Positions 1-64,000 of a stretch of 64,000 bases of DNA are shown here, one piece after another; positions within the stretch are counted from its first letter, which is position 1; each line of letters opens with the position of its first letter. The stretch comes from Octadecabacter arcticus 238 (lineage in GTDB: Bacteria; Pseudomonadota; Alphaproteobacteria; Rhodobacterales; Rhodobacteraceae): assembly GCF_000155735.2 (NCBI RefSeq), contig NC_020908.1, forward strand, positions 625,001 through 689,000, in the 5' to 3' direction. The position numbers and the translations under genes are program-made. The notes under the pieces are model-generated. The model made no database searches. It had not been told where the DNA came from and was given only the letters and a program-made list of their open reading frames with translations.

Positions 1-1794
1 GACAGCGACCATCCGCGTGTGGTTGGCGATGTCGGCAAGGCTGGCGTCGCGATTGATAGCGTCGAGGACATGAAAGTGCTGTTTGACGGTATCCCGCTGG
101 ATAAGGTCAGTGTGTCGATGACGATGAACGGTGCAGTGATCCCGATCCTCGCGAGTTTTATCGTCGCAGGCGAAGAACAGGGGCACGACCGTTCCGTGCT
201 GTCTGGCACGATCCAGAACGACATCCTGAAAGAATTTATGGTGCGCAATACTTATGTGTATCCGCCAGAACCATCGATGCAGTTGGTCGCGGATATCATC
301 GAATTCACCGCCGACGAGATGCCGAAATTCAATTCGATTTCGATCAGCGGCTATCACATGCAAGAAGCGGGCGCGAACCTAGTACAAGAACTCGCGTTCA
401 CGTTGGCGGACGGGCGCGAATATGTGCGCACGGCAATCGCGCGGGGCATGGATGTGGACAAGTTCGCACCGCGCCTGTCGTTCTTCTTTGCAATCGGTAT
501 GAACTTCTTCATGGAGGCCGCAAAACTGCGCGCCGCACGCTTGTTGTGGTCCCGTATCATGGCGGAATTTGAACCGAAGTCCGAGAATTCAAGCATGCTG
601 CGCACACACTGCCAGACGTCCGGTGTCAGCTTGCAGGAACAGGACCCCTACAACAACGTGGTGCGCACCGCGTATGAGGCGATGGCAGCCGTTTTGGGCG
701 GCACGCAATCCTTGCACACCAATGCTCTGGACGAAGCGATGTCTTTGCCCACGGAATTTGCAGCCCGCATCGCACGTAATACGCAGTTGATTTTGCAGGA
801 GGAAACAGGCGTCACCAATGTCGTTGATCCGCTGGCGGGGTCGTATTACGTCGAAAAGCTTACCGCTGATCTGGCAGACGCGGCATGGGAAATCATTCAA
901 GAAGTCGAAGACATGGGTGGCATGACCAAAGCCGTGGCGTCCGGCATGCCAAAGCTGCGGATTGAGGAATCTGCCGCCAAACGCCAAGCGATGATTGATC
1001 GTGGCCAAGAAGTGATCGTGGGGGTGAACAAGTATCGATTGGACAAAGAAGACCCCATCGACATCATGGACATCGACAATGACGCTGTGCGGATCGGCCA
1101 AGTTGCGGGCCTGAAAAAGCTGCGCGAAACCCGCGATCAGCTGGCCTGCGACGCGGCATTGGTTGAAATTGAACGCCGCGCACGCGACGGCGGCAACCTG
1201 TTAGAGGCCGCGATTGATGCGGCCCGTCATCGTGCATCTGTCGGGGAAATCAGCATGGCTATGGAAAAGGTATTTGGGCGCCACCGCGCAGAGGTAAAGA
1301 CATTGGCGGGCGTTTACGGTGCTGCCTATGAGGGCGATGAAGGCTTCGCCGCGATCCAGAAAGACATTGAAGACTTCGCCGAAGTCGAGGGGCGCCGCCC
1401 GCGCATCTTGGTCGTAAAAATGGGCCAAGACGGGCATGATCGCGGTGCCAAAGTCATTGCGACGGCGTTTGCCGATATCGGGTTTGATGTGGACGTCGGA
1501 CCCTTGTTTCAAACGCCGGAAGAAGCGGCGCAGGATGCTGTAGACAACGACGTGCATGTTATCGGAATTTCGAGCCAAGCAGCAGGTCATAAGACACTGG
1601 CCCCCAAGCTGATCGAAGCGCTGAAAGCGGCCGACGCTGAGGACATCCTGGTGATCTGTGGTGGCGTTATCCCGCAGCAAGACTATGAATTTTTGATGAA
1701 AGCTGGCGTTAAGGCAATTTTTGGACCGGGCACGAATATCCCCGATGCGGCGCGCGATATTCTGCGTTTGATCCGTGCGACCCGAAAGCCTTAG
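1..1794 (+). CDS. scpA: methylmalonyl-CoA mutase, 5' end outside window
   Basis: Converts (R)-methylmalonyl-CoA to succinyl-CoA with adenosylcobalamin, the last step of propionyl-CoA assimilation. The frame is open from base 1, reading DSDHPR, a motif found about 110 residues into the family, so 597 codons are present of roughly 710. The catalytic barrel carries YHMQEAGAN and RTHCQTSG followed by [11 protein letters not shown]. The last 130 residues are the B12-binding domain, with the DGHDRG motif whose His is the lower cobalt ligand, and a later GG in VICGGVIP. The stop is TAG at 1792. The next gene starts three bases later, so this is probably the head of an operon. The RTHCQTSG and NALDEA motifs favour methylmalonyl- over ethylmalonyl-CoA mutase. 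Confidence 0.92.
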
Positions 1795-1797
1795 GCT

Positions 1798-2394
1798 TTG
1801 CGGCTAGATCATCTCGCGATTGCGGCTGAGACGCTTGAAGACGGCGTTGCTTGGGCCGAAGTCCGGCTTGGCGTGTCGTTTCAGGCAGGCGGCAAACACG
1901 CGCGATACGCCACGCACAATCGGCTTTTGGGGCTGGCGGACGGGCTGTATTTAGAAGTCATCGCCGCCGATCCGAACGCGAGCTGTGATGGTGCGCGTTG
2001 GTTCGGGCTGGACAAGTTTTCTGGCCCACCTCGATTGGTGAACTGGATTTGCGAACCGGATGATTTCCACGAATTTATGGTCTATGGCATGCGCAAAGTG
2101 GCGATGGAGCGTGGTGATTTGCGCTGGGATATGGGCGTTCCACCGGACGGGAGTGTGCCCTTGGACGGTGGCTTTCCAACAGTTTTGCACTGGCACACCG
2201 ATACACCACCTGGTCGCAGTCTTGCCCCGTCCGGTTGCGCGCTGCAGACCCTCACAATTGCCCATCCGCAGGCAGATGATATTAAAAATGCGCTTTCAGG
2301 TAAGTTGACGGACCCGCGTGTTCGATTTGTCGGCGCACAGGAAATCCAGCTCAGCGCGGCGTTTGAAACACCGCGCGGCGTGGTGACATTGTGA
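1798..2394 (+). CDS. VOC (glyoxalase-like) family protein
   Basis: A 198-residue protein of the vicinal oxygen chelate fold, the Glyoxalase_3-like type. It begins LDHLAIAAETLEDGVAW, the classic first strand and helix of a VOC half, and continues with GLADGLYLEVIAADP. The start is TTG at 1798, three bases after the mutase stop; no ATG is available nearby, so the start is moderately certain. The stop overlaps the next start (GTGA at 2391-2394), indicating translational coupling. Substrate unknown. It sits in a run of five genes that begins with methylmalonyl-CoA mutase, but is not long enough or similar enough to call methylmalonyl-CoA epimerase, and I do not assign that. Confidence 0.8.
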   Translation: MRLDHLAIAAETLEDGVAWAEVRLGVSFQAGGKHARYATHNRLLGLADGLYLEVIAADPNASCDGARWFGLDKFSGPPRLVNWICEPDDFHEFMVYGMRKVAMERGDLRWDMGVPPDGSVPLDGGFPTVLHWHTDTPPGRSLAPSGCALQTLTIAHPQADDIKNALSGKLTDPRVRFVGAQEIQLSAAFETPRGVVTL

Positions 2395-2867
2395 TCGTAC
2401 GCGCGGCAACGTCCGAAGACGCGGCAACGATAGCAGCGATCTGGAATCCGCAGATTTTGGATACGGTGGTGACATTCAATTCGGTGCCCAAATCCGATCA
2501 TGAAATCGCCGATTTGATCGCGCAGCGACCGTGTTTCCTGGTGGTTGAAGCCGAAGGAAAAACTGTAGGTTTTGCCAGTTATGACCAGTTTCGCGGCGGA
2601 ATTGGCTATGCGCACGCGATGGAACACACCATCATCCTTGCGCCTGAGGCGTCGGGGCGGGGCGCGGGTCGGGAGTTGATGCGGGCTTTGATGGATCATG
2701 CCCGCGCGGCGGCGGTTCATACGCTTTGGGCAGGCGTGAGCGCTGAAAATTCCGCAGGTGTGGCGTTTCACAGTGCGCTAGGGTTCAAAACCGTCGCAGT
2801 GTTGCCGGAAGTTGGGCGAAAGTTCGAACGCTGGATGGATCTTGTTTTGATGCAAAAACGGCTCTGA
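2391..2867 (+). CDS. GNAT family N-acetyltransferase
   Basis: A 158-residue acetyltransferase of the GNAT fold, closest in architecture to the phosphinothricin acetyltransferase type: N-terminal IVRAATSEDAATIAAIWN, central substrate strand, then the acetyl-CoA loop SGRGAGRELM (Q/R-x-x-G-x-G/A) and a C-terminal ENSAGVAFHSALGF segment. It starts with GTG at 2391, inside the stop of the VOC gene. Acetyl acceptor unknown; the PAT-like pattern suggests an amino-acid analogue or small amine. The same-strand TerB/DnaJ gene begins 31 bases after its stop. Confidence 0.85.
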   Translation: MIVRAATSEDAATIAAIWNPQILDTVVTFNSVPKSDHEIADLIAQRPCFLVVEAEGKTVGFASYDQFRGGIGYAHAMEHTIILAPEASGRGAGRELMRALMDHARAAAVHTLWAGVSAENSAGVAFHSALGFKTVAVLPEVGRKFERWMDLVLMQKRL

Positions 2868-2898
2868 CATCCAGCGCACAATTGGTTAGAGTCGCTCC

Positions 2899-3585
2899 AT
2901 GTCGATTTGGACCCGAATAACCGATGCGCTGTCTGCGCTGACCGCTGGCGAAAGCCTGTCGGATGTTTTTGCGAACCTGCGCACGCCGCCCGAACGCTCT
3001 GTCGCGTTTGCGATTGCGGTGATCGCCCTAGGCGCAAAAATGGCAAAGGCAGACGGACAGGTCACCCGCGATGAAGTCGCCGCCTTTCGCGAAGTATTTA
3101 CAATTCCCAAAGGCGAGGAACGGAATGCAGGTCGCCTGTTCAACCTTGCCCGCACTGACGTCGCTGGGTTTGAGGATTATGCCCATAAAATCAAGGCGAT
3201 GTATGGGGATGATCGCACCGCGCCCTTTTGTGATTTGATGGAAGGGCTGTTTCATATTGCCCTTGCAGATGGCTATTATCACCCGGATGAGGATGCATTC
3301 CTGAACCGTGTGGCGCAAATTTTTGGGCTGCCCGATGTGCAATTCAAACGGCTGCGCGCGCAGTTCGTTCCTGATGCCGACCGTGATCCATATGATGTGT
3401 TGGGTGTCAGCCCAAACACGCCAATGGCAGACATGCGCAAGGCGTGGCGGCAATTGGTGCGCAATACACATCCGGACCGGATGATGGCGCGCGGGGTGCC
3501 GCAAGAAGCGGTGAAGATGGCCGAAAAAAGGATGGTTGCGATCAACCGCGCGTGGGACGAGATTAACGAACGTCAAAACGCGTGA
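2899..3585 (+). CDS. TerB plus J-domain protein (DjlA-like co-chaperone)
   Basis: A 228-residue protein. Residues about 30-140 form a helical TerB-like domain (AKMAKADGQVTRDEVAAFRE and ADGYYHPDEDAFL, acidic metal-binding-like loops). Residues about 162-226 form a J domain with DPYDVLGVSPNTP and the essential HPD in NTHPDRM. This order matches DjlA-type co-chaperones that stimulate DnaK, but the N-terminal membrane anchor of enteric DjlA is not obvious here. ATG at 2899. The final TGA overlaps the GTG start of the next gene. It probably belongs to the operon begun by the mutase. Confidence 0.85.
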   Translation: MSIWTRITDALSALTAGESLSDVFANLRTPPERSVAFAIAVIALGAKMAKADGQVTRDEVAAFREVFTIPKGEERNAGRLFNLARTDVAGFEDYAHKIKAMYGDDRTAPFCDLMEGLFHIALADGYYHPDEDAFLNRVAQIFGLPDVQFKRLRAQFVPDADRDPYDVLGVSPNTPMADMRKAWRQLVRNTHPDRMMARGVPQEAVKMAEKRMVAINRAWDEINERQNA

Positions 3586-4583
3586 AGATCGCCACCTATA
3601 ATGTTGAATGGTTTTCGAACCTTTTCGACAATGCTGGTAACTTGTACGACGATGATCGCTGGTCGGGCCGCTGGGATGTGACCCGCGCGCAGCAGACTGC
3701 CGCGTTGGGCGCGGTTTTTGCAGCATTGGACGCAGATGGTATCATGGTCATCGAAGGGCCAGACAGCCACGCAAAGCGCGACGGCGCAGCAGCGCTTGAA
3801 GGGTTTGCCGCACGTTTCGGGCTCAGGGCGCGCAAGGCTATCATTGGCTATGTCAATGATACACAACAGGAAATTCTGTTTCTGTATGATCCTGATGTGT
3901 TAAATGTGCGCCACGATCCACGCGAAGATGGCGCGCCGCGTTTTGACGGCGCGATCAAGATGGATCTCAACGTGGATGCGGAAGCGGAGGACGTCCATTG
4001 GTCCAAGCCTCCCCTCGAACTCGCCGTGACGCATACGTCTGGCACGGATTTCCGACTGATCGGCGTACATGCCAAATCCAAAGCCCCCCACGGTGCAAAA
4101 ACGGACGCCGAGGTCATGCGGATATCAATTGCAAACCGGCGCAAACAATTGGCGCAGTGCATTTGGTTGCGCCGGCGGGTCGAGGCACATCTGGCGGCAG
4201 AGGACAATTTGATCGTCTTGGGCGACTTTAACGACGGCCCCGGCTTGGATGAGTACGAGAAATTGTTTGGACGGTCCGGGGTCGAAATTGTGCTGGGCGA
4301 AGGTGAGGGTGAGCAGCTGTTTGATCCGCATGCGCGCATGGCGTTGTCGCAGCGCATTGGTGCGGTGCCGGTGACGGCGCGGTTCACAGTTGGTCCTGAC
4401 AGGCGATTTTTGTCAGCCCTTCTGGATTACATCATGGTTTCGCAAGGCGTGCGGACGATGGGCGCCGAATGGGCAATCATGCACCCGTTTGATGACCCCA
4501 AATGCTTTGCTGACAAAGACCTGTGTGCAGCGTTGTTGACAGCCTCAGATCATTTCCCCGTGGTGTTAGACATCCCGCTTTGA
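3582..4583 (+). CDS. endonuclease/exonuclease/phosphatase family protein
   Basis: A 333-residue EEP-fold phosphoesterase. It begins with KIATYNVEWFSNLFD, the first metal/Asn strand of the fold. LIGVHAKSK is the central strand, VLGDFNDGPG holds the GDFN metal motif, and SDHFPVVLDIPL closes with the catalytic SDH. The start is GTG at 3582, overlapping the TGA of the DnaJ-like gene by four bases. No signal peptide is seen, so it is probably cytoplasmic. Substrate cannot be told from the sequence: related proteins act on DNA, phospholipids or nucleotides. Confidence 0.85.
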   Translation: MKIATYNVEWFSNLFDNAGNLYDDDRWSGRWDVTRAQQTAALGAVFAALDADGIMVIEGPDSHAKRDGAAALEGFAARFGLRARKAIIGYVNDTQQEILFLYDPDVLNVRHDPREDGAPRFDGAIKMDLNVDAEAEDVHWSKPPLELAVTHTSGTDFRLIGVHAKSKAPHGAKTDAEVMRISIANRRKQLAQCIWLRRRVEAHLAAEDNLIVLGDFNDGPGLDEYEKLFGRSGVEIVLGEGEGEQLFDPHARMALSQRIGAVPVTARFTVGPDRRFLSALLDYIMVSQGVRTMGAEWAIMHPFDDPKCFADKDLCAALLTASDHFPVVLDIPL

Positions 4584-4619
4584 GTTGAGAATCCGGTTTG
4601 CGCGCTCTATATTGAGTGT

Positions 4620-4988
4620 ATGAAACATATCATCCTCGCTGCCTGCCTTGTCCTGCCATTGTCCGCATCCGCCCAACAAGAGAGCGAGATTGACGATGGG
4701 TTTTCATTGATGGAGGAAGGCGCAAAGCTGCTGTTTCGTGGCATCATCGCAGAGATGGAGCCCGCCATTGACAACTTTTCTTAGTTGGCTGAGGAATTGC
4801 AGCTAGCGCTGGACATGCTGGCGTTCGAGATGGGACCAGCGTTCCTGGAGTTGATTCAAGCCCTTGATTCTGTTCGATATTATGAGAGGCCGGAGATACT
4901 GCCAAACGGTGACATCATCATACGCCGCAGCCCCGATGCGCCGGAGTACAGTCCGCCCATCGATGATGGCGACAGCATCGACCTTTAG
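4620..4988 (+). pseudogene. small exported protein interrupted by in-frame TAG
   Basis: From ATG at 4620 a clear signal peptide (MKHIILAACLVLPLSASAQ) leads a 54-residue frame ending in TAG at 4782. The same frame is open from 4785 to TAG at 4986 and encodes 67 more residues with acidic, proline-rich sequence (LPNGDIIIRR then APEYSPP). The two halves together give a secreted, acidic helical protein of about 122 residues, so the TAG looks like a recent nonsense mutation. The first half could still be exported as a 54-residue peptide. Function unknown; I recall similar small periplasmic proteins in roseobacters but cannot verify it. The 3' end meets the convergent ppx gene with a few bases of overlap. 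Confidence 0.65.
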
Positions 4989-6553
4989 TCCGCTTTTACA
5001 CGCCGCGCGCCTTTGACCCGAACGGTGACGTCCGCCCCCAGCGACGCGGCGAGGGAGTCCAGACGTGCGCGCGCGACTTCACCAAACAGCGGCGACGCGG
5101 CCTCTTTGAGGATGAGTTCAAGCTGGTCAGATTTAGCGGAATATTTTAATGTTCCGGGCTGTTCATCCGCCTTGATCCACAACATTGCGCCCAACCGCAT
5201 GGCTTTGCCCAAAACTTCGGCGCTGCGCTGATCATGCGGGTCCAGCAGACCGAACAGCGGTTCAAAACGCGATCCGTCACGTTTGTTGGTATAGCGGTGC
5301 AGCAAAGCAATCCCGAGGAACACCCGCTCAGAGTGTTTCAGCCCGCCAAGGTTGGCACGTGTCGCATTGTCAAAGACGACTTCGTGGCGGTAATCGGGGT
5401 GGGCGCGCCAGCTGACATCATGCAGCAGACAGGCGGCGCGGATGATGCGTTTGCGCTGCGCACTGGCGCGGCCAAACAACGGCATGACGAAATAATACAG
5501 CGTGCGCCCGAACCCCGGCAAACGGGCGTCTTTGGCTTCGGCGAATCGGCAGGCTTCGATCAGTGGATCACGTTCGCGCAATTCGGACGGCATTTGTTCG
5601 TACAACATGCCTTCGCGAATGCCGTAGCTGGAAATTGCAATGTCTTTGGGTTTGAACCGTGCCACCACATCGCGCAGCACATGGACCGCGTAGGGCACCA
5701 GCGACATGCGGCTGTCTGATATGTTGCAGCGCGTGCGCAGCTCCGACAGATCACTTTGTTCTATGTATTTCAATGTCTTGGACACACGTCCCGGTGTCAT
5801 CCGATATTCGTGCAGCACCGTCAGCGGATAGCCGCGGCGTTCCATATCAATGCGCGCAATCGCACGCCAAGACCCGCCGACAAGAAACAACCGCTTGCCG
5901 GTTTCTTCGCCCATTTTGGTGAATAAATCGTCAACCGTATCCTTGATAAAGGCGCGGCGTTTCTTCTTGCTGGTCATCTCACGCAGTTTAAGTGGACCAA
6001 GGCCGGACGTGACGCGCCGCCCGACGCGACCTTCAAGCAGGACTGCCAATTCCATCGACGAACCGCCGATGTCACAGACCAAACCGTAGCTGCTTGGCCA
6101 ACCCAGCAGGACGCCTTGGGCTGACAATCGCGCTTCTTCCTGACCGTCAATCACCCAGATTTTCAGGCCCGTCTCGCGCAACACATCGTCTCGAAATTCA
6201 GGTCCATCGTCGGCTTCGCGCACGGCGGCGGTCGCCACGGCGGTCAGCGGCCCGATATCAAGCCCCTTGGCCAGCGCGACAAATCGGCGGATTGCGGACA
6301 ATGCACGCACGCGGCCTTCGGGGTTCAAACGGCCGGATTCCGCCATACCTGCGCCAAGACCGGCCATGATCTTTTCGTTGTAGAAATATGCCGGACTGCG
6401 CGCTGCACCGTCAAAAATCACCAGACGGACGGAGTTTGAACCGACGTCGATCACACCGACCCGCGACAGCGCGCGCGCTTTGGGATCGTTAAAGATCGGC
6501 CGCCCGAAGGGACCCCAGTCAATCGTGTCATCAGCGGTTTCGCGTGCGTCCAT
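4985..6553 (-). CDS. ppx: exopolyphosphatase, Ppx/GppA family
   Basis: A 522-residue Ppx/GppA phosphatase that releases phosphate from polyphosphate or pppGpp. The ASKHA fold is visible: phosphate-1 loop VGVIDVGSNSVRLVIFDG, second loop CDIGGSSMELAVL and third GGSWRAIARIDM. The C-terminal third carries an HD-like segment (ACLLHDVSWRAHPDYRHEVV). The ATG at 6553 is preferred over the upstream in-frame ATG because a GGGGA Shine-Dalgarno lies just before it and the protein then begins 30 residues ahead of the first phosphate loop. It lies 49 bases after ppk on the same strand, so synthesis and breakdown of polyphosphate are co-transcribed. Confidence 0.93.
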   Translation of the reverse strand: MDARETADDTIDWGPFGRPIFNDPKARALSRVGVIDVGSNSVRLVIFDGAARSPAYFYNEKIMAGLGAGMAESGRLNPEGRVRALSAIRRFVALAKGLDIGPLTAVATAAVREADDGPEFRDDVLRETGLKIWVIDGQEEARLSAQGVLLGWPSSYGLVCDIGGSSMELAVLLEGRVGRRVTSGLGPLKLREMTSKKKRRAFIKDTVDDLFTKMGEETGKRLFLVGGSWRAIARIDMERRGYPLTVLHEYRMTPGRVSKTLKYIEQSDLSELRTRCNISDSRMSLVPYAVHVLRDVVARFKPKDIAISSYGIREGMLYEQMPSELRERDPLIEACRFAEAKDARLPGFGRTLYYFVMPLFGRASAQRKRIIRAACLLHDVSWRAHPDYRHEVVFDNATRANLGGLKHSERVFLGIALLHRYTNKRDGSRFEPLFGLLDPHDQRSAEVLGKAMRLGAMLWIKADEQPGTLKYSAKSDQLELILKEAASPLFGEVARARLDSLAASLGADVTVRVKGARRVKAD

Positions 6554-6602
6554 TCTCGTCCCCCGTCGCTTGTCTCGACCATGGCCAGCGGCCAAAGTCG
6601 AG

Positions 6603-8786
6603 TCAATCAGGCGTCTGCTTATCTTCTGTATGCGTAAGCTGTGGCACGTCGGACGCACCGGCAGATCCGCGCCCCGACAAAGACGGGTTTTCCATGAAAA
6701 AACGATGGCAATTAAACGCAAATGTCCCGTCTTCAACATCTGCGCGTTTGAAACTACCGTCCGGTCCCATGATCCAGCTTTGCGCTACATCCGCGAGGTT
6801 TGCAGCCATGATCTGGCTGACGATCTGGGCTTTGACAGTGTTGTTGGTGATTTCAACGAGGGTTTCGACCCGCCGGTTCAAATTCCGGCTCATCCAGTCG
6901 GCAGATGAAATGAAGACTCGGGACTTTTTTGCAGGCAATCCGTAGCCGTTGCCAAAACACACAACCCGCGAATGTTCCAAGAAACGGCCAACGATGGATT
7001 TGACGCGAATGTTTTCGCTTAGGCCCTTGATACCCGGGCGCAACCCACAAATACCGCGCACAATAAGGCTAATTTTCACGCCTGCTTGGGATGCGGCATA
7101 AAGCGCGTCAATCACGTCGGGTTCAACGAGGCTGTTCATTTTGGCCCAGATTGTGGCGGGCTTTCCGACGGTTGCGTGGTCTGCCTCAGCCGCGATCAGG
7201 TCGAGCAGTTTTTTCTTTAATGTCAGCGGCGAAATTGACAGATTTTCGAGGTTTTCTGGCTGCACATATCCCGACAGGTAGTTGAACACCTTTGTGGCAT
7301 CGCGCCCAAGGGCTGCGTCACAAGTGAATAAGGACAGGTCGGTGTAAATGCGGGCCGTGATTGGGTGGTAATTGCCCGTGCCGTAGTGGGTGTAGGTGAC
7401 CAACTCGTCGCCCTCACGACGCACCACAGTTGATATTTTTGCGTGTGTTTTCAAGTCCATGAACCCGTACACCACGTGCGCGCCTGCGCGTTCCAGACGG
7501 CGCGACTGACGAATGTTGGCCGCTTCATCAAAGCGCGCTTTGAGCTCAACCAGCGCCGTCACAGACTTGCCGTCTTCAGCCGCTTCGCACAAGGCTTCGA
7601 CGATGGGTGATTGTTTGGACGTGCGATACAGCGTCTGTTTGATCGCCACAACATTAGGGTCAAGCGCCGCCTGTTTGAGGAACCGCACAACCATATCAAA
7701 CGTCTCATAGGGGTGGTGCAGAAGCATGTCCTTTTGGCGAATTGCCGCGAACATATCGCCATCGTGGTCTTGCACGCGTTCAGGAACCCGCGGCGCAAAG
7801 GGCGGCCACAAGAGGTCGGCGCGCGCGTCGATCACCAGTTCGTTAATGTCGGCCATGCCGATGACGCCGTCAATTTCCACGACTTCGTCTTCGGCCACGT
7901 GCAGTTCTTGCATGATCAAGCTGCGTAACCCTTTGGGCGCGTTTGCCGACACGCGCATGCTGACGACTTCACCGCGGCGGCGGCGCTTCAAGGCAACTTC
8001 AAATTCGCGAACAAGGTCTTCGGCTTCGTCTTCAACCTCAAGATCGCTGTCGCGCAACACACGAAAGGCGCAGGAACCTTTGACTTTGTATCCCGGGAAC
8101 AGCCCATCAAGGTTGTCCATGAGCAGTTCTTCAAGGGGGAGGAACCGGTGACCATCCTCGGATGGGCAGGCGATATAGCGGTCGATTTGTGCCGGTACAG
8201 GCAGTAAGGCCCGCAGCGCGCGCTTGTCTTTCTTGCGTTCCAGTTCCAGCGCCAATGCGAAGCCTTCGTTGGGCAAAAACGGAAAGGGGTGCGCTGGATC
8301 GATGGCAAGCGGCGACAACACGGGAAACACTTGGCGAAAGAAAACGTCCTTCAGGTATGTGCGGTCGTCATCGGACAGATCAGCGCGTGTCAGAATGGTG
8401 ATGTTTTCACGTTCCATTTCGCGGTGCAGGCTGATGAAAACACGTTGTTGGTTGGCAAGCAGGCTGCGGGTGTTCTGATCGATAAGCGTCAATTGTTCGG
8501 CGGGGGTCAGGCCGTCCATCGACGGGGCCGTCTTGCCCGCATGGGCCAGTTCGCGCAAGCCAGCTACGCGAACGGTGTAAAATTCATCCAAATTGGTGGC
8601 CGAAATGGACAGAAACCGGACTCGTTCCAACAACGGCACGCGCGGATTTTCAGCTTCTTCCAGCACACGCCAATTGAAGCCCAGCCAGCTGAGTTCGCGG
8701 TTAAAGAACCGTGCGGGGCCGGTCATATCGCCTTCGACCATTTGTGGTTCGGCGAAATCAGCCTTTAGAAAATCTGCCTGTGTCAT
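6603..8786 (-). CDS. ppk1: polyphosphate kinase 1
   Basis: A 727-residue Ppk1, full length for the family. It transfers the gamma phosphate of ATP to a growing polyphosphate chain at the membrane. Visible landmarks are the N-terminal [32 protein letters not shown], the PLD-type domain with [18 protein letters not shown], and the phospho-acceptor His in [14 protein letters not shown]. It is followed by [15 protein letters not shown] near the C terminus. It lies between hdaA (39 bases upstream) and ppx (49 bases downstream), all on the minus strand, the usual order in this group. Confidence 0.96.
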
Positions 8787-8825
8787 CAGTGCTCTATACT
8801 TTGGTAATAAGACGGGAAGGTGACA

Positions 8826-9497
8826 CTATCCCTCATCATGGGGCATGCTGTCCAGCACCGCGCGCACAAATGGTCGTGTCAGGGGTTTGGATTGGGCCAG
8901 AGCCTCGCGGTCCAAGGTATCGACGATCCTGCGCACGGCGTTGAAGGAACGCGGCAAGTGCTTCATCAAAAACGCCACTGCATTTGGTGTCGGCGCAAGC
9001 TGGCGATCCGCAAAATGTTTAAGAAGTACAGCCGTTAGCAGCGGATCATCGGGATCGTCAATTGTAACGGATGTGATTGTCGACAGGCGGCTGGCCAAAT
9101 CTGGCAGGGCGATGTCCCAGCGGGCAGGGGGCAATCGAGAGGTGAGCAGCAGAAAAAATCCTGCGCGTGACAAGGCATTGTAGACATGAAACAGCCATTC
9201 TTCGCCATCTGTGCGCAGCGCGTCTCCGTCCTCAAGGACAACATTGCTGTTCGGCAGATCCGTATCAGCGCGAACGTCCTTGGCGTTTATAATTGTTGCG
9301 CCGCTTTGGGCGGCAAACACCCGCGCGAGGTGGGTTTTGCCCGACCCCGCGGGCCCGATGATCGCCAGATTGTTGTTGGACCACGTTTGTGGGGTCTGCA
9401 TCAGAACATAGGCCAGCGTGTTTGCGTCCGACACAAAGAAATCCGCCGCGCCCAGCCGCACATTTGTGGGCAGATCAAAGGCCATTTGACGTGCCAT
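8826..9497 (-). CDS. hdaA: DnaA-regulatory inactivator (HdaA/Hda-like AAA protein)
   Basis: A 223-residue DnaA-related AAA protein without the DNA-binding domain IV. It begins MARQMAFDLP, an N-terminal QMAFDL-like clamp-binding motif typical of Hda. Walker A is GPAGSGKT at residues 48-55 and Walker B-like is NVVLEDGD. LLLTSRLPPARWDIALPDLASRL is the sensor/box VII region. Hda with the beta clamp stimulates ATP hydrolysis on DnaA and prevents re-initiation. I chose ATG 9497 rather than 9518 because GGGAAAG precedes it and it leaves one base between the AI-2E stop and this start. The longer start would overlap the AI-2E gene by 20 bases and add seven residues. Confidence 0.88.
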   Translation of the reverse strand: MARQMAFDLPTNVRLGAADFFVSDANTLAYVLMQTPQTWSNNNLAIIGPAGSGKTHLARVFAAQSGATIINAKDVRADTDLPNSNVVLEDGDALRTDGEEWLFHVYNALSRAGFFLLLTSRLPPARWDIALPDLASRLSTITSVTIDDPDDPLLTAVLLKHFADRQLAPTPNAVAFLMKHLPRSFNAVRRIVDTLDREALAQSKPLTRPFVRAVLDSMPHDEG

Positions 9498-9498
9498 C

Positions 9499-10626
9499 TT
9501 AGCCGTCTTTCCCGACATGGCCTTTATACAACTGCCCCAATTTATATTCCGCGATCAAGAACCGCGCGACTACGCCGATGACGGCAGCCACCGGAACGGC
9601 GACCAACATTCCAACAAACCCAAGCAAGCTGCCAAAGACTGACAGCGCGAGGATCAGCCAAACAGGGTGCAAACCGACGGAATTCCCAACCAATTTCGGG
9701 GTCAGAATGTTGCCTTCGAAGAATTGCCCAAAGGCGAAAACGCCAGCGACGATGCTGATGCGCAGCCAGTTGATGCTATGTTGCACGGTTTCGCCATCAA
9801 TAACTTCTGTGCCGCCCCACCATTGGAACAGGGCAAGGCCAATGGCTAACACACCACCGACCAAGGCGCCGATGTAGGGGATGAACGAAATTAAACCCGC
9901 GATGAATCCGACGATGAGGCCGAAATTCAGTCCGGCAAGCATCAGGGCGACAGCGTAATATGTACCCAAGATCACGCAGACGGTGCCTTGACCACGGATG
10001 AAAGACGCCAATGTGCGATCAATTTGGCGGGCGAGGTCACGCACAGTTTCTTGGTGGTCGCGCGGCAAAAGATTGTCGACTTGCGCCACCATGCGGTCCC
10101 AATCCATCAGCATGTAAAACGTCACGACAGGCACAATTACCAGTAAGACAACCACGTTGATCAGCCCCTGCGCAGAGCTGAGCAAAGCCGCCACAAGATC
10201 GCCACCGCGCGACTGGACAGCGTTGCCCAGTGACGTCATCTGATCCAACATAAATGTACCGTCCAGATCCAAATTCGGGAATCGACCTGACAGCCATTCT
10301 TTGAGGCTAACCCAGGTCTGCGGCAAGTCTTGGATGATCTCACCAATCGTGCTGATAAGCTGGCCCAACTGCCCGATTAGCGTCGGGACCACGAGCAAGA
10401 AAAGCAAGAAGAAGATCAAAACACCCGACAATGTAATGACGACGGTGGCCATAACGCGGCTCAGACCCCACTTTTCCAAGCGATCCGCTATAGGGTCAAG
10501 AAAATATGCAATCACACTGCCCAAGATGAACGGGGTCAGCACGGCGCCCAATGCCCAGAGCAGAAAGGCGAAGACTGCGGCGGCGATACCCCAGTATTGG
10601 AACTGTTTTTGTGACGGTAGGGCCAT
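9499..10626 (-). CDS. AI-2E family transporter (PerM-like permease)
   Basis: A 375-residue integral membrane protein with about eight hydrophobic segments, beginning GIAAAVFAFLLWALGAVLTP and ending near GMLVAVPVAAVIGVVARFL. The conserved family stretch IGFIPYIGALVGG-like motif appears as LISFIPYIGALVGG. The family includes AI-2 exporters and Na+/H+ antiporters, so the substrate is open. The start at 10626 has GAGAGA just upstream; the longer reading frame adds only non-membrane residues. It is the first gene before hdaA, ppk and ppx. In many relatives purM/purN lie upstream, but here a fasciclin gene does. Confidence 0.87.
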   Translation of the reverse strand: MALPSQKQFQYWGIAAAVFAFLLWALGAVLTPFILGSVIAYFLDPIADRLEKWGLSRVMATVVITLSGVLIFFLLFLLVVPTLIGQLGQLISTIGEIIQDLPQTWVSLKEWLSGRFPNLDLDGTFMLDQMTSLGNAVQSRGGDLVAALLSSAQGLINVVVLLVIVPVVTFYMLMDWDRMVAQVDNLLPRDHQETVRDLARQIDRTLASFIRGQGTVCVILGTYYAVALMLAGLNFGLIVGFIAGLISFIPYIGALVGGVLAIGLALFQWWGGTEVIDGETVQHSINWLRISIVAGVFAFGQFFEGNILTPKLVGNSVGLHPVWLILALSVFGSLLGFVGMLVAVPVAAVIGVVARFLIAEYKLGQLYKGHVGKDG

Positions 10627-10652
10627 GATGTCTCTCTCACGCTTTGCCCCAC

Positions 10653-11186
10653 CTAATTGGCGCAGCCTTGGCGCCTTTGCAACAAAAAGGCCCCATGCAT
10701 TTTGCGCGGGGCCCAAATGGCGCTGATAACGCCGTTGTCGGCCTCGAGGTTTGCTATGATTATGGCCGCCATTTCGCCGGTGCCGTCTGCGATTGTGATG
10801 CCGCCGTCAGCGGATGTGATGCACAGGCGCTCGGCCTCATTGATTGGTTTGAAGTAGGTGGAGCCAGCTGGGAAATCACCACCCATCAAGACGCGGTCAT
10901 CTACTGGGTACAACAAGATGTTGGTTAGCTGGCCTTTGTTTTCGGACAACAAGAGCGTTTCGACCGTGCCCTCTGGCAGGGTGTCAAAGGCAGCATTTAT
11001 GGGCGCGTAAGCCGTGAATGCACATGGGCCCGCGAGCGTGTCAGCCAAGCCTGCCGCAGTCACTGCCGCGACCAGAGTCGTGAAGCGTTCATCGCCGGCC
11101 GCGATTTCTGTAATGGACCGGGCAGAAGCGGCCGCTCCAGCAATCGCGAACGTGGCCGCAGCGGCCATTGTTTTCAGATGTATCAT
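10653..11186 (-). CDS. fasciclin domain protein, secreted, altered C terminus
   Basis: A 177-residue exported protein: signal peptide MIHLKTMAAAATFAIAGAAASA, then one FAS1 domain (SITEIAAGDERFTTLVAAV, FTAYAPINAAFDTLPEGTV, and ILLYPVDDRVL). FAS1 domains mediate cell-surface adhesion. The family normally ends NGVIHVID plus a short tail. Here, after NGVISAI, the frame runs into WAPRKMHGAFLLQ, a segment encoded by a hairpin with a T run (10684-10713). This suggests that an indel near 10725 removed the native stop and the frame now reads through its own terminator. Confidence 0.82.
   Translation of the reverse strand: MIHLKTMAAAATFAIAGAAASARSITEIAAGDERFTTLVAAVTAAGLADTLAGPCAFTAYAPINAAFDTLPEGTVETLLLSENKGQLTNILLYPVDDRVLMGGDFPAGSTYFKPINEAERLCITSADGGITIADGTGEMAAIIIANLEADNGVISAIWAPRKMHGAFLLQRRQGCAN
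10684..10713 (-). terminator. intrinsic terminator inside the fasciclin 3' end
   Basis: Read on the minus strand, GGCCCC and GGGGCC form a 6 bp stem around a 13-base loop, followed at once by TTTTTG. This is a standard Rho-independent shape. It lies within the last codons of the fasciclin frame, 58 bases upstream of the AI-2E start, so it should separate the two transcripts. Confidence 0.6.
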
Positions 11187-11371
11187 GACAGTATCCCTTT
11201 TGTTTTTGCGTTGTGTATCAGGGATACGGTGAGGATTTGACTTTGGGTCACGTCCTTAACGCCACTGTGACAGGTTGAACTATTTGATCCATTCGCGAAC
11301 GTAGCGCGTGCGACTTGCCCTTGCACGGGTGTCTGTTAGACGTCCTTGAACAATATTTGAAAGTGATCCCC

Positions 11372-12733
11372 ATGCGCTTGAGTCGCTATTTCCTGCCCGT
11401 CCTCAAAGAATCACCTCGCGATGCGACGATCGTCAGCCACCAGTACATGCTGCGCGCTGGAATGATTAAGCAGTCGAGCGCGGGGATATATTCTTGGCTT
11501 CCGTTGGGGTTCAAGGTTCTCAAGCGGATCGAGCAGATCGTGCACGAAGAACAAGAACGCGCTGGTCACATCGCGATACAGATGCCAACGATCCAGTCGG
11601 CAGACTTGTGGCGAGAAAGCGGGCGCTATGAAGCTTACGGCGATGAAATGCTGCGCATCAAAGACCGCAATGGCAACGATCTTTTGTTCACGCCTACGGC
11701 TGAAGAACTGGTGACGGATATCTTCCGCAGTCACGTCGCGAGCTATAAATCCCTGCCAATGACGCTGTATCAGATTCAATGGAAATTCCGCGACGAACGC
11801 CGCCCGCGTTTTGGCGTCATGCGGGGCCGTGAATTTTATATGAAAGATGGCTACACATTTGATTTGACTAAAGAAGATGCGATGCATGCCTACAATCGCC
11901 ATCTGGTCAGTTACCTGCGCACCTATGAGCGCATGGGGCTTCAGGCGATCCCGATGCGTGCGGCTTCAGGCCCGATTGGCGGCGATGACACGCATGAATT
12001 TTTGGTGCTGGCAGACACTGGTGAATCTGAGGTGTTCTACGACGCCGCCGTGACGGAGCTGTCCTTTGGGAACCGTGAAATTGATTATGATGACGTGGCG
12101 CAGTGTGCTGATGTAATGGAAGAATTCACCACGAAATATGCCCGCACCGACGAAACCCATGACCCCGCTTTGTTTGACGCAATCCCAGCGGATCGCCAGC
12201 GCACCGCGCGCGGCATTGAAGTCGGTCAAATCTTCTACTTTGGCACCAAATACTCCGACGCCATGGGTGCGACTGTGCAAGGACCAGATGGCAAACCAAC
12301 GGCAGTTCATATGGGATCGCACGGCATTGGCGTGTCGCGACTTTTGGGCGCAATCATTGAAGCCAGTCATGACGACAAGGGCATCATCTGGCCCGAGGGC
12401 GTGACGCCGTTCCACGTCGGTATCGTTAACCTGAAACAAGGTGACGCCGACGCGGACGCAGCCTGTCAGTCGCTTTACGATGCTGTTGCGGCCTTGGGGC
12501 TTGAGGCGCTTTATGATGATCGCGACGAACGCGCGGGGTCAAAATTCGGCACGATGGATATGATCGGCCTGCCATGGCGCATCACCGTCGGTCCGCGTGG
12601 GTTAAAGAACGGTGTTGTCGAACTTACATCTCGCAAAACGGGCGAAAGTGAAGAGATGCCGCCGGAACAAGCGATTGCCAAAATCGGCGAAATTTATCGT
12701 GCCCAAGGTTTGGGCCGCGGCAAATCAAGCTAA
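11372..12733 (+). CDS. proS: prolyl-tRNA synthetase, short alphaproteobacterial form
   Basis: A 453-residue class II synthetase that charges tRNA-Pro. Motif 1 region [21 protein letters not shown], motif 2 [17 protein letters not shown], and motif 3 [14 protein letters not shown] are all present. The large YbaK-like editing insertion of the enteric enzyme is absent, as usual in alphaproteobacteria, which explains the length. The ATG at 11372 ([13 protein letters not shown]) is the conserved start; the reading frame extends 19 codons further up without family similarity. It is followed 11 bases later by lolC/E on the same strand. Confidence 0.96.
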
Positions 12734-12744
12734 AAGGCAGCACA

Positions 12745-14061
12745 ATGGCAGGCAAAACCGCCCCCTTTTCCCGTTTCGAATGGATGATCGCGTGGCGCTA
12801 TATTCGCGCCAAGCGTGCAGAAGGCGGCGTCAGCATTATGACGTGGATTTCATTGATCGGCGTAACGCTGGCAGTGTTCGCTTTGATCGCCGTTTTGGCG
12901 GTGCGCAGCGGCTTTCGTGCGGATTTCGTTGACACGATTGTCGGGGCCAATGCGCACCTGACCGTGCGCCAGAACTTCATGGAAACCGTGACGGTGACGC
13001 AGGGTGATCAATCGGTTGATGTCACCCGCCGCGTCGATACGATTGCCAATGGCGACGAACTTGCGGCGCAATTGCGCGCGATCGATGGCGTCACCCGCGC
13101 CGCACCAATTATTCGCGGCGAAGGTCTGGCAACGGTTGGCGCCCAAAGCAGCTTTGTGCAGGTCTACGGCATCACGCCCGATGATCTGCGTGACATTCCG
13201 CTGGTTCTGACCCCCCAGCAATCATCCGGATCGATTGATGACTTCGCCAATGGTGTCGCGCTGGGCTCAGGGGTTGCGAACAACCTTGGTGTCAGTGTTG
13301 GGGACCGGATCAATCTGCTGTCCGCCGAAGGGGTCAACACCGCCGCTGGTCGCAGCCCGCGCCGCAACACATTTGATGTTGTCTATATTTTCCAAACGGG
13401 TCGCTACATCACCGATATCAGCCGCGTTTATCTGCCACTGGCACAGGCCCAGACGTTTTACAGCCGCGACGGGGTCCACGACGAGATTGAGATCTACGTC
13501 GCCGACCCGGATCGCGTCGAAGACTGGATCAGCCCGCTGTACCGCGCACTAGGGCCGGAGGCGTTTTTGTACAGCTGGAAAGACAACGAAGGCGCATACC
13601 TGAGGGCGCTGACTGTTGAGGACAATGTGATGTTCGTCATCATGGCAATCCTTGTGCTGATTGCGTCAATGAACATCATCAGTGGGCTAATTATGCTGGT
13701 GAAAAACAAAGGCTGCGATATCGGAATTTTGCGCACAATGGGTCTGACCGAGGGGTCGATTTTGCGGATTTTCTTTATCTGCGGCGCGGGTCTGGGGACT
13801 GTTGGTACGATCCTTGGCGTGGTGCTGGGATGTCTGTTTGTGGTCTACATCGACCAGATTTTCGCACTGGTGAATTACGTCGCTGGGGGCGGCGTTTGGG
13901 ACCCGTCAATTCGCGGCATCTATACGATTCCGGCGAAACTGGAACTCGACGATGTGCTCAAGGCTGTCGTGCTATCCCTGTCGCTTAGCTGGATCGTCAC
14001 GATCTTTCCCGCCCGCCGCGCGGCGCGGATGAACCCTGTTGAGGCGCTGCGCTATGAATGA
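12745..14061 (+). CDS. lolC: lipoprotein-releasing ABC transporter permease (LolC/LolE family)
   Basis: A 438-residue inner-membrane permease of the Lol system, which extracts outer-membrane lipoproteins and hands them to LolA. The N-terminal segment [20 protein letters not shown] precedes the first membrane helix, a large periplasmic domain follows (residues about 50-280), and three C-terminal helices end with [18 protein letters not shown], the usual FtsX/LolC signature. Alphaproteobacteria generally use a single LolC/E subunit as a homodimer. The stop overlaps the lolD start by eight bases. Confidence 0.92.
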
Positions 14062-14731
14062 TGTCACGCTAAAGGTCGAGGGGCTTAAAAAGGCCTACAA
14101 CATGGGCAAACCGAACGAAGTACAGGTGCTGCAGGATGTATCCCTGCAAGTCGCTAAGGGGGAAGTCGTGGCCCTCGTCGCGCCGTCAGGTGCTGGTAAA
14201 TCAACGCTGCTGCACATCGCAGGATTGCTGGATTCGCCGGACGACGGCACCGTGGCGATTGGCGGTGAAGATATGACCAAACTCGGCGATCGCAAACGCA
14301 CGGCGGTGCGGCGCAACGATGTCGGGTTTATCTACCAATTTCACCATCTTTTGCCGGAATTTAGCGCACTTGAAAACATTGTGCTGCCGCAACTGGCGAA
14401 CGGGATTGCGCAAGCTGATGCTCAAGCGCATGCCGTTGATTTACTGACCCGTGTCGGTGTTGAAACCCGCGCCGATCATCGCCCTGCGGAACTGTCGGGG
14501 GGCGAACAACAACGGGTTGCGTTTTGTCGTGCTTTGGCGAACAAACCCAAACTTTTGTTGGCGGATGAACCGACAGGCAACCTTGATCCTGGCACGTCGG
14601 ACCGGGTGTTTGATGCGTTGATGGAACTGGTGCGATCGTCGGGGCTTTCGGTGCTGATCGCGACACATAATTTGGAACTGGCGGGGCGCATGGATCGCAT
14701 TGTCAGGCTTGACGCAGGACTGATCGCTTGA
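14054..14731 (+). CDS. lolD: lipoprotein-releasing ABC transporter ATP-binding protein
   Basis: A 225-residue ABC ATPase that powers LolC/E. Walker A is APSGAGKST at about residues 43-51, the signature LSGGEQQ at 147-153, Walker [13 protein letters not shown] at 167-178, and the H loop is [11 protein letters not shown] 14054 is chosen since it begins the first strand [13 protein letters not shown]; it overlaps the permease stop by eight bases, indicating coupling. TTGA at 14728-14731 joins it to the following dehydrogenase. Confidence 0.94.
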
Positions 14732-15687
14732 AGGTATCTGTCTCCGAAATTGAGGACATCGCAAAGGCCGCCATGGTCGCGCACGGCGCGGGCGCTTGGC
14801 AGGCGGGCGAGGTGGCACAGGCCGTCGCGCGGGCCGAAGCATTTGGCAACGTCATTTGCGGGCTTTACTACCTTGAAAGCTACTGCACGCAGTTGAAATC
14901 CGGCCGCGTGGATGGACAAGCCGACCCTATCATCACGCGCCCCAAAGGCGGCCAAGTGATTGCGGATGCAAGGTACGGATTTGCGCAGCCGGCGTTCAGC
15001 CGTGGCTTGCCGCTCGCTGTTGCCGCCGCCCGCGAAAACGGCACCGCGACGCTGGCTGTTGCTCATGCACATACCTGCACATCGCTCGGGTTTTTCACCG
15101 AACAAATCGCAGCCGCAGGACTGATCGGGATCGGGTTTACCAACGCGTCACCGGTCGTGGCGCCCCCCAACGGCAAAGCGGCGGTGATCGGTACTAACCC
15201 GATTTCAATGTCCATTCCGAACGGTGGCATGCACTGGGATTTTTCAACGTCAGCAGTGGCTTTGGGCAAAATTACTATGGCCAAGGTGGCGGGCGAAAAG
15301 ATCCCGCTTGGCTGGGCTGTGGACGCAGATGGAACGCCCACAACTGACCCGACCGCAGCGCTTTCAGGCGCGCTGGTCAGTTCTGGTGGCTACAAAGGCT
15401 GGGGTTTTGGATTGATGGCTGAAGTGCTGGCGGCAGGTATGACGGGATCGGTAAATTCGTTGGATGTCAGTGGCCTGAAGGTAGCAAACGGCAAGCCGCA
15501 CGACCTTGGACAGTTTTACATTTTGATCGAACCGGGCGCAGATTTTGGTGCACGCTTGTCGCGCGTCGCACAAGCGGTCGCAGAACAGGACGGCGCGCGC
15601 ATTCCGGGTCAAAACCGCCAGCCGATGACACAAATTGATGTGGCGGACGCGCTCTGGTCGGCATCACGCGCACTCGCGATGTGCTGA
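14728..15687 (+). CDS. Ldh family (malate/ureidoglycolate/lactate-type) oxidoreductase
   Basis: A 319-residue NAD(P)-dependent dehydrogenase of the Ldh2 fold, unrelated to classical malate dehydrogenase. Typical motifs are [19 protein letters not shown] (the SxHxGxxG-like region), [24 protein letters not shown], and [12 protein letters not shown]. The family includes ureidoglycolate, sulfolactate, 3-dehydro-L-gulonate and piperideine-2-carboxylate enzymes; I cannot choose among them. Start TTG 14728 overlaps the lolD stop. Its linkage to proS-lolCD may be only transcriptional. Confidence 0.82.
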
Positions 15688-15773
15688 CAAACACGTGACT
15701 GGTCGAACCTTTTATTGAGGTCACTCGTTTCTTAAGGACAACGTACGACCAACGAAAACAAAAGGTGTCTCCC

Positions 15774-16415
15774 ATGCGTATTCTGTCCCTTGCTTTGCCG
15801 CTGGTTATTGCGGCGTCGCCTGTCACGGCCGGCCTGATCTCATTCGGTGGCAGTTGGAGCGAACAACGGCTGCAATTGTTTAGCTCCAACGATTATTCCT
15901 TTAATGGCGGCTCCCTCGATATTGTGTCTGATGGCGCAGTGTCGCTGGCGTGGACCCGCACTGGTCGCGGCGACTGGGGTGCGCGTGTTGCGTCGTGGAA
16001 CTGGGCGGTCGATCAATCCGTTCCGGCGACGGATCTGCGGCTTAAGGGCGGCGATGACCGCAATATTTCCGTCTACTTCGTATTTCTACCAGAGGCCGAC
16101 GCCGTCAATATGGAAAATGCCAACATCCGCCAGCTGAACGGCAACCCCAACGTGCGCATCCTGCAATACGTCTGGGGCGGCAATCATTCACGCGGCGACG
16201 TGCAGCAATCGCCCTATGCCCCCGGTCAGGGCGCCAATGTGATCCTGCGTCAGGCTGGAACTGGTCGCAATTCCGAAAGCGTCGATCTTGACCATGATTT
16301 CGCGACGGCATTTGGCGATGTGCCGGGCGCATTGGTCGGTATTGCGGTGTCTGCGGACAGTGATGACACAAATTCAATGATCCGCGCGTCGGTTTCCGAT
16401 CTGGCTATTCTTTAA
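15774..16415 (+). CDS. DUF3047 family exported protein
   Basis: A 213-residue protein with signal peptide MRILSLALPLVIAASPVTAG. The body has the DUF3047 pattern: DGAVSLAWTRTGRGDW, then ASWNWAVDQSVPATDL and GGDDRNISVYFVF, where an aspartate pair precedes the strand. Function unknown; the fold is probably a periplasmic beta sandwich. ATG 15774 is used because the signal peptide begins there; an upstream GTG at 15765 adds only three residues. Transcribed alone, about 86 bases after the dehydrogenase. Confidence 0.72.
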   Translation: MRILSLALPLVIAASPVTAGLISFGGSWSEQRLQLFSSNDYSFNGGSLDIVSDGAVSLAWTRTGRGDWGARVASWNWAVDQSVPATDLRLKGGDDRNISVYFVFLPEADAVNMENANIRQLNGNPNVRILQYVWGGNHSRGDVQQSPYAPGQGANVILRQAGTGRNSESVDLDHDFATAFGDVPGALVGIAVSADSDDTNSMIRASVSDLAIL

Positions 16416-16427
16416 TGAATGGATGTG

Positions 16428-16449
16428 AACGGCGCGTTAGCGTGCCGTT
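16428..16449. terminator. stem-loop between convergent genes
   Basis: AACGGC and GCCGTT form a stem continued by G-T and C-G pairs around a TTAG loop, just after the DUF3047 stop and just before the end of the convergent lipoprotein gene. There is no clear T run on either strand, so it may be a weak bidirectional or Rho-assisted end. Confidence 0.35.
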
Positions 16450-16463
16450 GATAAAACCCTCCG

Positions 16464-17141
16464 TTAATCACAAATACCAACTAGATCAGCATCTTCATGG
16501 ACACCCAAAACCTCAACGGGTCTTGGCGTTTGTGTTGGATGCTGCACGGGCATCACTGCGGATAGCGCTTGATAAAGCCTTTCAGTTCGCGGTGCAGCAG
16601 GGGCCAATGTGCGACAGCAGATGAATTCTTCGACCAAGGAGGCCTGTTGTTCATACCCCATCGCAAGAAAGTCGATTTCTTCAGCTGGATCAAACAGATA
16701 CGGATCAATCCCGGGTTTGTGTTCGGCCAATCCGCGAAACGGTGAATAGCCTGTGACGGCACGGTTTTGCCATTGCCAGACATGGGTCATTTCATGGGCG
16801 AAATACATCGCGCCAACCAGATTTATCCCTTCAGGATAACCGCTTACGTAGTCTGGCACGGTCCAATCAGGGCTGGTCAAAACGTGGGTCCACGCCACGG
16901 CACCCGCGGTGCGGGTTCGGATGGTTGGGCCGGACGGTGGTGGGGCGATCTTTTCGCGGCAGGTTATCTGTGGCCGTGCGGGGTAAATGCGCGTGGTCAC
17001 GCCGATGACGCCGACCTCCAACAGTCTGACGTCGCTGGTGTTTAACGTGTCGCCCATAATTTGACCGATCAGGAGGTTCTCCGTATCGGTCGTGCCGCGT
17101 GCGCAGGCCGACAAGAGCAAAAAGGCGAGGATAATCCGCAT
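16464..17141 (-). CDS. putative zinc-dependent protease lipoprotein
   Basis: A 225-residue predicted lipoprotein: MRIILAFLLLSACARG gives a lipobox LSAC with Cys at residue 12. Residues 116-120 are HEMTH within FAHEMTHVWQWQN, the HExxH zinc-metallopeptidase motif. About 35 residues later EEIDFLAMGYEQQASLVEEF offers candidate third ligands. I do not recognise a named family; the arrangement is like the DUF4157 and eCIS-core type of HExxH with a trailing WQ. Expected in the periplasm or outer membrane. It ends convergent to the DUF3047 gene. An IS110-type element begins about 90 bases upstream of its start. Confidence 0.6.
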   Translation of the reverse strand: MRIILAFLLLSACARGTTDTENLLIGQIMGDTLNTSDVRLLEVGVIGVTTRIYPARPQITCREKIAPPPSGPTIRTRTAGAVAWTHVLTSPDWTVPDYVSGYPEGINLVGAMYFAHEMTHVWQWQNRAVTGYSPFRGLAEHKPGIDPYLFDPAEEIDFLAMGYEQQASLVEEFICCRTLAPAAPRTERLYQALSAVMPVQHPTQTPRPVEVLGVHEDADLVGICD

Positions 17142-17308
17142 GGATCAAAGATATGCCCGCGCTGGCTTGGTGCAAAGTACCATCTGCGCACAGCGCCTAG
17201 AAACGGTATGGGTCCCGAATGACATGGTGTGTCTGTGGATGCCGCTCTCCTGGGCAAACGAGGTACAGTATACTGGCCTCAATGAAGCAGCCACAAAGGA
17301 GAACGACA

Positions 17309-18349
17309 ATGGCATATTATGTTGGATTGGACGTGTCCGTCAAAGAAACGTCGATTTGTATTATGGATGACAAGGGCGTTGTTGCGGCGCGCACGGATAT
17401 CTCAACAGATCCAGATTTGATCACGAACTTTATCTCAAAGCACGCGCCTGACGTAGAGCGGGTTGTTCATGAGAGCGGCATTCTAGCGATTTGGTTGACC
17501 CGTGAGTTAGAGAAACGCGGCGTGCCGATCATTTGCATAGATGCGCGTCTCGCGCACAAAGCGTTGTCGGGGCGCATTAACAAATCCGATCAGGGCGATG
17601 CTGAAGGACTGGCTCAGTTGGCGCGAACGGGTTGGTTCACTCAGGTCCATATCCGCAGCGAGGCATCGGAGCGCGTGCGCGTTCTCATTGGTGCCCGCGA
17701 GCGGCTGATCCGTATGCGTAAGGATCTTGAAGGTCATGTACGTGGCGTTCTCAAGGTGTTCGGTGTTTGCATGACGTCGGTTGGAACGGGGAAGTTGCGA
17801 AGGGACTTTCGAGATCAGCTCGCAGCTGCGGCGGATACGGATCCGGCGATTGCGCTGTTGTCAGAAACATTCATCCCTCTGCACAAGACACTCTGCATTG
17901 CCAGAGATGCGCTGGACGACCAAGTAAGGATGATGGCGCGAGAAAGTGAGCTGGCGCGTCGACTGATGACCGTACCAGGAGTTGGTCCCATCGTGGCGTT
18001 GGCATATATCGCGACACTGGATGATGAAAAACGGTTCAGGAAATCGGTCGATGTTGGGGCTTTCCTTGGCCTCACACCAAAACGCCATCAATCGGGCGAG
18101 GTGGATTGGTCGGGTAAAATATCCAAATGCGGTGATTGTGATATGCGCCGATTATTATACTCAGCCGCATCAACATTGATCAGTTGCACGAGAAAGTCCT
18201 CTCGTTTGAAAGAGTGGGCAACAAAGTTAGCCGAGCGCAAAGGGCACAAGAAAGCAGCCGTGGCAGCCTCCCGGAAAATTGCTGTCCTCCTACATTGCCT
18301 CTGGCGAAACGAAACCGTGTTTGAGCCTGGAATGGGGGGCGCCAGCTGA
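17309..18349 (+). CDS. IS110 family DEDD transposase
   Basis: A 346-residue recombinase with the RuvC-like DEDD domain at the N terminus (YYVGLDVSVKETSICIMDD, then HESG, then KSDQGDAEGLAQLAR) and the Transposase_20 domain at the C terminus (MTVPGVGPIVALAYIATLDD and GAFLGLTPKRHQSGEVDWSG with the catalytic Ser). ATG 17309 follows GGAG. The frame is intact, so the element may be active. Members of this family use a bridge RNA encoded by the element to choose target and donor. Confidence 0.92.
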   Translation: MAYYVGLDVSVKETSICIMDDKGVVAARTDISTDPDLITNFISKHAPDVERVVHESGILAIWLTRELEKRGVPIICIDARLAHKALSGRINKSDQGDAEGLAQLARTGWFTQVHIRSEASERVRVLIGARERLIRMRKDLEGHVRGVLKVFGVCMTSVGTGKLRRDFRDQLAAAADTDPAIALLSETFIPLHKTLCIARDALDDQVRMMARESELARRLMTVPGVGPIVALAYIATLDDEKRFRKSVDVGAFLGLTPKRHQSGEVDWSGKISKCGDCDMRRLLYSAASTLISCTRKSSRLKEWATKLAERKGHKKAAVAASRKIAVLLHCLWRNETVFEPGMGGAS

Positions 18350-18587
18350 GAGATTGAGATTTTGAATACCTGCCCGAGAGACAAGGGGTAGGTTCGACGT
18401 CCTCCGGGACGGAGGCAGATCGAGCCAGAAAAGCGGCTGAGGTGGGCAAATCCCAACCTCGTGAATGACATTTTGGCAGATCAGTCCCGTACGCCATCAG
18501 GAGGCAGGATAATCCCTGACCTCGTAGAGAACCACGGACCCGGAAGACACAGAACCTAACACCCTTGACTTAACCACAGACAGAGAG
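18350..18587 (+). ncRNA. candidate bridge RNA region at the IS1111 right end
   Basis: The 238 bases after the transposase stop lack a reading frame but contain several strong stem-loops: CCTCC/GGAGG at 18401-18415, and GAGGTGGG paired with CCCAACCTC (one bulge) at 18439-18460. IS1111-group elements are known to encode their guide RNA in this position, with internal loops that pair to target and donor. The location and structure match; the loop assignment has not been worked out here. Confidence 0.5.
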
Positions 18588-18601
18588 CTGATCTGGATCA
18601 A
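18588..18601. promoter_or_regulatory. FNR/FnrL-like box upstream of the cytochrome gene
   Basis: CTGATCTGGATCAA matches the FNR consensus TTGAT-N4-ATCAA at nine of ten positions, 52 bases upstream of the cytochrome ATG. The single mismatch is the outermost base, exactly where the IS1111 element ends, so the insertion may have altered the box. The right-end repeat of the element stops six bases before it. Confidence 0.6.
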
Positions 18602-18652
18602 AGCGCTGCACGGAGGCATTGCTAGATTGGGCCGAAACAGAAGGATGCCAAA

Positions 18653-19048
18653 ATGAAAACCCTATGGATTGCCCCGCTGCTTTTGGTGGGATGTGTTGAA
18701 CAAGAATTGGACGTGGGTGCCGAGGCTGGGGCGGTCTTGTTCCAAGCCAATTGCGCATCGTGCCACGGGACGGACGCGCGCGGTATGGGGGAACTAGGGC
18801 GGCAGTTGTCGATCATGCCCCCAGATCTGACCGTTTTGGCGGCAAACAATGGGGGCGCATTCCCACGCGACTACGTGCTGGGTGTGATCGACGGATTTGA
18901 TCGTCGACCCCACTTTAGCGACGCAATGCCGGAATTCGGCGCTGGCGACATGGGGCCGACGATCATTGTCGAAGAAGACGGCTTGGGCACACCCATCCCT
19001 GCGCGCCTGCTTGCACTGGCAACGTATCTGGAGACGATTCAGGAATAG
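18653..19048 (+). CDS. cytochrome c lipoprotein
   Basis: A 131-residue monohaem cytochrome c. MKTLWIAPLLLVGC is a lipoprotein signal, so it is probably anchored in the membrane facing the periplasm. The haem motif is CASCHG (residues about 35-40) and the Met ligand is likely in DAMPEFGAGDM. The FNR-like box upstream points to induction at low oxygen, suggesting a role in respiration under oxygen limitation. The electron partners are unknown. The IS1111 element now sits directly upstream and may have cut off further promoter sequence. Confidence 0.85.
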   Translation: MKTLWIAPLLLVGCVEQELDVGAEAGAVLFQANCASCHGTDARGMGELGRQLSIMPPDLTVLAANNGGAFPRDYVLGVIDGFDRRPHFSDAMPEFGAGDMGPTIIVEEDGLGTPIPARLLALATYLETIQE

Positions 19049-19062
19049 GGTGTCGCGCTGGC

Positions 19063-19194
19063 CTATTTCGCCTTTTTACCCGCGATCATGATGCCGTCTT
19101 TGTTGGCATTGCTGTTAGCCGTCGCAGCGACTTTGACCTTCTCTTTTTTTGGCTTTTTGACTTCGCGCTTGTTGGCGCCTGTACCTTTGGACAT
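19063..19194 (-). CDS. small basic Lys/Ala-rich protein, 43 residues
   Basis: ATG at 19194, preceded by AGGAGA at a good distance, opens a 43-residue frame (MSKGTGANKREVKKPKKEKV at the start, then VAATANSNANKDGIMIAGKK) ending in TAG at 19063. The composition, KKPKK cluster and the AATANSN and IAGKK segments resemble a short conserved proteobacterial protein of unknown role that I have seen annotated as hypothetical. It may bind nucleic acid. Convergent with the cytochrome gene, 14 bases apart. Confidence 0.7.
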   Translation of the reverse strand: MSKGTGANKREVKKPKKEKVKVAATANSNANKDGIMIAGKKAK

Positions 19195-19510
19195 GGGGAG
19201 TTCTCCTGATCGGATTCCCGCGCCACGGTTGCGGCGCTGGGTCGATGCCAGTCGGAGGGCAGGGTTGCCTGATGTGTCCTTGTCGGCACGTCAGGGCGAT
19301 GCGGCCTAGCGGCAGCGGGTGGGCACATGTGTGCTGGACCTGCGTGAATAATGTGGGCTTTGGCAGGGTGTTTGGCAAGGGGGATGGTGTGAGGCTGCTT
19401 ATTCCAGCCTCAAAGTCAAATCTACGATCTGGAAAAGCCCGAACCGCCCCTTTGAGCGGGCGCGAGCTATTGCAAAGTATGTGATTGGATTGCCTTAGTG
19501 ATTAGAACTT
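19195..19510. other. intergenic region without recognised gene
   Basis: About 315 bases between the small basic protein and the HEPN-like gene. It holds the promoter side of the small gene and a CCGC/GCGG stem-loop near 19451-19466. Short frames exist on both strands but none has a convincing start, ribosome site or recognisable content. Confidence 0.5.
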
Positions 19511-20221
19511 ATGGGATTTGTGAAAATGGGCTTGGATACTGACGCATCCGAATACTTCGAGTTGTTAAAGCACGATTTGTTCACTTTACGTATTGAGTGG
19601 CGCATGTATCGATCGTTCTTTGGGACCAACTTAGAAACGGTCGAAATGCTGAACGACGTGTCTGGGTCTACCGCTCATACTTTGGAACGCGTCCTGTTTG
19701 AGCGCTGCTTACTTGGTATTCGACGAATGACCGACCCTTCCTCTGGAAGAAACCGATCTACGGAGGCTGTTACGATAAAGGGCCTCTCAAAGCGGATAGA
19801 TTTAGCCGACACAGAATTGAAGAAGCTCGTGAGTGACGCTGAGCGAGCAGCAAGCTTCGCTAGAAACTGGTCTTCAAAAAGAATTGCCCACGCAGATCTT
19901 GAATACCGCCTAGGAGGAGCGAAATTAGAAACCGCGAGCAGAGCAAAAGTTGAAACTGCAATTGATGGTATTGCAGCGGTCATCAAGTAGGTTTCTTTGG
20001 AGTATCTTGATGTTCATCAGGTTACCCACGTACTGCCGCCACTAGATGATGAAAGGTCGTTTCTTAAGGCCATCTTCTTTGGTCAGAGAGAACTTAGAAG
20101 ACTAGAGGCACTTAGAAAAACATTGCTGGCCGACGAAAAGTACGCCGAACTTGATTCGGTCCGTAAAGAAACCGCCAACTACCCCGATTGGTTGGAACGC
20201 AATGATCCGCCAACTGACTAA
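19511..20221 (+). pseudogene. HEPN/AbiU2-like protein split by an in-frame TAG
   Basis: From ATG 19511 a 159-residue frame ends in TAG at 19988. The same frame continues without a gap to the stop at 20219, adding about 77 residues (VSLEYLDVHQVTHVLPPLDD and so on). The first part is all helical. RNWSSKRIAHADLEY fits the R-x(4-6)-H motif of HEPN RNase domains and the AbiU2-type pattern. Related proteins have a C-terminal extension like the second part, so the TAG most likely replaced a sense codon. HEPN proteins often act as RNases in abortive infection or toxin systems. The first fragment alone keeps the RxH motif and could be functional. Confidence 0.55.
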
Positions 20222-20223
20222 GT

Positions 20224-22182
20224 TCAAACATCCAGCTCCAAAACAAACTTAGCGTTTTCCTGAATGTACTGGAATCGCATTTCTGGCTTTTTGCCCATCA
20301 AACGCTCGACCAGATCGGCGGTTTCGCCTGCTTCGTCTTCGTCGATGGACACGCGGATCAGTTTTCGCGACGTCGGGTCCATTGTGGTTTCTTTCAGATC
20401 TTTTGCGTCCATTTCGCCCAGACCCTTAAAGCGCGATACGTCCATTTTGCCGGACCCTCCGAGGCCACGGGCCAGAACGGCGTTCTTTTCCGCCTCGTCC
20501 AGACAATATTCGCGCCGCGCCCCTTGGGTGACGCGAAACAGCGGCGGGCAGGCAAGGTACAAGTGCCCAGCGTCGATCATCGGGCGCATCTGGCTAAAGA
20601 AGAACGTCATCAACAACGCGGCGATGTGCGCGCCGTCCACGTCCGCGTCGGTCATGATGATGACCTTGTCGTAGCGCAGATCATCGACGTTGAATTTCGC
20701 CCCGAGCTGCACGCCGAGGGCTTGGGTAAGATCACTGATTTCCGAGTTTGTGCCGATTTTTGACGACGCCGCCCCAAGCACGTTGAGGATCTTACCGCGC
20801 AGCGGCAGCAACGCCTGATTCTTCCGGTTGCGGGCCATTTTGGCGGACCCGCCCGCGCTGTCGCCCTCAACAATAAACAATTCGGTGCCGTCGCGGGTTT
20901 TGGACGAACAATCGGTTAGCTTGCCGGGCAGACGCAATTTTTGCGTCGCGGTTTTGCGCGAGGTTTCTTTTTCCTGTTTGCGGCGCAGGCGTTCTTCGGA
21001 TCGCAATACGAGGAAGTCGAGGATGGCACCCGCAGATTTGGTATCCGCGGCCAGCCAATTGTCGAAATGGTCCGCAACGGCAAGCTGCACCATGCGCTGC
21101 GCGTCCGTCGTCGCAAGGCGGTCTTTGGTTTGGCCAACGAATTCAGGATCACGGATGAAACACGACACCAGCGCGCCCGCGCCAGTCGTCAAATCCTCAC
21201 GCGTGATGTTGGTGGCCTTCTTGTTGTTGACCCGTTCGCCGTAGGATTTGATGCCCTTCAGGACGGCGGCCCAAAAACCCTGTTCATGCGTGCCGCCTTC
21301 GGGCGTGGGCACGGTGTTACAGTATGATTGGATGAAACCGTCGCGCGTTGGCGTCCAGTTGATCGCCCATTCTACCTTGCCAGGAACGTTGAATTTATCA
21401 GTGAAATCAACGGTTCCCGCGAACGGTTTGTCAGAATAGGTCGTGGCACCGGCCAGCGTTTCGTTGAGGTAATCCGCCAATCCACCGGGGAACTTGAACG
21501 TCGCTTCCTGCGGGGTTTCGCCATCGTTGATGTCGGTTTTCCAACGGATTTCGACACCCGAAAAAAGGTAGGCCTTGGATCGCGCCATTTTGAACAGACG
21601 CGCTGGTTTCAGTTCAAGACTGCCGAAGATTTCGGGGTCGGGGTGGAAAGTAACGGCCGTGCCGCGCCGATTTGGCGCCGCGCCGATTTTCGCCAAGGGC
21701 GCCTGTGGCACACCGCGCGAAAATTCCATCATGAACAGTTCTTTGTTGATCGCGACTTCGACCCGTAAATGATCCGATAGCGCGTTAACAACCGAAGAAC
21801 CAACGCCGTGCAAACCACCTGAAGTCTGATAGCTATCGCCAGAAAACTTACCGCCAGCATTCAGGGTGCAAAAGATGACTTCAAGCGCGGATTTGTTGGG
21901 CAGTTTCGGGTGCATTCCAACCGGAATCCCGCGTCCGTTGTCGCGCACTGTGACGTGGCCGTTGGCGTGCAGTTCGACTTCGATCCACGTGGCGTGGCCA
22001 GCGACCGCCTCGTCCATCGAGTTATCGACAATTTCAGCCACCATGTGATGCAGTGCGCGGTCGTCTTTGCCGCCGATATACATGCCGGGGCGCAGGCGCA
22101 CGTGTTCCATATCCTCCAACACCTCGATTGAGGAGGCGTCATAGTTGGACGGCGTTTGTCCGCTTAAAAGATCGTTTGCCAT
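20224..22182 (-). CDS. parE: DNA topoisomerase IV subunit B
   Basis: A 652-residue type IIA topoisomerase ATPase subunit that unlinks daughter chromosomes with ParC. The GHKL fold shows [15 protein letters not shown] and [12 protein letters not shown]. The transducer carries [14 protein letters not shown]. The TOPRIM domain has [19 protein letters not shown] and [13 protein letters not shown]. The length and the [11 protein letters not shown] segment fit ParE better than GyrB. The ATG at 22182 ([20 protein letters not shown]) is used; the open frame runs over 250 codons further upstream without similarity. Transcribed alone, divergent from the epimerase gene. Confidence 0.94.
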
Positions 22183-22290
22183 TGTCTGCTCTGCTCTTGT
22201 TGGTTGGGTCATATTGTGGCGTAAACGGCGGGCGGGGGCAATCGGTTGTGTCAGATTGCCCGACGTTTGATTGGCGAAGAAAGGGTAAAG

Positions 22291-23181
22291 ATGCGGGTAT
22301 TTTTTACAGGCGGCAGTGGCAAGGCGGGACGGCATGCGATTCCGGTACTGCAAGCGGCGGGGCACCGTGTTGTAAACATTGATCAAGTGGCGAGCGGGCT
22401 GGCGAACACGCCCGAACTGTTGGTTGATCTGTGCGACAGTGGGCAGGTTTTTGGTGCGATGTCGCAATGGGCTGATTTTGACGAACTCGACAGCGCGCCG
22501 CAACCCTACGACGCGGTTGTGCATTTTGCTGCCGTGCCGCGGATCATGATTGGCACGGACGGTGTCGCGTTTCAGCAAAACACGCAAAGCACCTATAATG
22601 TGATTGAGGCCGCTGTGAAGCTTGGCATCCGCAAGATTATTTTCGCAAGTTCCGAGACCACATATGGTGTCTGCTTTGCTGCGGGTGAGGTGCTGCCGGA
22701 CTACATTCCCGTTGATGAAAACCACCCGACCGTGCCCCATGACAGTTATGCCATGTCCAAAGTTTGCAACGAAGCGACAGCGCGGTCGTTTCAGGCGCGA
22801 TCTGGGGTCGATATTTACGGGCTGCGGATCAACAATGTGATTGAGCCGCATGAGTACGCTGAAAACTTTCCGGCCTTTGTGGACGATCCGGCGCTGCGCC
22901 GCCGCAATATATTCGCCTACATCGATGCCCGTGATCTGGGTCAAATGGTGACCTGTTGCCTTGCCACGGATGGTCTGGGGTATCAGGTGTTTAACGTGGC
23001 CAACGACGACAGTTCGGTTGCGTTGCCAAGTGCGCAGGTGCGGGAACGGTTTTATGCTGGCGTTCCCGTGGTCTCAGATATGGACGAGTTTGAGACGTTC
23101 TATTCCAATAAGAAGGCCAAGCAGATGGTCGGGTTTGCACCACAATTCGGTTGGCGGGATGCCACCCTGAAACAGGGCTAA
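22291..23181 (+). CDS. NAD-dependent epimerase/dehydratase family protein
   Basis: A 296-residue extended short-chain dehydrogenase. The Rossmann motif is FFTGGSGKAGRH at the N terminus, with the catalytic YxxxK as SYAMSKV and an upstream Ser in ASSETTYG. It acts on nucleotide sugars or related compounds; substrate not determinable. ATG 22291 follows GAAAGGG at a proper distance. Its stop overlaps the end of the convergent UbiH-type gene by three bases. Confidence 0.87.
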   Translation: MRVFFTGGSGKAGRHAIPVLQAAGHRVVNIDQVASGLANTPELLVDLCDSGQVFGAMSQWADFDELDSAPQPYDAVVHFAAVPRIMIGTDGVAFQQNTQSTYNVIEAAVKLGIRKIIFASSETTYGVCFAAGEVLPDYIPVDENHPTVPHDSYAMSKVCNEATARSFQARSGVDIYGLRINNVIEPHEYAENFPAFVDDPALRRRNIFAYIDARDLGQMVTCCLATDGLGYQVFNVANDDSSVALPSAQVRERFYAGVPVVSDMDEFETFYSNKKAKQMVGFAPQFGWRDATLKQG

Positions 23182-24386
23182 CCCTTTGCGCCAAGGCCCA
23201 GTTTCATCAATGTTTTGCGCAGTGGCGCCAGACCATAAACTGCCTCGATCCCCTTGGCGCGAAGATCACGCAAGAGAGGGTTTTCGGCTTGCGAAGCGCG
23301 GTTCAACAGGCTGACCCCTCTGACCCGCAGGCTGATGTCTGGGTGGCGGGAGCGGTGGTATTTCGCCAGCATGTCAGCGCTGCCAAAGGTGTCGCGGTCG
23401 GCTTGCGCCAGATCAAGCAGACTGGCCACGTCAGACAATGACATGTTCAACCCCTGCGCGCCGATGGGGGGGACGACATGGGCCGCTTCTGCGACCAAAG
23501 CCACACGTTCACCAGTCATCCTATCCGCGATTTGGCTGATGATCGGCCAGACCATGCGCGGACTGGCCAGTGTCAGGGGGCCGTAGGTTCCGGCGGATCG
23601 CAGGGTCGCTTCTACGTTGAATTCCGGTTCAGGCAACATGGCGAGGCGGTTTGCCTGCGGCCCGTCTTTCATCCAGACCACGGCGGAGCAGGGCTTGCCG
23701 TCATGATCGGGCAGTGGGACTAAGGTAAACGGGCCACCACTGCGGTGAATTTCGGTCGACACATTGTTGTGCGGGGCTTCATGCGTCACCGCAAAAGTAA
23801 CCGCTTTTTGCCCGTACCTCGTGGTTTTGGATTCAATTCCAGCGGCTTGGCGCACAGGGCTGTGGCGCCCGTCAGCACCGATCACCAGTTTGGCGGTGAT
23901 GCGGGTGCCATCGGTAAGTGTCACGCGCGCCTCATTGGTGCGGGTCAACAGGGTGGCGAAGCCGACGCCTGAGCGGAAATCGACGTTGGGCAATTCGGCG
24001 ATCCGCGCAACAATCTCACGGCGCAGCAGCCAGTTCGACAGGTTCCAGCCGAACGGCAGATCAGAAATATCGGCCGCGTCAAAATCACGGGTCATGCGCG
24101 GGATCGGTTCGGCGCCACCCGCATCGACGATCCGCATGATCTGCAGCGGAGTGGCAAAGGGCGCAAGACGATTCCAAAGGCCAGCAGCCATCAGAAATTC
24201 GCGGGCCGGTTGCAGGAACGCTGTCGTGCGCAGGTCCGCGCCTTTGACTGCTTGATCCGTGATCGGCGGCATCGGGTCCGCGATCACGACAGAAAAGCCA
24301 GCCGCACCGAATGCAGCCGCCGCAGTGAGCCCCGCGACACCGCCGCCTGAAATGAAGATATCTGTCGTTACAGCTGTTTTAATCAT
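23178..24386 (-). CDS. UbiH/UbiF/VisC family FAD-dependent hydroxylase
   Basis: A 402-residue flavoprotein monooxygenase of the ubiquinone hydroxylase type. It shows the dinucleotide fold IFISGGGVAGLTAAAAFG, the second motif LVIGADGRHSPVRQAAGI, and the FAD-ribityl motif EAAHVVPPIGAQGLNMSLSD (GD replaced by EA). The family hydroxylates the benzoquinone ring in ubiquinone synthesis, but the exact position (C1, C5 or C6) cannot be told. Starts at 24386 or 24398 are both possible; neither has a strong ribosome site. A HAD nucleotidase lies 43 bases upstream on the same strand. Confidence 0.85.
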   Translation of the reverse strand: MIKTAVTTDIFISGGGVAGLTAAAAFGAAGFSVVIADPMPPITDQAVKGADLRTTAFLQPAREFLMAAGLWNRLAPFATPLQIMRIVDAGGAEPIPRMTRDFDAADISDLPFGWNLSNWLLRREIVARIAELPNVDFRSGVGFATLLTRTNEARVTLTDGTRITAKLVIGADGRHSPVRQAAGIESKTTRYGQKAVTFAVTHEAPHNNVSTEIHRSGGPFTLVPLPDHDGKPCSAVVWMKDGPQANRLAMLPEPEFNVEATLRSAGTYGPLTLASPRMVWPIISQIADRMTGERVALVAEAAHVVPPIGAQGLNMSLSDVASLLDLAQADRDTFGSADMLAKYHRSRHPDISLRVRGVSLLNRASQAENPLLRDLRAKGIEAVYGLAPLRKTLMKLGLGAKG

Positions 24387-24428
24387 ATAAGTAAACATAG
24401 GCCCAAGGGTGGCTAGCGGAAAGGTATG

Positions 24429-25073
24429 TCAGACCAACTGCGACAAGAAGGCAGTCAGGTCGCTGGTGTGGTGGTGGATGTGGTCATGGTGTTCCGATTT
24501 CGGTGCCACATGCACCGTGCGCATGCCCATGGCGTGCGGCGCTGCGAGGTTGCGAATGTCATCTTCAAACATCGCACCCTGCGCGGGTGGGAGTTTGTCC
24601 AGCGCAAAGACCGCCTCAAACGCCGCTTGTTCAGGTTTGGGACGATAGCCGGCATGCTCAACCCCATAAACAGCATCAAACACGCCGTCTAACGCACGCG
24701 CTGCCAGCACATTGCGCGCATAGGGCGCGGTGCCGTTGGTGTAGACGATTTTGCGACCGGGGAGGGCGCGGATCAGGTCGGCCAATTCAGGGGCAGGCGG
24801 CAGGACGGAAAAGTCTATGTCATGGACAGCGATTAGGAACGGATCAGGGTCAATATCGTGTTCGGCCATCAGCCCCGCAAGGGTGGTGCCATAGCTTTTC
24901 CAATAGTGATCGCGCAGACGGTTCGCCTCAACGTGATCAACCTTCAGGGCCTCTGAGACATAGTCGGTCATCAGGACTTCGATCTGGCCAAACAGCGCAG
25001 CCTCTGGTGGGTAAAGCGTGTTGTCGAGATCAAAGACCCATGCACGCACGTGAGAGAATGAGGATTTGACCAT
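24429..25073 (-). CDS. pyrimidine 5'-nucleotidase, HAD superfamily
   Basis: A 214-residue HAD-IA phosphatase. Motif I FDLDNTLYPPEAALF is characteristic of the pyrimidine 5'-nucleotidase (SDT1-like) branch. Motif II is VYTNGTAPYA. Motif III Lys lies in AGYRPKPEQAAFE, and motif IV is MFEDDIRNLAAPHAMGM. It would dephosphorylate UMP/CMP or related nucleotides in the cytoplasm. Same strand as, and 43 bases ahead of, the UbiH-type gene. Confidence 0.87.
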   Translation of the reverse strand: MVKSSFSHVRAWVFDLDNTLYPPEAALFGQIEVLMTDYVSEALKVDHVEANRLRDHYWKSYGTTLAGLMAEHDIDPDPFLIAVHDIDFSVLPPAPELADLIRALPGRKIVYTNGTAPYARNVLAARALDGVFDAVYGVEHAGYRPKPEQAAFEAVFALDKLPPAQGAMFEDDIRNLAAPHAMGMRTVHVAPKSEHHDHIHHHTSDLTAFLSQLV

Positions 25074-25179
25074 AAGGTACCTTTTATTTTTGCATGTTTG
25101 TTTCTGTCAGGCGGGATTTGCAACGGGTTGATACCGTGAAGCACCGTAGCGTACAATTCGCGAAACCAAGGGAGCCCAA

Positions 25180-25833
25180 ATGACCAGCATGAGATCGCCA
25201 CAAAAAGACGCCTATGAGATGATTCTAGAGGCGATTGATACCGGAACCTACAAACCGGGAAGCCGTCTGGTGGAGAGCGAGTTGGCAGAACGGTTCGGCG
25301 TGTCACGCACCCCTATTCGGGAGGCATTACAACGGCTTGAAACACAAAGCCTGTTGTCGCGAGATGGGCGGTCGTTGATTGTGGCGTCCCTTGATCACAG
25401 CCAGTTGAGCGAATTATACGTGGTGCGCGGGGCCTTGGAAGGCTTGGCGGCGCGTTTGGCGGCGCGACATTCTACACCCGAAGAATTGGCTGTTTTGCGC
25501 CATATGTTGGAAGCAGATCGCGCGTTGGTCGGTGATCCCGATGCGATGAGCCGCGCAAACCGACGGTTTCATAAGCAAATTCACCTTGCCAGTCACAATC
25601 GGTTTTTGGTGCAGCAGCTTGATCTTGTGCACCGCTCCATGGCGCTTTTGGCGTCTACGTCGATTGCGGTTGAGGGGCGTCCGACCGACACGATGGTCGA
25701 ACACGAACGGATTGTGAAGGCGATTGAAATGGGGGATGGTGACGCGGCCGATCTGGCGCTGCGCGAACACATTTCGCAGGCATTTACTATTCGGCTGCGA
25801 TTGGATGCTGAGGCGGTTCAGGCGGGGCGCTAG
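25180..25833 (+). CDS. GntR family transcriptional regulator, FCD type
   Basis: A 217-residue regulator. The N-terminal winged helix reads GSRLVESELAERFGVSRTPIREALQRLE, the textbook GntR recognition helix. The C-terminal FCD all-helical effector domain includes the metal-binding pattern NRRFHKQIHLASHN and a final REHISQAF His. Such proteins usually control sugar-acid or amino-acid catabolism genes. No clear target gene lies beside it: the HAD gene is divergent, and the broken glycosyltransferase is convergent and overlaps its last 47 bases. Confidence 0.9.
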   Translation: MTSMRSPQKDAYEMILEAIDTGTYKPGSRLVESELAERFGVSRTPIREALQRLETQSLLSRDGRSLIVASLDHSQLSELYVVRGALEGLAARLAARHSTPEELAVLRHMLEADRALVGDPDAMSRANRRFHKQIHLASHNRFLVQQLDLVHRSMALLASTSIAVEGRPTDTMVEHERIVKAIEMGDGDAADLALREHISQAFTIRLRLDAEAVQAGR

Positions 25834-26458
25834 GCGCGTCCCTGCTAGATCTGGTCGTGGCAAGCTGGGTAGGGGCAAATATCCCGTGGGACGTCTTGTC
25901 CCAATAGAATGGTTTTGTGGCCAGTTCAAAAATACCCTTATAGGCAGCCAACGCCGCGAGCGGGAAGTATAGGTGTAGCGTCGGCGTCCATTTGATCAGG
26001 TCGCGTTTGCCAGCCGACGTCACGGCGATTGCAGACACTGTGATGCCAATGACTTCGGACAACAAAAAGGTGCCCGCAAATGTCAGGGCGGCATTCGGGC
26101 TGAGCACACCGTCAAGTGGGTGCGGCACCCCGAACACCAATAACCAGAACGACCACAACAGCGGTGCAAGCAGGAATTGTGAGATTGTTCCAGCGAACAA
26201 CAACTGCACGCCAAAGAACTGCCATGCGCCAAGATCGCGCCATAATTTCAATGGGCTGCGCATATGGACACCGTACGTGATCGCATAGCCCTTGAGCCAA
26301 CGAGATCGCTGTTTCACCCACGGCCAAGCGCGTGCGTTGGCTTCTTCTTGGGTGACGGTGTCGATTATTTCGGTGCGGTAGCCGTGGCGGGCCAAACGGA
26401 TGCCTAGGTCCGCGTCCTCTGTAACATTATGAGCGTCCCAGCCGCCAAGTTTTTCGAG

Positions 26459-27152
26459 TGTATAGGTTCAGGTGTTTTGAGACTCACACGACTTTGGCCT
26501 GAGTGATTCGAATGTACTCCATTGGTGTCTTGCCTTTCAAGGCATGATGAGGCCTGAATGTGTTGTATTTATCGACGGCTTTTCGAAGTTCAAACCGCAT
26601 CGCTCCTATGCTGTCGGCAATGAGATCACGACATGCATAGAACTCTTTGCGGAAGGTGCGGTTACCGCGCTCGACACCACCGTTGTATTTTGGCCTTGCT
26701 GGCGGCAGCACAATGAGCGGGATCTCCATCTGTTCGCACGCTGTCTCAAAATCGGCCATAAACTCAGACCCGCCATCGACTTGAATTGAGATGATCTTAT
26801 AGGGAGCTATTTCCACGAGTTCTTGCAAAAACCGTTTGGCAGAGCGTGCCGTGGCATTCGAATAAACTTGCGCGTGGATATGCTTGCTACACCTCTCCCA
26901 GGCTTGAAAGTGTTTGCACGTGACGCCGTTCTTCGTGGCAGTCATATGATCGATCTGCACACGCTCGCCAACCACAATATCTTTGTAATCCCTATATTTC
27001 CATCCCTTGGCATGCCCCTTGGAAAAATTACGCTTGCGCTTTTGGGGCGCAGATCTTGATCGTGTGATCAGGCCTTTTTTCCTTAGAAAGCTCAAAATGC
27101 GCCCCACGGTGCTATCGCTCATGGTTTGCTTTTTGTCGCGACGCAAGATGGC
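26459..27152 (-). mobile_element. IS481-like element, truncated copy (transposase 3' part)
   Basis: It begins at the terminal TGTATAGGTTCAGG shared with the neighbouring full copy and is nearly identical to that copy over 694 bases, then stops abruptly at 27152, losing the first 100 or so transposase codons. The partial transposase frame (26484-27146) keeps IDHMTA, QVDGGSEF and VERGNRTFRKE of the DDE core and has an intact C terminus ending ITQAKVV. Confidence 0.85.
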
Positions 27153-28285
27153 TGTATAGGTTCAGGTGTTTTGAGACTCACACGACTTTGGCCTGAGTGA
27201 TTCGAATTTACTCCATTGGTGTCTTGCCTTTCAAGGCATGATGAGGCCTGAATGTGTTGTATTTATCGACGGCTTTTCGAAGTTCAAACCGCATCGCTCC
27301 TATGCTGTCGGCAATGAGATCACGACATGCATAGAACTCTTCGCGGAAGGTGCGGTTACCGCGCTCGACACCACCGTTGTATTTTGGCCTTGCTGGCGGC
27401 AGCACAATGAGCGGGATCTCCATCTGTTCGCACGCTGTCTCAAAATCGGCCATAAACTCAGACCCGCCATCGACTTGAATTGAGATGATCTTATAGGGAG
27501 CTATTTCCACGAGTTCTTGCAAAAACCGTTTGGCAGAGCGTGCCGTGGCATTCGAATAAACTTGCGCGTGGATATGCTTGCTACACCTCTCCCAGGCTTG
27601 AAAGTGTTTGCACGTGACGCCGTTCTTCGTGGCAGTCATATGATCGATCTGCACACGCTCGCCAACCACAATATCTTTGTAATCCCTATATTTCCATCCC
27701 TTGGCATGCCCCTTGGAAAAATTACGCTTGCGCTTTTGGGGCGCAGATCTTGATCGTGTGATCAGGCCTTTTTTCCTTAGAAAGCTCAAAATGCGCCCCA
27801 CGGTGCTATCGCTCATGGTTTGCTTTTTGTCGCGACGCAAGATGGCCCCTATTTTCTCCTTACCGTAGGTTTCATTGTCGCGGCGGGCCTCAAGCACCAA
27901 TTGCTTTTCTGCCTCGCCCCACTGTGACTTGTTGCAGCGTTTGGGAGCCTTTGAAGGCGGTATGATTGCCTGCGCCAAATCCTTCAAAATACGCTTGTGA
28001 CGGTAATATGTCGCGCGCGAGATGCCGACGAATTCAGCGCACTTTGATAGAGAAACGCCCTCTGTACGTAAGTCGTCCCATTGCCGAACCTGACCTTCGT
28101 ATTTGATACGGTACACGTCCAAACATTCTTGTGTCCGCGCCCAAGCATAAAGTTTATAAACGTTCTTGTGCAGTCCGATGATTTGCATATTGGCCTCGTG
28201 AGCTGGTTTCTTTCAATTCTCAGTCTCCGAGGTCGCCTAAATCTTGGCAACAAAATTTTGTCTCACATCTATCTGAACTTATTCA
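27153..28285 (-). mobile_element. IS481-like element, full-length copy
   Basis: An 1133-base element with imperfect terminal inverted repeats, TGTATAGGTTCAGG at 27153 against TGAATAAGTTCAGA on the other strand ending at 28285. It encodes an integrase-core transposase on the minus strand. It directly joins the truncated copy on its left and the disrupted glycosyltransferase on its right. No target duplication is visible across the composite. Confidence 0.8.
27208..28188 (-). CDS. IS481-like transposase, C terminus shortened by TAA
   Basis: A 326-residue transposase: N-terminal HTH (SKCAEFVGISRATYYRHKR), then the rve catalytic core with D in VQIDHMTA, D in SIQVDGGSEF, and E in NGGVERGNRTF. Compared with the adjacent copy, a G-to-T change (plus strand, 27209 region) turns a Tyr codon into TAA, removing the last ten residues. 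The DDE residues are intact, so activity might remain. Family placement between IS481 and related rve groups is not certain. Confidence 0.8.
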   Translation of the reverse strand: MQIIGLHKNVYKLYAWARTQECLDVYRIKYEGQVRQWDDLRTEGVSLSKCAEFVGISRATYYRHKRILKDLAQAIIPPSKAPKRCNKSQWGEAEKQLVLEARRDNETYGKEKIGAILRRDKKQTMSDSTVGRILSFLRKKGLITRSRSAPQKRKRNFSKGHAKGWKYRDYKDIVVGERVQIDHMTATKNGVTCKHFQAWERCSKHIHAQVYSNATARSAKRFLQELVEIAPYKIISIQVDGGSEFMADFETACEQMEIPLIVLPPARPKYNGGVERGNRTFREEFYACRDLIADSIGAMRFELRKAVDKYNTFRPHHALKGKTPME

Positions 28286-29330
28286 GACCCTGATCGCGCG
28301 CATCCAGAACGGCAATTGCGTCGCGGCGAGAGCGTTTTGCCATCATCGGCTTCGAGTACCAAACAAACATCAAGCAGGTCGGTGGGGTAGTCCAGCTGTG
28401 AAAGCCGTTTGATCAAGGCACCTGCGATGTCACGTTCGTGAAACAGCGGTACCAGAATTGTGACGATGGGCAGATGCGCCAGTTGTGGGTTGGCGGGGAT
28501 CGGGCCGCTGGGCTTGGGAAAGAGATGTAGAACGGCCGCCGCGGCCTTCAGGATTGTGTTCAGGATCAGCGTGAAAACCGCCCAGCCGCATAACACCAAA
28601 AAGCTGATTTGCGGCCAGACGATCAAGCACGACATAATCGTCAGTACAGCGCTGAGCCCCCAGCAAAATGCCTTTCCAGCGTTCCAGCCGCGACAGGATT
28701 CGTGCTGCTGTGTCCGCAATTCTGCATTGTGCATCAGGCTCTTATGACACATCCGGCTGAGCGCTGCGTCAAGATTGTCTGTGGTGACAATTGCCAGATG
28801 GACGGGGCCAAATATCGCGACCAAAGTGTCACGGACCCGCAGGAAATGATCTGGTGACGTGGCGAGAACCGTGACGCGCCCCGACACGGATCGCCACGGC
28901 AAAACGCGGTGTTTCAGGCAAAGTTGCGCGCCAAACCGTTCAATAAGGCGCGGATCAGCGGGGTTTAGAACGGGGTTGACGACGCTCGTGCCAACCAACC
29001 CCGCTTGGATCTGCGCGAGTGTTGTTGGTGGTAGTCCAAGCCTGTGGCGCAGCGCATCATTGATCGCCGCAGAATTGCGACGTGCGACATCTTTTTCACC
29101 AAACGCACGCGCGGCACGCACACCATCATGGCCCAACACGTCGCCGCTCGAACGCGGAGCAGCAAGCCTGCTTGCCATATCATCTTGCGTCGGCAACCTG
29201 CGTTGCCGAACAGTGCTAAACTTCAAAGCCATTTCAGCCTATTACCTGTCCCGCGTCCACTCTGGATGATGAACCGTTAACGAGGCGTTAAAGGCCTGTC
29301 TGCTTTGGATGATCTCGGGTCTTGCGGCCC

Positions 29331-30491
29331 TTAGGCCGTGATCCCCGCGCGCGCAGCCATGGCCGCAGCGAAACGTTCAAACAGGTAATAGCTGTCCATC
29401 GGACCAGGTGACGCTTCCGGGTGGTACTGCACTGAAAACACGGGCTTTCCGTCAACCGCGATGCCACAGTTTGATCCATCAAACAGCGACCTGTGGGTTT
29501 CGCGCACACCTGCCGGAAGGGTCTGTGCATCCACCGTAAAGCCATGATTCATCGATGTAATTTCAACTTTGCCAGTGTCATTATCTTTGACTGGATGGTT
29601 GGCACCGTGGTGGCCGTGGTTCATTTTGATCGTTTTGGCACCCAACGCGAGGGCGAGCATTTGATGCCCCAGACAGATGCCGAAGACTGGCAGGTCTTTT
29701 GCCAGAATGTCTTTGATCATCGGCACCGCGTAAACGCCTGTCGCCGCCGGATCACCGGGGCCGTTTGACAGAAACACGCCGTCAGGACTGTGTGCCAGAA
29801 CGTCGGCGGCAGTTGCCGTCGCGGGCAGGACAGTGACATCGCAGCCAGCGGATGCCAAACAGCGCAGAATGTTGCGTTTTGCGCCGTAATCAATGGCGAC
29901 GACTTTGTATGTCGCGTCAGTCTGGCGTGCGAAGCCGTCCGGCCACGCCCACCGCATTTCATCCCAGCGATATGATTGTGCACATGTCACTTCTTTGGCG
30001 AGATCAACACCCTCGAGGCCAGCAAACCCACGGGCAGCGGCGACCAGTTTTTCGACATCGAAATTGCCGTCCAGATCATGGGCCAATGCCACATGCGGCG
30101 CGCCTTGTTGACGGATCGCGCGGGTCAGGCGGCGCGTATCAATGCCGCCAATGCCGATGCGCCCGCGGGCAGCAAGCCACGGCTCAAGGCGTTCTGCCGA
30201 CCGCCAGCTGGACGGTAATGTCGGATCCCATTTGACGACCATGCCAGAGGCGACAGGTTCGGCTGTTTCGTCGTCTTCGGGCGTAACGCCGGTGTTGCCG
30301 ATATGGGGAAACGTAAAGGTCACGATCTGGCCGGCATACGACGGATCGGTCATGATTTCCTGATAGCCGGTCATCGCGGTATTAAAGCACAATTCGGCAG
30401 TCGTTTGCCCCGTGGCGCCAAAGCCCATGCCATAAAACACGGTCCCATCGGCAAGAACAAGGCAGGCTGTTGGTTTATTGGTGCTGGCCAT
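29331..30491 (-). CDS. carA: carbamoyl-phosphate synthase small subunit
   Basis: A 386-residue glutaminase subunit that supplies ammonia to CarB for carbamoyl phosphate, feeding arginine and pyrimidine synthesis. The N-terminal domain begins ACLVLADGTVFYGMGFGA. The class I amidotransferase domain has GICLGHQMLALALGAKT with the nucleophile Cys and VQYHPEASPGP with His and Glu. ATG 30491 (MASTNKP) is preferred; the frame extends 13 codons upstream without similarity. Divergent from the yqeY-type gene. carB is not in this window. Confidence 0.95.
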   Translation of the reverse strand: MASTNKPTACLVLADGTVFYGMGFGATGQTTAELCFNTAMTGYQEIMTDPSYAGQIVTFTFPHIGNTGVTPEDDETAEPVASGMVVKWDPTLPSSWRSAERLEPWLAARGRIGIGGIDTRRLTRAIRQQGAPHVALAHDLDGNFDVEKLVAAARGFAGLEGVDLAKEVTCAQSYRWDEMRWAWPDGFARQTDATYKVVAIDYGAKRNILRCLASAGCDVTVLPATATAADVLAHSPDGVFLSNGPGDPAATGVYAVPMIKDILAKDLPVFGICLGHQMLALALGAKTIKMNHGHHGANHPVKDNDTGKVEITSMNHGFTVDAQTLPAGVRETHRSLFDGSNCGIAVDGKPVFSVQYHPEASPGPMDSYYLFERFAAAMAARAGITA

Positions 30492-30695
30492 TGGTCGAAT
30501 CCCATGCTGTGCGACAAATCTGGTCGCCATGCGGGCATTCGCACAGCGAATTTCTACGCTTACTAAGGGGTGGGGTTGTGCAGGTCAAGACGCACAAATG
30601 ACCTCACGGAGCGTTCGTTTATGGGTGCTTGTTTTGCGCGGCTACTTCGCAGTATGGTCCGCGCTCGTTACCGCTCACATATCAGGGATGATGGA

Positions 30696-31154
30696 ATGGA
30701 ATTGCGTACACGGGTCAGCACGGCCCTTAAAGAAGCGATGAAGGCCAAAGAAGCTGATCGCCTGTCGACGCTGCGACTGATCACGGCCGCAATCAAAGAC
30801 CGTGACATCGAAGCGCGCGGTGAAGGCAAAGATGAGGGCGTCGGTGACGCCGTCGTGTTGGCGATCATGGGCAAGATGGTCAAGCAGCGCCAAGAAAGCG
30901 CGAAAATTTACGAAGAGGCCGGACGCTTAGAATTGGCGCAAGACGAGCTCTCTGAGATCAAGACAATCGAAGAATTCCTGCCGCGCCAGTTGTCCGAGGA
31001 CGAAGCTGCGGCGGCCATTGAGAGCGCCATTGCCGAAGTCGATGCATCTAGCATTCGCGATATGGGCAAGGTTATGGGCATCCTAAAAGGCAAATATACC
31101 GGCCAGATGGACTTCGGAAAAACCGGCCCGATGGTGAAAGAAAAGCTGGGCTAA
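30696..31154 (+). CDS. yqeY: GatB/YqeY domain protein
   Basis: A 152-residue helical protein of the YqeY family, sharing the tail domain of the GatB amidotransferase subunit. It has ALKEAMKAKEADRLSTLRLI at the start and EFLPRQLSEDEAAAAIE and MGKVMGILKGKYTGQMD later. Role in tRNA-dependent amidation is assumed from the domain but not proven. ATG 30696 matches the family start; the longer frame upstream has no similarity. Divergent from carA, a pairing common in alphaproteobacteria. It ends overlapping the convergent EamA gene. Confidence 0.88.
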   Translation: MELRTRVSTALKEAMKAKEADRLSTLRLITAAIKDRDIEARGEGKDEGVGDAVVLAIMGKMVKQRQESAKIYEEAGRLELAQDELSEIKTIEEFLPRQLSEDEAAAAIESAIAEVDASSIRDMGKVMGILKGKYTGQMDFGKTGPMVKEKLG

Positions 31155-32062
31155 CTGGCGCGCGTTAGACGCTTGAACACGCGCCCATCCAGTACCGCGA
31201 GGCCAAGCGCGAGGAGCGCGAGGCCGATATAGACGTTGGGCGACAGGCTTTCGTCAAGAACCAGCGCGCCGAGGATGATGGAGACTGGCGGGATCAGCAG
31301 CGTTACAATCATCGTGTTGGCCGATCCTGCGGCAGCAAGGATGCGGTAATACAGCAGATACGCGCCTGCGGTGGCGAAGACGACGTAATAGCCGATGGCG
31401 CCAAGTGCAGTGAGGCTGAGGTCAAATGACGGGGTACCGTCAATCAGCAGCGCCGCCGGAACCATCACCAGCGATGACCCCGTGAGCATTCCCGCCGCCG
31501 CGACTTGGGGCGGCAGGCCCGTTAGATTGATCCGTGCCCAAACACCCGCGAAAGCATATGAAATGGTGCCCGCAATCACCGCCAGTTGCGCGAGCGATGT
31601 GATGTCAAAGTTGCGTACAGACTGCAGACCGATTGCGGTGGCGACGCCAAAGAAACCAATGGCTGACCCGATGATTTTGCGTGTGGTCAGGCGTTCATCA
31701 GCAAGGATAAGGGCCGCAATAACAACGCCAAAAATCGCCGTGCCAGCGTTGAACACCGACGTCAGGCCCGTTTGGATGTGCAACTGACCCCATGCCATCA
31801 AACTAAATGGAATGGCGTTGTTGAGGGCGCCCATGACGATCAACGCCCGCCAGATTTTAGGGTCACGCGGGATCGGCAGGCCACGCACCAAAACGAAGGC
31901 CCAAAGGATTACAGCGGCCCAAAACACGCGGTGGGCGACCGAAGTGGCGATTGGAATCTCGTCAATCGCCAGCCGCACTGCGAGGAACCCCGCGCCCCAG
32001 ATAAAGGCGAGCACAAAAAGTTCGATCCATGTGCGGATGGTGAGGGTGCGTTGTGGTGTCAT
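31151..32062 (-). CDS. DMT/EamA family transporter
   Basis: A 303-residue membrane protein with ten predicted helices arranged as two EamA repeats: WIELFVLAFIWGAGFLAVRL opens the first, and GVWARINLTGLPPQVAAAG lies early in the second. ALVLDESLSPNVYIGLALLALGL is the typical last two helices with the conserved E. Members export amino acids or metabolites; substrate unknown. Convergent with yqeY. Confidence 0.88.
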   Translation of the reverse strand: MTPQRTLTIRTWIELFVLAFIWGAGFLAVRLAIDEIPIATSVAHRVFWAAVILWAFVLVRGLPIPRDPKIWRALIVMGALNNAIPFSLMAWGQLHIQTGLTSVFNAGTAIFGVVIAALILADERLTTRKIIGSAIGFFGVATAIGLQSVRNFDITSLAQLAVIAGTISYAFAGVWARINLTGLPPQVAAAGMLTGSSLVMVPAALLIDGTPSFDLSLTALGAIGYYVVFATAGAYLLYYRILAAAGSANTMIVTLLIPPVSIILGALVLDESLSPNVYIGLALLALGLAVLDGRVFKRLTRAS

Positions 32063-32329
32063 AGCAAACGCTTAGGCCGCGCAGCAGCATTGCGCGACCC
32101 GAATTTTGTGCAAAGTTACATCACAAAATACCATGGCGTTGCCTATCGTGTTCCGCCGATGGATTGGTGCGGGTTAGGGCCAAGCGGCGCTTTGCAGCAC
32201 GACTCGACAACCGTCCGGACCCCAAACGTAAGGGCCCGCCTCTCCTAATAGGGAGTGAAGTATCTGACGGAATGCTGTCTCCCAAGCGTCGATATCATCT
32301 GATAAACGGGCGATGCCAGATAGGGATGG
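32063..32329 (-). other. intergenic region with a startless open frame
   Basis: Beyond the DUF2244 stop the same frame stays open for about 50 codons, reading SLSGIARLSDDIDAWETAF and later GPYVWGPDGCRVVLQSAAWP. There is no start codon with a ribosome site. It may be a relic of a gene or a former C-terminal extension. I cannot identify it. Confidence 0.3.
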
Positions 32330-32833
32330 TCATGGCCGGATCGCGTCGCGCATGGCGCGGTCGACCTCGTCATAAAGCACCGCGCGTTCGTCTTCGGACA
32401 GGAATGCTCCCAGCTCAACCTCTCGCTCTGACCCTTTGAGGGTGATGTAGTTAACGATGCGTTCGTTTCTTTTGTCGATCTTGAGATGGACCCAGTACGG
32501 GTTGCCTTCCCACGATTTGCGTCCGCGTCGTGGGTGGATGTGGATGAGCGTCATGCTGTCAGGCCAGATGCGCAGTTCCTCGAGGATTTCACCGTCTTTG
32601 TAGCTGCGATGTAGGGCGTACCAGACCCCCGAGACGGCGATGATAAAGAACGGCAACAAGCCCCAGAGCACAGGCGAGCCGAGGACAGCGATCAATGGCA
32701 GAAAAATGATTGCCACCGTTCCGGCAATGAACACCACAAAATCTCGGCGCAGCAGGGATCGGTAGGGCCACAGGTGCAGTTCCGCCACAGGGGCGTCTGG
32801 CGCAGGGTCCGGGGTGATCCATTCGTAGGGCAT
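32330..32833 (-). CDS. DUF2244 membrane protein
   Basis: A 167-residue protein of the DUF2244 family: N-terminal AELHLWPYRSLLRRDFVVFI, then two membrane helices (VAIIFLPLIAVLGSPVLWGLLPFF), and a cytoplasmic domain with LEELRIWPDSMTLIH and PYWVHLKI. The family is often found next to cytochrome oxidase genes, and ctaD lies about 1.9 kb away. Function unknown. Confidence 0.85.
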   Translation of the reverse strand: MPYEWITPDPAPDAPVAELHLWPYRSLLRRDFVVFIAGTVAIIFLPLIAVLGSPVLWGLLPFFIIAVSGVWYALHRSYKDGEILEELRIWPDSMTLIHIHPRRGRKSWEGNPYWVHLKIDKRNERIVNYITLKGSEREVELGAFLSEDERAVLYDEVDRAMRDAIRP

Positions 32834-33077
32834 AAACTAAACTTAGGCGTCTGTTTGACCATGTCGAGGGGATGGGGTGTCGCATGACGATATTTAAGTG
32901 AATGTCAGCGCTGGGCGGCGCGCGCGGATGATCCACCACTCCGCAAAGACCGCATTGAGTGGCGATTTCAATGGGTCGACGGAACACTTTAGTCTTTAGC
33001 CAAAGATGGAATGATCAACATGAAGTACCGTCGCCGCGTATTTTTCACGGACAAGCAGAAGTCGGAGATTTGGGACC

Positions 33078-33114
33078 CCTCTCAGCGATGCTGAGCATCG
33101 CCTGCCGGGCAGTG
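33078..33114 (+). repeat. variable-hairpin insertion element, copy A (37 nt)
   Basis: CCTCTCA, then the stem GCGATGC, loop TGA, stem GCATCGC, then CTGCCGGGCAGTG. It is inserted between C and GA in the IS30 transposase: the codons for W-D-R-W-Q-R resume exactly when it is removed. The 37-base length shifts the frame by one. Confidence 0.75.
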
Positions 33115-33465
33115 GATGGCAACGCGGAGAGTCGGTGATCTCGATTGGTCGGTTGTCTGATAGGGGGTCATCATCAATTTACCCGCTGTTAGAGCGGACT
33201 GGCGGCATCCGTCCTGCGGACCACATCAGGTCGCGGCTTGCTCTAACCCTGACCGATCGGGAAGAGACATCCAGAGGTCTGCGGGCACAGATGTCCCTGC
33301 GATCTATCGCACGAAGTTTGAAGCGATCAGCATCCACAATCAGCCGAGAAGTCCGGCGCAACGGCGGTCTCAAAGACTATCGTGCAGCGCCTTCAGATGT
33401 CGCAGCCTGGGATCGCTCTCACCGCCCGAAGCTGTGCAAGCTGGCACACAAAGCCTATCTCTGTC

Positions 33466-33501
33466 CACTGCCCGGCAACACATGCTTGCATGTGTGAGAG
33501 G
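33466..33501 (-). repeat. variable-hairpin insertion element, copy B (36 nt, reversed)
   Basis: On the minus strand: CCTCTC, stem ACACATGC, loop AA, stem GCATGTGT, then TGCCGGGCAGTG. The ends are the same as copies A and D but the 8 bp stem is a different sequence. It sits between C and GA of the host when read in element orientation. It keeps frame (36) but adds an in-frame TGA to the IS30 transposase. Confidence 0.75.
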
Positions 33502-33733
33502 GGGCGATATCGACCAAGCTGATCCGCATGTGGTCCCCGCAACAAATCGCAGGCTGGCTAATGCGAGAACATCCCGATGATGAGAACAAGCGCGTTTCTC
33601 ACGAGACGATCTGCCGAAGCTTTTTTATCCAAATTCGTGGCGTACTTTAGAAGGAATTACTAGCGCATCTACGGGCAACGCGGGCCATCCGCCGATCTCG
33701 CCATGCCACCATGAAGCGTAGTGGTCTGGGCCA

Positions 33734-33773
33734 ACCTCCCGGTGATTGCTGCGCAATCGCCTGCCGGTCAATG
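33734..33773 (+). repeat. variable-hairpin insertion element, copy C (40 nt, diverged)
   Basis: ACCTCCCGGT, stem GATTGC, loop TGC, stem GCAATC, then GCCTGCCGGTCAATG. The right arm differs from copies A and D at a few positions. Removal of 40 bases restores G-Q-F-N-D-A-I-S-I, matching the IS30 family around this site. Exact ends are uncertain by one or two bases. Confidence 0.6.
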
Positions 33774-34633
33774 GTTCAACGATGCAATATCGATCCGTGA
33801 CAGGCCAGCCGAGGTGGAAGATCGGGCCGTGCCTGGCCATTGGGAGGGTGACCTCATCGAAGGCTCCGGCAACAGCTTCATCGCAACATTGGTCGAACGG
33901 AGCACGCGCTACGTGATGCTGGCGAAGGTTGGCAACAAGGACAGCCACAGCGTCATCCAAGCGCTAATCAAGCAGTCGCACAAGCTGCCCAAAGAACTTT
34001 ATCGTTCTCTGACATGGGATCGTGGGTCGGAAATGGCAGGGCATAAGAAGTTCACCTTGGCGACTGATATCGACGTCTACTTGTGCGAACCCCACAGCCC
34101 GTGGCAACGCGGCTCAAACGAAAACACCAACCGCCTTCTGCGACAGTACTTTCCAAAGGGCACAGATTTGTCGATACACAGTCAAGCAAAGTTGAGCGCC
34201 GTCGCCAGACAACTCAATGAACGACCTCGAATGACGCTGGGGTATGAAACTCCCGCAGAGCGTTTAATGCATGTGTTGCATCGACCAGTTGAAATCGCCG
34301 TCCAAAGCCCAGTGTCAGCAACCCAGTGGCCAATTCTGATGATGGATCGCCGATCGTGGCAAAGCACCGCCCCATGAAAACCACCTGTGTACTGGCGGCA
34401 ACCGCCACAGCGGAGGCGCGGATCATCCATGCACGATGGGATGCAATGTGCCGCGCGTGGGCGTCTCGAACCGCGTTTAGGATGCACAAGCCCATGAAGG
34501 CAGCAAAGCCGAGCCGCACGACGTTAAGCGTTGTCGTGGCGAACGGGCCAATTGGGTAAGCCAATCAATTGGATTGATACCATGCCAAAAAGTCATCGCT
34601 GTTTCCAGTCGCGCATATAGAAATTGTGCCCAC

Positions 34634-34664
34634 AAAAAAGGCCTCGGCGTTTCCGCCGAGGCCT
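34634..34664 (-). terminator. intrinsic terminator of ctaD
   Basis: On the minus strand, AGGCCTCGGCG pairs perfectly with CGCCGAGGCCT over 11 bp around a GAAA loop, followed by six T. It lies 28 bases after the ctaD stop. Confidence 0.9.
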
Positions 34665-34691
34665 AATATCATTCAGATCCCGAAGGTATTG

Positions 34692-36365
34692 TTAGTGCGA
34701 AGACTGCTTGTCCCAGTCGGACTGCTTGGGCAGCGTTTCGAACGTGTGCTCCGGTGGAGGGGACGGCAGGGTCCATTCCAGAGTATCAGCAAATTCGCCC
34801 CACGGGTTTGGCTCCGTCGCGTTTTTCGGGCTCATCAGCGTCTTGAAGAGAATGACGATGAAGAACAGGAAGGATGCGAATGACAGGAACGCGCCAAGGG
34901 ATGATACATAGTTCCAAGTCGCGAACGCTTCTGAATAGTCGATGATGCGGCGCGGCATGCCGTTACGACCAAGGAAGTGCTGCGGGAAGAACGTGATGTT
35001 GGCACCAATGAACATCATCCAGAAGTGCAGATGTCCTGCCCATTCAGGAATTTTGCGTCCAGACATTTTCGGCAGGTAGAAATAGATACCCGCGAAGATG
35101 CCAAACACGGCGCCCAGCGACATCACGTAGTGGAAATGCGCCACGACGTAATAGGTGTCGTGGTAGGCGCGGTCGACACCAGCCTGTGACAGTACAATGC
35201 CTGTGACGCCACCGACGGTGAACAAGAAAATGAAACCGAGAGCCCACATCATCGGGGCTTTGAATGACACAGACCCACCCCACATTGTTGCGATCCAGCT
35301 AAAGATCTTCACGCCCGTGGGCACTGCGATGACCATCGTTGCCAGCATAAAATAGGACTGCTGGGTCAGCGACATGCCCACCGTATACATGTGGTGTGCC
35401 CACACGACAAAGCCCAGCGCGCCAATTGCGACCATTGCGTAAACCATCGGCAAGTAGCCGAAGATCGGCTTGCGCGAGAAGGTGGAGACAACGTGGCTGA
35501 CGATACCGAACGCAGGTACGACAACAATGTAAACTTCGGGGTGACCGAAGAACCACAGAATGTGTTGGTACAAAACCGGATCACCACCACCGGAGGGATC
35601 AAAGAACGTTGTCCCGAAGTTGCGGTCCATCAAAAGCATGGTGATCGCGCCAGCCAGAACGGGCAGGGCCAGAAGGATCAACCATGCGGTAACGAAGATT
35701 GACCATGAAAACAGCGGCACTTTATGCAATGTCATGCCGGGCGCGCGCATGTTCAGGAAGGTCGTGATCATGTTGATCGCGCCCAGAATAGAGGACGCAC
35801 CAGAGACGTGAACCGCGAAGATCGCGAGGTCCATTGAAATACCGCCGGAGCTTGTCGACAGCGGTGGATACATGACCCAGCCGACCCCCGCGCCGGCTTG
35901 ACCGTTCCCGCCGGGCGCAAGCATGGACGCAACACCAAGGGCAACACCGGTACAGAACATCCAGAATGACAGGTTGTTGAGGCGCGGAAACGCCATGTCA
36001 GGCGCGCCGATTTGCAGCGGCATAAAGTAGTTTCCGAAACCACCGAAAAGCGCAGGAATAACCACAAAAAACATCATCAGGATGCCGTGGTACGTTATCA
36101 ACACGTTCCATAAGTGACCATTGGGTGTACATTCGTTCAGGGCCGCTGGAAACAGACGTGCGCCTTCAAGGCACATGTACTGAACACCGGGGTGCATAAG
36201 CTCCATGCGCATGTAAACGGTGAAACTGACGGACAAGAACCCGACAAAACCCGACACGAAAAGGTACAAAATACCAATGTCTTTATGGTTTGTGGACATA
36301 AACCAACGGGTAAAAAACCCGCGGTTGTCTTCATGGTCCTGCTCGTGGACGGCTGCGTCTACCAT
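34692..36365 (-). CDS. ctaD: cytochrome c oxidase subunit I (aa3 type)
   Basis: A 557-residue haem-copper oxidase with twelve membrane helices. Visible ligands are the haem a His in [13 protein letters not shown], CuB and Tyr cross-link in [17 protein letters not shown], CuB pair in [10 protein letters not shown], and the haem a/a3 pair in [17 protein letters not shown]- and K-channel residues include the NHKDIG start and FVVWAHH. It reduces oxygen to water with proton pumping in the cytoplasmic membrane. It stands alone here, not with ctaC and ctaE, as is common in Rhodobacter relatives. A strong terminator follows. Confidence 0.97.
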
Positions 36366-37126
36366 GTGGCGCTCCCTGCAATCGATGGCAATTTCTACAA
36401 GGTGAACGGACTCACCCTTTGGCTTAAAATGATTTTAGGGCGCAGGGGGGGGCAGGGCAACAGTGCATCGCACGGTTTGCATGGGTAAAATTGGCGCAGG
36501 TGTGTGTGTTAGTGCTTTGGCGCGATGGTCAGGACAAAACCACCGACGTAAATTTCATTCGCGCCACCGCGTCCATCTTTGATATCAGCGACGATGCTCA
36601 CGCAGGTATTATTGCGGATGATGGCGTCCCAATCGCGTCTTCTTCCCACCAAATATCGGTCAAAGGCCGAAAGGTGTCTTGAAACAGGACTTCGCTGTAG
36701 CGGTTGAGGCTTGCACCAAAAAACGCGGTTCCGGCGGGGCTTTACAGAGTAACTATGATGGGTCACTGTGAGGTTCCGTCATACTACGCGCGAAACGCGA
36801 GCGAAATGTCTGTGCCACCTAAACAGCCCCCGTCTAAATCGCCAAGAACAGTCAAGAACAGTGATGTCCAAGCCCATTAAATATGGACGAAGTAGTTGAT
36901 TGAAATCCAAATATATCAACGGTTGGTCCATGACATCGAGCGGCACAACGACGGTTAAATTGAAGTCACTTTTTACTTGCTGGTCCTGCGCGCGAACAGG
37001 ATTTTTCGTACAGATGACACTCAACGTAGCCAATATGATTGATGTAGGATGCATGTGTCCCCCAAAGGATCGTGATCAATCAGGGGAAAACAATACGGGG
37101 TTTATGGATTTTCTAAACCACCCACC
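36366..37126 (-). pseudogene. region of decayed coding sequence upstream of ctaD
   Basis: A frame from ATG 37054 begins with a signal-like segment (ILATLSVICTKNPVRAQDQ) and runs 91 residues. After its stop, frames change: a coherent-looking stretch AGTAFFGASLNRYSEVLFQD and FRPLTDIWWEED occupies one frame near 36720-36600, and SIVADIKDGRGGANEIYVGG another near 36590-36510. This looks like one exported protein of about 180 residues broken by several frameshifts. I cannot name the family. The rest of the interval is the ctaD leader. Confidence 0.4.
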
Positions 37127-37558
37127 TCAGGTCGCAGAGAGCAGGTCCGCGAGCGCTGATTTCCTCTGAGTCACATCGTCGAGTGTGTACCCGTCAAGAA
37201 CTGAAAAGAACGCATCTTTTGCTTGGGTGAGCGGGGTGCGCAGGCCGCAGGCAGGCAGGATGGCGCAATTTGGCGCGCTGCCAAAACATTCTGCGACCGG
37301 ATCATCGGCCATGATGGATCGCAAAACTGCCCCGATTGAAATGTCGGTTGCAGGGCGTGCCAGCTGCAGCCCGCCGCCGCGCCCGCGATCCGAGGTCACA
37401 AAGCCGCCGCGCACTAACTCTGTTGCGACTTTGGCGATATGGTGTTGCGACAGCCCGTAACTTTGGGCGATGGACGATGCGGGCACGCGCCCAGCCTTGG
37501 ACACGGACAGGGCGATAAGGATGCGCACGGCGTAGTCGCTGAATTTATCAAGATGCAT
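37127..37558 (-). CDS. nsrR: Rrf2 family regulator, NsrR-like nitric oxide sensor
   Basis: A 143-residue winged-helix repressor. The DNA-binding part is DKFSDYAVRILIALS and SIAQSYGLSQHHIAKVATEL, with the wing GRGGGLQLARP. The cluster-binding cysteines are in AECFGSAPNCAILPACGL, and ALDGYTLDD-like VLDGYTLDDVTQ follows, all typical of NsrR. NsrR binds an Fe-S cluster that reacts with NO and releases repression. It is divergent from a small membrane protein and a truncated haemoglobin, which are the likely targets. Confidence 0.78.
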   Translation of the reverse strand: MHLDKFSDYAVRILIALSVSKAGRVPASSIAQSYGLSQHHIAKVATELVRGGFVTSDRGRGGGLQLARPATDISIGAVLRSIMADDPVAECFGSAPNCAILPACGLRTPLTQAKDAFFSVLDGYTLDDVTQRKSALADLLSAT

Positions 37559-37577
37559 GCGTCAAATTAGCATTTGC

Positions 37578-37617
37578 AATGCGTATTATAAAGGCGCTAT
37601 TTAATACGTATTATAAA
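37578..37617. promoter_or_regulatory. repeated AT-rich operator between nsrR and the haemoglobin operon
   Basis: AATGCGTATTATAAA at 37578 is repeated as AATACGTATTATAAA at 37603, 25 bases apart, in the divergent promoter region. The second copy contains the palindrome AATACGTATT. A GCATT-TGC-AATGC inverted repeat overlaps the first. Spacing and position suit a repressor acting on both genes. Confidence 0.55.
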
Positions 37618-37637
37618 TACCGATTTAAGGACACGTT

Positions 37638-37793
37638 ATGACTGTCACCTCCATCATCCTCTGGCCTGGTACGAAAATCTGCGAACGCATGGGCGTCGAC
37701 CCAGAGGCGGACCAAGGTTTGATCCGGTCCATGTTCAATATGTTGGTCTATTTGGTCATCATGCTGGCCGTGATGTGGATGATTTTGGGATGA
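37638..37793 (+). CDS. small single-pass membrane protein, 51 residues
   Basis: ATG 37638, preceded by AAGGA, opens a 51-residue frame: MTVTSIILWPGTKICERMGV, an acidic middle (DPEADQG), then the membrane helix MFNMLVYLVIMLAVMWMIL. Its TGA overlaps the next ATG (ATGA at 37790-37793), so it is translationally coupled to the truncated haemoglobin. Function unknown; context suggests NO or nitrite detoxification. Confidence 0.65.
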   Translation: MTVTSIILWPGTKICERMGVDPEADQGLIRSMFNMLVYLVIMLAVMWMILG

Positions 37794-38188
37794 AGCCCAC
37801 CGCGAGAATTGATCTAACGGCCGCCCAGATCGACGAGGTCGTGGCCGTGTTTTATGACAAAGTGCGCCACGATCCGACGTTTGGGCCGGTGTTTGCCGAT
37901 AAAATCAGCGATTGGCCCAGCCATGAGGTCAAGATCGCCGCGTTCTGGCGCAATGCGATCCTGCACGAGCGGTCCTACAGTGGCAATCCGATGCGCAAAC
38001 ACATGCAGGCGGGCACCGTAAAAGACGGACACTTCCCGATCTGGCTGGCGTTGTTTGATGACGTTCTGGCCGCGCAACTGTCCGTTGATGTCGCTGCCGG
38101 ATGGTCCGCATTGGCGCACCGGATCGGCGTGGGATTGCGGTTCGGGTTGACGATGGACAGCACGGACGGCGTGCCAAACCTGCGTTAG
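37790..38188 (+). CDS. group III truncated haemoglobin
   Basis: A 132-residue globin. [12 protein letters not shown] resembles the B-C region and [20 protein letters not shown] the E region. The proximal His lies in [15 protein letters not shown], and [14 protein letters not shown] closes the fold. Group III globins bind O2 and NO; with the NsrR-like regulator next door a role in NO detoxification is likely. ATG 37790 overlaps the previous stop; a GTG at 37775 would add five residues. Confidence 0.82.
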
Positions 38189-38847
38189 TTATTGCCGTAA
38201 GGGGTGATGCTGCTTGCAAACGTTTTGCGCAGGGCCACATCCACGTCGTCCATCGTCACGGGCAGACCAAGATCCACCAGCGACGTTACCCCGTGTTCGG
38301 TTATCCCGCAGGGCACAATGCCGCTGAAATGGCCCAGATCCGGTTCAACGTTGATCGACAGTCCGTGAAAGCTGACCCATTTGCGCAAGCGGATGCCGAG
38401 GGCCGCAATTTTGTCTTCCGCAGGTTGCCCATGTGCGTCCAAAGGTTTGTCATGCCGCTGCACCCAGACCCCGACGCGCCCGTCGCGGATTTCGCCAGTG
38501 ACGTTGAATTTTGCCAGCGTCGCAATCACCCAGTGTTCGAGGTCTTGCACAAAGCGGCGCACGTCGTGGCCGCGCTTGCCGACGTCAAGCATCACATAGG
38601 CGACCCGCTGGCCCGGTCCGTGATAGGTATATTGACCACCGCGTTTCGATGTGTGGACTGGAAAGCGGTCAGGCTCCACCAGATCGACAAGTTTGGCGGA
38701 CGTTCCAGCGGTGTAAAGGGCAGGGTGTTCGACAAGCCAAATGCATTCATCCGCGTCGCCGCGATGAATGGCTTCGGCGCGGTCTTCCATGAAAGCGGTG
38801 GCGTCGTCGTAATCTGTCAGTCCGTCTGTGGTGATCCATTCAACCAT
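38185..38847 (-). CDS. lipB: octanoyl-[ACP]:protein N-octanoyltransferase
   Basis: A 220-residue LipB that moves octanoate from ACP to lipoyl domains, the first step of lipoate synthesis. Signature motifs are [20 protein letters not shown], the catalytic Lys in [17 protein letters not shown], and the Cys in [15 protein letters not shown]. It overlaps the end of the convergent globin gene by four bases. Confidence 0.95.
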
Positions 38848-39542
38848 TAGTGTGTCGCAGCAAATGCCCCGCCCCTTTTATGTTCGCGCCCCTTACGGGC
38901 TGGGTTACATGGAACCGCCATTTACGAAGCGCGGATTGCGGTGCGGTGTCGTTCACGAAAGCGTCCTGTCATTTGGCAAAAGGTGTTTAGGCGTGAATGT
39001 TTGCTTGTCCAATAGATAGGCAATTTTAAGGCGAGAGCCAAACCGAAAGGCCCTGATATGCCCTTGAATCGTCTCTAATTGATCGTTGCGGATCCAGATC
39101 CACACTGTGGCGATGATCAGGCGTTCCGCATTAAGAGGTTTGCGGTGTTGGGGCCGTTTGGCCGACTGCTCGGGTTCGCGTTTCTGGCGTACTGGTGTTG
39201 TAGCACGGTATCCGACAAGTCCGCGCAGGCCGAGTTCGCGCCCATAAGGCGATGAGGTGGCGGCTGTATTTGTTTGGTCTGATCCCAGCGGGGTTGGCTA
39301 ACTTCTCGCCGCATCGCCGCACCAACGAAGCGGTTTTCGGCGGCAGTGATAGCCTTGGCCGGATCGTGATCGGGTCGCCACTGTGGCCTTGATCGCAGCT
39401 GCACGGGCAGGGCGCAGCACGTTGGCGCAAAGGCCCGCCGCACTGGGCAGGTAGGCGTGCGCCAGCAATCGTCCAATTTTGCAGATTTTGCGCTTGAGGT
39501 GGCGGCAACGCTTCGCTAAGTGCTTCTAACGCTTTCAGACCT
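38848..39542. other. 695-base stretch without recognised gene
   Basis: Between lipB and tRNA-Leu. Frames such as RFAVLGPFGRLLGFAFLAYW (plus strand, about 39135) and LYLFGLIPAGLANFSPH (about 39265) look like coding relics with a membrane helix, but no start, ribosome site or family is evident. Probably decayed DNA at the edge of a tRNA-linked island. Confidence 0.4.
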
Positions 39543-39629
39543 GCGGTCGTGGCGGAATTGGTAGACGCGCAGCGTTGAGGTCGCTGTGAAGTAACATTCG
39601 TGGGGGTTCGAGTCCCCCCGACCGCACCA
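39543..39629 (+). tRNA. tRNA-Leu (GAG)
   Basis: An 87-base tRNA with encoded CCA. The acceptor stem GCGGTCG pairs with CGACCGC. The D arm contains GGCGGAATTGGTAGAC, typical of leucine tRNAs. The anticodon loop TTGAGGT between CAGCG and CGCTG gives anticodon GAG, which reads CUC/CUU. A long variable arm and the T arm GGGGGTTCGAGTCCCCC complete it. Confidence 0.95.
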
Positions 39630-39634
39630 CTTTC

Positions 39635-39844
39635 ATTGATATCATTCATGAATTTTGTCCTTTTGGGGGCTGGCCCCCACTGGGTCCCCTCCCCGTTCAT
39701 AATGAAGTTATAAACCTCGCTCGGATCGACAAATGACATTGCTCCACGGCGATGGATCGTGATGTGCTGACTCTTGGCCCATCGATATAGCGTGGACCTG
39801 TGAACTCCGAAAACGGTTTGAGCCTGCAAAATGCGGACTATCAC
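39635..39844 (-). pseudogene. helix-turn-helix protein fragment beside tRNA-Leu
   Basis: A frame readable from GTG 39844 contains ILQAQTVFGVHRSTLYRWAK, a helix-turn-helix, then RRGAMSFVDPSEVYNFIMNG. It has no stop of its own and runs into the antisense of the tRNA, so its 3' end was lost, probably by deletion. It resembles small DNA-binding proteins of integrative elements. Confidence 0.45.
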
Positions 39845-40050
39845 TGGGATTTTCTGTGTTATGTCGGGCCACCTCAATCGTTGATGCATCGACCGCCATG
39901 GCCAGCGCATCAACGTAGTTTTCGGCATCGAGGGCTCTCCAACGGTTCAATCTCCCGATCTTCATTGGCGGTGGAAAATGTCCGTCATTGATCAGGTTGT
40001 GGATCTGGCGCTTTGAGATACGAAGCCGCGCGGCGACGTCTTCAGGAGTT
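39845..40050 (-). pseudogene. AlpA/excisionase-like regulator remnant
   Basis: The minus strand encodes TPEDVAARLRISKRQIHNLI then FPPPMKIGRLNRW, the MerR-like helix-turn-helix of AlpA family regulators. Its N terminus is missing where three GGAGTTA-type repeats and the IS5 end begin (40045-40066). Together with the next fragment and the adjacent tRNA-Leu it marks the edge of an old genomic island. Confidence 0.6.
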
Positions 40051-40135
40051 AGGAGTTAGGAGTTAGGGTCAGGACCCATTAACTGATTGAGTTTGTCGCG
40101 TTGTGGTGATTCAAAGTCCTCAATTGTAGGGGGAT

Positions 40136-40933
40136 ATGATGAGCAATCTATATTGGCTGAGTGAGGCACAGATGGAGCGTCTGCGGCCTTACTTTCCGAA
40201 GGCCCGAGGCCGTGCGCGTGTTGATGATCGTCGTGTCCTGAGTGGTATTATTTTCATTAATCGCAATGGCTTACGGTGGTGTGATGCTCCTGCGGAATAT
40301 GGGCCGCCAAAGACGCTGTACAATCGCTGGAAGCGCTGGAGTGACATGGGCGTGTTTGCCCGGATCTTGATGGGGCTGGCCGAGCAGGCTCCCGATAACA
40401 AGACCATCTCGATCCCCTCTCATCGAAACTGCGTTTCGACTGCCGGGCAGTGGATGCCACCTACCTCAAAGCACATCGTACGGCCTCCAGCCTGCGGTTA
40501 AAAAAGGGGGTGTGGACGCCTGATCGGGCTGACCAAGGGCGGCATGAACACAAAGTTGCATGCGGTTACAGATACCAACGGTCGCCCGGTCCGCTTGTTT
40601 ATCACTGCAGGTCAGGTGAGCGATCATACTGGCGCTGCTGCCCTAATGAATGGCCTGCCTGAAGCCGAGTGGCTCCTTGCTGACAGAGGATATGATGCTG
40701 ACTGGTTCCGCGAAACCCTTGTAGACAGGGGCACAAAGCCCTGCATCCCCGGGCGCAAGTCACGCAAGAAGGCCGTTAAATACGACAAGCGCCGTTACAA
40801 ACGACGCAACCGTATCGAGAGAATGTTCGGAAGGCTCAAAGATTGGCGGCGCGTCGCAACTCGCTACGACAGATCACCAACAGTCTTCCTCTCCGCAATC
40901 GCTCTCGCCGCAACCGTCATATTCTGGTTATGA
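40136..40933 (+). pseudogene. IS5 family transposase, two frames, interrupted by hairpin element
   Basis: The first part (MSNLYWLSEAQMERLRPYFP, then GLRWCDAPAEYGPPKTLYNR) reaches KTISI at 40414. After the 38-base insert, DATYLKAHRTASSLRLKKG restores the catalytic Asp. Beyond the TTAAAAAAGGGGG run the second frame begins (LIGLTKGGMNTKLHA) and holds LADRGYDADWFRE and RRNRIERMFGRLKDWRRVA. The change of frame at the A/G run is as expected for IS427-type elements, which use programmed frameshifting; the insert is not. Confidence 0.8.
40415..40452 (+). repeat. variable-hairpin insertion element, copy D (38 nt)
   Basis: CCCTCTCA, stem TCGAAAC, loop TGC, stem GTTTCGA, then CTGCCGGGCAGTG. It lies between C and GAT of the codons for I-S-I-D-A-T, splitting the transposase just before its first catalytic Asp. 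Its ends equal those of copy A, in a different IS family 7 kb away, while the stem sequence is unrelated. Confidence 0.75.
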
Positions 40934-40945
40934 GTCCTGATCCTA

Positions 40946-41165
40946 GTCTGCAAAGCTATGGCCGCCCCCGTATGACCGAAGAGTTGCAAGAGTTGGGGCT
41001 GAATGTCGGGCACCGGCGTGTAGGTCGTTTGATGGGTGAGAATGGTATCAAGATCATCAGAACCCAAAAATATAAGACAACGACGGATAGTAATCACACG
41101 TTCAACATCGCGCCCAATCTGCTGGATCAGGACTTCTCAGCGGATGGAACCAATCAAAAATGGGC
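40946..41165 (+). pseudogene. IS3 family transposase (OrfB) fragment
   Basis: QSYGRPRMTEELQELGLNVG and HRRVGRLMGENGIKIIRTQK then DGTNQKWAG are the HTH_21 and start of the integrase core of IS3 OrfB. Both the N terminus and the DDE core are missing; it is cut by IS5 on the left and IS21 sequence on the right. Confidence 0.75.
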
Positions 41166-41410
41166 TGGAATGGCAAGGTATCTCGCCATCTCAGTGCCTA
41201 TCGCCAAGAACTGTTTGAGCGCTTGAATTGCCCCGCACTCAAGCCGCTGCCCGCTGCCTCATACGTTTATGCCGAGTGGAAGCAGTGCCGTGCTGGCCTT
41301 GATTACCACGTCGATATTGGCCGCCATTATTACTCAGTGCCACACCAGTTACTGAAGCAGGAATTGTGGGCCCGGATCACCGCACGCACCGTAGAGGTAT
41401 ATTTTAAGTG
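41166..41410 (+). pseudogene. IS21 family IstA fragment
   Basis: CPALKPLPAASYVYAEWKQC, GLDYHVDIGRHYYSVPHQLL and ARITARTVEVYFK are the Mu-transposase C-terminal region of IS21 IstA. It is joined directly to the IS3 fragment on one side and to an inverted IS66 remnant on the other. Confidence 0.75.
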
Positions 41411-42714
41411 GCAACGCGTCATGGGCATCCTTCCCGACCCAGAACGCCAATGTGGATCTGTCGACATACCGCCTTCGATCAGGCTTGGTTTGGCTGGTGC
41501 TTGGATTATACCGCCTCACAGGATCGGCAGGCATACTTGGGACGGCGCGTGACAATCACGCGGAACTGCGCGGGCACGATGTCCAGCCGTTCACTGATAT
41601 CTTCCCCGATGATGTGGCGCTCCGAACCGCAATCACGGGTCATATCATCGGGCACGATCACCTTTTCGATGCGCGGCAAATGTTTTGGCAGGACGCCGCG
41701 ACCTGCGCGTGGCTTTGATGCACCTGTAGTGTTTGGCGGATCAACCGCCTCGTCCTCAGCATTTACGATAGCCATGGCCGTCTCGATATCTTGCAGCGCA
41801 AGGTGATACTGGTCGGGGTGGCCCTTCTCGGACTTCGCGCCATAGAGCGCGCGCTTGAAGTCAGGCAACTGCTTTTCCAGCCGGATGATGCGATCCTCTT
41901 TGCGTAGATTTCGCTCTTCGGAGGCAATCAAAAGCGCCTGCAAAGTAGCGACATCTGTAGAAAGATCAGTGGGGGAAGTCATGCCCGTCAGCTATCAAAA
42001 AATGGGCTTATGTGCCTGTCCAAAACGCACTCCGAGCCATTCTGCCGCAGCTGGCGGACGGGTCTCCAACGCAGTCACGCGACGCCAGTCCATTCCCGCA
42101 AACAACGCTTCAAATTGCGCCGGGTCCAGCCGCAAAACGCCGTCCCGAATAGCGGGCCATTTGAACGCATTTTGCTCCAGACGCTTGTAGGCCATGACCA
42201 GCCCCGTGCCATCCCACCAGATCATCTTGAGCCGGTCTGCCCGTTTGGCGCGGAACACATAGACCGCGCCATCAGACGGCTTCTTCTGAAAATGGCTCTG
42301 CACCAAAGCGGCCAGACCTTCATGTCCTTTCCGGAAGTCCACCGGTTTGGTCGCCACAAAGATTTGCACGCCATGCGACGGGTGGATGACAGCGCCGACA
42401 CGAGTTCAGCGATACGTACTTCAGGCGTGTTCGCTGCAAGACGAACAACCACATCCCCTTGATCAAATCGAGCGTGACAACGGCGTCCTCAGGCACATCC
42501 GCCAAAACGACGGGTTCCTCAATGGCAACAGGGACAAAGGAGACACCATCAAGGTTCGGCAGAACCAATTTGCCCTCGCGGGCCATCCGACGCCACTCTG
42601 ACAAGTGATTTGGCCGCATCCAGTACTGCCGTGCTACGGCGTTAACCGTCGCGCCCTCAACAAGCGTCTCAGCCACAATCCGCGCCTTCACCTCTTCCGG
42701 CCAGCGGCGGCACC
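41411..42714 (-). pseudogene. IS66 family element remnant (tnpA, tnpB, partial tnpC)
   Basis: On the minus strand: tnpA from about 42739 (RRWPEEVKARIVAETLVEGA), broken by a one-base deletion near 42455, after which the native tail VVVRLAANTPEVRIAELVSA continues in another frame. tnpB follows at 42369-41995 (125-residue frame with VATKPVDFRKGHEGLAALV and FRAKRADRLKMIWWDGTGL, intact). tnpC starts at 41982 with a coiled-coil N terminus, reaches KYACRSCEAV, then breaks into frames (STLAFWVGKDAHDALPL) and ends at the IS21 junction. Confidence 0.8.
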
Positions 42715-43347
42715 CCAGCAGAATACGGCTCCGATCCAACCGGTGTAGGAAGCGTCCTTGGCCTGACGCAAATGGGAGAGATCAAGCAGCAGCTCTACGC
42801 CGAGGCGGAAGCTGACGAACTCGCCGCTTCACAGACCACAACTGCGCTCGCCACCCCCGAACCTGATCCGGCATCACGTCAGGACGCGATTGAGGGACAG
42901 CTTACAGCGATGGCCCCAGCGGTGGAGGTTGACCAGCTGGCTGCCGCACCGCCGCCAGAGCCGGTCGCCAATGCTCCCGAACAAGTCATTATCCCAACGC
43001 CACAGACTGTGCCCGACGTGACAGAAACAGTCGCACCGGTTTGGCGGGACGAGGTCAGCTATACGCTTGCACCGACCGAGGGCGTTGAGGTGAAGCTGGT
43101 CATGGTGGCAGGGGCGGTCGCTGAGTTTTATTGGACCGCGAATGGTTCGGTGGTGGCCTATGACACCCATGGCGACGGTGACAGCAGCATCAGCTATGAG
43201 AAAGGACGTGGCGTTGCAGATCAGACCGGCACGCTGACGGCTGCATTTAACGGCAACCACGGCTGGTTCTGGCGCAATCGCACAGAGGCAACCGTGACCA
43301 TCACACTCTTTGTGCGGGGCGACTATAGCGAAATGAAACTTCCATAA
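42715..43347 (+). pseudogene. transmembrane anchor protein, 5' end lost
   Basis: The frame is open from within the IS66 junction: PAEYGSDPTGVGSVLGLTQM precedes MGEIKQQL at 42772. The remaining 191 residues hold a Pro/Ala/Glu-rich linker and a C-terminal domain (SYTLAPTEGVEVKLVMVAG, GNHGWFWRNRT, and ITLFVRGDYSEMKLP). I recall this as a roseobacter membrane-anchored protein whose first 40 or so residues form the membrane anchor; those are absent here. An internal start at 42772 might still give a soluble form. Confidence 0.6.
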
Positions 43348-43475
43348 CAACAAAGTGGCCCCTGCCGCATGGTGGGGGCCAACCTTGGAAGTGGATGATA
43401 GCAGCATCGCAATTGAAACGATCCCACAATCCGGTGTAATGGTTGGGCTTGTAAGTAGGGAAGGGACAAAAGAGC

Positions 43476-44135
43476 ATGAATGTTGCATTCAGTTTTGATA
43501 ATTCGCGCATTGATCTGGAGATCTCTGCGGTTGTCTTAGCCGGTTGGACGGGACGCAATATGGCTGCGGTCCAACATCATATCGATGAATTGGCAGCAAT
43601 CGGCATCGCCCCCCCAAGTCAGGTTCCCCTGTACTATCGCGTCTCACAGACCCTTTTGACACAGGCCGAAAGCATCGACGTCTTGGGCCACGGCACATCG
43701 GGCGAAGTTGAGCCATTACTAGTTCAGGCGAAAGGTAGGACATATTTTGGCTTGGCGTCAGATCACACGGACCGCGATTTGGAACGTCATTCGGTCGCGG
43801 CGTCCAAGCAGGCCTGTGCCAAACCCGTTTCGACGGATCTTTGGGACTTTGAAGCGATCAAGGATCACCTTGATGACATCACCCTACGGTGCTGGATAGA
43901 AGAAGACGGGCGCGAGGTACTGTATCAGGACGGCACATTGGCTGGTATTCGTCCACTGGCGCAACTATGCGACGGGGCTGGTTTCACAGACGGAACGGCG
44001 ATGCTGTGCGGAACGTTTGCAGCAATCGGTGGCGTGCGTCCCGCTGGCAGATACCGGATGGAGGTATCGGACCCGACGAATGGCAAGGCAATCGCGTTAT
44101 CTTATGTCGTTGTGGCCCTGCCGATCATTTCCTAG
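43476..44135 (+). CDS. DUF2848 family protein
   Basis: A 219-residue protein with the DUF2848 pattern: LVLAGWTGRD-like VVLAGWTGRNMAAVQHHIDE, PSQVPLYYRVS, EPLLVQAKGRTYFGLASDHTDR, and QACAKPVSTDLWDF. The fold is related to fumarylacetoacetate hydrolases. Function unknown. It ends two bases before the convergent PxpC-like gene. Confidence 0.85.
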   Translation: MNVAFSFDNSRIDLEISAVVLAGWTGRNMAAVQHHIDELAAIGIAPPSQVPLYYRVSQTLLTQAESIDVLGHGTSGEVEPLLVQAKGRTYFGLASDHTDRDLERHSVAASKQACAKPVSTDLWDFEAIKDHLDDITLRCWIEEDGREVLYQDGTLAGIRPLAQLCDGAGFTDGTAMLCGTFAAIGGVRPAGRYRMEVSDPTNGKAIALSYVVVALPIIS

Positions 44136-44137
44136 CG

Positions 44138-45139
44138 CTAGTCGTAGACGCACCCATGGATCAGGTTTTCACGCATCAAGCGCGTCGCCAATGATCCGCG
44201 CGCCACGGCGATGTCTTCAAGGTATGTGGCCTTTTGCGCAAAAAATTTACGCACATCGCCGATGGCTTGCGCACTGTTTATCGGTGTAAACCGCACTGCC
44301 TCGCCCGCGCGAAACTGTGCCAATCTGTCGGTATCACAAGAGATTACGGTGGCGATTTTGGGGTACCCCCCTGTGGTTTGATGATCCGCCAACAACACAG
44401 TTGCAATGCCATCCCCTGACACTTGAACCGACCCGCGCACGATTGGTTCCGACGGGATGGACAAAGCCCCGTCAAGGTCCAAGAGTGGACCGCTCAATCG
44501 CATCCCCATCCTGTCATAGGCATCGGTAACCTTGAATGTGCTGGTGACAAACCGCTCGACTGATCCTTTTGTGAAATGCTGGTCTTGGGGTCCGGTGACG
44601 ACGCGGACGGGTCCTTTAGAAGGGGAAATTGGCTGTGCTATCTCGCCCAATCGATCATCACGGATCGCCGTATCCGACAGGGTGATTGTTTGCCCCGTTT
44701 GCAGAGCCCCACCCCCGAAACCAGAGGTTGAATGTGTTGCCTGACTGCCAAGCCAATTGGGCGTCTCGATCTTTGCGGCAAATGCGAGATAGGCCCAACT
44801 GCCCGCCTTGCCCGCGCTGATCGACAGTCTATCGCCCTTGCGGATAGTAAGGACTGTCCACGATCTTGTCTTTTGTCCGGCGTGTTCGACGACGAAATCC
44901 CCGCCAGTAATGGCGATGGTCACAGAGCCCTGTGTGCAGTTGAGGATCAGGCCACCGACGGAAATCTCGATTGCCGTCAACACCTGCGCGTTGCCAAGAG
45001 CGGCGTGGGCCGCCTCAAATGCCAATCGGTCCATCGGACCAGAGGCCGCGACACCATAGCGCATATTGCCGGCGCGGCCTGCGTCCTGAAACGTGACCAA
45101 TGGACCCGCAAAAGACACTGAAAAGGCAGCTTCACCCAT
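44138..45139 (-). CDS. biotin-dependent carboxyltransferase family protein (PxpC/KipA-like)
   Basis: A 333-residue protein of the allophanate hydrolase subunit 2 / 5-oxoprolinase subunit C family: VSFAGPLVTFQDAGRAGNMR, GVAASGPMDRLAFEAA, and RMGMRLSGPLL. Its usual partners PxpA and PxpB are not next to it, so its role is uncertain. ATG 45139 is chosen since AAGGGGG lies upstream; an in-frame ATG at 45172 would add 11 residues. Confidence 0.82.
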   Translation of the reverse strand: MGEAAFSVSFAGPLVTFQDAGRAGNMRYGVAASGPMDRLAFEAAHAALGNAQVLTAIEISVGGLILNCTQGSVTIAITGGDFVVEHAGQKTRSWTVLTIRKGDRLSISAGKAGSWAYLAFAAKIETPNWLGSQATHSTSGFGGGALQTGQTITLSDTAIRDDRLGEIAQPISPSKGPVRVVTGPQDQHFTKGSVERFVTSTFKVTDAYDRMGMRLSGPLLDLDGALSIPSEPIVRGSVQVSGDGIATVLLADHQTTGGYPKIATVISCDTDRLAQFRAGEAVRFTPINSAQAIGDVRKFFAQKATYLEDIAVARGSLATRLMRENLIHGCVYD

Positions 45140-45330
45140 GATCGCCCCCTTGTCCAAGGCGTTAGTTTTCATGTGCGATACCACTGTAAATTTGGGAAAG
45201 TCTTTCGTTTTGGTCCTTAATTCTGGCAGATTAGGTGAAAATGCTTCAGGGGCACAAAGCTTGGCGTGTCTGGCGCGACAAACAACCGAGCTTAAACCGA
45301 TGAAAACCCTGTTGCCTTTCAAGACAAAAA

Positions 45331-45366
45331 AACGGTCATGCTCGGGAGGAGGTGAACATGACCGTT
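45331..45366 (-). ncRNA. CcsR-like hairpin 4, also the cluster terminator
   Basis: AACGGTCATG pairs with CATGACCGTT, 10 bp, with CACCTCCTCCCG in the loop, followed by a run of seven T. Both sRNA motif and Rho-independent end. Confidence 0.85.
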
Positions 45367-45375
45367 CTTATATAT

Positions 45376-45418
45376 ACGCGCCTCGGTGCGTCTCGGGAGG
45401 AGAAGAAGCAAGGCGCGT
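45376..45418 (-). ncRNA. CcsR-like hairpin 3
   Basis: ACGCGCCT pairs with AGGCGCGT around a large loop containing TCTCCTCCCGAG, a one-base variant of the motif. Confidence 0.7.
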
Positions 45419-45431
45419 CTACGCTGACATT

Positions 45432-45449
45432 GCTCGGGAGGAGGTGAGC
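45432..45449 (-). ncRNA. CcsR-like hairpin 2
   Basis: GCTC pairs with GAGC around ACCTCCTCCC, a perfect motif; flanking GCCGC and related bases may extend the stem. Confidence 0.7.
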
Positions 45450-45471
45450 TCCGGCAGCGGCATATTCAGTT

Positions 45472-45493
45472 CCACTCGGGAGTAGGTGAGCGG
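45472..45493 (-). ncRNA. CcsR-like hairpin 1, degenerate motif
   Basis: CCGCTC pairs with GAGTGG (one G-T pair) around ACCTACTCCC. The motif has A in place of C. Confidence 0.6.
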
Positions 45494-45599
45494 TTCCGAA
45501 ACTGGTGTTTGAAGCATTGCTTCAGGAAAGAGGTTTTGCGTCGGTCTTAACAAGATCTGAATGTTCGAGTGAGGCGGGGGTAGATCCAGCCTTTAAGTC

Positions 45600-45815
45600 C
45601 TAAAAACCGTAAGCGGCCTTGTGGGCAATCTGGCGGATCGATGAAGGGGCAATTCCGAGATTTTGCAGGTCACGTGCGGACGTCCGCTCCAGTTCGGATA
45701 GTGTGGTGAGATAGACCTTACGCTTGGAAGCATTTTTAGCCATCTGCGTGCGGATTGTCTCAAAACGATCTCTCAGTGATGTGCGGGCAAAGACTGTTGT
45801 TGTTAATGTTGTCAT
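45600..45815 (-). CDS. ccaF1: DUF1127 small RNA-binding protein (CcaF1-like)
   Basis: A 71-residue basic protein with the DUF1127 segment TLSELERTSARDLQNLGIAP SSI near its C terminus. In Rhodobacter the counterpart binds RNA and helps maturation of the CcsR RNAs encoded just downstream, in the response to photo-oxidative stress. The same neighbours are present here. ATG 45815 with GAGG-like AAGAGG 15 bases upstream. Confidence 0.85.
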   Translation of the reverse strand: MTTLTTTVFARTSLRDRFETIRTQMAKNASKRKVYLTTLSELERTSARDLQNLGIAPSSIRQIAHKAAYGF

Positions 45816-46569
45816 GACGTTGCCGACCTCTTTAGTTATTGGAGCATTTTTTGTAGTTTAATTGTGATTAATATGTATGATAATGCTGCAGTTGCACAAT
45901 GACCCTTTCGACAATGCTGTCATGCAGCATTTGCATGAATGCCGCTGATGCGTCCGCATTCCATTTTTGTTCTGGTTACTTTTTAGGCTTCACGGATGCA
46001 GTGCTGCCATTCGTGGCAATGATGCATGGCCATGCCCCATGAAACCCACCCAGCGCTTCAGAGACGCCCAGATCCACCGGCTACCGAAGCTTTCTTTGAG
46101 GGAGTAAAGCCCCTCGGGGTAATTATGGCTCAATACGCGTGATTTAAAATGTTCGCGATAAGTTGGTCATCATCGACATTGTTGGAGTAGCGCTGGGGCT
46201 GTCGAAGTGCGTGCCGTAGTTAAAGGCAGCGGCGCCATTCACGCTGCCGGTGGGGTTAGGCTATACAATTGCGGCATCCATCAGCGATTTCACGGTCGGG
46301 TTGTCTTCAGTGACTGTAATGGATGCGTTATAAAATAGTCCAACGACTTGAAGGTTAACTAACATTCGGATTTTACTTTCTACTCAGGGCTGAGGAATTC
46401 AACGCAAGGTAGACCGTGCCTGTGGCGTGTTGATGCAACGGCCAGACATTTTATCTAATAAAATTGTCGTTTATTAGATAGTCCGCAATTTGCAGAATGG
46501 AACTGCAATGCACGCCTTGGTGGTATAGGGGCGAACCCACACGCGTGGATCCGCCCCAAACAGTGTCGC
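45816..46569. other. intergenic region between DUF1127 and ilvC
   Basis: Apart from the broken frame at 46144-46365 I see no gene. There is a perfect inverted repeat TATCTAATAAA / TTTATTAGATA with a 7-base loop at 46452-46480, and the hairpin after ilvC at 46528-46557 (GGGGCG/CGCCCC), which may terminate ilvC though without a T run. The stretch just upstream of DUF1127 is its promoter. Confidence 0.5.
46144..46365 (-). pseudogene. short protein frame interrupted by in-frame TAG
   Basis: ATG 46365 opens MLVNLQVVGLFYNASITVTE and continues DNPTVKSLMDAAIV to a TAG at 46261-46263. The same frame goes on PNPTGSVNGAAAFNYGTHFD and SPSATPTMSMM, ending in TAA at 46144. The joined 72-residue product looks like the start of a conserved protein of unknown role, now truncated. 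Confidence 0.4.
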
Positions 46570-47613
<1,044 letters not shown>

Positions 47614-47699
47614 TTAGAGTTGGCGTTCTTATGGCTGACATTAGAACGCGATACGAGGCCTGTTCTTTTCCATTTCTTTGCTAAGATGAATTTTTTATG

Positions 47700-47719
47700 C
47701 ATAAATTGTACAATTTATG
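47700..47719. promoter_or_regulatory. 20-bp perfect palindrome between ilvC and the lrp pair
   Basis: CATAAATTGTACAATTTATG is its own reverse complement. It lies eight bases before the ATG of the first regulator and about 108 bases upstream of the ilvC start, a good position for an autoregulated Lrp operator. Confidence 0.65.
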
Positions 47720-47727
47720 GATATTTC

Positions 47728-48183
47728 ATGCTTGATGATCTGGATCGCCGTTTGCTGCGCCAATTGCAGGCCGAACCAACCTTGACCGCCGCCGAGTTGG
47801 GCCAACAGGCGGGTGTGTCCGCGCTCAAGGCGACGCGACGGTTGGGGAGATTGATTGAGCGTGGCATTCTAAAAGGACAGCATGCGGTGATCGATTGGCG
47901 CGCGTTGGGCTATGTGGTCGCGGTTTCATTGCGCATCACGCTGGACAAGACCCACGCCCGCGCGCTCGACGAATTTCTGGATGCGGCGCGCGGCATTGCG
48001 GAAGTCACGGAAATTCAGACATTTTTGGGCCGTGTCGATGTGCGCCTTTGCGTGATTGCGCGTGATATGGCGCATTACCAACAGATTTACCGTAATCAAA
48101 TCCTCGCCTTGCCGCACATGGCCGATATCGAAGCATTGATGACGGTGGCGACGTTGCGCGATGATGAAAGCCTGCCGCTATGA
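47728..48183 (+). CDS. Lrp/AsnC family transcriptional regulator (first of two)
   Basis: A 151-residue regulator: winged helix LDDLDRRLLRQLQAEPTLTA and GVSALKATRRLGRLIERGIL, then the RAM effector domain (VAVSLRITLDKTHARALDEF, ITEIQTFLGRVDVRL-like stretch, and ALMTVATLRDDESLPL). ATG 47728 is the conserved start; the long frame upstream is not coding. It overlaps the next regulator by four bases, so the two may form a heteromer. Divergent from ilvC. Confidence 0.88.
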   Translation: MLDDLDRRLLRQLQAEPTLTAAELGQQAGVSALKATRRLGRLIERGILKGQHAVIDWRALGYVVAVSLRITLDKTHARALDEFLDAARGIAEVTEIQTFLGRVDVRLCVIARDMAHYQQIYRNQILALPHMADIEALMTVATLRDDESLPL

Positions 48184-48635
48184 TTGATCTGGACGACATA
48201 GATCGCGCGATTTTGCGCGCGTTGGTGCGCGATGCGACCCAAACAGCAGTCGCCATTAGTGGGCGCATCGGCCTGAGCCAGCCCGCAACGTGGCGCCGTA
48301 TCAAACGGTTGCGCGACGCGGGAATATTGGTGGGACAGCGGGTGTCTTTGGACGCGGCCAAACTGGGCTTTGGTGTGACGGTCTTTTTGGGCATCAAACT
48401 GGCCACCAAGGGGCGCGTTTCATTGGATGACTTTGAACGCGCGGTGACGGCGATCCCCGAGGTGCAGTTGGTGGAGCATGTGCTGGGACTTTACGACTAT
48501 CGCCTGCGGGTCGTTGCACGGGATTTGGCAGATTTCGAACGGGTTCTGCGCCGCCGTGTGATGACATTGCCCGGTGTCGGCGATGTTGAAGCGAATGTAT
48601 TGCTGAGCGAGGAACGCAGGCCGGGGCCATTGTGA
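48180..48635 (+). CDS. Lrp/AsnC family transcriptional regulator (second of two)
   Basis: A 151-residue regulator with IDRAILRALVRDATQTAVAI and GLSQPATWRRIKRLRDAGIL as winged helix and VTVFLGIKLATKGRVSLDDF in the RAM domain. ATGA at 48180-48183 couples it to the first. Paired Lrp proteins of this size are common in roseobacters; the effector is probably an amino acid. Confidence 0.88.
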   Translation: MIDLDDIDRAILRALVRDATQTAVAISGRIGLSQPATWRRIKRLRDAGILVGQRVSLDAAKLGFGVTVFLGIKLATKGRVSLDDFERAVTAIPEVQLVEHVLGLYDYRLRVVARDLADFERVLRRRVMTLPGVGDVEANVLLSEERRPGPL

Positions 48636-48810
48636 CGCGCCAAAGAAACAGGGCGCTACTTCACTGCTGTGGATTGGCGTCGTGCGGCACGTGTGGCCTT
48701 GCATATAGCTGGGGCGGCACAACCAGCGTGCGCATCGCTTGCGTGGTATACTGAGATAGACTTTGATCCTGATGCCACTAAGCCATATGACGGGTAAGCA
48801 CAGATTAAGG

Positions 48811-50415
48811 GTAACTCCCAAGGACCCCATCGGATATCGGGTTTTGTGTTGCCCTTGCGACGTTAGAGCCGAGCGATGATCTGTTGTGGTGATAGGGTGA
48901 GTGTTTCGAGGATATTGCCCCCGTGTTTTCTGACCGTCGAGATGACGGATCTGATGTCAGCGAAGACCTGCGCGCCCTCGAGGGTGCGGAAAGTTCCCGA
49001 GATTTTCATGCGCAACTTCATCATGCGCAGGTCCCGTTCGGCCTGATTGTTGGTGAAGGGAACTGTGAAGTCCGTAAGGAACCTTAGGACGTCATCACGG
49101 TAGTCGCGCAAGCGGACCAGAAGGTTATGGCCTGGCCGCCTGGCTTTTCGGCCTCGCGCACCAGTGCGTCTAGCCAGTGGGTCTTGTCGCTCATGGAAGG
49201 CGAGGCCCTCGGTGAGGATCGCCATGTATTTGGTGAGGATGCCGTGGTGAACCGACGTGGGGAGTTCGGTCTCGCCTCGCCCCTGAGCCGCGCACTTGAG
49301 CTGATTGGCGCTGTTGAGCAGCACGCTCATCGCGCACGCCCACGGCTCCTTTTCGATTTCTTCGATGGCCTTGAGTTCCCGTAAATGATGCGCCCCGCAC
49401 AGGGCGTGCGCGTCCACCCCACTCATATGGGCGTAATAGGACTTCCAGTGGTCATGAACAATTGTCCCGCCGGTCAGGAAGGATGGAACAGCACCGCGCT
49501 TGGCGCTGATGCGATAATGCGTGAAGGCGAGATCGCTGATTGAGTGCAGCCAGTGCAGCTTACCAGCAACACGAAGTCCGGTCTCATCCAGATGCCGAAC
49601 GCCGCCTTCATTGAGCCGGGCCAGAATGTGTTCGACGACGCCACCCAAGGTACGCGCTGTGCCGTTCACCCAGTTGGTCACGCTGGCCGCGCATAGGCTG
49701 GTGGCACCAAACAAATCACGCAGGAGTTGGCAGACCCGATCCTCGGGGATCAGCTGCTGAACATTGCAGTAGACCGCCGCCGCCCGAATGCGCTTACCGT
49801 ATTGCACGTGTGCATTCACGCCATCGGGAAAGGTGGCTGTCGTCGTGGCTCGGCAATGGCCACAACAATAAATCGCTGCCTGATGCTCTGTGACCTCCAG
49901 ACGCGGCACCGGTATGTCATAAACCTGACGCCTCTCCACCGCCTTGATCATCCCAGCCGTCAAGCCATGCTGACAGGTGCCACAGGCCTCAGCCTCATGT
50001 CGCTCCACAAAGTCAGGCGTTGCTGTCTGACGTAGGGTGTCACCTCGGTGGCCAACTTAACCACCACTTTTCTTACCGGACTTACCACGCAGGCTACGCG
50101 GTACCGGCTTCTTCAACCCATCACTCGAAGGCGGCTTGCTGCTATTACTGCTGTTCTTGGCCAACTGACGCCGCAGATCCGCATTCTCTTGCGCCATGCT
50201 CGCCAACGCGGCTTCCAACTCGGCGATCCTGCGCAGAGCCGTGGCGAGGAGTTGTTCAAGAGCAGTAACTTGGTCCATTCCACCAATGATTCAGAGAAAT
50301 CGTCACAGCGCCACGAAATTCAGACCACAACAGAAAATTCATGCGCCTAATAACCAAGGAGACTCACATCAAAACTGACAAAAACCCGTTATCGGCTGGG
50401 GTGCTTGGGAGTTAC
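48811..50415 (-). mobile_element. IS66 family element, single-transposase type, with 8-bp duplication
   Basis: Terminal inverted repeats GTAACTCCCAAGGACCCCAT at 48811 and GTAACTCCCAAGCACCCCAG read back from 50415. The octamer GATTAAGG flanks both sides (48803-48810 and 50416-50423), the 8-bp duplication typical of IS66. The right end lies 16 bases before the start codon of an aminotransferase gene, with the duplicated octamer providing its AAGG ribosome site. Confidence 0.92.
48863..50278 (-). pseudogene. IS66 transposase split by in-frame TAA
   Basis: From 50278 the frame gives a leucine-zipper-like N terminus (ATALRRIAELEAALASMAQE) and the basic stretch PPSSDGLKKPVPRSLRGKSG, then TAA at 50057. 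The same frame continues VGHRGDTLRQTATPDFVERH and the zinc-finger CGTCQHG and CCGHC, with the DDE core (HLDETGLRV, HDHWKSYY and NNQAERDLRMMKLRMKISG). The stop most likely arose from a CAA codon. Removing it gives a 471-residue transposase. Confidence 0.85.
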
Positions 50416-50431
50416 GATTAAGGATGAATAA

Positions 50432-51565
50432 ATGTCAACGGCCGCCAATCCCTCCAGTGTCGACCCTGATGGGCTGATGGAATTTTCCGTCGTGTTCACG
50501 GATCGATCTCTCAACCATATGTCGAAGTTATTTCAGGGCGTTATGCGCGATCTCAACACGATGTTGTGCGACGTTTATAACGCTGACGCCGTGGCAATTG
50601 TACCGGGTGGCGGAACCTATGCGATGGAGGCCGTCGCGCGCCAGTTTGGCGGCGGTGCCCATGCGATGATCGTGCGCAATGGCTGGTTTTCCTATCGGTG
50701 GAGCCAGATTTTCGACGCTGGCGATTTTGCGGCGCAGACCACAGTCCACAAAGCGCGCCAGACCGGAAATGACAGTCGCGCACCGTTTGCCCCAGCCCCG
50801 ATTGCCGACGTCGTTGCCGCAATCCGTGACGCCAAGCCCGACGTCGTGTTCGCGCCCCACGTTGAAACCAGCGCAGGGATTATTCTGCCGGATGACTACG
50901 TGACAGCGCTGGCCGCCGCCGCCCATGAGGTCGGCGCGCTTATGGTGCTGGATTGTATCGCGTCTGGCTGCGCTTGGGTTGATATGAAAGCGACGGGCGT
51001 GGATGTGCTGATCTCAGCGCCGCAAAAGGGCTGGTCGTCGAGCCCGTCTGCGGGCCTTGTGATGATGTCGGCGCGCGCGTTGGAGCGGTTGGAGGCGACG
51101 ACGTCCAACAGTTTCGCTATCGACCTCAAGAAATGGCACCAGATCATGCAGGCCTATTTGAATGGCGGTCATGCCTATCACGCGACGATGCCCACTGACG
51201 CGCTGCGCGATTTCCGCGATACAATGCAGGAAACTGCGGAAATGGGGTTCATCACTTTGCGCGCGGCGCAGTGGAAACTGGGCGACGGCGTGCGGGCCTA
51301 TTTGATTGGCAAGGGTATGAAACCGGTTGCCGCTGACGGCTTTGGCGCACCGGGTGTCATTGTGAGCTATACCGATGATCCCGACATCCAGAACGGGTCC
51401 AAGTTTGTGGGCGCAGGCATGCAGATTGCGGCGGGCGTGCCGTTGGCTGTGGATGAACCTGCTGATTTTCGCACGTTCCGCATTGGACTGTTCGGAATTG
51501 ATAAACTGCGCGACGTGGATGCAACGCTAAAGCAGTTCACGGATGTGGCGGATCAGGTTCTGTAA
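50432..51565 (+). CDS. class V aminotransferase family protein
   Basis: A 377-residue PLP enzyme of the alanine/serine-glyoxylate aminotransferase type. It has VPGGGTYAMEAVARQFGGG (the GxGT phosphate loop), FAPHVETSAG, LVLDCIASG and the Schiff-base Lys in ISAPQKGWSSSPSAG. Substrate undetermined. ATG 50432. The IS66 insertion 16 bases upstream separates it from its native promoter. Confidence 0.85.
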   Translation: MSTAANPSSVDPDGLMEFSVVFTDRSLNHMSKLFQGVMRDLNTMLCDVYNADAVAIVPGGGTYAMEAVARQFGGGAHAMIVRNGWFSYRWSQIFDAGDFAAQTTVHKARQTGNDSRAPFAPAPIADVVAAIRDAKPDVVFAPHVETSAGIILPDDYVTALAAAAHEVGALMVLDCIASGCAWVDMKATGVDVLISAPQKGWSSSPSAGLVMMSARALERLEATTSNSFAIDLKKWHQIMQAYLNGGHAYHATMPTDALRDFRDTMQETAEMGFITLRAAQWKLGDGVRAYLIGKGMKPVAADGFGAPGVIVSYTDDPDIQNGSKFVGAGMQIAAGVPLAVDEPADFRTFRIGLFGIDKLRDVDATLKQFTDVADQVL

Positions 51566-51619
51566 GCTGACCTAAAGTGTCGGCGTTTCAGCCACACCGA
51601 TCAGCATATCCGACACTGG

Positions 51620-52222
51620 TCACAGGTCCGCAAACGCCGTGTCGAGGTCAGATACAAGGTCACCCGATAGGATTGGGTGGCCTGTTGCAACCAGCCCTTT
51701 GTGGCGCAACAAATCACCGTGCATATGGTCATTGTCAAAGGGAGGCGGCACACGTTTGAGTTTCGGATCCCACAAAGAGTAGCCCTTGTCGGTGACGGAC
51801 TTGATCTGACTGGCCAGATAATCCCCGTCCAAATCCGCCATTTTGCGCCAATCGGTGAGCACGTCTTTGCTGAATTCCATCATGCCTGTGCCGACCGTGA
51901 CTTCGCTCGGGTTGATACCAAAGAATAGCACGGGGTCCTGGCGGGTGCCCGATTGCACCGACCACATCATGTGCAGATGCGTGGTGTAGGGCGTTTTATC
52001 CTTAGAAAACCGCACGTCACGGTGCGGGCGAAACAGTTTTGTCGAAATCGGGCAACCTGTGAGCGTGCTAAGTCGCGGCGACATTTCTTCAAGCAACGCT
52101 TTGGCGGGGTCGCGCAATTTGGTGTCGTAGTCGGTTTTATGGGCGTGAAACCAATCGCGCGTGTTGTTCAGGGCAAGGTCGCGCAGAAACGTTTCGGCGT
52201 CAGAGATGAGTGTGCTGAACAT
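51620..52222 (-). CDS. DUF2461 domain protein (TIGR02453)
   Basis: A 200-residue cytoplasmic protein: FLRDLALNNTRDWFHAHKTD, KLFRPHRDVRFSKDKTPYTTH, and FFGINPSEVTVGTGM are the standard DUF2461 motifs. Function unknown. Divergent from the MATE gene, with starts 63 bases apart. Confidence 0.9.
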   Translation of the reverse strand: MFSTLISDAETFLRDLALNNTRDWFHAHKTDYDTKLRDPAKALLEEMSPRLSTLTGCPISTKLFRPHRDVRFSKDKTPYTTHLHMMWSVQSGTRQDPVLFFGINPSEVTVGTGMMEFSKDVLTDWRKMADLDGDYLASQIKSVTDKGYSLWDPKLKRVPPPFDNDHMHGDLLRHKGLVATGHPILSGDLVSDLDTAFADL

Positions 52223-52285
52223 GATGACCCCTACACTGATGGTCTGTGGCTAGACCCGCGTAAAGTTTGGGCATATGCCAACCAG

Positions 52286-53653
52286 ATGTCCACACAGATG
52301 TCATATAGCACGCATACCAAACGGTTGCTGAAATTGGGCCTGCCTTTGGTTGGCGCCAATGTTGCGGGCTTTTCGATCCACATGACGGATACCATCATGC
52401 TCGGGTGGTATTCAGTCACGTCCTTGGCGGCGGCCACGGTCGCAACGGGGGTGTGGTTTATCACTTTTATCATTGGCGCAGGTTTTGGCCGTGCTGTGAC
52501 GCCCATGGTCGCTGAGGCGGTCGAGATGGGCGATGAAACCCGCGCGCGTCGCGTCACCCGCATGGCGCTGTGGTTATCGGCGATATATGCGGTGTTGCTG
52601 ATTGTTCCGTTTATGTACGGCGAAGCGGTACTTCTGGCGATGGGGCAAGAAGCGTCGGTGGCGACGCAAGGTGGTTTCTATCTGCGCATCGCGGTGCTTG
52701 GCATGTTCCCTGCGATGGGCGCGCAGGTCATGCGGTCTTATCTTGGGGCGATGGAGCTGACGGCCATTCAGCTTTGGATCACGCTGGTGGCATTGGCTGC
52801 GAACGGGCTGGTGAATTACGCGCTGATCTTCGGCAATCTGGGCGCGCCGGAACTGGGGATCGAGGGTGCGGCGATCGCGTCTGTCGTTATCCAGATTTTG
52901 CAGATGATCGCGCTGATGCTTTACGTGCAGTGGAAGAAGCCCGAAGCTGAACTGTTCCTCCGCATTTGGAAATCAGACAATGAGGCGATGGGGCAGGTGT
53001 TCCGTCTTGGCCTGCCAATCGGCCTGACGTCGTTCGCCGAGGGCGGGTTGTTCGTCGGCTCATCGGTGATGATGGGCTGGATCGGGGAGATTGAACTCGC
53101 CGCGCACGGGATCGCAATGCAGCTGACTGCGTTTATGTTCATGTTTCACGTTGGCATGTCAGAAGCTGCAACGATCCGCGCCAGCCGCCAATTTGGGGCG
53201 CGCGATGAGGTCGAACTGCGTCGTGGCGCGTTTGCAGCTTACGGCGTATCGCTCAGCTTTGGGGTGATCGTCGTGATCTTGTATCTTGCGATGCCGGGCG
53301 TATTTGTCGGTTTGTTTCTTGACCCTGGGGATCCCGCACGCGATGCGGTGCTGGCTCTTGGCGTGGTCTTGGTGATGCTGTCAGCGCTGTTCCAGTTTGT
53401 GGACGCCGCCCAGATCGTCGCCCTGTCAGTGCTGCGCGGCGTGCAGGACACGCGGGTGCCCATGTGGTTGGCCATCGTCAGCTATTGGGTGATTGGAATT
53501 CCGGCAAGCTATGTGATGGCGTTTACATTTGATTGGGGGCCTGTGGGTCTCTGGCTGGGTCTGACTGTCGGGCTCGGAGTTGCGGCGGCTCTACTGAGCC
53601 AACGGTTCTGGGCACGGTCTGTGCACATCGCGCGCGTGGGTGTGGCCAGCTAG
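52286..53653 (+). CDS. MATE family efflux transporter
   Basis: A 455-residue transporter with twelve helices in two MatE repeats: LLKLGLPLVGANVAGFSIHM opens the first and QVFRLGLPIGLTSFAEGGLF the second. Members export cationic drugs and metabolites in exchange for Na+ or H+. ATG 52286 (MSTQMSYSTHTKRLLKLGLP) is the likely start; the frame is open much further upstream across the antisense of the DUF2461 gene but that is not coding. Confidence 0.92.
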   Translation: MSTQMSYSTHTKRLLKLGLPLVGANVAGFSIHMTDTIMLGWYSVTSLAAATVATGVWFITFIIGAGFGRAVTPMVAEAVEMGDETRARRVTRMALWLSAIYAVLLIVPFMYGEAVLLAMGQEASVATQGGFYLRIAVLGMFPAMGAQVMRSYLGAMELTAIQLWITLVALAANGLVNYALIFGNLGAPELGIEGAAIASVVIQILQMIALMLYVQWKKPEAELFLRIWKSDNEAMGQVFRLGLPIGLTSFAEGGLFVGSSVMMGWIGEIELAAHGIAMQLTAFMFMFHVGMSEAATIRASRQFGARDEVELRRGAFAAYGVSLSFGVIVVILYLAMPGVFVGLFLDPGDPARDAVLALGVVLVMLSALFQFVDAAQIVALSVLRGVQDTRVPMWLAIVSYWVIGIPASYVMAFTFDWGPVGLWLGLTVGLGVAAALLSQRFWARSVHIARVGVAS

Positions 53654-53671
53654 CGAAAGGCGCAAAAAGGA

Positions 53672-53717
53672 GGGGGCCAGCCCCCGCGCACTGCGTACGC
53701 TCCCCCGAGATATTTTT
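53672..53717 (+). terminator. terminator after the MATE gene
   Basis: GGGGG CCAG CCCCC is a compact stem-loop, and a second stem with CTCCCCCGAG is followed by ATATTTTT. Similar GC-rich repeats with a T run often end transcripts in roseobacters. Confidence 0.5.
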
Positions 53718-53755
53718 AAAGCAATGACGGGGTGAAGAGAAGAATTTGCGGCGCG

Positions 53756-54172
53756 CTATTCAGCGGCGTCCTGCCCACTCATGAGGCGGTCAGCTTTCTT
53801 GCGCACGAGCAGTGAACGCAGGTCATGCATCGCCAGCAACAGATCGTCTGTGATGCCGATCAATTGTTCGTCGCTGGCTTTTGATTGCACCCATTGCGTC
53901 GTGATGTTGAGGTAATCGACAGCGCGGTGGATATCGTCGATGTCGCGTTGGGCCAGCAGGGCCATACGCTGCGCCATCCAAGCCTCGATCTGGGAGATGT
54001 CGACCTCTGAGAGGACGCGGTCGCCTTGCGGCTTCACTTCGCCGTTCTTGATGTTGATAACCGCGATTTGATCCATCTCAATGCGGCGCTGGCGGTTTTC
54101 GGTGTCTACACGGAACACCGCCGCCCCGTTTTCACGGACCCGGAAATAATAGTCGGGAAGATCTGCGCCCAT
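53756..54172 (-). CDS. conserved hypothetical protein, helical
   Basis: A 138-residue acidic, mostly helical protein without signal or membrane segment: YYFRVRENGAAVFRVDTENR, then DQIAVINIKNGEVKPQGDRV and helices such as DDIHRAVDYLNITTQWVQSK. I do not recognise the family by name. It lies next to the aspartate aminotransferase gene (54 bases apart) on the same strand, so they may be co-transcribed. Confidence 0.65.
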   Translation of the reverse strand: MGADLPDYYFRVRENGAAVFRVDTENRQRRIEMDQIAVINIKNGEVKPQGDRVLSEVDISQIEAWMAQRMALLAQRDIDDIHRAVDYLNITTQWVQSKASDEQLIGITDDLLLAMHDLRSLLVRKKADRLMSGQDAAE

Positions 54173-54225
54173 TGTGTCACCTACTCACTTTCTATGCGCA
54201 GTCTAACAGCGCCAATCGTTTGTCG

Positions 54226-55446
<1,221 letters not shown>

Positions 55447-55524
55447 CTAGGAAAAATTCATCGCCCATGTCATATGGGTCGAAAGAGCGAACGGCAACAG
55501 ACCTTAGACGCACTGGAGACGGCG

Positions 55525-55920
55525 ATGGAAAACGAAACTACGACCCAAAACTGGTACAGTGAGGAAACTGCGACCTTCGGGGACCGTTTGGCGGCTGCCC
55601 GTGACGTCGCGCAGCTCACACAAAAAGAACTCGCGCAGCGCGTGGGCATCAAGGTGAGCACCCTACGCAACTGGGAAGAGGATCTGAGCGAGCCGCGCGC
55701 CAACCGATTGAGTATTCTATCCGGCATTCTTGGGGTGTCGCTGAGGTGGTTGTTGACGGCTGAGGGTGAGGGGCTTTTGGCGCCTGACGAAAACGCGCCA
55801 ATCGCATCGGATCTTTCTGCAATATTGACGGAACTTCGCGCCGTGCGGGCGCAGATGAAACAGTCGACCGAGCGGCTTGCGTTGCTAGAAAAGCGACTGC
55901 AAATGATGGGGACAGCATGA
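55525..55920 (+). CDS. XRE-type helix-turn-helix regulator
   Basis: A 131-residue protein. FGDRLAAARDVAQLTQKELA then VGIKVSTLRNWEEDLSEPRA is the Cro/C1 helix-turn-helix; SLRWLLTAEGEG follows. The C-terminal half is a coiled coil (ELRAVRAQMKQSTERLALLE). ATG 55525 has GGAGA at the right distance; an in-frame ATG at 55474 lacks one. ATGA at 55917 couples it to sdhE. This pairing with sdhE is found in other roseobacters. Confidence 0.85.
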   Translation: MENETTTQNWYSEETATFGDRLAAARDVAQLTQKELAQRVGIKVSTLRNWEEDLSEPRANRLSILSGILGVSLRWLLTAEGEGLLAPDENAPIASDLSAILTELRAVRAQMKQSTERLALLEKRLQMMGTA

Positions 55921-56192
55921 GCGAACCTCTTGATGTGATGCGCAAACGGTTGCATATGCGATCAATCCGGCGCGGTATTAAAGAAATGGACTTGATCCTT
56001 ACGGGCTTTTCAAAGGCGCATTTAGCGCAGTTGGGTGCAGCGCAGTTGGCCGTCTATGATCGAATGCTAAACGAAAACGATCATGATCTATATCAATGGG
56101 TTAGCGGCCAGTCTGATGAACCGCCTGAATATAGTGGGTTGATGGACATGATCCGTGAAGGCGCTGTCGGGATAACAAAACCGACAGCATAA
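55917..56192 (+). CDS. sdhE: succinate dehydrogenase assembly factor 2
   Basis: A 91-residue SdhE (DUF339) that helps insert FAD into SdhA. The hallmark RRGIKEMDLILTGF contains RGxxExD, and YDRMLNENDHDLYQWVSG forms the second half. ATG 55917 overlaps the stop of the XRE regulator gene. Confidence 0.92.
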   Translation: MSEPLDVMRKRLHMRSIRRGIKEMDLILTGFSKAHLAQLGAAQLAVYDRMLNENDHDLYQWVSGQSDEPPEYSGLMDMIREGAVGITKPTA

Positions 56193-56553
56193 GTGCATCT
56201 TCGTTTCTGATAATTTTTTCACGATTTAACGGAATGTTTGCCAGTGGCGTGGCAAGCGGGTCGTGGAAATAATCAGAAAACCTTCGGGACGGAGAGATTT
56301 ATGAGCCTGCATTCGCTGCCAACACAAGACGAACGCCCGCCACTGGGCGCCAACACTGAATTTATGACCATCTATCTGGATGCGCTGACGCTGGTTGAAC
56401 GCCTACATCGGTTGTTGCTTGATGTCATCAAGGATGAATTTGAACGCGTCGGCGTACTGGAAATCAACGCGGTTCAGGCGTTGCTTTTGTTCAATATTGG
56501 GGACAACGAAGTGACCGCTGGAGAGTTGAAAAGCCGTGGATATTATCAAGGTA

Positions 56554-57746
56554 TACTTCTGCGCCTGAATTGACCTGACGATTTTGGGCCTGCGATTCAC
56601 TTCGTCGCATGGCCAAAGGCGGTTCAGTCTGTATTTTGAGTTTATGAGCAAGCAATACAAAACAGTCTCCTTATCCGACGAGCAGCGCATAGCACTTGAA
56701 GCGCTTTGCCGCCGCCGCAAAGTTGACGCCCTTGTTTGGAAACGGGCGCGCGCGTTTCTTCTTTGGGACGCAGGAGAAGACGCCGGAACGGTTTGCCGGA
56801 TTTTGGATATTGGCCCGACAGTTTTGACGGAGTGGCGATTTGCCTTTGCCGGTGCGGGACTATCGTTTTTCGGTCTGAAGGACTACAGCCAGCGTCAGGG
56901 TCATTTGTCCGTCGTGCAAGAGCAGGCGGTGAGAGCCCATTTCACCGCGCAGCCTGCCCGCAATGCCGATGAGGTCTGTGCCTATGTTCTAGCCGAGTGC
57001 GACCAAAACTACAGCACGTCGGGAGCCGCCAAGCTGATGCGCCGCCTGGGGTTCGCGTATAAGAAACCACAATTGCTGCCTGCACAGGCCGATGAAGCCA
57101 AGCAGGCTGCGTTTATTGCCAAATATGAGGCCCTGATGAACGGGTTGGCCGCAGATGAGATGGTTGTCTTTTCGGACGCTGTCCACCCCGAACACCAGAG
57201 CCGCCCCGCCCATGGTTGGTTCCCCAAGGGACAAAAGACGGCCCTGAAGGCGACATCAGGGCGCAAGCGGCTCAACATTCAGGGCGCGCTTGACCTTGAG
57301 ACTTTCCAGTTCACCTTTGTGGAAGGCGAGAAGATCAATGCCCAGACAACCCGACAGATGCTGGAAAAGTTGGAACGCAACAACCAAACCAAGACGGCCA
57401 TCCACGTCTTTGTCGACAATGCCCGCTATCATCATGCCAAGATACTACAGCCATGGCTGGACAGCCCAGAACGTCGGGTGAAGTTGCATTTCTTGCCAGC
57501 ATATGCCCCGCACCTCAACCCGATCGAGCGTCTTTGGGGTGTTATGCACAAATGGGTCACCCACAATCGGCACTATGCAACGTTCAACCAATTCACAGAG
57601 GCCATTTTCGACTTCTTCCGCAAGACCCTGCCAGAAAAATGGCCAGAGTTCCGCGACACCGTCACCGACAACTTCCGCGTCATATCGCTCAAGGAATACA
57701 AAGTGATTTGAGGGGAAAACCTCAGGTCAATTCAGGCGCGGGAGTA
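56554..57746 (+). mobile_element. IS630 family element, copy 1
   Basis: A 1193-base element. The left end TACTTCTGCGCCTGAATTGA and the right end read back TACTCCCGCGCCTGAATTGA are inverted repeats. TA is present on both sides, the usual target of IS630. It interrupts the MarR-type gene. Confidence 0.9.
56644..57711 (+). CDS. IS630 family transposase, copy 1
   Basis: A 355-residue transposase with an N-terminal winged helix (RARAFLLWDAGEDAGTVCRI) and the DDE core: D in VVFSDAVHPEHQSRPAHGWF, D in IHVFVDNARYHHAKILQ, and E in APHLNPIERLWGVMHKW. ATG 56644 (MSKQYKTVSLSDEQRIALEA). Intact. It differs from copy 2 at only a residue or so (Trp instead of Leu in AFLLWDAGED). Confidence 0.92.
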   Translation: MSKQYKTVSLSDEQRIALEALCRRRKVDALVWKRARAFLLWDAGEDAGTVCRILDIGPTVLTEWRFAFAGAGLSFFGLKDYSQRQGHLSVVQEQAVRAHFTAQPARNADEVCAYVLAECDQNYSTSGAAKLMRRLGFAYKKPQLLPAQADEAKQAAFIAKYEALMNGLAADEMVVFSDAVHPEHQSRPAHGWFPKGQKTALKATSGRKRLNIQGALDLETFQFTFVEGEKINAQTTRQMLEKLERNNQTKTAIHVFVDNARYHHAKILQPWLDSPERRVKLHFLPAYAPHLNPIERLWGVMHKWVTHNRHYATFNQFTEAIFDFFRKTLPEKWPEFRDTVTDNFRVISLKEYKVI

Positions 57747-58074
57747 TAGCAATGTCAGTTACAACCTAAAAAAATTGGTTGAGATGGACTACATGCACCA
57801 CCAGCGATGTGAGATTGACCGCCGATCCGTGCGTGTTCGTCTGACAGAGCAAGGCCGCGCGGTCCGCGATGTGGTGGTGCGCTTGTTTGAGGGCCACGCG
57901 ACAGGGCTGCAAGCCAAGGGCGTTATAGATATGAACAGTTTGGATGAAATTGCGGCGGCCTTGCGTCGCGTGGAACGCTATTGGACCGATCAGATCCGCT
58001 ATATCTACTAGTTAAGTCCCGTGTGGTTGCCTAAGTCCTTTATGTATTGTATTCATTGCGCTTTTAGATGACGC

Positions 58075-58118
58075 TGACACTAAGATGGACACTATTTAGG
58101 ACACTACGATGGACACTA
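58075..58118 (+). repeat. four GACACTA repeats at 12-base spacing over the integrase start
   Basis: TGACACTA at 58075 and GGACACTA at 58087, 58099 and 58111 are spaced exactly 12 bases apart; the last includes the second codon of the integrase. They may be arm-type binding sites or an operator. Confidence 0.6.
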
Positions 58119-58712
58119 TCCGGAACTATCCAGCCTCTACTTTGAGCTTAATAAAGGGCAAGTGGTATGTTTCTGTGACGGTTCCTGTGGGTCTGCGGCC
58201 AGCATTCAATAATCGCATCCAAGTCAGAGTCAGCACTGGAACAAGTGACAGGTCAGAAGCTGCTAGGCGCCAACATCAAAAAGTAGAAGGTATCTATGAG
58301 CAGTTTGACGGTGCTAGACCGAATAAACTTAAGGAAGCTCTGAAAGCGTTCGCCGCAGTCTCTACGCCAACAGAATTATTGCCTCAAATTTTTCCCAGTG
58401 TAGCAGATTGGCTTGAAACAGAAGACTTAGACCTTGAGGCGTATGTTTCCCAACACTTAGACGCAGTAGAGTTGCAGGCAAGGCAGTGGGAGGTCACTGA
58501 GATTGGACCCAAGTTCGACGCTGCCCAGAAGTTTCTGAAAACACTAGAGAAAGCAGAGATTCTAGAAACAAAAGCTCCAGCCGTCCCAAAATTCATGGAT
58601 GTAGCTCAGGTTTGGATGAATAAGGGCGATTTGGCGGGTTCTCTGTTGTCGAACACGAGACTCGCAGTCAGCGAATTTGATGGCCTTTGCCCAAACCTTT
58701 TGATTGATAGTA

Positions 58713-59905
58713 TACTCCCGCGCCTGAATTGACCTGAGGTTTTCCCCTCAAATCACTTTGTATTCCTTGAGCGATATGACGCGGAAGTTGTCGGTGACGG
58801 TGTCGCGGAACTCTGGCCATTTTTCTGGCAGGGTCTTGCGGAAGAAGTCGAAAATGGCCTCTGTGAATTGGTTGAACGTTGCATAGTGCCGATTGTGGGT
58901 GACCCATTTGTGCATAACACCCCAAAGACGCTCGATCGGGTTGAGGTGCGGGGCATATGCTGGCAAGAAATGCAACTTCACCCGACGTTCTGGGCTGTCC
59001 AGCCATGGCTGTAGTATCTTGGCATGATGATAGCGGGCATTGTCGACAAAGACGTGGATGGCCGTCTTGGTTTGGTTGTTGCGTTCCAACTTTTCCAGCA
59101 TCTGTCGGGTTGTCTGGGCATTGATCTTCTCGCCTTCCACAAAGGTGAACTGGAAAGTCTCAAGGTCAAGCGCGCCCTGAATGTTGAGCCGCTTGCGCCC
59201 TGATGTCGCCTTCAGGGCCGTCTTTTGTCCCTTGGGGAACCAACCATGGGCGGGGCGGCTCTGGTGTTCGGGGTGGACAGCGTCCGAAAAGACAACCATC
59301 TCATCTGCGGCCAACCCGTTCATCAGGGCCTCATATTTGGCAATAAACGCAGCCTGCTTGGCTTCATCGGCCTGTGCAGGCAGCAATTGTGGTTTCTTAT
59401 ACGCGAACCCCAGGCGGCGCATCAGCTTGGCGGCTCCCGACGTGCTGTAGTTTTGGTCGCACTCGGCTAGAACATAGGCACAGACCTCATCGGCATTGCG
59501 GGCAGGCTGCGCGGTGAAATGGGCTCTCACCGCCTGCTCTTGCACGACGGACAAATGACCCTGACGCTGGCTGTAGTCCTTCAGACCGAAAAACGATAGT
59601 CCCGCACCGGCAAAGGCAAATCGCCACTCCGTCAAAACTGTCGGGCCAATATCCAAAATCCGGCAAACCGTTCCGGCGTCTTCTCCTGCGTCCAAAAGAA
59701 GAAACGCGCGCGCCCGTTTCCAAACAAGGGCGTCAACTTTGCGGCGGCGGCAAAGCGCTTCAAGTGCTATGCGCTGCTCGTCGGATAAGGAGACTGTTTT
59801 GTATTGCTTGCTCATAAACTCAAAATACAGACTGAACCGCCTTTGGCCATGCGACGAAGTGAATCGCAGGCCCAAAATCGTCAGGTCAATTCAGGCGCAG
59901 GAGTA
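58713..59905 (-). mobile_element. IS630 family element, copy 2 (inverted)
   Basis: A 1193-base copy of the element at 56554, in opposite orientation, with TA on both sides (58711-58712 and 59906-59907). It interrupts the integrase gene. Confidence 0.92.
58748..59815 (-). CDS. IS630 family transposase, copy 2
   Basis: A 355-residue DDE transposase virtually identical to copy 1 (AFLLLDAGED in place of AFLLWDAGED). All catalytic residues are present and the frame is intact. Confidence 0.92.
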   Translation of the reverse strand: MSKQYKTVSLSDEQRIALEALCRRRKVDALVWKRARAFLLLDAGEDAGTVCRILDIGPTVLTEWRFAFAGAGLSFFGLKDYSQRQGHLSVVQEQAVRAHFTAQPARNADEVCAYVLAECDQNYSTSGAAKLMRRLGFAYKKPQLLPAQADEAKQAAFIAKYEALMNGLAADEMVVFSDAVHPEHQSRPAHGWFPKGQKTALKATSGRKRLNIQGALDLETFQFTFVEGEKINAQTTRQMLEKLERNNQTKTAIHVFVDNARYHHAKILQPWLDSPERRVKLHFLPAYAPHLNPIERLWGVMHKWVTHNRHYATFNQFTEAIFDFFRKTLPEKWPEFRDTVTDNFRVISLKEYKVI

Positions 59906-60492
59906 TATAAGGAAAATTCATCTCTATGACTACGCTGATTGGCTGGTAGAACAGGGCTTTGCAAATAATACTATTAAGGGGCGTATGAGCCGTCTCTCAA
60001 AGGTATTCCTTCAAGCAGAAAAAAAGGGACATATCGACCATAGTCCGACTGTAGGTTTGAATCTTCGTGGCTACGGGGGCGGCGTTGAGCATTGGAAACC
60101 ATTTACGAAGCCGCAACTGACCCAAATCTTTGCGCAAGACATTCCATCCAGAGAATACTTGTTAATGGCTACTCTTATCACAACAGGTATGCGTCTTGAT
60201 GAGGCGGCATTGTTAGAATGGCAGGATTACAAAGTAGAAGGTGACATCGCATATTTTGACCTGACTCGGGCCGACATGAAGATAAAGACTCTTGGTTCAA
60301 GACGTAAGGTACCAGTGGTGCCAGTGTTGCGTAAGATGTTGCGACCTTCAGATGGTAGAATCTTTGATTACAAACTGAACGCGCAAGGGAAGACTTCATC
60401 AGCCTCAATTTTATGCATGGAATATATTAGGAACATCACCGAAGACCCTCATCTTGTGAATCATAGTTAACGCGGCACCTTGAAAGACTTGC

Positions 60493-61879
60493 GAGTTATT
60501 GTCACATCTGGTGTTTGAGTATTGTTGGTCATGCGGTGATCTGGTCGGGGTTTGTGGTTTCGATTCCGTCTTTGAACGTGACGCCTGTGATGACTTTTGC
60601 GAGGTAGTCAAAGCCGCGTAGCTTCCTCCAATTTTGCTCAGCACATTGCCCCAGTTTGAACATCATGTGCAGCATGCCATCGCGTGACAGGCAGCCCTTT
60701 GAACGCTTGGTACGATGCCGGATCGTCGCGAAGGCCGATTCAATTGGATTGCTAGTGCGGATGCTTTGCCAATGCTGCGCCGGGAAGTCGAAGAATGCCA
60801 TGAGTTCCTCACGATCTTTTTGCAGGCATAGTGTGGCCTTGGGGTATTTGGGTTCGTAGGTTTTGATGAACAGATCGAACGCCTTTTCTGCATCGACTTT
60901 GGTCTCGGCCTGCCAGATGTCGTGCAGCGCGGCCTTGGCTTTTGGCTGAGACAGCTTGGGTAAACAATTGAGCACGTTCATCGTTTTGTGTTGCCAACAG
61001 CGTTGATGGCGGGTCTCAGGATAGACTTCGTCCATGGCCGCCCAAAACCCCATGGCACCGTCCCCGATGGTCAGTTTGGGCGCATTCATGCCTCGGCTTT
61101 TGAGGTTAAGCAGAACCTCGCGCCAGCTCTGCGTGGACTCGCGCACCCCATCCTCAATTGCCAGAAATCGCTTCTTGCCACGGGCAGTTACCCCAATAAT
61201 AACAAGGGCACAGAGCTTGTCATCCTCGCCCCGAAGGCCGCTGTGAACGCCGTCGGCCCAGATATAGACGATGGGCTCGTCATCTAACTCAGCGCCTTTC
61301 CAAGCCTCGTATTCATTGGCCCAATCGCGTTTTAAACGCGAAACCGTATTAGCCGACAAGCCAACGGCATCTGGGCCCAGAAGAACCTTGAGGGCGGGAG
61401 CCATCTCGCCGCTGGAGATCCCTTTGAGGTAAAGCCATGGCAAGGCCGCTTCCAGCGTCTTCGTGCGGCGCACATAGGGCGGCACCAGGGCAGACCGGAA
61501 TGTCACCGGTGTGCCGTCCTTGGACCGAACCTTTGGAATGCGCACGCTCACAGGGCCAATGCCCGTTTGAAACGGGCGGGCCGGATGATGTCCATTACGC
61601 ACGACTGCCGCGTGACCGGCATCGGTGCGTAAGCCGGTAAATTGCGCCAAATAACTGACAAGCTCAGCCTCAACTGCTGTCGCGATCAATTGTTGTGCTC
61701 CCGTTTTCAGCAACTCCGTCAACGCGTCCGTCATCTCGTCTCGACGCGCAAAATCAACAATGTTAGTAGTTCCCATGGTGGTGTATCTCCTTTGGTTGGG
61801 CTGCTGTCTTCCAACAACAATTCAACCAGATACGCCGCCAACCTTCAAACCACTCAAACACCAGATTCAGTCATAGCTC
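60493..61879 (-). mobile_element. IS256 family element, copy 1
   Basis: A 1387-base element. Ends GAGTTATTGTCACATCTGG at 60493 and GAGCTATGACTGAATCTGG read back from 61879 are imperfect inverted repeats. The 11-base GAAAGACTTGC occurs just outside both ends, within the integrase gene; this includes the 8-9 bp duplication usual for IS256. Confidence 0.88.
60529..61776 (-). CDS. IS256 family (mutator-type) transposase, copy 1
   Basis: A 415-residue transposase: TAVEAELVSYLAQFTGL near the start, the first Asp in YIWADGVHSGLRGEDD, the second in LTIGDGAMGFWAAMDEV followed by the WQHKTMNVL (RCWQH) signature, and the Glu in SNPIESAFATIRHRTKRSKG. Intact frame. It differs from copies 2 and 3 by Thr for Ala before IGDGAMG. 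Confidence 0.92.
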   Translation of the reverse strand: MGTTNIVDFARRDEMTDALTELLKTGAQQLIATAVEAELVSYLAQFTGLRTDAGHAAVVRNGHHPARPFQTGIGPVSVRIPKVRSKDGTPVTFRSALVPPYVRRTKTLEAALPWLYLKGISSGEMAPALKVLLGPDAVGLSANTVSRLKRDWANEYEAWKGAELDDEPIVYIWADGVHSGLRGEDDKLCALVIIGVTARGKKRFLAIEDGVRESTQSWREVLLNLKSRGMNAPKLTIGDGAMGFWAAMDEVYPETRHQRCWQHKTMNVLNCLPKLSQPKAKAALHDIWQAETKVDAEKAFDLFIKTYEPKYPKATLCLQKDREELMAFFDFPAQHWQSIRTSNPIESAFATIRHRTKRSKGCLSRDGMLHMMFKLGQCAEQNWRKLRGFDYLAKVITGVTFKDGIETTNPDQITA

Positions 61880-62129
61880 GAAAGACTTGCTGCGTGACGC
61901 TGGAGCACCCGCTGAAGTAAACAATTATATTACGGGTCATTCGTCAGGTGATGTAGCTGGGACTTATGGTAAGGGGCCGAGCCTTGAGGTCAGGTATGAT
62001 TGGCTTTCGAAGGTAGGCCATCAGTGGTTAGAGCCTTCTTAGGGGGCGATTCGGCGCCGCACAGCGACCTCAGTGCATTTAACCACCCAGTGGCAGCAAA
62101 TCGACACAGAGATCACCTAACAGCCTATT

Positions 62130-62176
62130 TGCGCTGGGCTTCAGGTGTCTAATCCTACAAAGCCCAGCGCATTTTT
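62130..62176 (+). terminator. intrinsic terminator downstream of the integrase
   Basis: TGCGCTGGGCTT pairs with AAGCCCAGCGCA over 12 bp with an 18-base loop, followed by TTTTT. It lies 88 bases after the integrase stop, just before IS256 copy 2. Confidence 0.8.
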
Positions 62177-62195
62177 ACTTGTCATACTCGATCTG

Positions 62196-63582
62196 GAGCT
62201 ATGACTGAATCTGGTGTTTGAGTGGTTTGAAGGTTGGCGGCGTATCTGGTTGAATTGTTGTTGGAAGACAGCAGCCCAACCAAAGGAGATACACCACCAT
62301 GGGAACTACTAACATTGTTGATTTTGCGCGTCGAGACGAGATGACGGACGCGTTGACGGAGTTGCTGAAAACGGGAGCACAACAATTGATCGCGACAGCA
62401 GTTGAGGCTGAGCTTGTCAGTTATTTGGCGCAATTTACCGGCTTACGCACCGATGCCGGTCACGCGGCAGTCGTGCGTAATGGACATCATCCGGCCCGCC
62501 CGTTTCAAACGGGCATTGGCCCTGTGAGCGTGCGCATTCCAAAGGTTCGGTCCAAGGACGGCACACCGGTGACATTCCGGTCTGCCCTGGTGCCGCCCTA
62601 TGTGCGTCGCACGAAGACGCTGGAAGCGGCCTTGCCATGGCTTTACCTCAAAGGGATCTCCAGCGGCGAGATGGCTCCCGCCCTCAAGGTTCTTCTGGGC
62701 CCAGATGCCGTTGGCTTGTCGGCTAATACGGTTTCGCGTTTAAAACGCGATTGGGCCAATGAATACGAGGCTTGGAAAGGCGCTGAGTTAGATGACGAGC
62801 CCATCGTCTATATCTGGGCCGACGGCGTTCACAGCGGCCTTCGGGGCGAGGATGACAAGCTCTGTGCCCTTGTTATTATTGGGGTAACTGCCCGTGGCAA
62901 GAAGCGATTTCTGGCAATTGAGGATGGGGTGCGCGAGTCCACGCAGAGCTGGCGCGAGGTTCTGCTTAACCTCAAAAGCCGAGGCATGAATGCGCCCAAA
63001 CTGGCCATCGGGGACGGTGCCATGGGGTTTTGGGCGGCCATGGACGAAGTCTATCCTGAGACCCGCCATCAACGCTGTTGGCAACACAAAACGATGAACG
63101 TGCTCAATTGTTTACCCAAGCTGTCTCAGCCAAAAGCCAAGGCCGCGCTGCACGACATCTGGCAGGCCGAGACCAAAGTCGATGCAGAAAAGGCGTTCGA
63201 TCTGTTCATCAAAACCTACGAACCCAAATATCCCAAGGCCACACTATGCCTGCAAAAAGATCGTGAGGAACTCATGGCATTCTTCGACTTCCCGGCGCAG
63301 CATTGGCAAAGCATCCGCACTAGCAATCCAATTGAATCGGCCTTCGCGACGATCCGGCATCGTACCAAGCGTTCAAAGGGCTGCCTGTCACGCGATGGCA
63401 TGCTGCACATGATGTTCAAACTGGGGCAATGTGCTGAGCAAAATTGGAGGAAGCTACGCGGCTTTGACTACCTCGCAAAAGTCATCACAGGCGTCACGTT
63501 CAAAGACGGAATCGAAACCACAAACCCCGACCAGATCACCGCATGACCAACAATACTCAAACACCAGATTTGACAATAACTC
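62196..63582 (+). mobile_element. IS256 family element, copy 2 (inverted relative to copy 1)
   Basis: A 1387-base copy with the same two ends as copy 1, opposite orientation. Its right end is joined directly to the internal part of a third copy; no duplication flanks it. Confidence 0.9.
62299..63546 (+). CDS. IS256 family transposase, copy 2
   Basis: A 415-residue transposase, nearly identical to copy 1, with Ala before IGDGAMG. All DDE and RCWQH features are intact. ATG 62299 follows AAAGGAGA. Confidence 0.92.
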   Translation: MGTTNIVDFARRDEMTDALTELLKTGAQQLIATAVEAELVSYLAQFTGLRTDAGHAAVVRNGHHPARPFQTGIGPVSVRIPKVRSKDGTPVTFRSALVPPYVRRTKTLEAALPWLYLKGISSGEMAPALKVLLGPDAVGLSANTVSRLKRDWANEYEAWKGAELDDEPIVYIWADGVHSGLRGEDDKLCALVIIGVTARGKKRFLAIEDGVRESTQSWREVLLNLKSRGMNAPKLAIGDGAMGFWAAMDEVYPETRHQRCWQHKTMNVLNCLPKLSQPKAKAALHDIWQAETKVDAEKAFDLFIKTYEPKYPKATLCLQKDREELMAFFDFPAQHWQSIRTSNPIESAFATIRHRTKRSKGCLSRDGMLHMMFKLGQCAEQNWRKLRGFDYLAKVITGVTFKDGIETTNPDQITA

Positions 63583-64000
63583 GCGGCGAGATGGCTCCCG
63601 CCCTCAAGGTTCTTCTGGGCCCAGATGCCGTTGGCTTGTCGGCTAATACGGTTTCGCGTTTAAAACGCGATTGGGCCAATGAATACGAGGCTTGGAAAGG
63701 CGCTGAGTTAGATGACGAGCCCATCGTCTATATCTGGGCCGACGGCGTTCACAGCGGCCTTCGGGGCGAGGATGACAAGCTCTGTGCCCTTGTTATTATT
63801 GGGGTAACTGCCCGTGGCAAGAAGCGATTTCTGGCAATTGAGGATGGGGTGCGCGAGTCCACGCAGAGCTGGCGCGAGGTTCTGCTTAACCTCAAAAGCC
63901 GAGGCATGAATGCGCCCAAACTGGCCATCGGGGACGGTGCCATGGGGTTTTGGGCGGCCATGGACGAAGTCTATCCTGAGACCCGCCATCAACGCTGTTG
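63583..64000 (+). mobile_element. IS256 family element, copy 3, 5'-truncated, runs off the window
   Basis: It begins with GCGGCGAGATGGCTCCC, which corresponds to position 62663 within copy 2, so the first 467 bases of the element are missing. The transposase frame (GEMAPALKVLLGPDAVGLSA, then YIWADGVHSGL) continues to the window edge without a stop. Sequence equals copy 2 at the Ala position. Confidence 0.9.

Follow-up and report, generated by a model that had tools for sequence, protein, structure and literature searches.

A short hairpin insertion with near-constant ends recurs in a 64-kb window of the Octadecabacter arcticus 238 genome (the window being the whole stretch of DNA that was analysed), and we confirm that it is real. 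The family to which it belongs is best explained as a whole as a set of mobile DNA elements of the Rhodobacterales, about 34-45 nt long and non-autonomous, acting at the level of DNA; we regard this explanation as somewhat better than evenly probable. Its members are inserted cleanly, without target duplication, at Y/GATG-like sites (slash, insertion point) in both orientations, and filled and empty copies of one insertion sequence (IS) occur within a genome.

All four copies reported in the initial annotation are present, in two transposase genes:

33077-33114, + strand: hairpin element A, 38 nt, close to the beginning of an IS30-type transposase gene
33466-33502, - strand: hairpin element B, 37 nt, in the opposite direction to the same IS30-type gene as A
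33734-33773, + strand: hairpin element C, 40 nt, with ends diverged to CCTCCC / TGCCGGTCAATG; the third to interrupt the IS30-type gene of A and B
40415-40452, + strand: hairpin element D, 38 nt, interrupting an IS5-type transposase gene between the ATC and GAT of ISI/DATYLK
33020..34377, + strand: IS30-type transposase gene, interrupted by A, B and C; family assigned by reading the sequence (no model search)
40136..40933, + strand: IS5-type transposase gene, in two frames, broken by D; family assigned from the sequence as read and from homology to the annotated IS5 transposase of L214

When the window was scanned under relaxed criteria, with up to 3 mismatches allowed in the ends and at least 6 stem pairs required, only these four matched, and there were no matches in the reversed window or in six shuffles. 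The shared left end CCTCTC holds for A, B and D but is CCTCCC in C; the shared right end is likewise altered in C, and B has T rather than C ahead of TGCCGG. The second arm had been described as always a perfect complement, which is so except for one T.G pair in the stem of C. The insertion point C/GA given for A, B and D is correct, and C sits elsewhere. The proposed CTGC-CGG-GCAG fold of the right end is not kept across the family, being broken by variants such as CTGCCGGTCAA and CTGCCGGTCAG. Element A has a counterpart, identical in stem and site, in a diverged second copy at C1:5019896. The 38-nt insert D recurs unchanged, at the site it occupies here, in further IS5 copies from this genome, and two IS5 copies have the exact empty site. 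By reading, the IS30-type gene has a further break, an apparent in-frame TAG at 33648-33650.

Neither of the two outcomes that would have told against the initial annotation, a lack of copies beyond the window or stems without complementarity, was observed. Copies outside the window are numerous. A tight pattern found 48 in the O. arcticus genome itself. Among 394 genomes of the family, 119 carry one or more copies, compared with one of 380 genomes from other families of the same class; the backward control pattern gave 3 matches in total across the 394 family genomes. The hairpin-rich roseobacter Dinoroseobacter shibae DFL 12 has 7 places on its plasmid pDSHI04. The 34 sites in the O. arcticus genome carry 30 different stems, and since so few sites share a stem, the distribution is unlike the trace of one recent burst, a point against the mobile-element explanation. 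From a set of 206 copies, 23 whose inner part did not fold at -2.5 kcal, mostly chance GC-rich matches, were dropped, leaving 183. The initial annotation knew no named element of this form in roseobacters, which agrees with our searches: Rfam models run against positions 32000-42500 of the window returned only one tRNA at E values up to 1, with no match to the four hairpins, and no description of the family was found in a collection of open-access papers, judged by titles and the starts of abstracts; among the papers listed as containing the end motif, none was relevant by title.

The element has the form C-CCTCTC-[variable stem]-TGCCGG[G/T]CA[A/G][T/C]G, and tables of flanks and ends from 195 sites show near-constant ends, CCCTCTC and TGCCGGKCARYG. 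Stems comprise about 6-11 pairs, of which the first is G-C or A-C, and predicted loops are mostly of 3-4 bases; in the longer stems the best reading leaves one base bulged out, at position 4 of the 5' arm. The stems covary, as the initial annotation had proposed. Among the 47 stems of the 22-nt class, Watson-Crick pairs make up 92.7% of cells, compared with 69.7% (maximum 75.9%) when arms were swapped between copies, in a test that applied no fold filter and covered six stem lengths. The bulge base in this class is A in 40, C in 6 and G in 1, and pairing without the bulge falls to 42.6%. Among unique stems with no more than 3 mismatches, the outermost pair is GC in 89, AC in 30, AT in 6 and GG in 1, and inner mismatches are A.C in 24 cases and G.T in 11, a weak bias (p = 0.04). 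An A.C mismatch in the strand as written corresponds to G.T in its complement; the weak bias suggests that the opposite strand is the one that folds.

For 79 of the 183 folding copies there is an uninterrupted homologue, and the peptide aligns across the junction when exactly N+CCTCTC...RYG is omitted. Empty sites at the level of DNA, in agreement with the expected clean insertion at C/GA, are present in the O. arcticus genome, which holds at least six filled and two empty near-identical IS5 copies. The empty ones, L224 and L225, lack exactly the 38 nt inserted in the filled L218-L222 and differ from them at 8-12 of 789-847 bases (99% identical); a truncated copy, L223, shows 4-5 differences over 461 compared bases. 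Comparison of L218 with L224 revealed no target duplication. Similarly, two copies of a plasmid IS3 at 87% identity lack 41 nt precisely where a third has the hairpin. The identical hairpin is also found at one and the same place in IS5 bodies with 100 differences over 846 bases; at an even rate, the chance that the hairpin would show no change is 0.008; this points either to repeated insertion there or to precise loss from the two empty copies.

The target covaries with one base of the element. When the element base Y is T, the second target base is A in 80 cases and G in 16, and when Y is C it is A in 29 and G in 33 (p = 2.8e-6 over 192 sites at a fold limit of -4 kcal). Taken by itself, the later set of 41 sites fell short of significance (p = 0.13). 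Weaker correlations also exist between other positions of the element and the target, so the link may stem from subfamilies and not from pairing. The covarying base adjoins the cleavage point at the element end, not the hairpin foot.

By analogy with IS200/IS605 and REP elements, the hairpins would move as folded single-stranded DNA. A putative enzyme would recognise the hairpin on the strand 5'-CRYTGMCCGGCA-hairpin-GAGAGGG-3', with a bulged T in the 3' arm, and would join it 3' of a CATC-like target, the choice of which would depend partly on the base near the element's own end. Insertion sequences would gather hairpins because DNA of this kind tolerates their presence and also copies and transfers them. 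The full reading, in which a single hairpin of about 40 nt is moved as folded single-stranded DNA by such an enzyme, with a free stem sequence, an end base that sets the target and a family-wide spread mainly inside other transposons, would describe a kind of micro-transposon so far undescribed; we offer it tentatively, as plausible but somewhat short of an even chance.

The search for a moving enzyme considered the HUH transposases Y1 (PF01797) and Y2 (PF04986). Either is present in 37 of the 119 hairpin genomes and both are absent from 82; any match to Y1 occurs in only 20 of the 119, and in only 4 of 12 hairpin-rich genomes. Over 394 genomes, Y1 and Y2 are enriched with hairpins at odds ratios of 2.7 and 2.6 (from hand-transcribed lists). 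As they are about equally enriched yet missing from most carriers, we take the enrichment as a mark of IS-rich genomes, and Y1 and Y2/IS91 were rejected as partners because most carriers lack them. In a comparison of hairpin-rich genomes with the rest of a set of 26, Y2 was present in 8/12 versus 1/14 and IS66 in 10/12 versus 10/14; the hairpins may have a special tie to IS91. Also weighing against the mobile-element explanation, no autonomous relative with the same right end was found in 1.43 Mb of loci, which contain 128 occurrences of a hairpin plus right end. The left end CCTCTC is present in 119 of these; the nine without it are mostly one- or two-base variants, L168 is only a remnant, and none extends to a longer element.

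The absence of a partner among the families tested would fit a different history, in which the hairpins are remnants of a REP/IS200-like system that is extinct or rare and, no longer able to move on their own, spread only by riding in insertion sequences. Most copies do lie in insertion sequences, stems vary from site to site, and IS copies that have diverged in different species are filled at the same site, all of which such a history would accommodate. Many copies, however, retain nearly perfect ends and stems, and the occurrence of filled and empty IS5 copies that are otherwise almost identical points to recent gain or loss. We consider this account unlikely, although it deserves more weight than those that follow.

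Quasi-palindrome correction is a known mutation process, in which a template switch in replication rewrites one arm from the other, and it could produce covariation without selection and explain why many stems are perfect. It is nevertheless improbable here, as in the bulged classes a one-bulge register is kept while pairs on both sides covary, and the constant ends and clean insertions would need another cause.

Even less probable is the idea that the hairpin is intron-like or bypassed, being removed from the mRNA or skipped by ribosomes so that transposase is still made, an analogy raised in the initial annotation. In its favour, filled copies of the IS5 element have evidently multiplied, given the at least six near-identical ones, and several inserts lie, by reading, at conserved motifs in genes with no other damage. 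Against it, 61 distinct, confident host sites with uninterrupted homologues comprise 31 in sense and 30 in antisense orientation, called from the homologue match with an E-value margin (10 of the 79 copies were left out as ambiguous), and insert lengths modulo 3 in the 79 copies are 2 in 41, 1 in 28 and 0 in only 10. This makes RNA splicing or ribosomal bypass unlikely, as do the A.C rather than G.T mismatches of the written strand and two phage-like methyltransferase genes in which the insert is read through in frame; among the best 120 homologues listed for these methyltransferases, the motif stands without the insert in 114 and was unrecognised in 6. Three other approaches were set aside: a reading-frame scan with flanks joined was too noisy in GC-rich DNA, strand calls from codon usage (103 versus 79) were too weak and gave way to homologue-based calls, and orientation from the best local match (44/35) included antisense shadow frames and was superseded by the E-value margin count.

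The hairpins had been thought to occur only inside transposase genes, which is true of the window and elsewhere is a strong tendency rather than a rule. By reading, about 32 of the 34 sites in the O. arcticus genome are in transposase or recombinase genes, and 118 of 170 other sites lie in sequence common to at least three loci; hosts other than insertion sequences include an integrase gene, the phage-like methyltransferase genes, a RelE-like gene and a phage-like region in which the site is apparently intergenic. This bias and the several hairpins per gene, such as the three in the IS30-type gene of the window, would suit a host system in which hairpins are placed in the genes of insertion sequences to mark and break them, but such a system is highly improbable, given the copies in the RelE-like, methyltransferase and phage-like locations, the sufficiency of survival in neutral DNA to account for the bias, and the lack of a candidate system.

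If the mobile-element reading is true, the hairpins would be among the smallest known mobile DNA units, and insertion sequences would be vehicles for a second layer of parasites. With well over a hundred natural copies, the family would show which features an enzyme that recognises hairpins requires (shape, bulge, ends) and which it can do without (stem sequence), and would offer direct handles for finding a new transposase of single-stranded DNA or a domesticated nuclease. It would also account for a class of broken, mis-annotated transposase genes in roseobacters.

T4 gene 60 and the mitochondrial byp hairpins are short hairpin insertions in coding sequence; the roseobacter hairpins differ in occurring in both orientations and in being read through where a working gene carries one. 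A miniature inverted-repeat (MITE) derivative of a DDE transposon was rejected, since the two ends are unrelated, terminal inverted repeats are lacking and L218 and L224 show no duplication. REP elements are hairpin repeats of 20-40 bp with subfamilies of alternative complementary stem bases and some fixed bulges; they carry a conserved unpaired tag at one end and are presumed to be moved by IS200/IS605-like transposases, RAYT / TnpA-REP (PMC3733652, PMC6006769). The roseobacter hairpins are similar in being short, with complementary variable stems and a fixed bulge in the longer ones. They differ in that their 195 sites lack GT[AG]G at the foot and instead show CCCTCTC at one flank and a constant block of 12 nt at the opposite flank, in being mainly intragenic, within insertion sequences, where REP elements are mainly extragenic, and in that most carriers lack a Y1 (PF01797) gene. 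The CGTC-tagged palindromic repeats (including Rickettsia RPE-4/RPE-6 and Neisseria dRS3) are, like the roseobacter hairpins, mostly alphaproteobacterial, partly intragenic and without a known transposase; their stems, of 8-9 bp, start with A-T pairs and close on loops of 4-5, and they bear a CGTC tag and a tail resembling CCA (PMC3733652). The roseobacter hairpins have no CGTC tag, A-T first pairs or CCA tail, and they differ as well in stem length, loop size and ends.

The IS200/IS605 elements create no target duplication, and their hairpins are bulged. The enzymes of elements such as IS608 and ISDra2 recognise hairpins of 20-25 nt, and cleavage is set by base interactions between a guide and the target tetranucleotide flanking the left end (PMC6006769); solitary IS605-type stem-loops are reported in Borrelia plasmids (PMC2775950). 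Like these elements, the roseobacter hairpins insert cleanly at a short preferred target without duplication. Unlike them, each is one hairpin rather than two ends, and no TnpA with the same ends was found in the loci analysed; and whereas the guide of IS608 lies at the hairpin foot, the covarying base of the roseobacter hairpin lies near the element end.

All four hairpins claimed in the initial annotation are present in the window, at corrected coordinates, and by our reading they lie in two transposase genes, the first of which also carries an in-frame TAG at 33648-33650:

33077-33114, plus strand: hairpin copy A, breaking an IS30-type transposase gene
33466-33502, minus strand: hairpin copy B, breaking the same IS30-type gene
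33734-33773, plus strand: hairpin copy C, in the same IS30-type gene; ends diverged, one T.G pair
40415-40452, plus strand: hairpin copy D, breaking an IS5-type gene

A relaxed scan of the 64 kb (at most 3 end mismatches, at least 6 stem pairs) returned these four hairpins only, with 0 matches in the reversed window and 0 in 6 shuffles; Rfam over 32000-42500 matched a single tRNA and nothing at the hairpins. The general form of the element is C-CCTCTC-[stem-loop]-TGCCGG[G/T]CA[A/G][T/C]G, in which we call the three variable bases of the right end K, R and Y. The first base is C in 94%, with another base in a few copies.

The hairpin family is real and large, and the earlier observation as a whole was confirmed. 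Copies sought beyond the window were found in 119 of 394 genomes of the same family by pattern scan, over which a backward control pattern gave 3 matches in total; O. arcticus 238 itself has 32 copies by the exact pattern and 48 by a slightly wider one. In a class-wide sample of 385 genomes, copies were present in 4 of 5 same-family genomes and in 1 of 380 others (4 copies, another family). Named genome contigs held at least 120 stretches with the pattern; about 69 of the 80 matches listed were Rhodobacterales by title, and some of the non-Rhodobacterales matches among those 80 were chance matches lacking a stem. Real-looking copies beyond Rhodobacterales occur in Vreelandella, Labrenzia (L143) and a Hyphomicrobiales bin (L128). 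The first of these, at L103:4179-4217, lies within an IS3-type gene of the gammaproteobacterium Vreelandella neptunia and is likely a transfer out of the family. Plasmid records are rich in hairpins (two stem variants occur in 101 and 80 of them), and 17 of 43 pattern stretches in IMG/VR have a family-type stem by reading. As far as the open-access literature searched shows, the family is undescribed.

The claim that stem complementarity is conserved despite differing sequence held in a covariation test, in which arms were swapped between copies within six stem-length classes, 500 swaps per class. The Watson-Crick share of stem cells was 74-93% by class, against swap means of 50-70%, and all six classes lay above every one of their own swaps. 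The 22- and 24-nt classes pair at 92-93% in a register with an extra base at 5'-arm position 4 (A 58, C 11, G 3; n=72), versus 43-52% when read without this bulge. Stem pairs covary to the left and right of the bulge alike, which simple copying between arms does not account for. Inner pairs of unique stems comprised 906 Watson-Crick, 24 A.C, 11 G.T (A.C versus G.T, p = 0.04) and 13 others, and the outermost pair was GC in 89, AC in 30, AT in 6 and GG in 1. An A.C mismatch as written corresponds to a G.T wobble on the complementary strand, so the latter, 5'-CRYTGMCCGGCA-hairpin-GAGAGGG-3', is more likely the one selected; there the bulged base is a T in the 3' arm. This evidence is suggestive only.

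Insertion is clean, at the DNA level and in both directions. Once exactly the unit N+CCTCTC...RYG is left out, and with 3 or more of 6 residues required to be identical to the left and to the right of the junction, the peptide aligns with an uninterrupted homologue among the fetched loci for 79 of the 183 copies whose stem folds. Insert length modulo 3 was 2 in 41 of these, 1 in 28 and 0 in 10. A strand call with a five-decade E-value margin left 69 copies, collapsed to 61 distinct host sites, of which 31 are sense and 30 antisense; this balance speaks against RNA removal or bypass, which the initial annotation raised as an analogy. None of the sequences seen points to loss of the insert from transcripts. 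The empty sites anticipated by the initial annotation were seen in the same genome, where IS5 copies at C1:1557003-1557849 and C1:3707216-3708062 both read AATC|GACGCC and near-identical filled copies read AATC-[38 nt]-GACGCC, with no target duplication between filled and empty copies. Filled and empty differ at 8-12 of 789-847 bases compared (L218-L222), or at 4-5 of 461 for a truncated filled copy (L223). Two more IS5 copies, including that of the window, also have this 38-nt insert unchanged and at the same position; over 846 bases their bodies show 100 and 103 differences from L218. The chance of 38 unchanged bases at that divergence is 0.008, assuming an even rate, and therefore the hairpin came to this site more than once or was precisely lost. 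A plasmid IS3 element gives a parallel case, in which 41 nt are missing from two copies (87% identical) precisely where the hairpin sits in a third.

Within the same genome, 34 sites carry 30 different stems, a few being homologous sites in diverged copies. By reading, about 32 of the 34 lie within transposase or recombinase genes; the hosts look like IS3, IS5, IS30, IS66, IS256 and IS481, and another is a tyrosine recombinase beside an IS91-type gene. For 170 other sites, the sequence is common to at least three other loci in 118, to one or two in 29 and to none in 23, many of the last being chance matches. Restriction to transposase genes, as first described, holds by reading in the window; elsewhere it is a strong tendency with exceptions:

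L252:8880-8916: hairpin in a phage-like C5 DNA methyltransferase
L267 near 5593, minus strand: hairpin in a phage-like C5 DNA methyltransferase
L275:1527-1563: hairpin in a phage-like C5 DNA methyltransferase
L125:1346-1386 and L259:1473: hairpin at one common site of a RelE/ParE-like toxin gene (by reading)

In the three phage-like contigs the stem differs but its position in the methyltransferase is shared; the hairpin is read through in frame in L252 (12 additional residues) and L275 and not in L267. Among the best 120 of 7053 homologues, the motif lacks the insert in 114 and was unrecognised in 6. RelE/ParE-type toxins are members of bacterial toxin-antitoxin pairs. From sequence, the picture is of a hairpin that neutral DNA would tolerate, and a working gene too if the insert keeps the frame. 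Two other phage-like contigs (L249:3062, L256:2075) share one hairpin, apparently intergenic, adjoining what by reading looks like a gene for a gene-transfer-agent tail protein. At L216:19714-20842 and 26969-28097, two copies of an IS3 transposase CDS (WP_260006160.1) both contain a hairpin; the annotated CDS spans it, and therefore the deposited protein probably includes translated hairpin.

The element is best read as a REP-like, non-autonomous mobile hairpin, inserted at the DNA level and carried inside insertion sequences, which would move by a single-strand mechanism. By the features tested it belongs neither to the GTAG or CGTC repeats nor to the MITEs or the bypass elements. Among the fetched loci, no element longer than the hairpin shared its right end. 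The IS200-like Y1 transposase (PF01797) is present in 39 and the IS91-like Y2 (PF04986) in 46 of the 394 family genomes, and both are enriched for hairpin carriers (20/39 and 23/46, versus 119/394 overall); 82 of the 119 carriers have neither. Comparing 12 hairpin-rich with 14 hairpin-free genomes gave Y1 in 4 versus 0, and Y2 in 8 versus 1 while IS66 was in 10 versus 10, so an IS91 connection is possible. The mover may be a host protein or a rarer element, or may be gone. O. arcticus 238 is very IS-rich: counting fragments, it has 48 Y1, 34 Y2 and at least 61 IS66 matches. In another genome (L344, G250:C7, about 454-490), a 37-nt gap interrupts the Y2_Tnp match of an IS91-type gene and holds a different palindrome, GAATTGATCC-TGT-GGATCAATTC, perhaps a second hairpin family; a same-sized gap lies at G250:C8:276810-276846, and where that L344 match ends there is a family hairpin.

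Across 195 sites, the consensus has C/T to the left of the element and G-A-T-G-R to its right. The penultimate base Y covaries with the second target base (Y=T: A 80, G 16; Y=C: A 29, G 33; p = 2.8e-6 over 192 sites collapsed at 12 differences, with C/T at the second target base counted and untabulated). The first set gave p = 8.7e-6 (n=151) and the later set p = 0.13 in the same direction (n=41); the link persists among elements with G at K (p = 0.0004), and K and R are also linked to the target, more weakly. The link could equally come from subfamilies, each used by an enzyme variant with its own target. The Y/target link is reminiscent of the way guide and target interact in IS608 (PMC6006769; PMC5934647).
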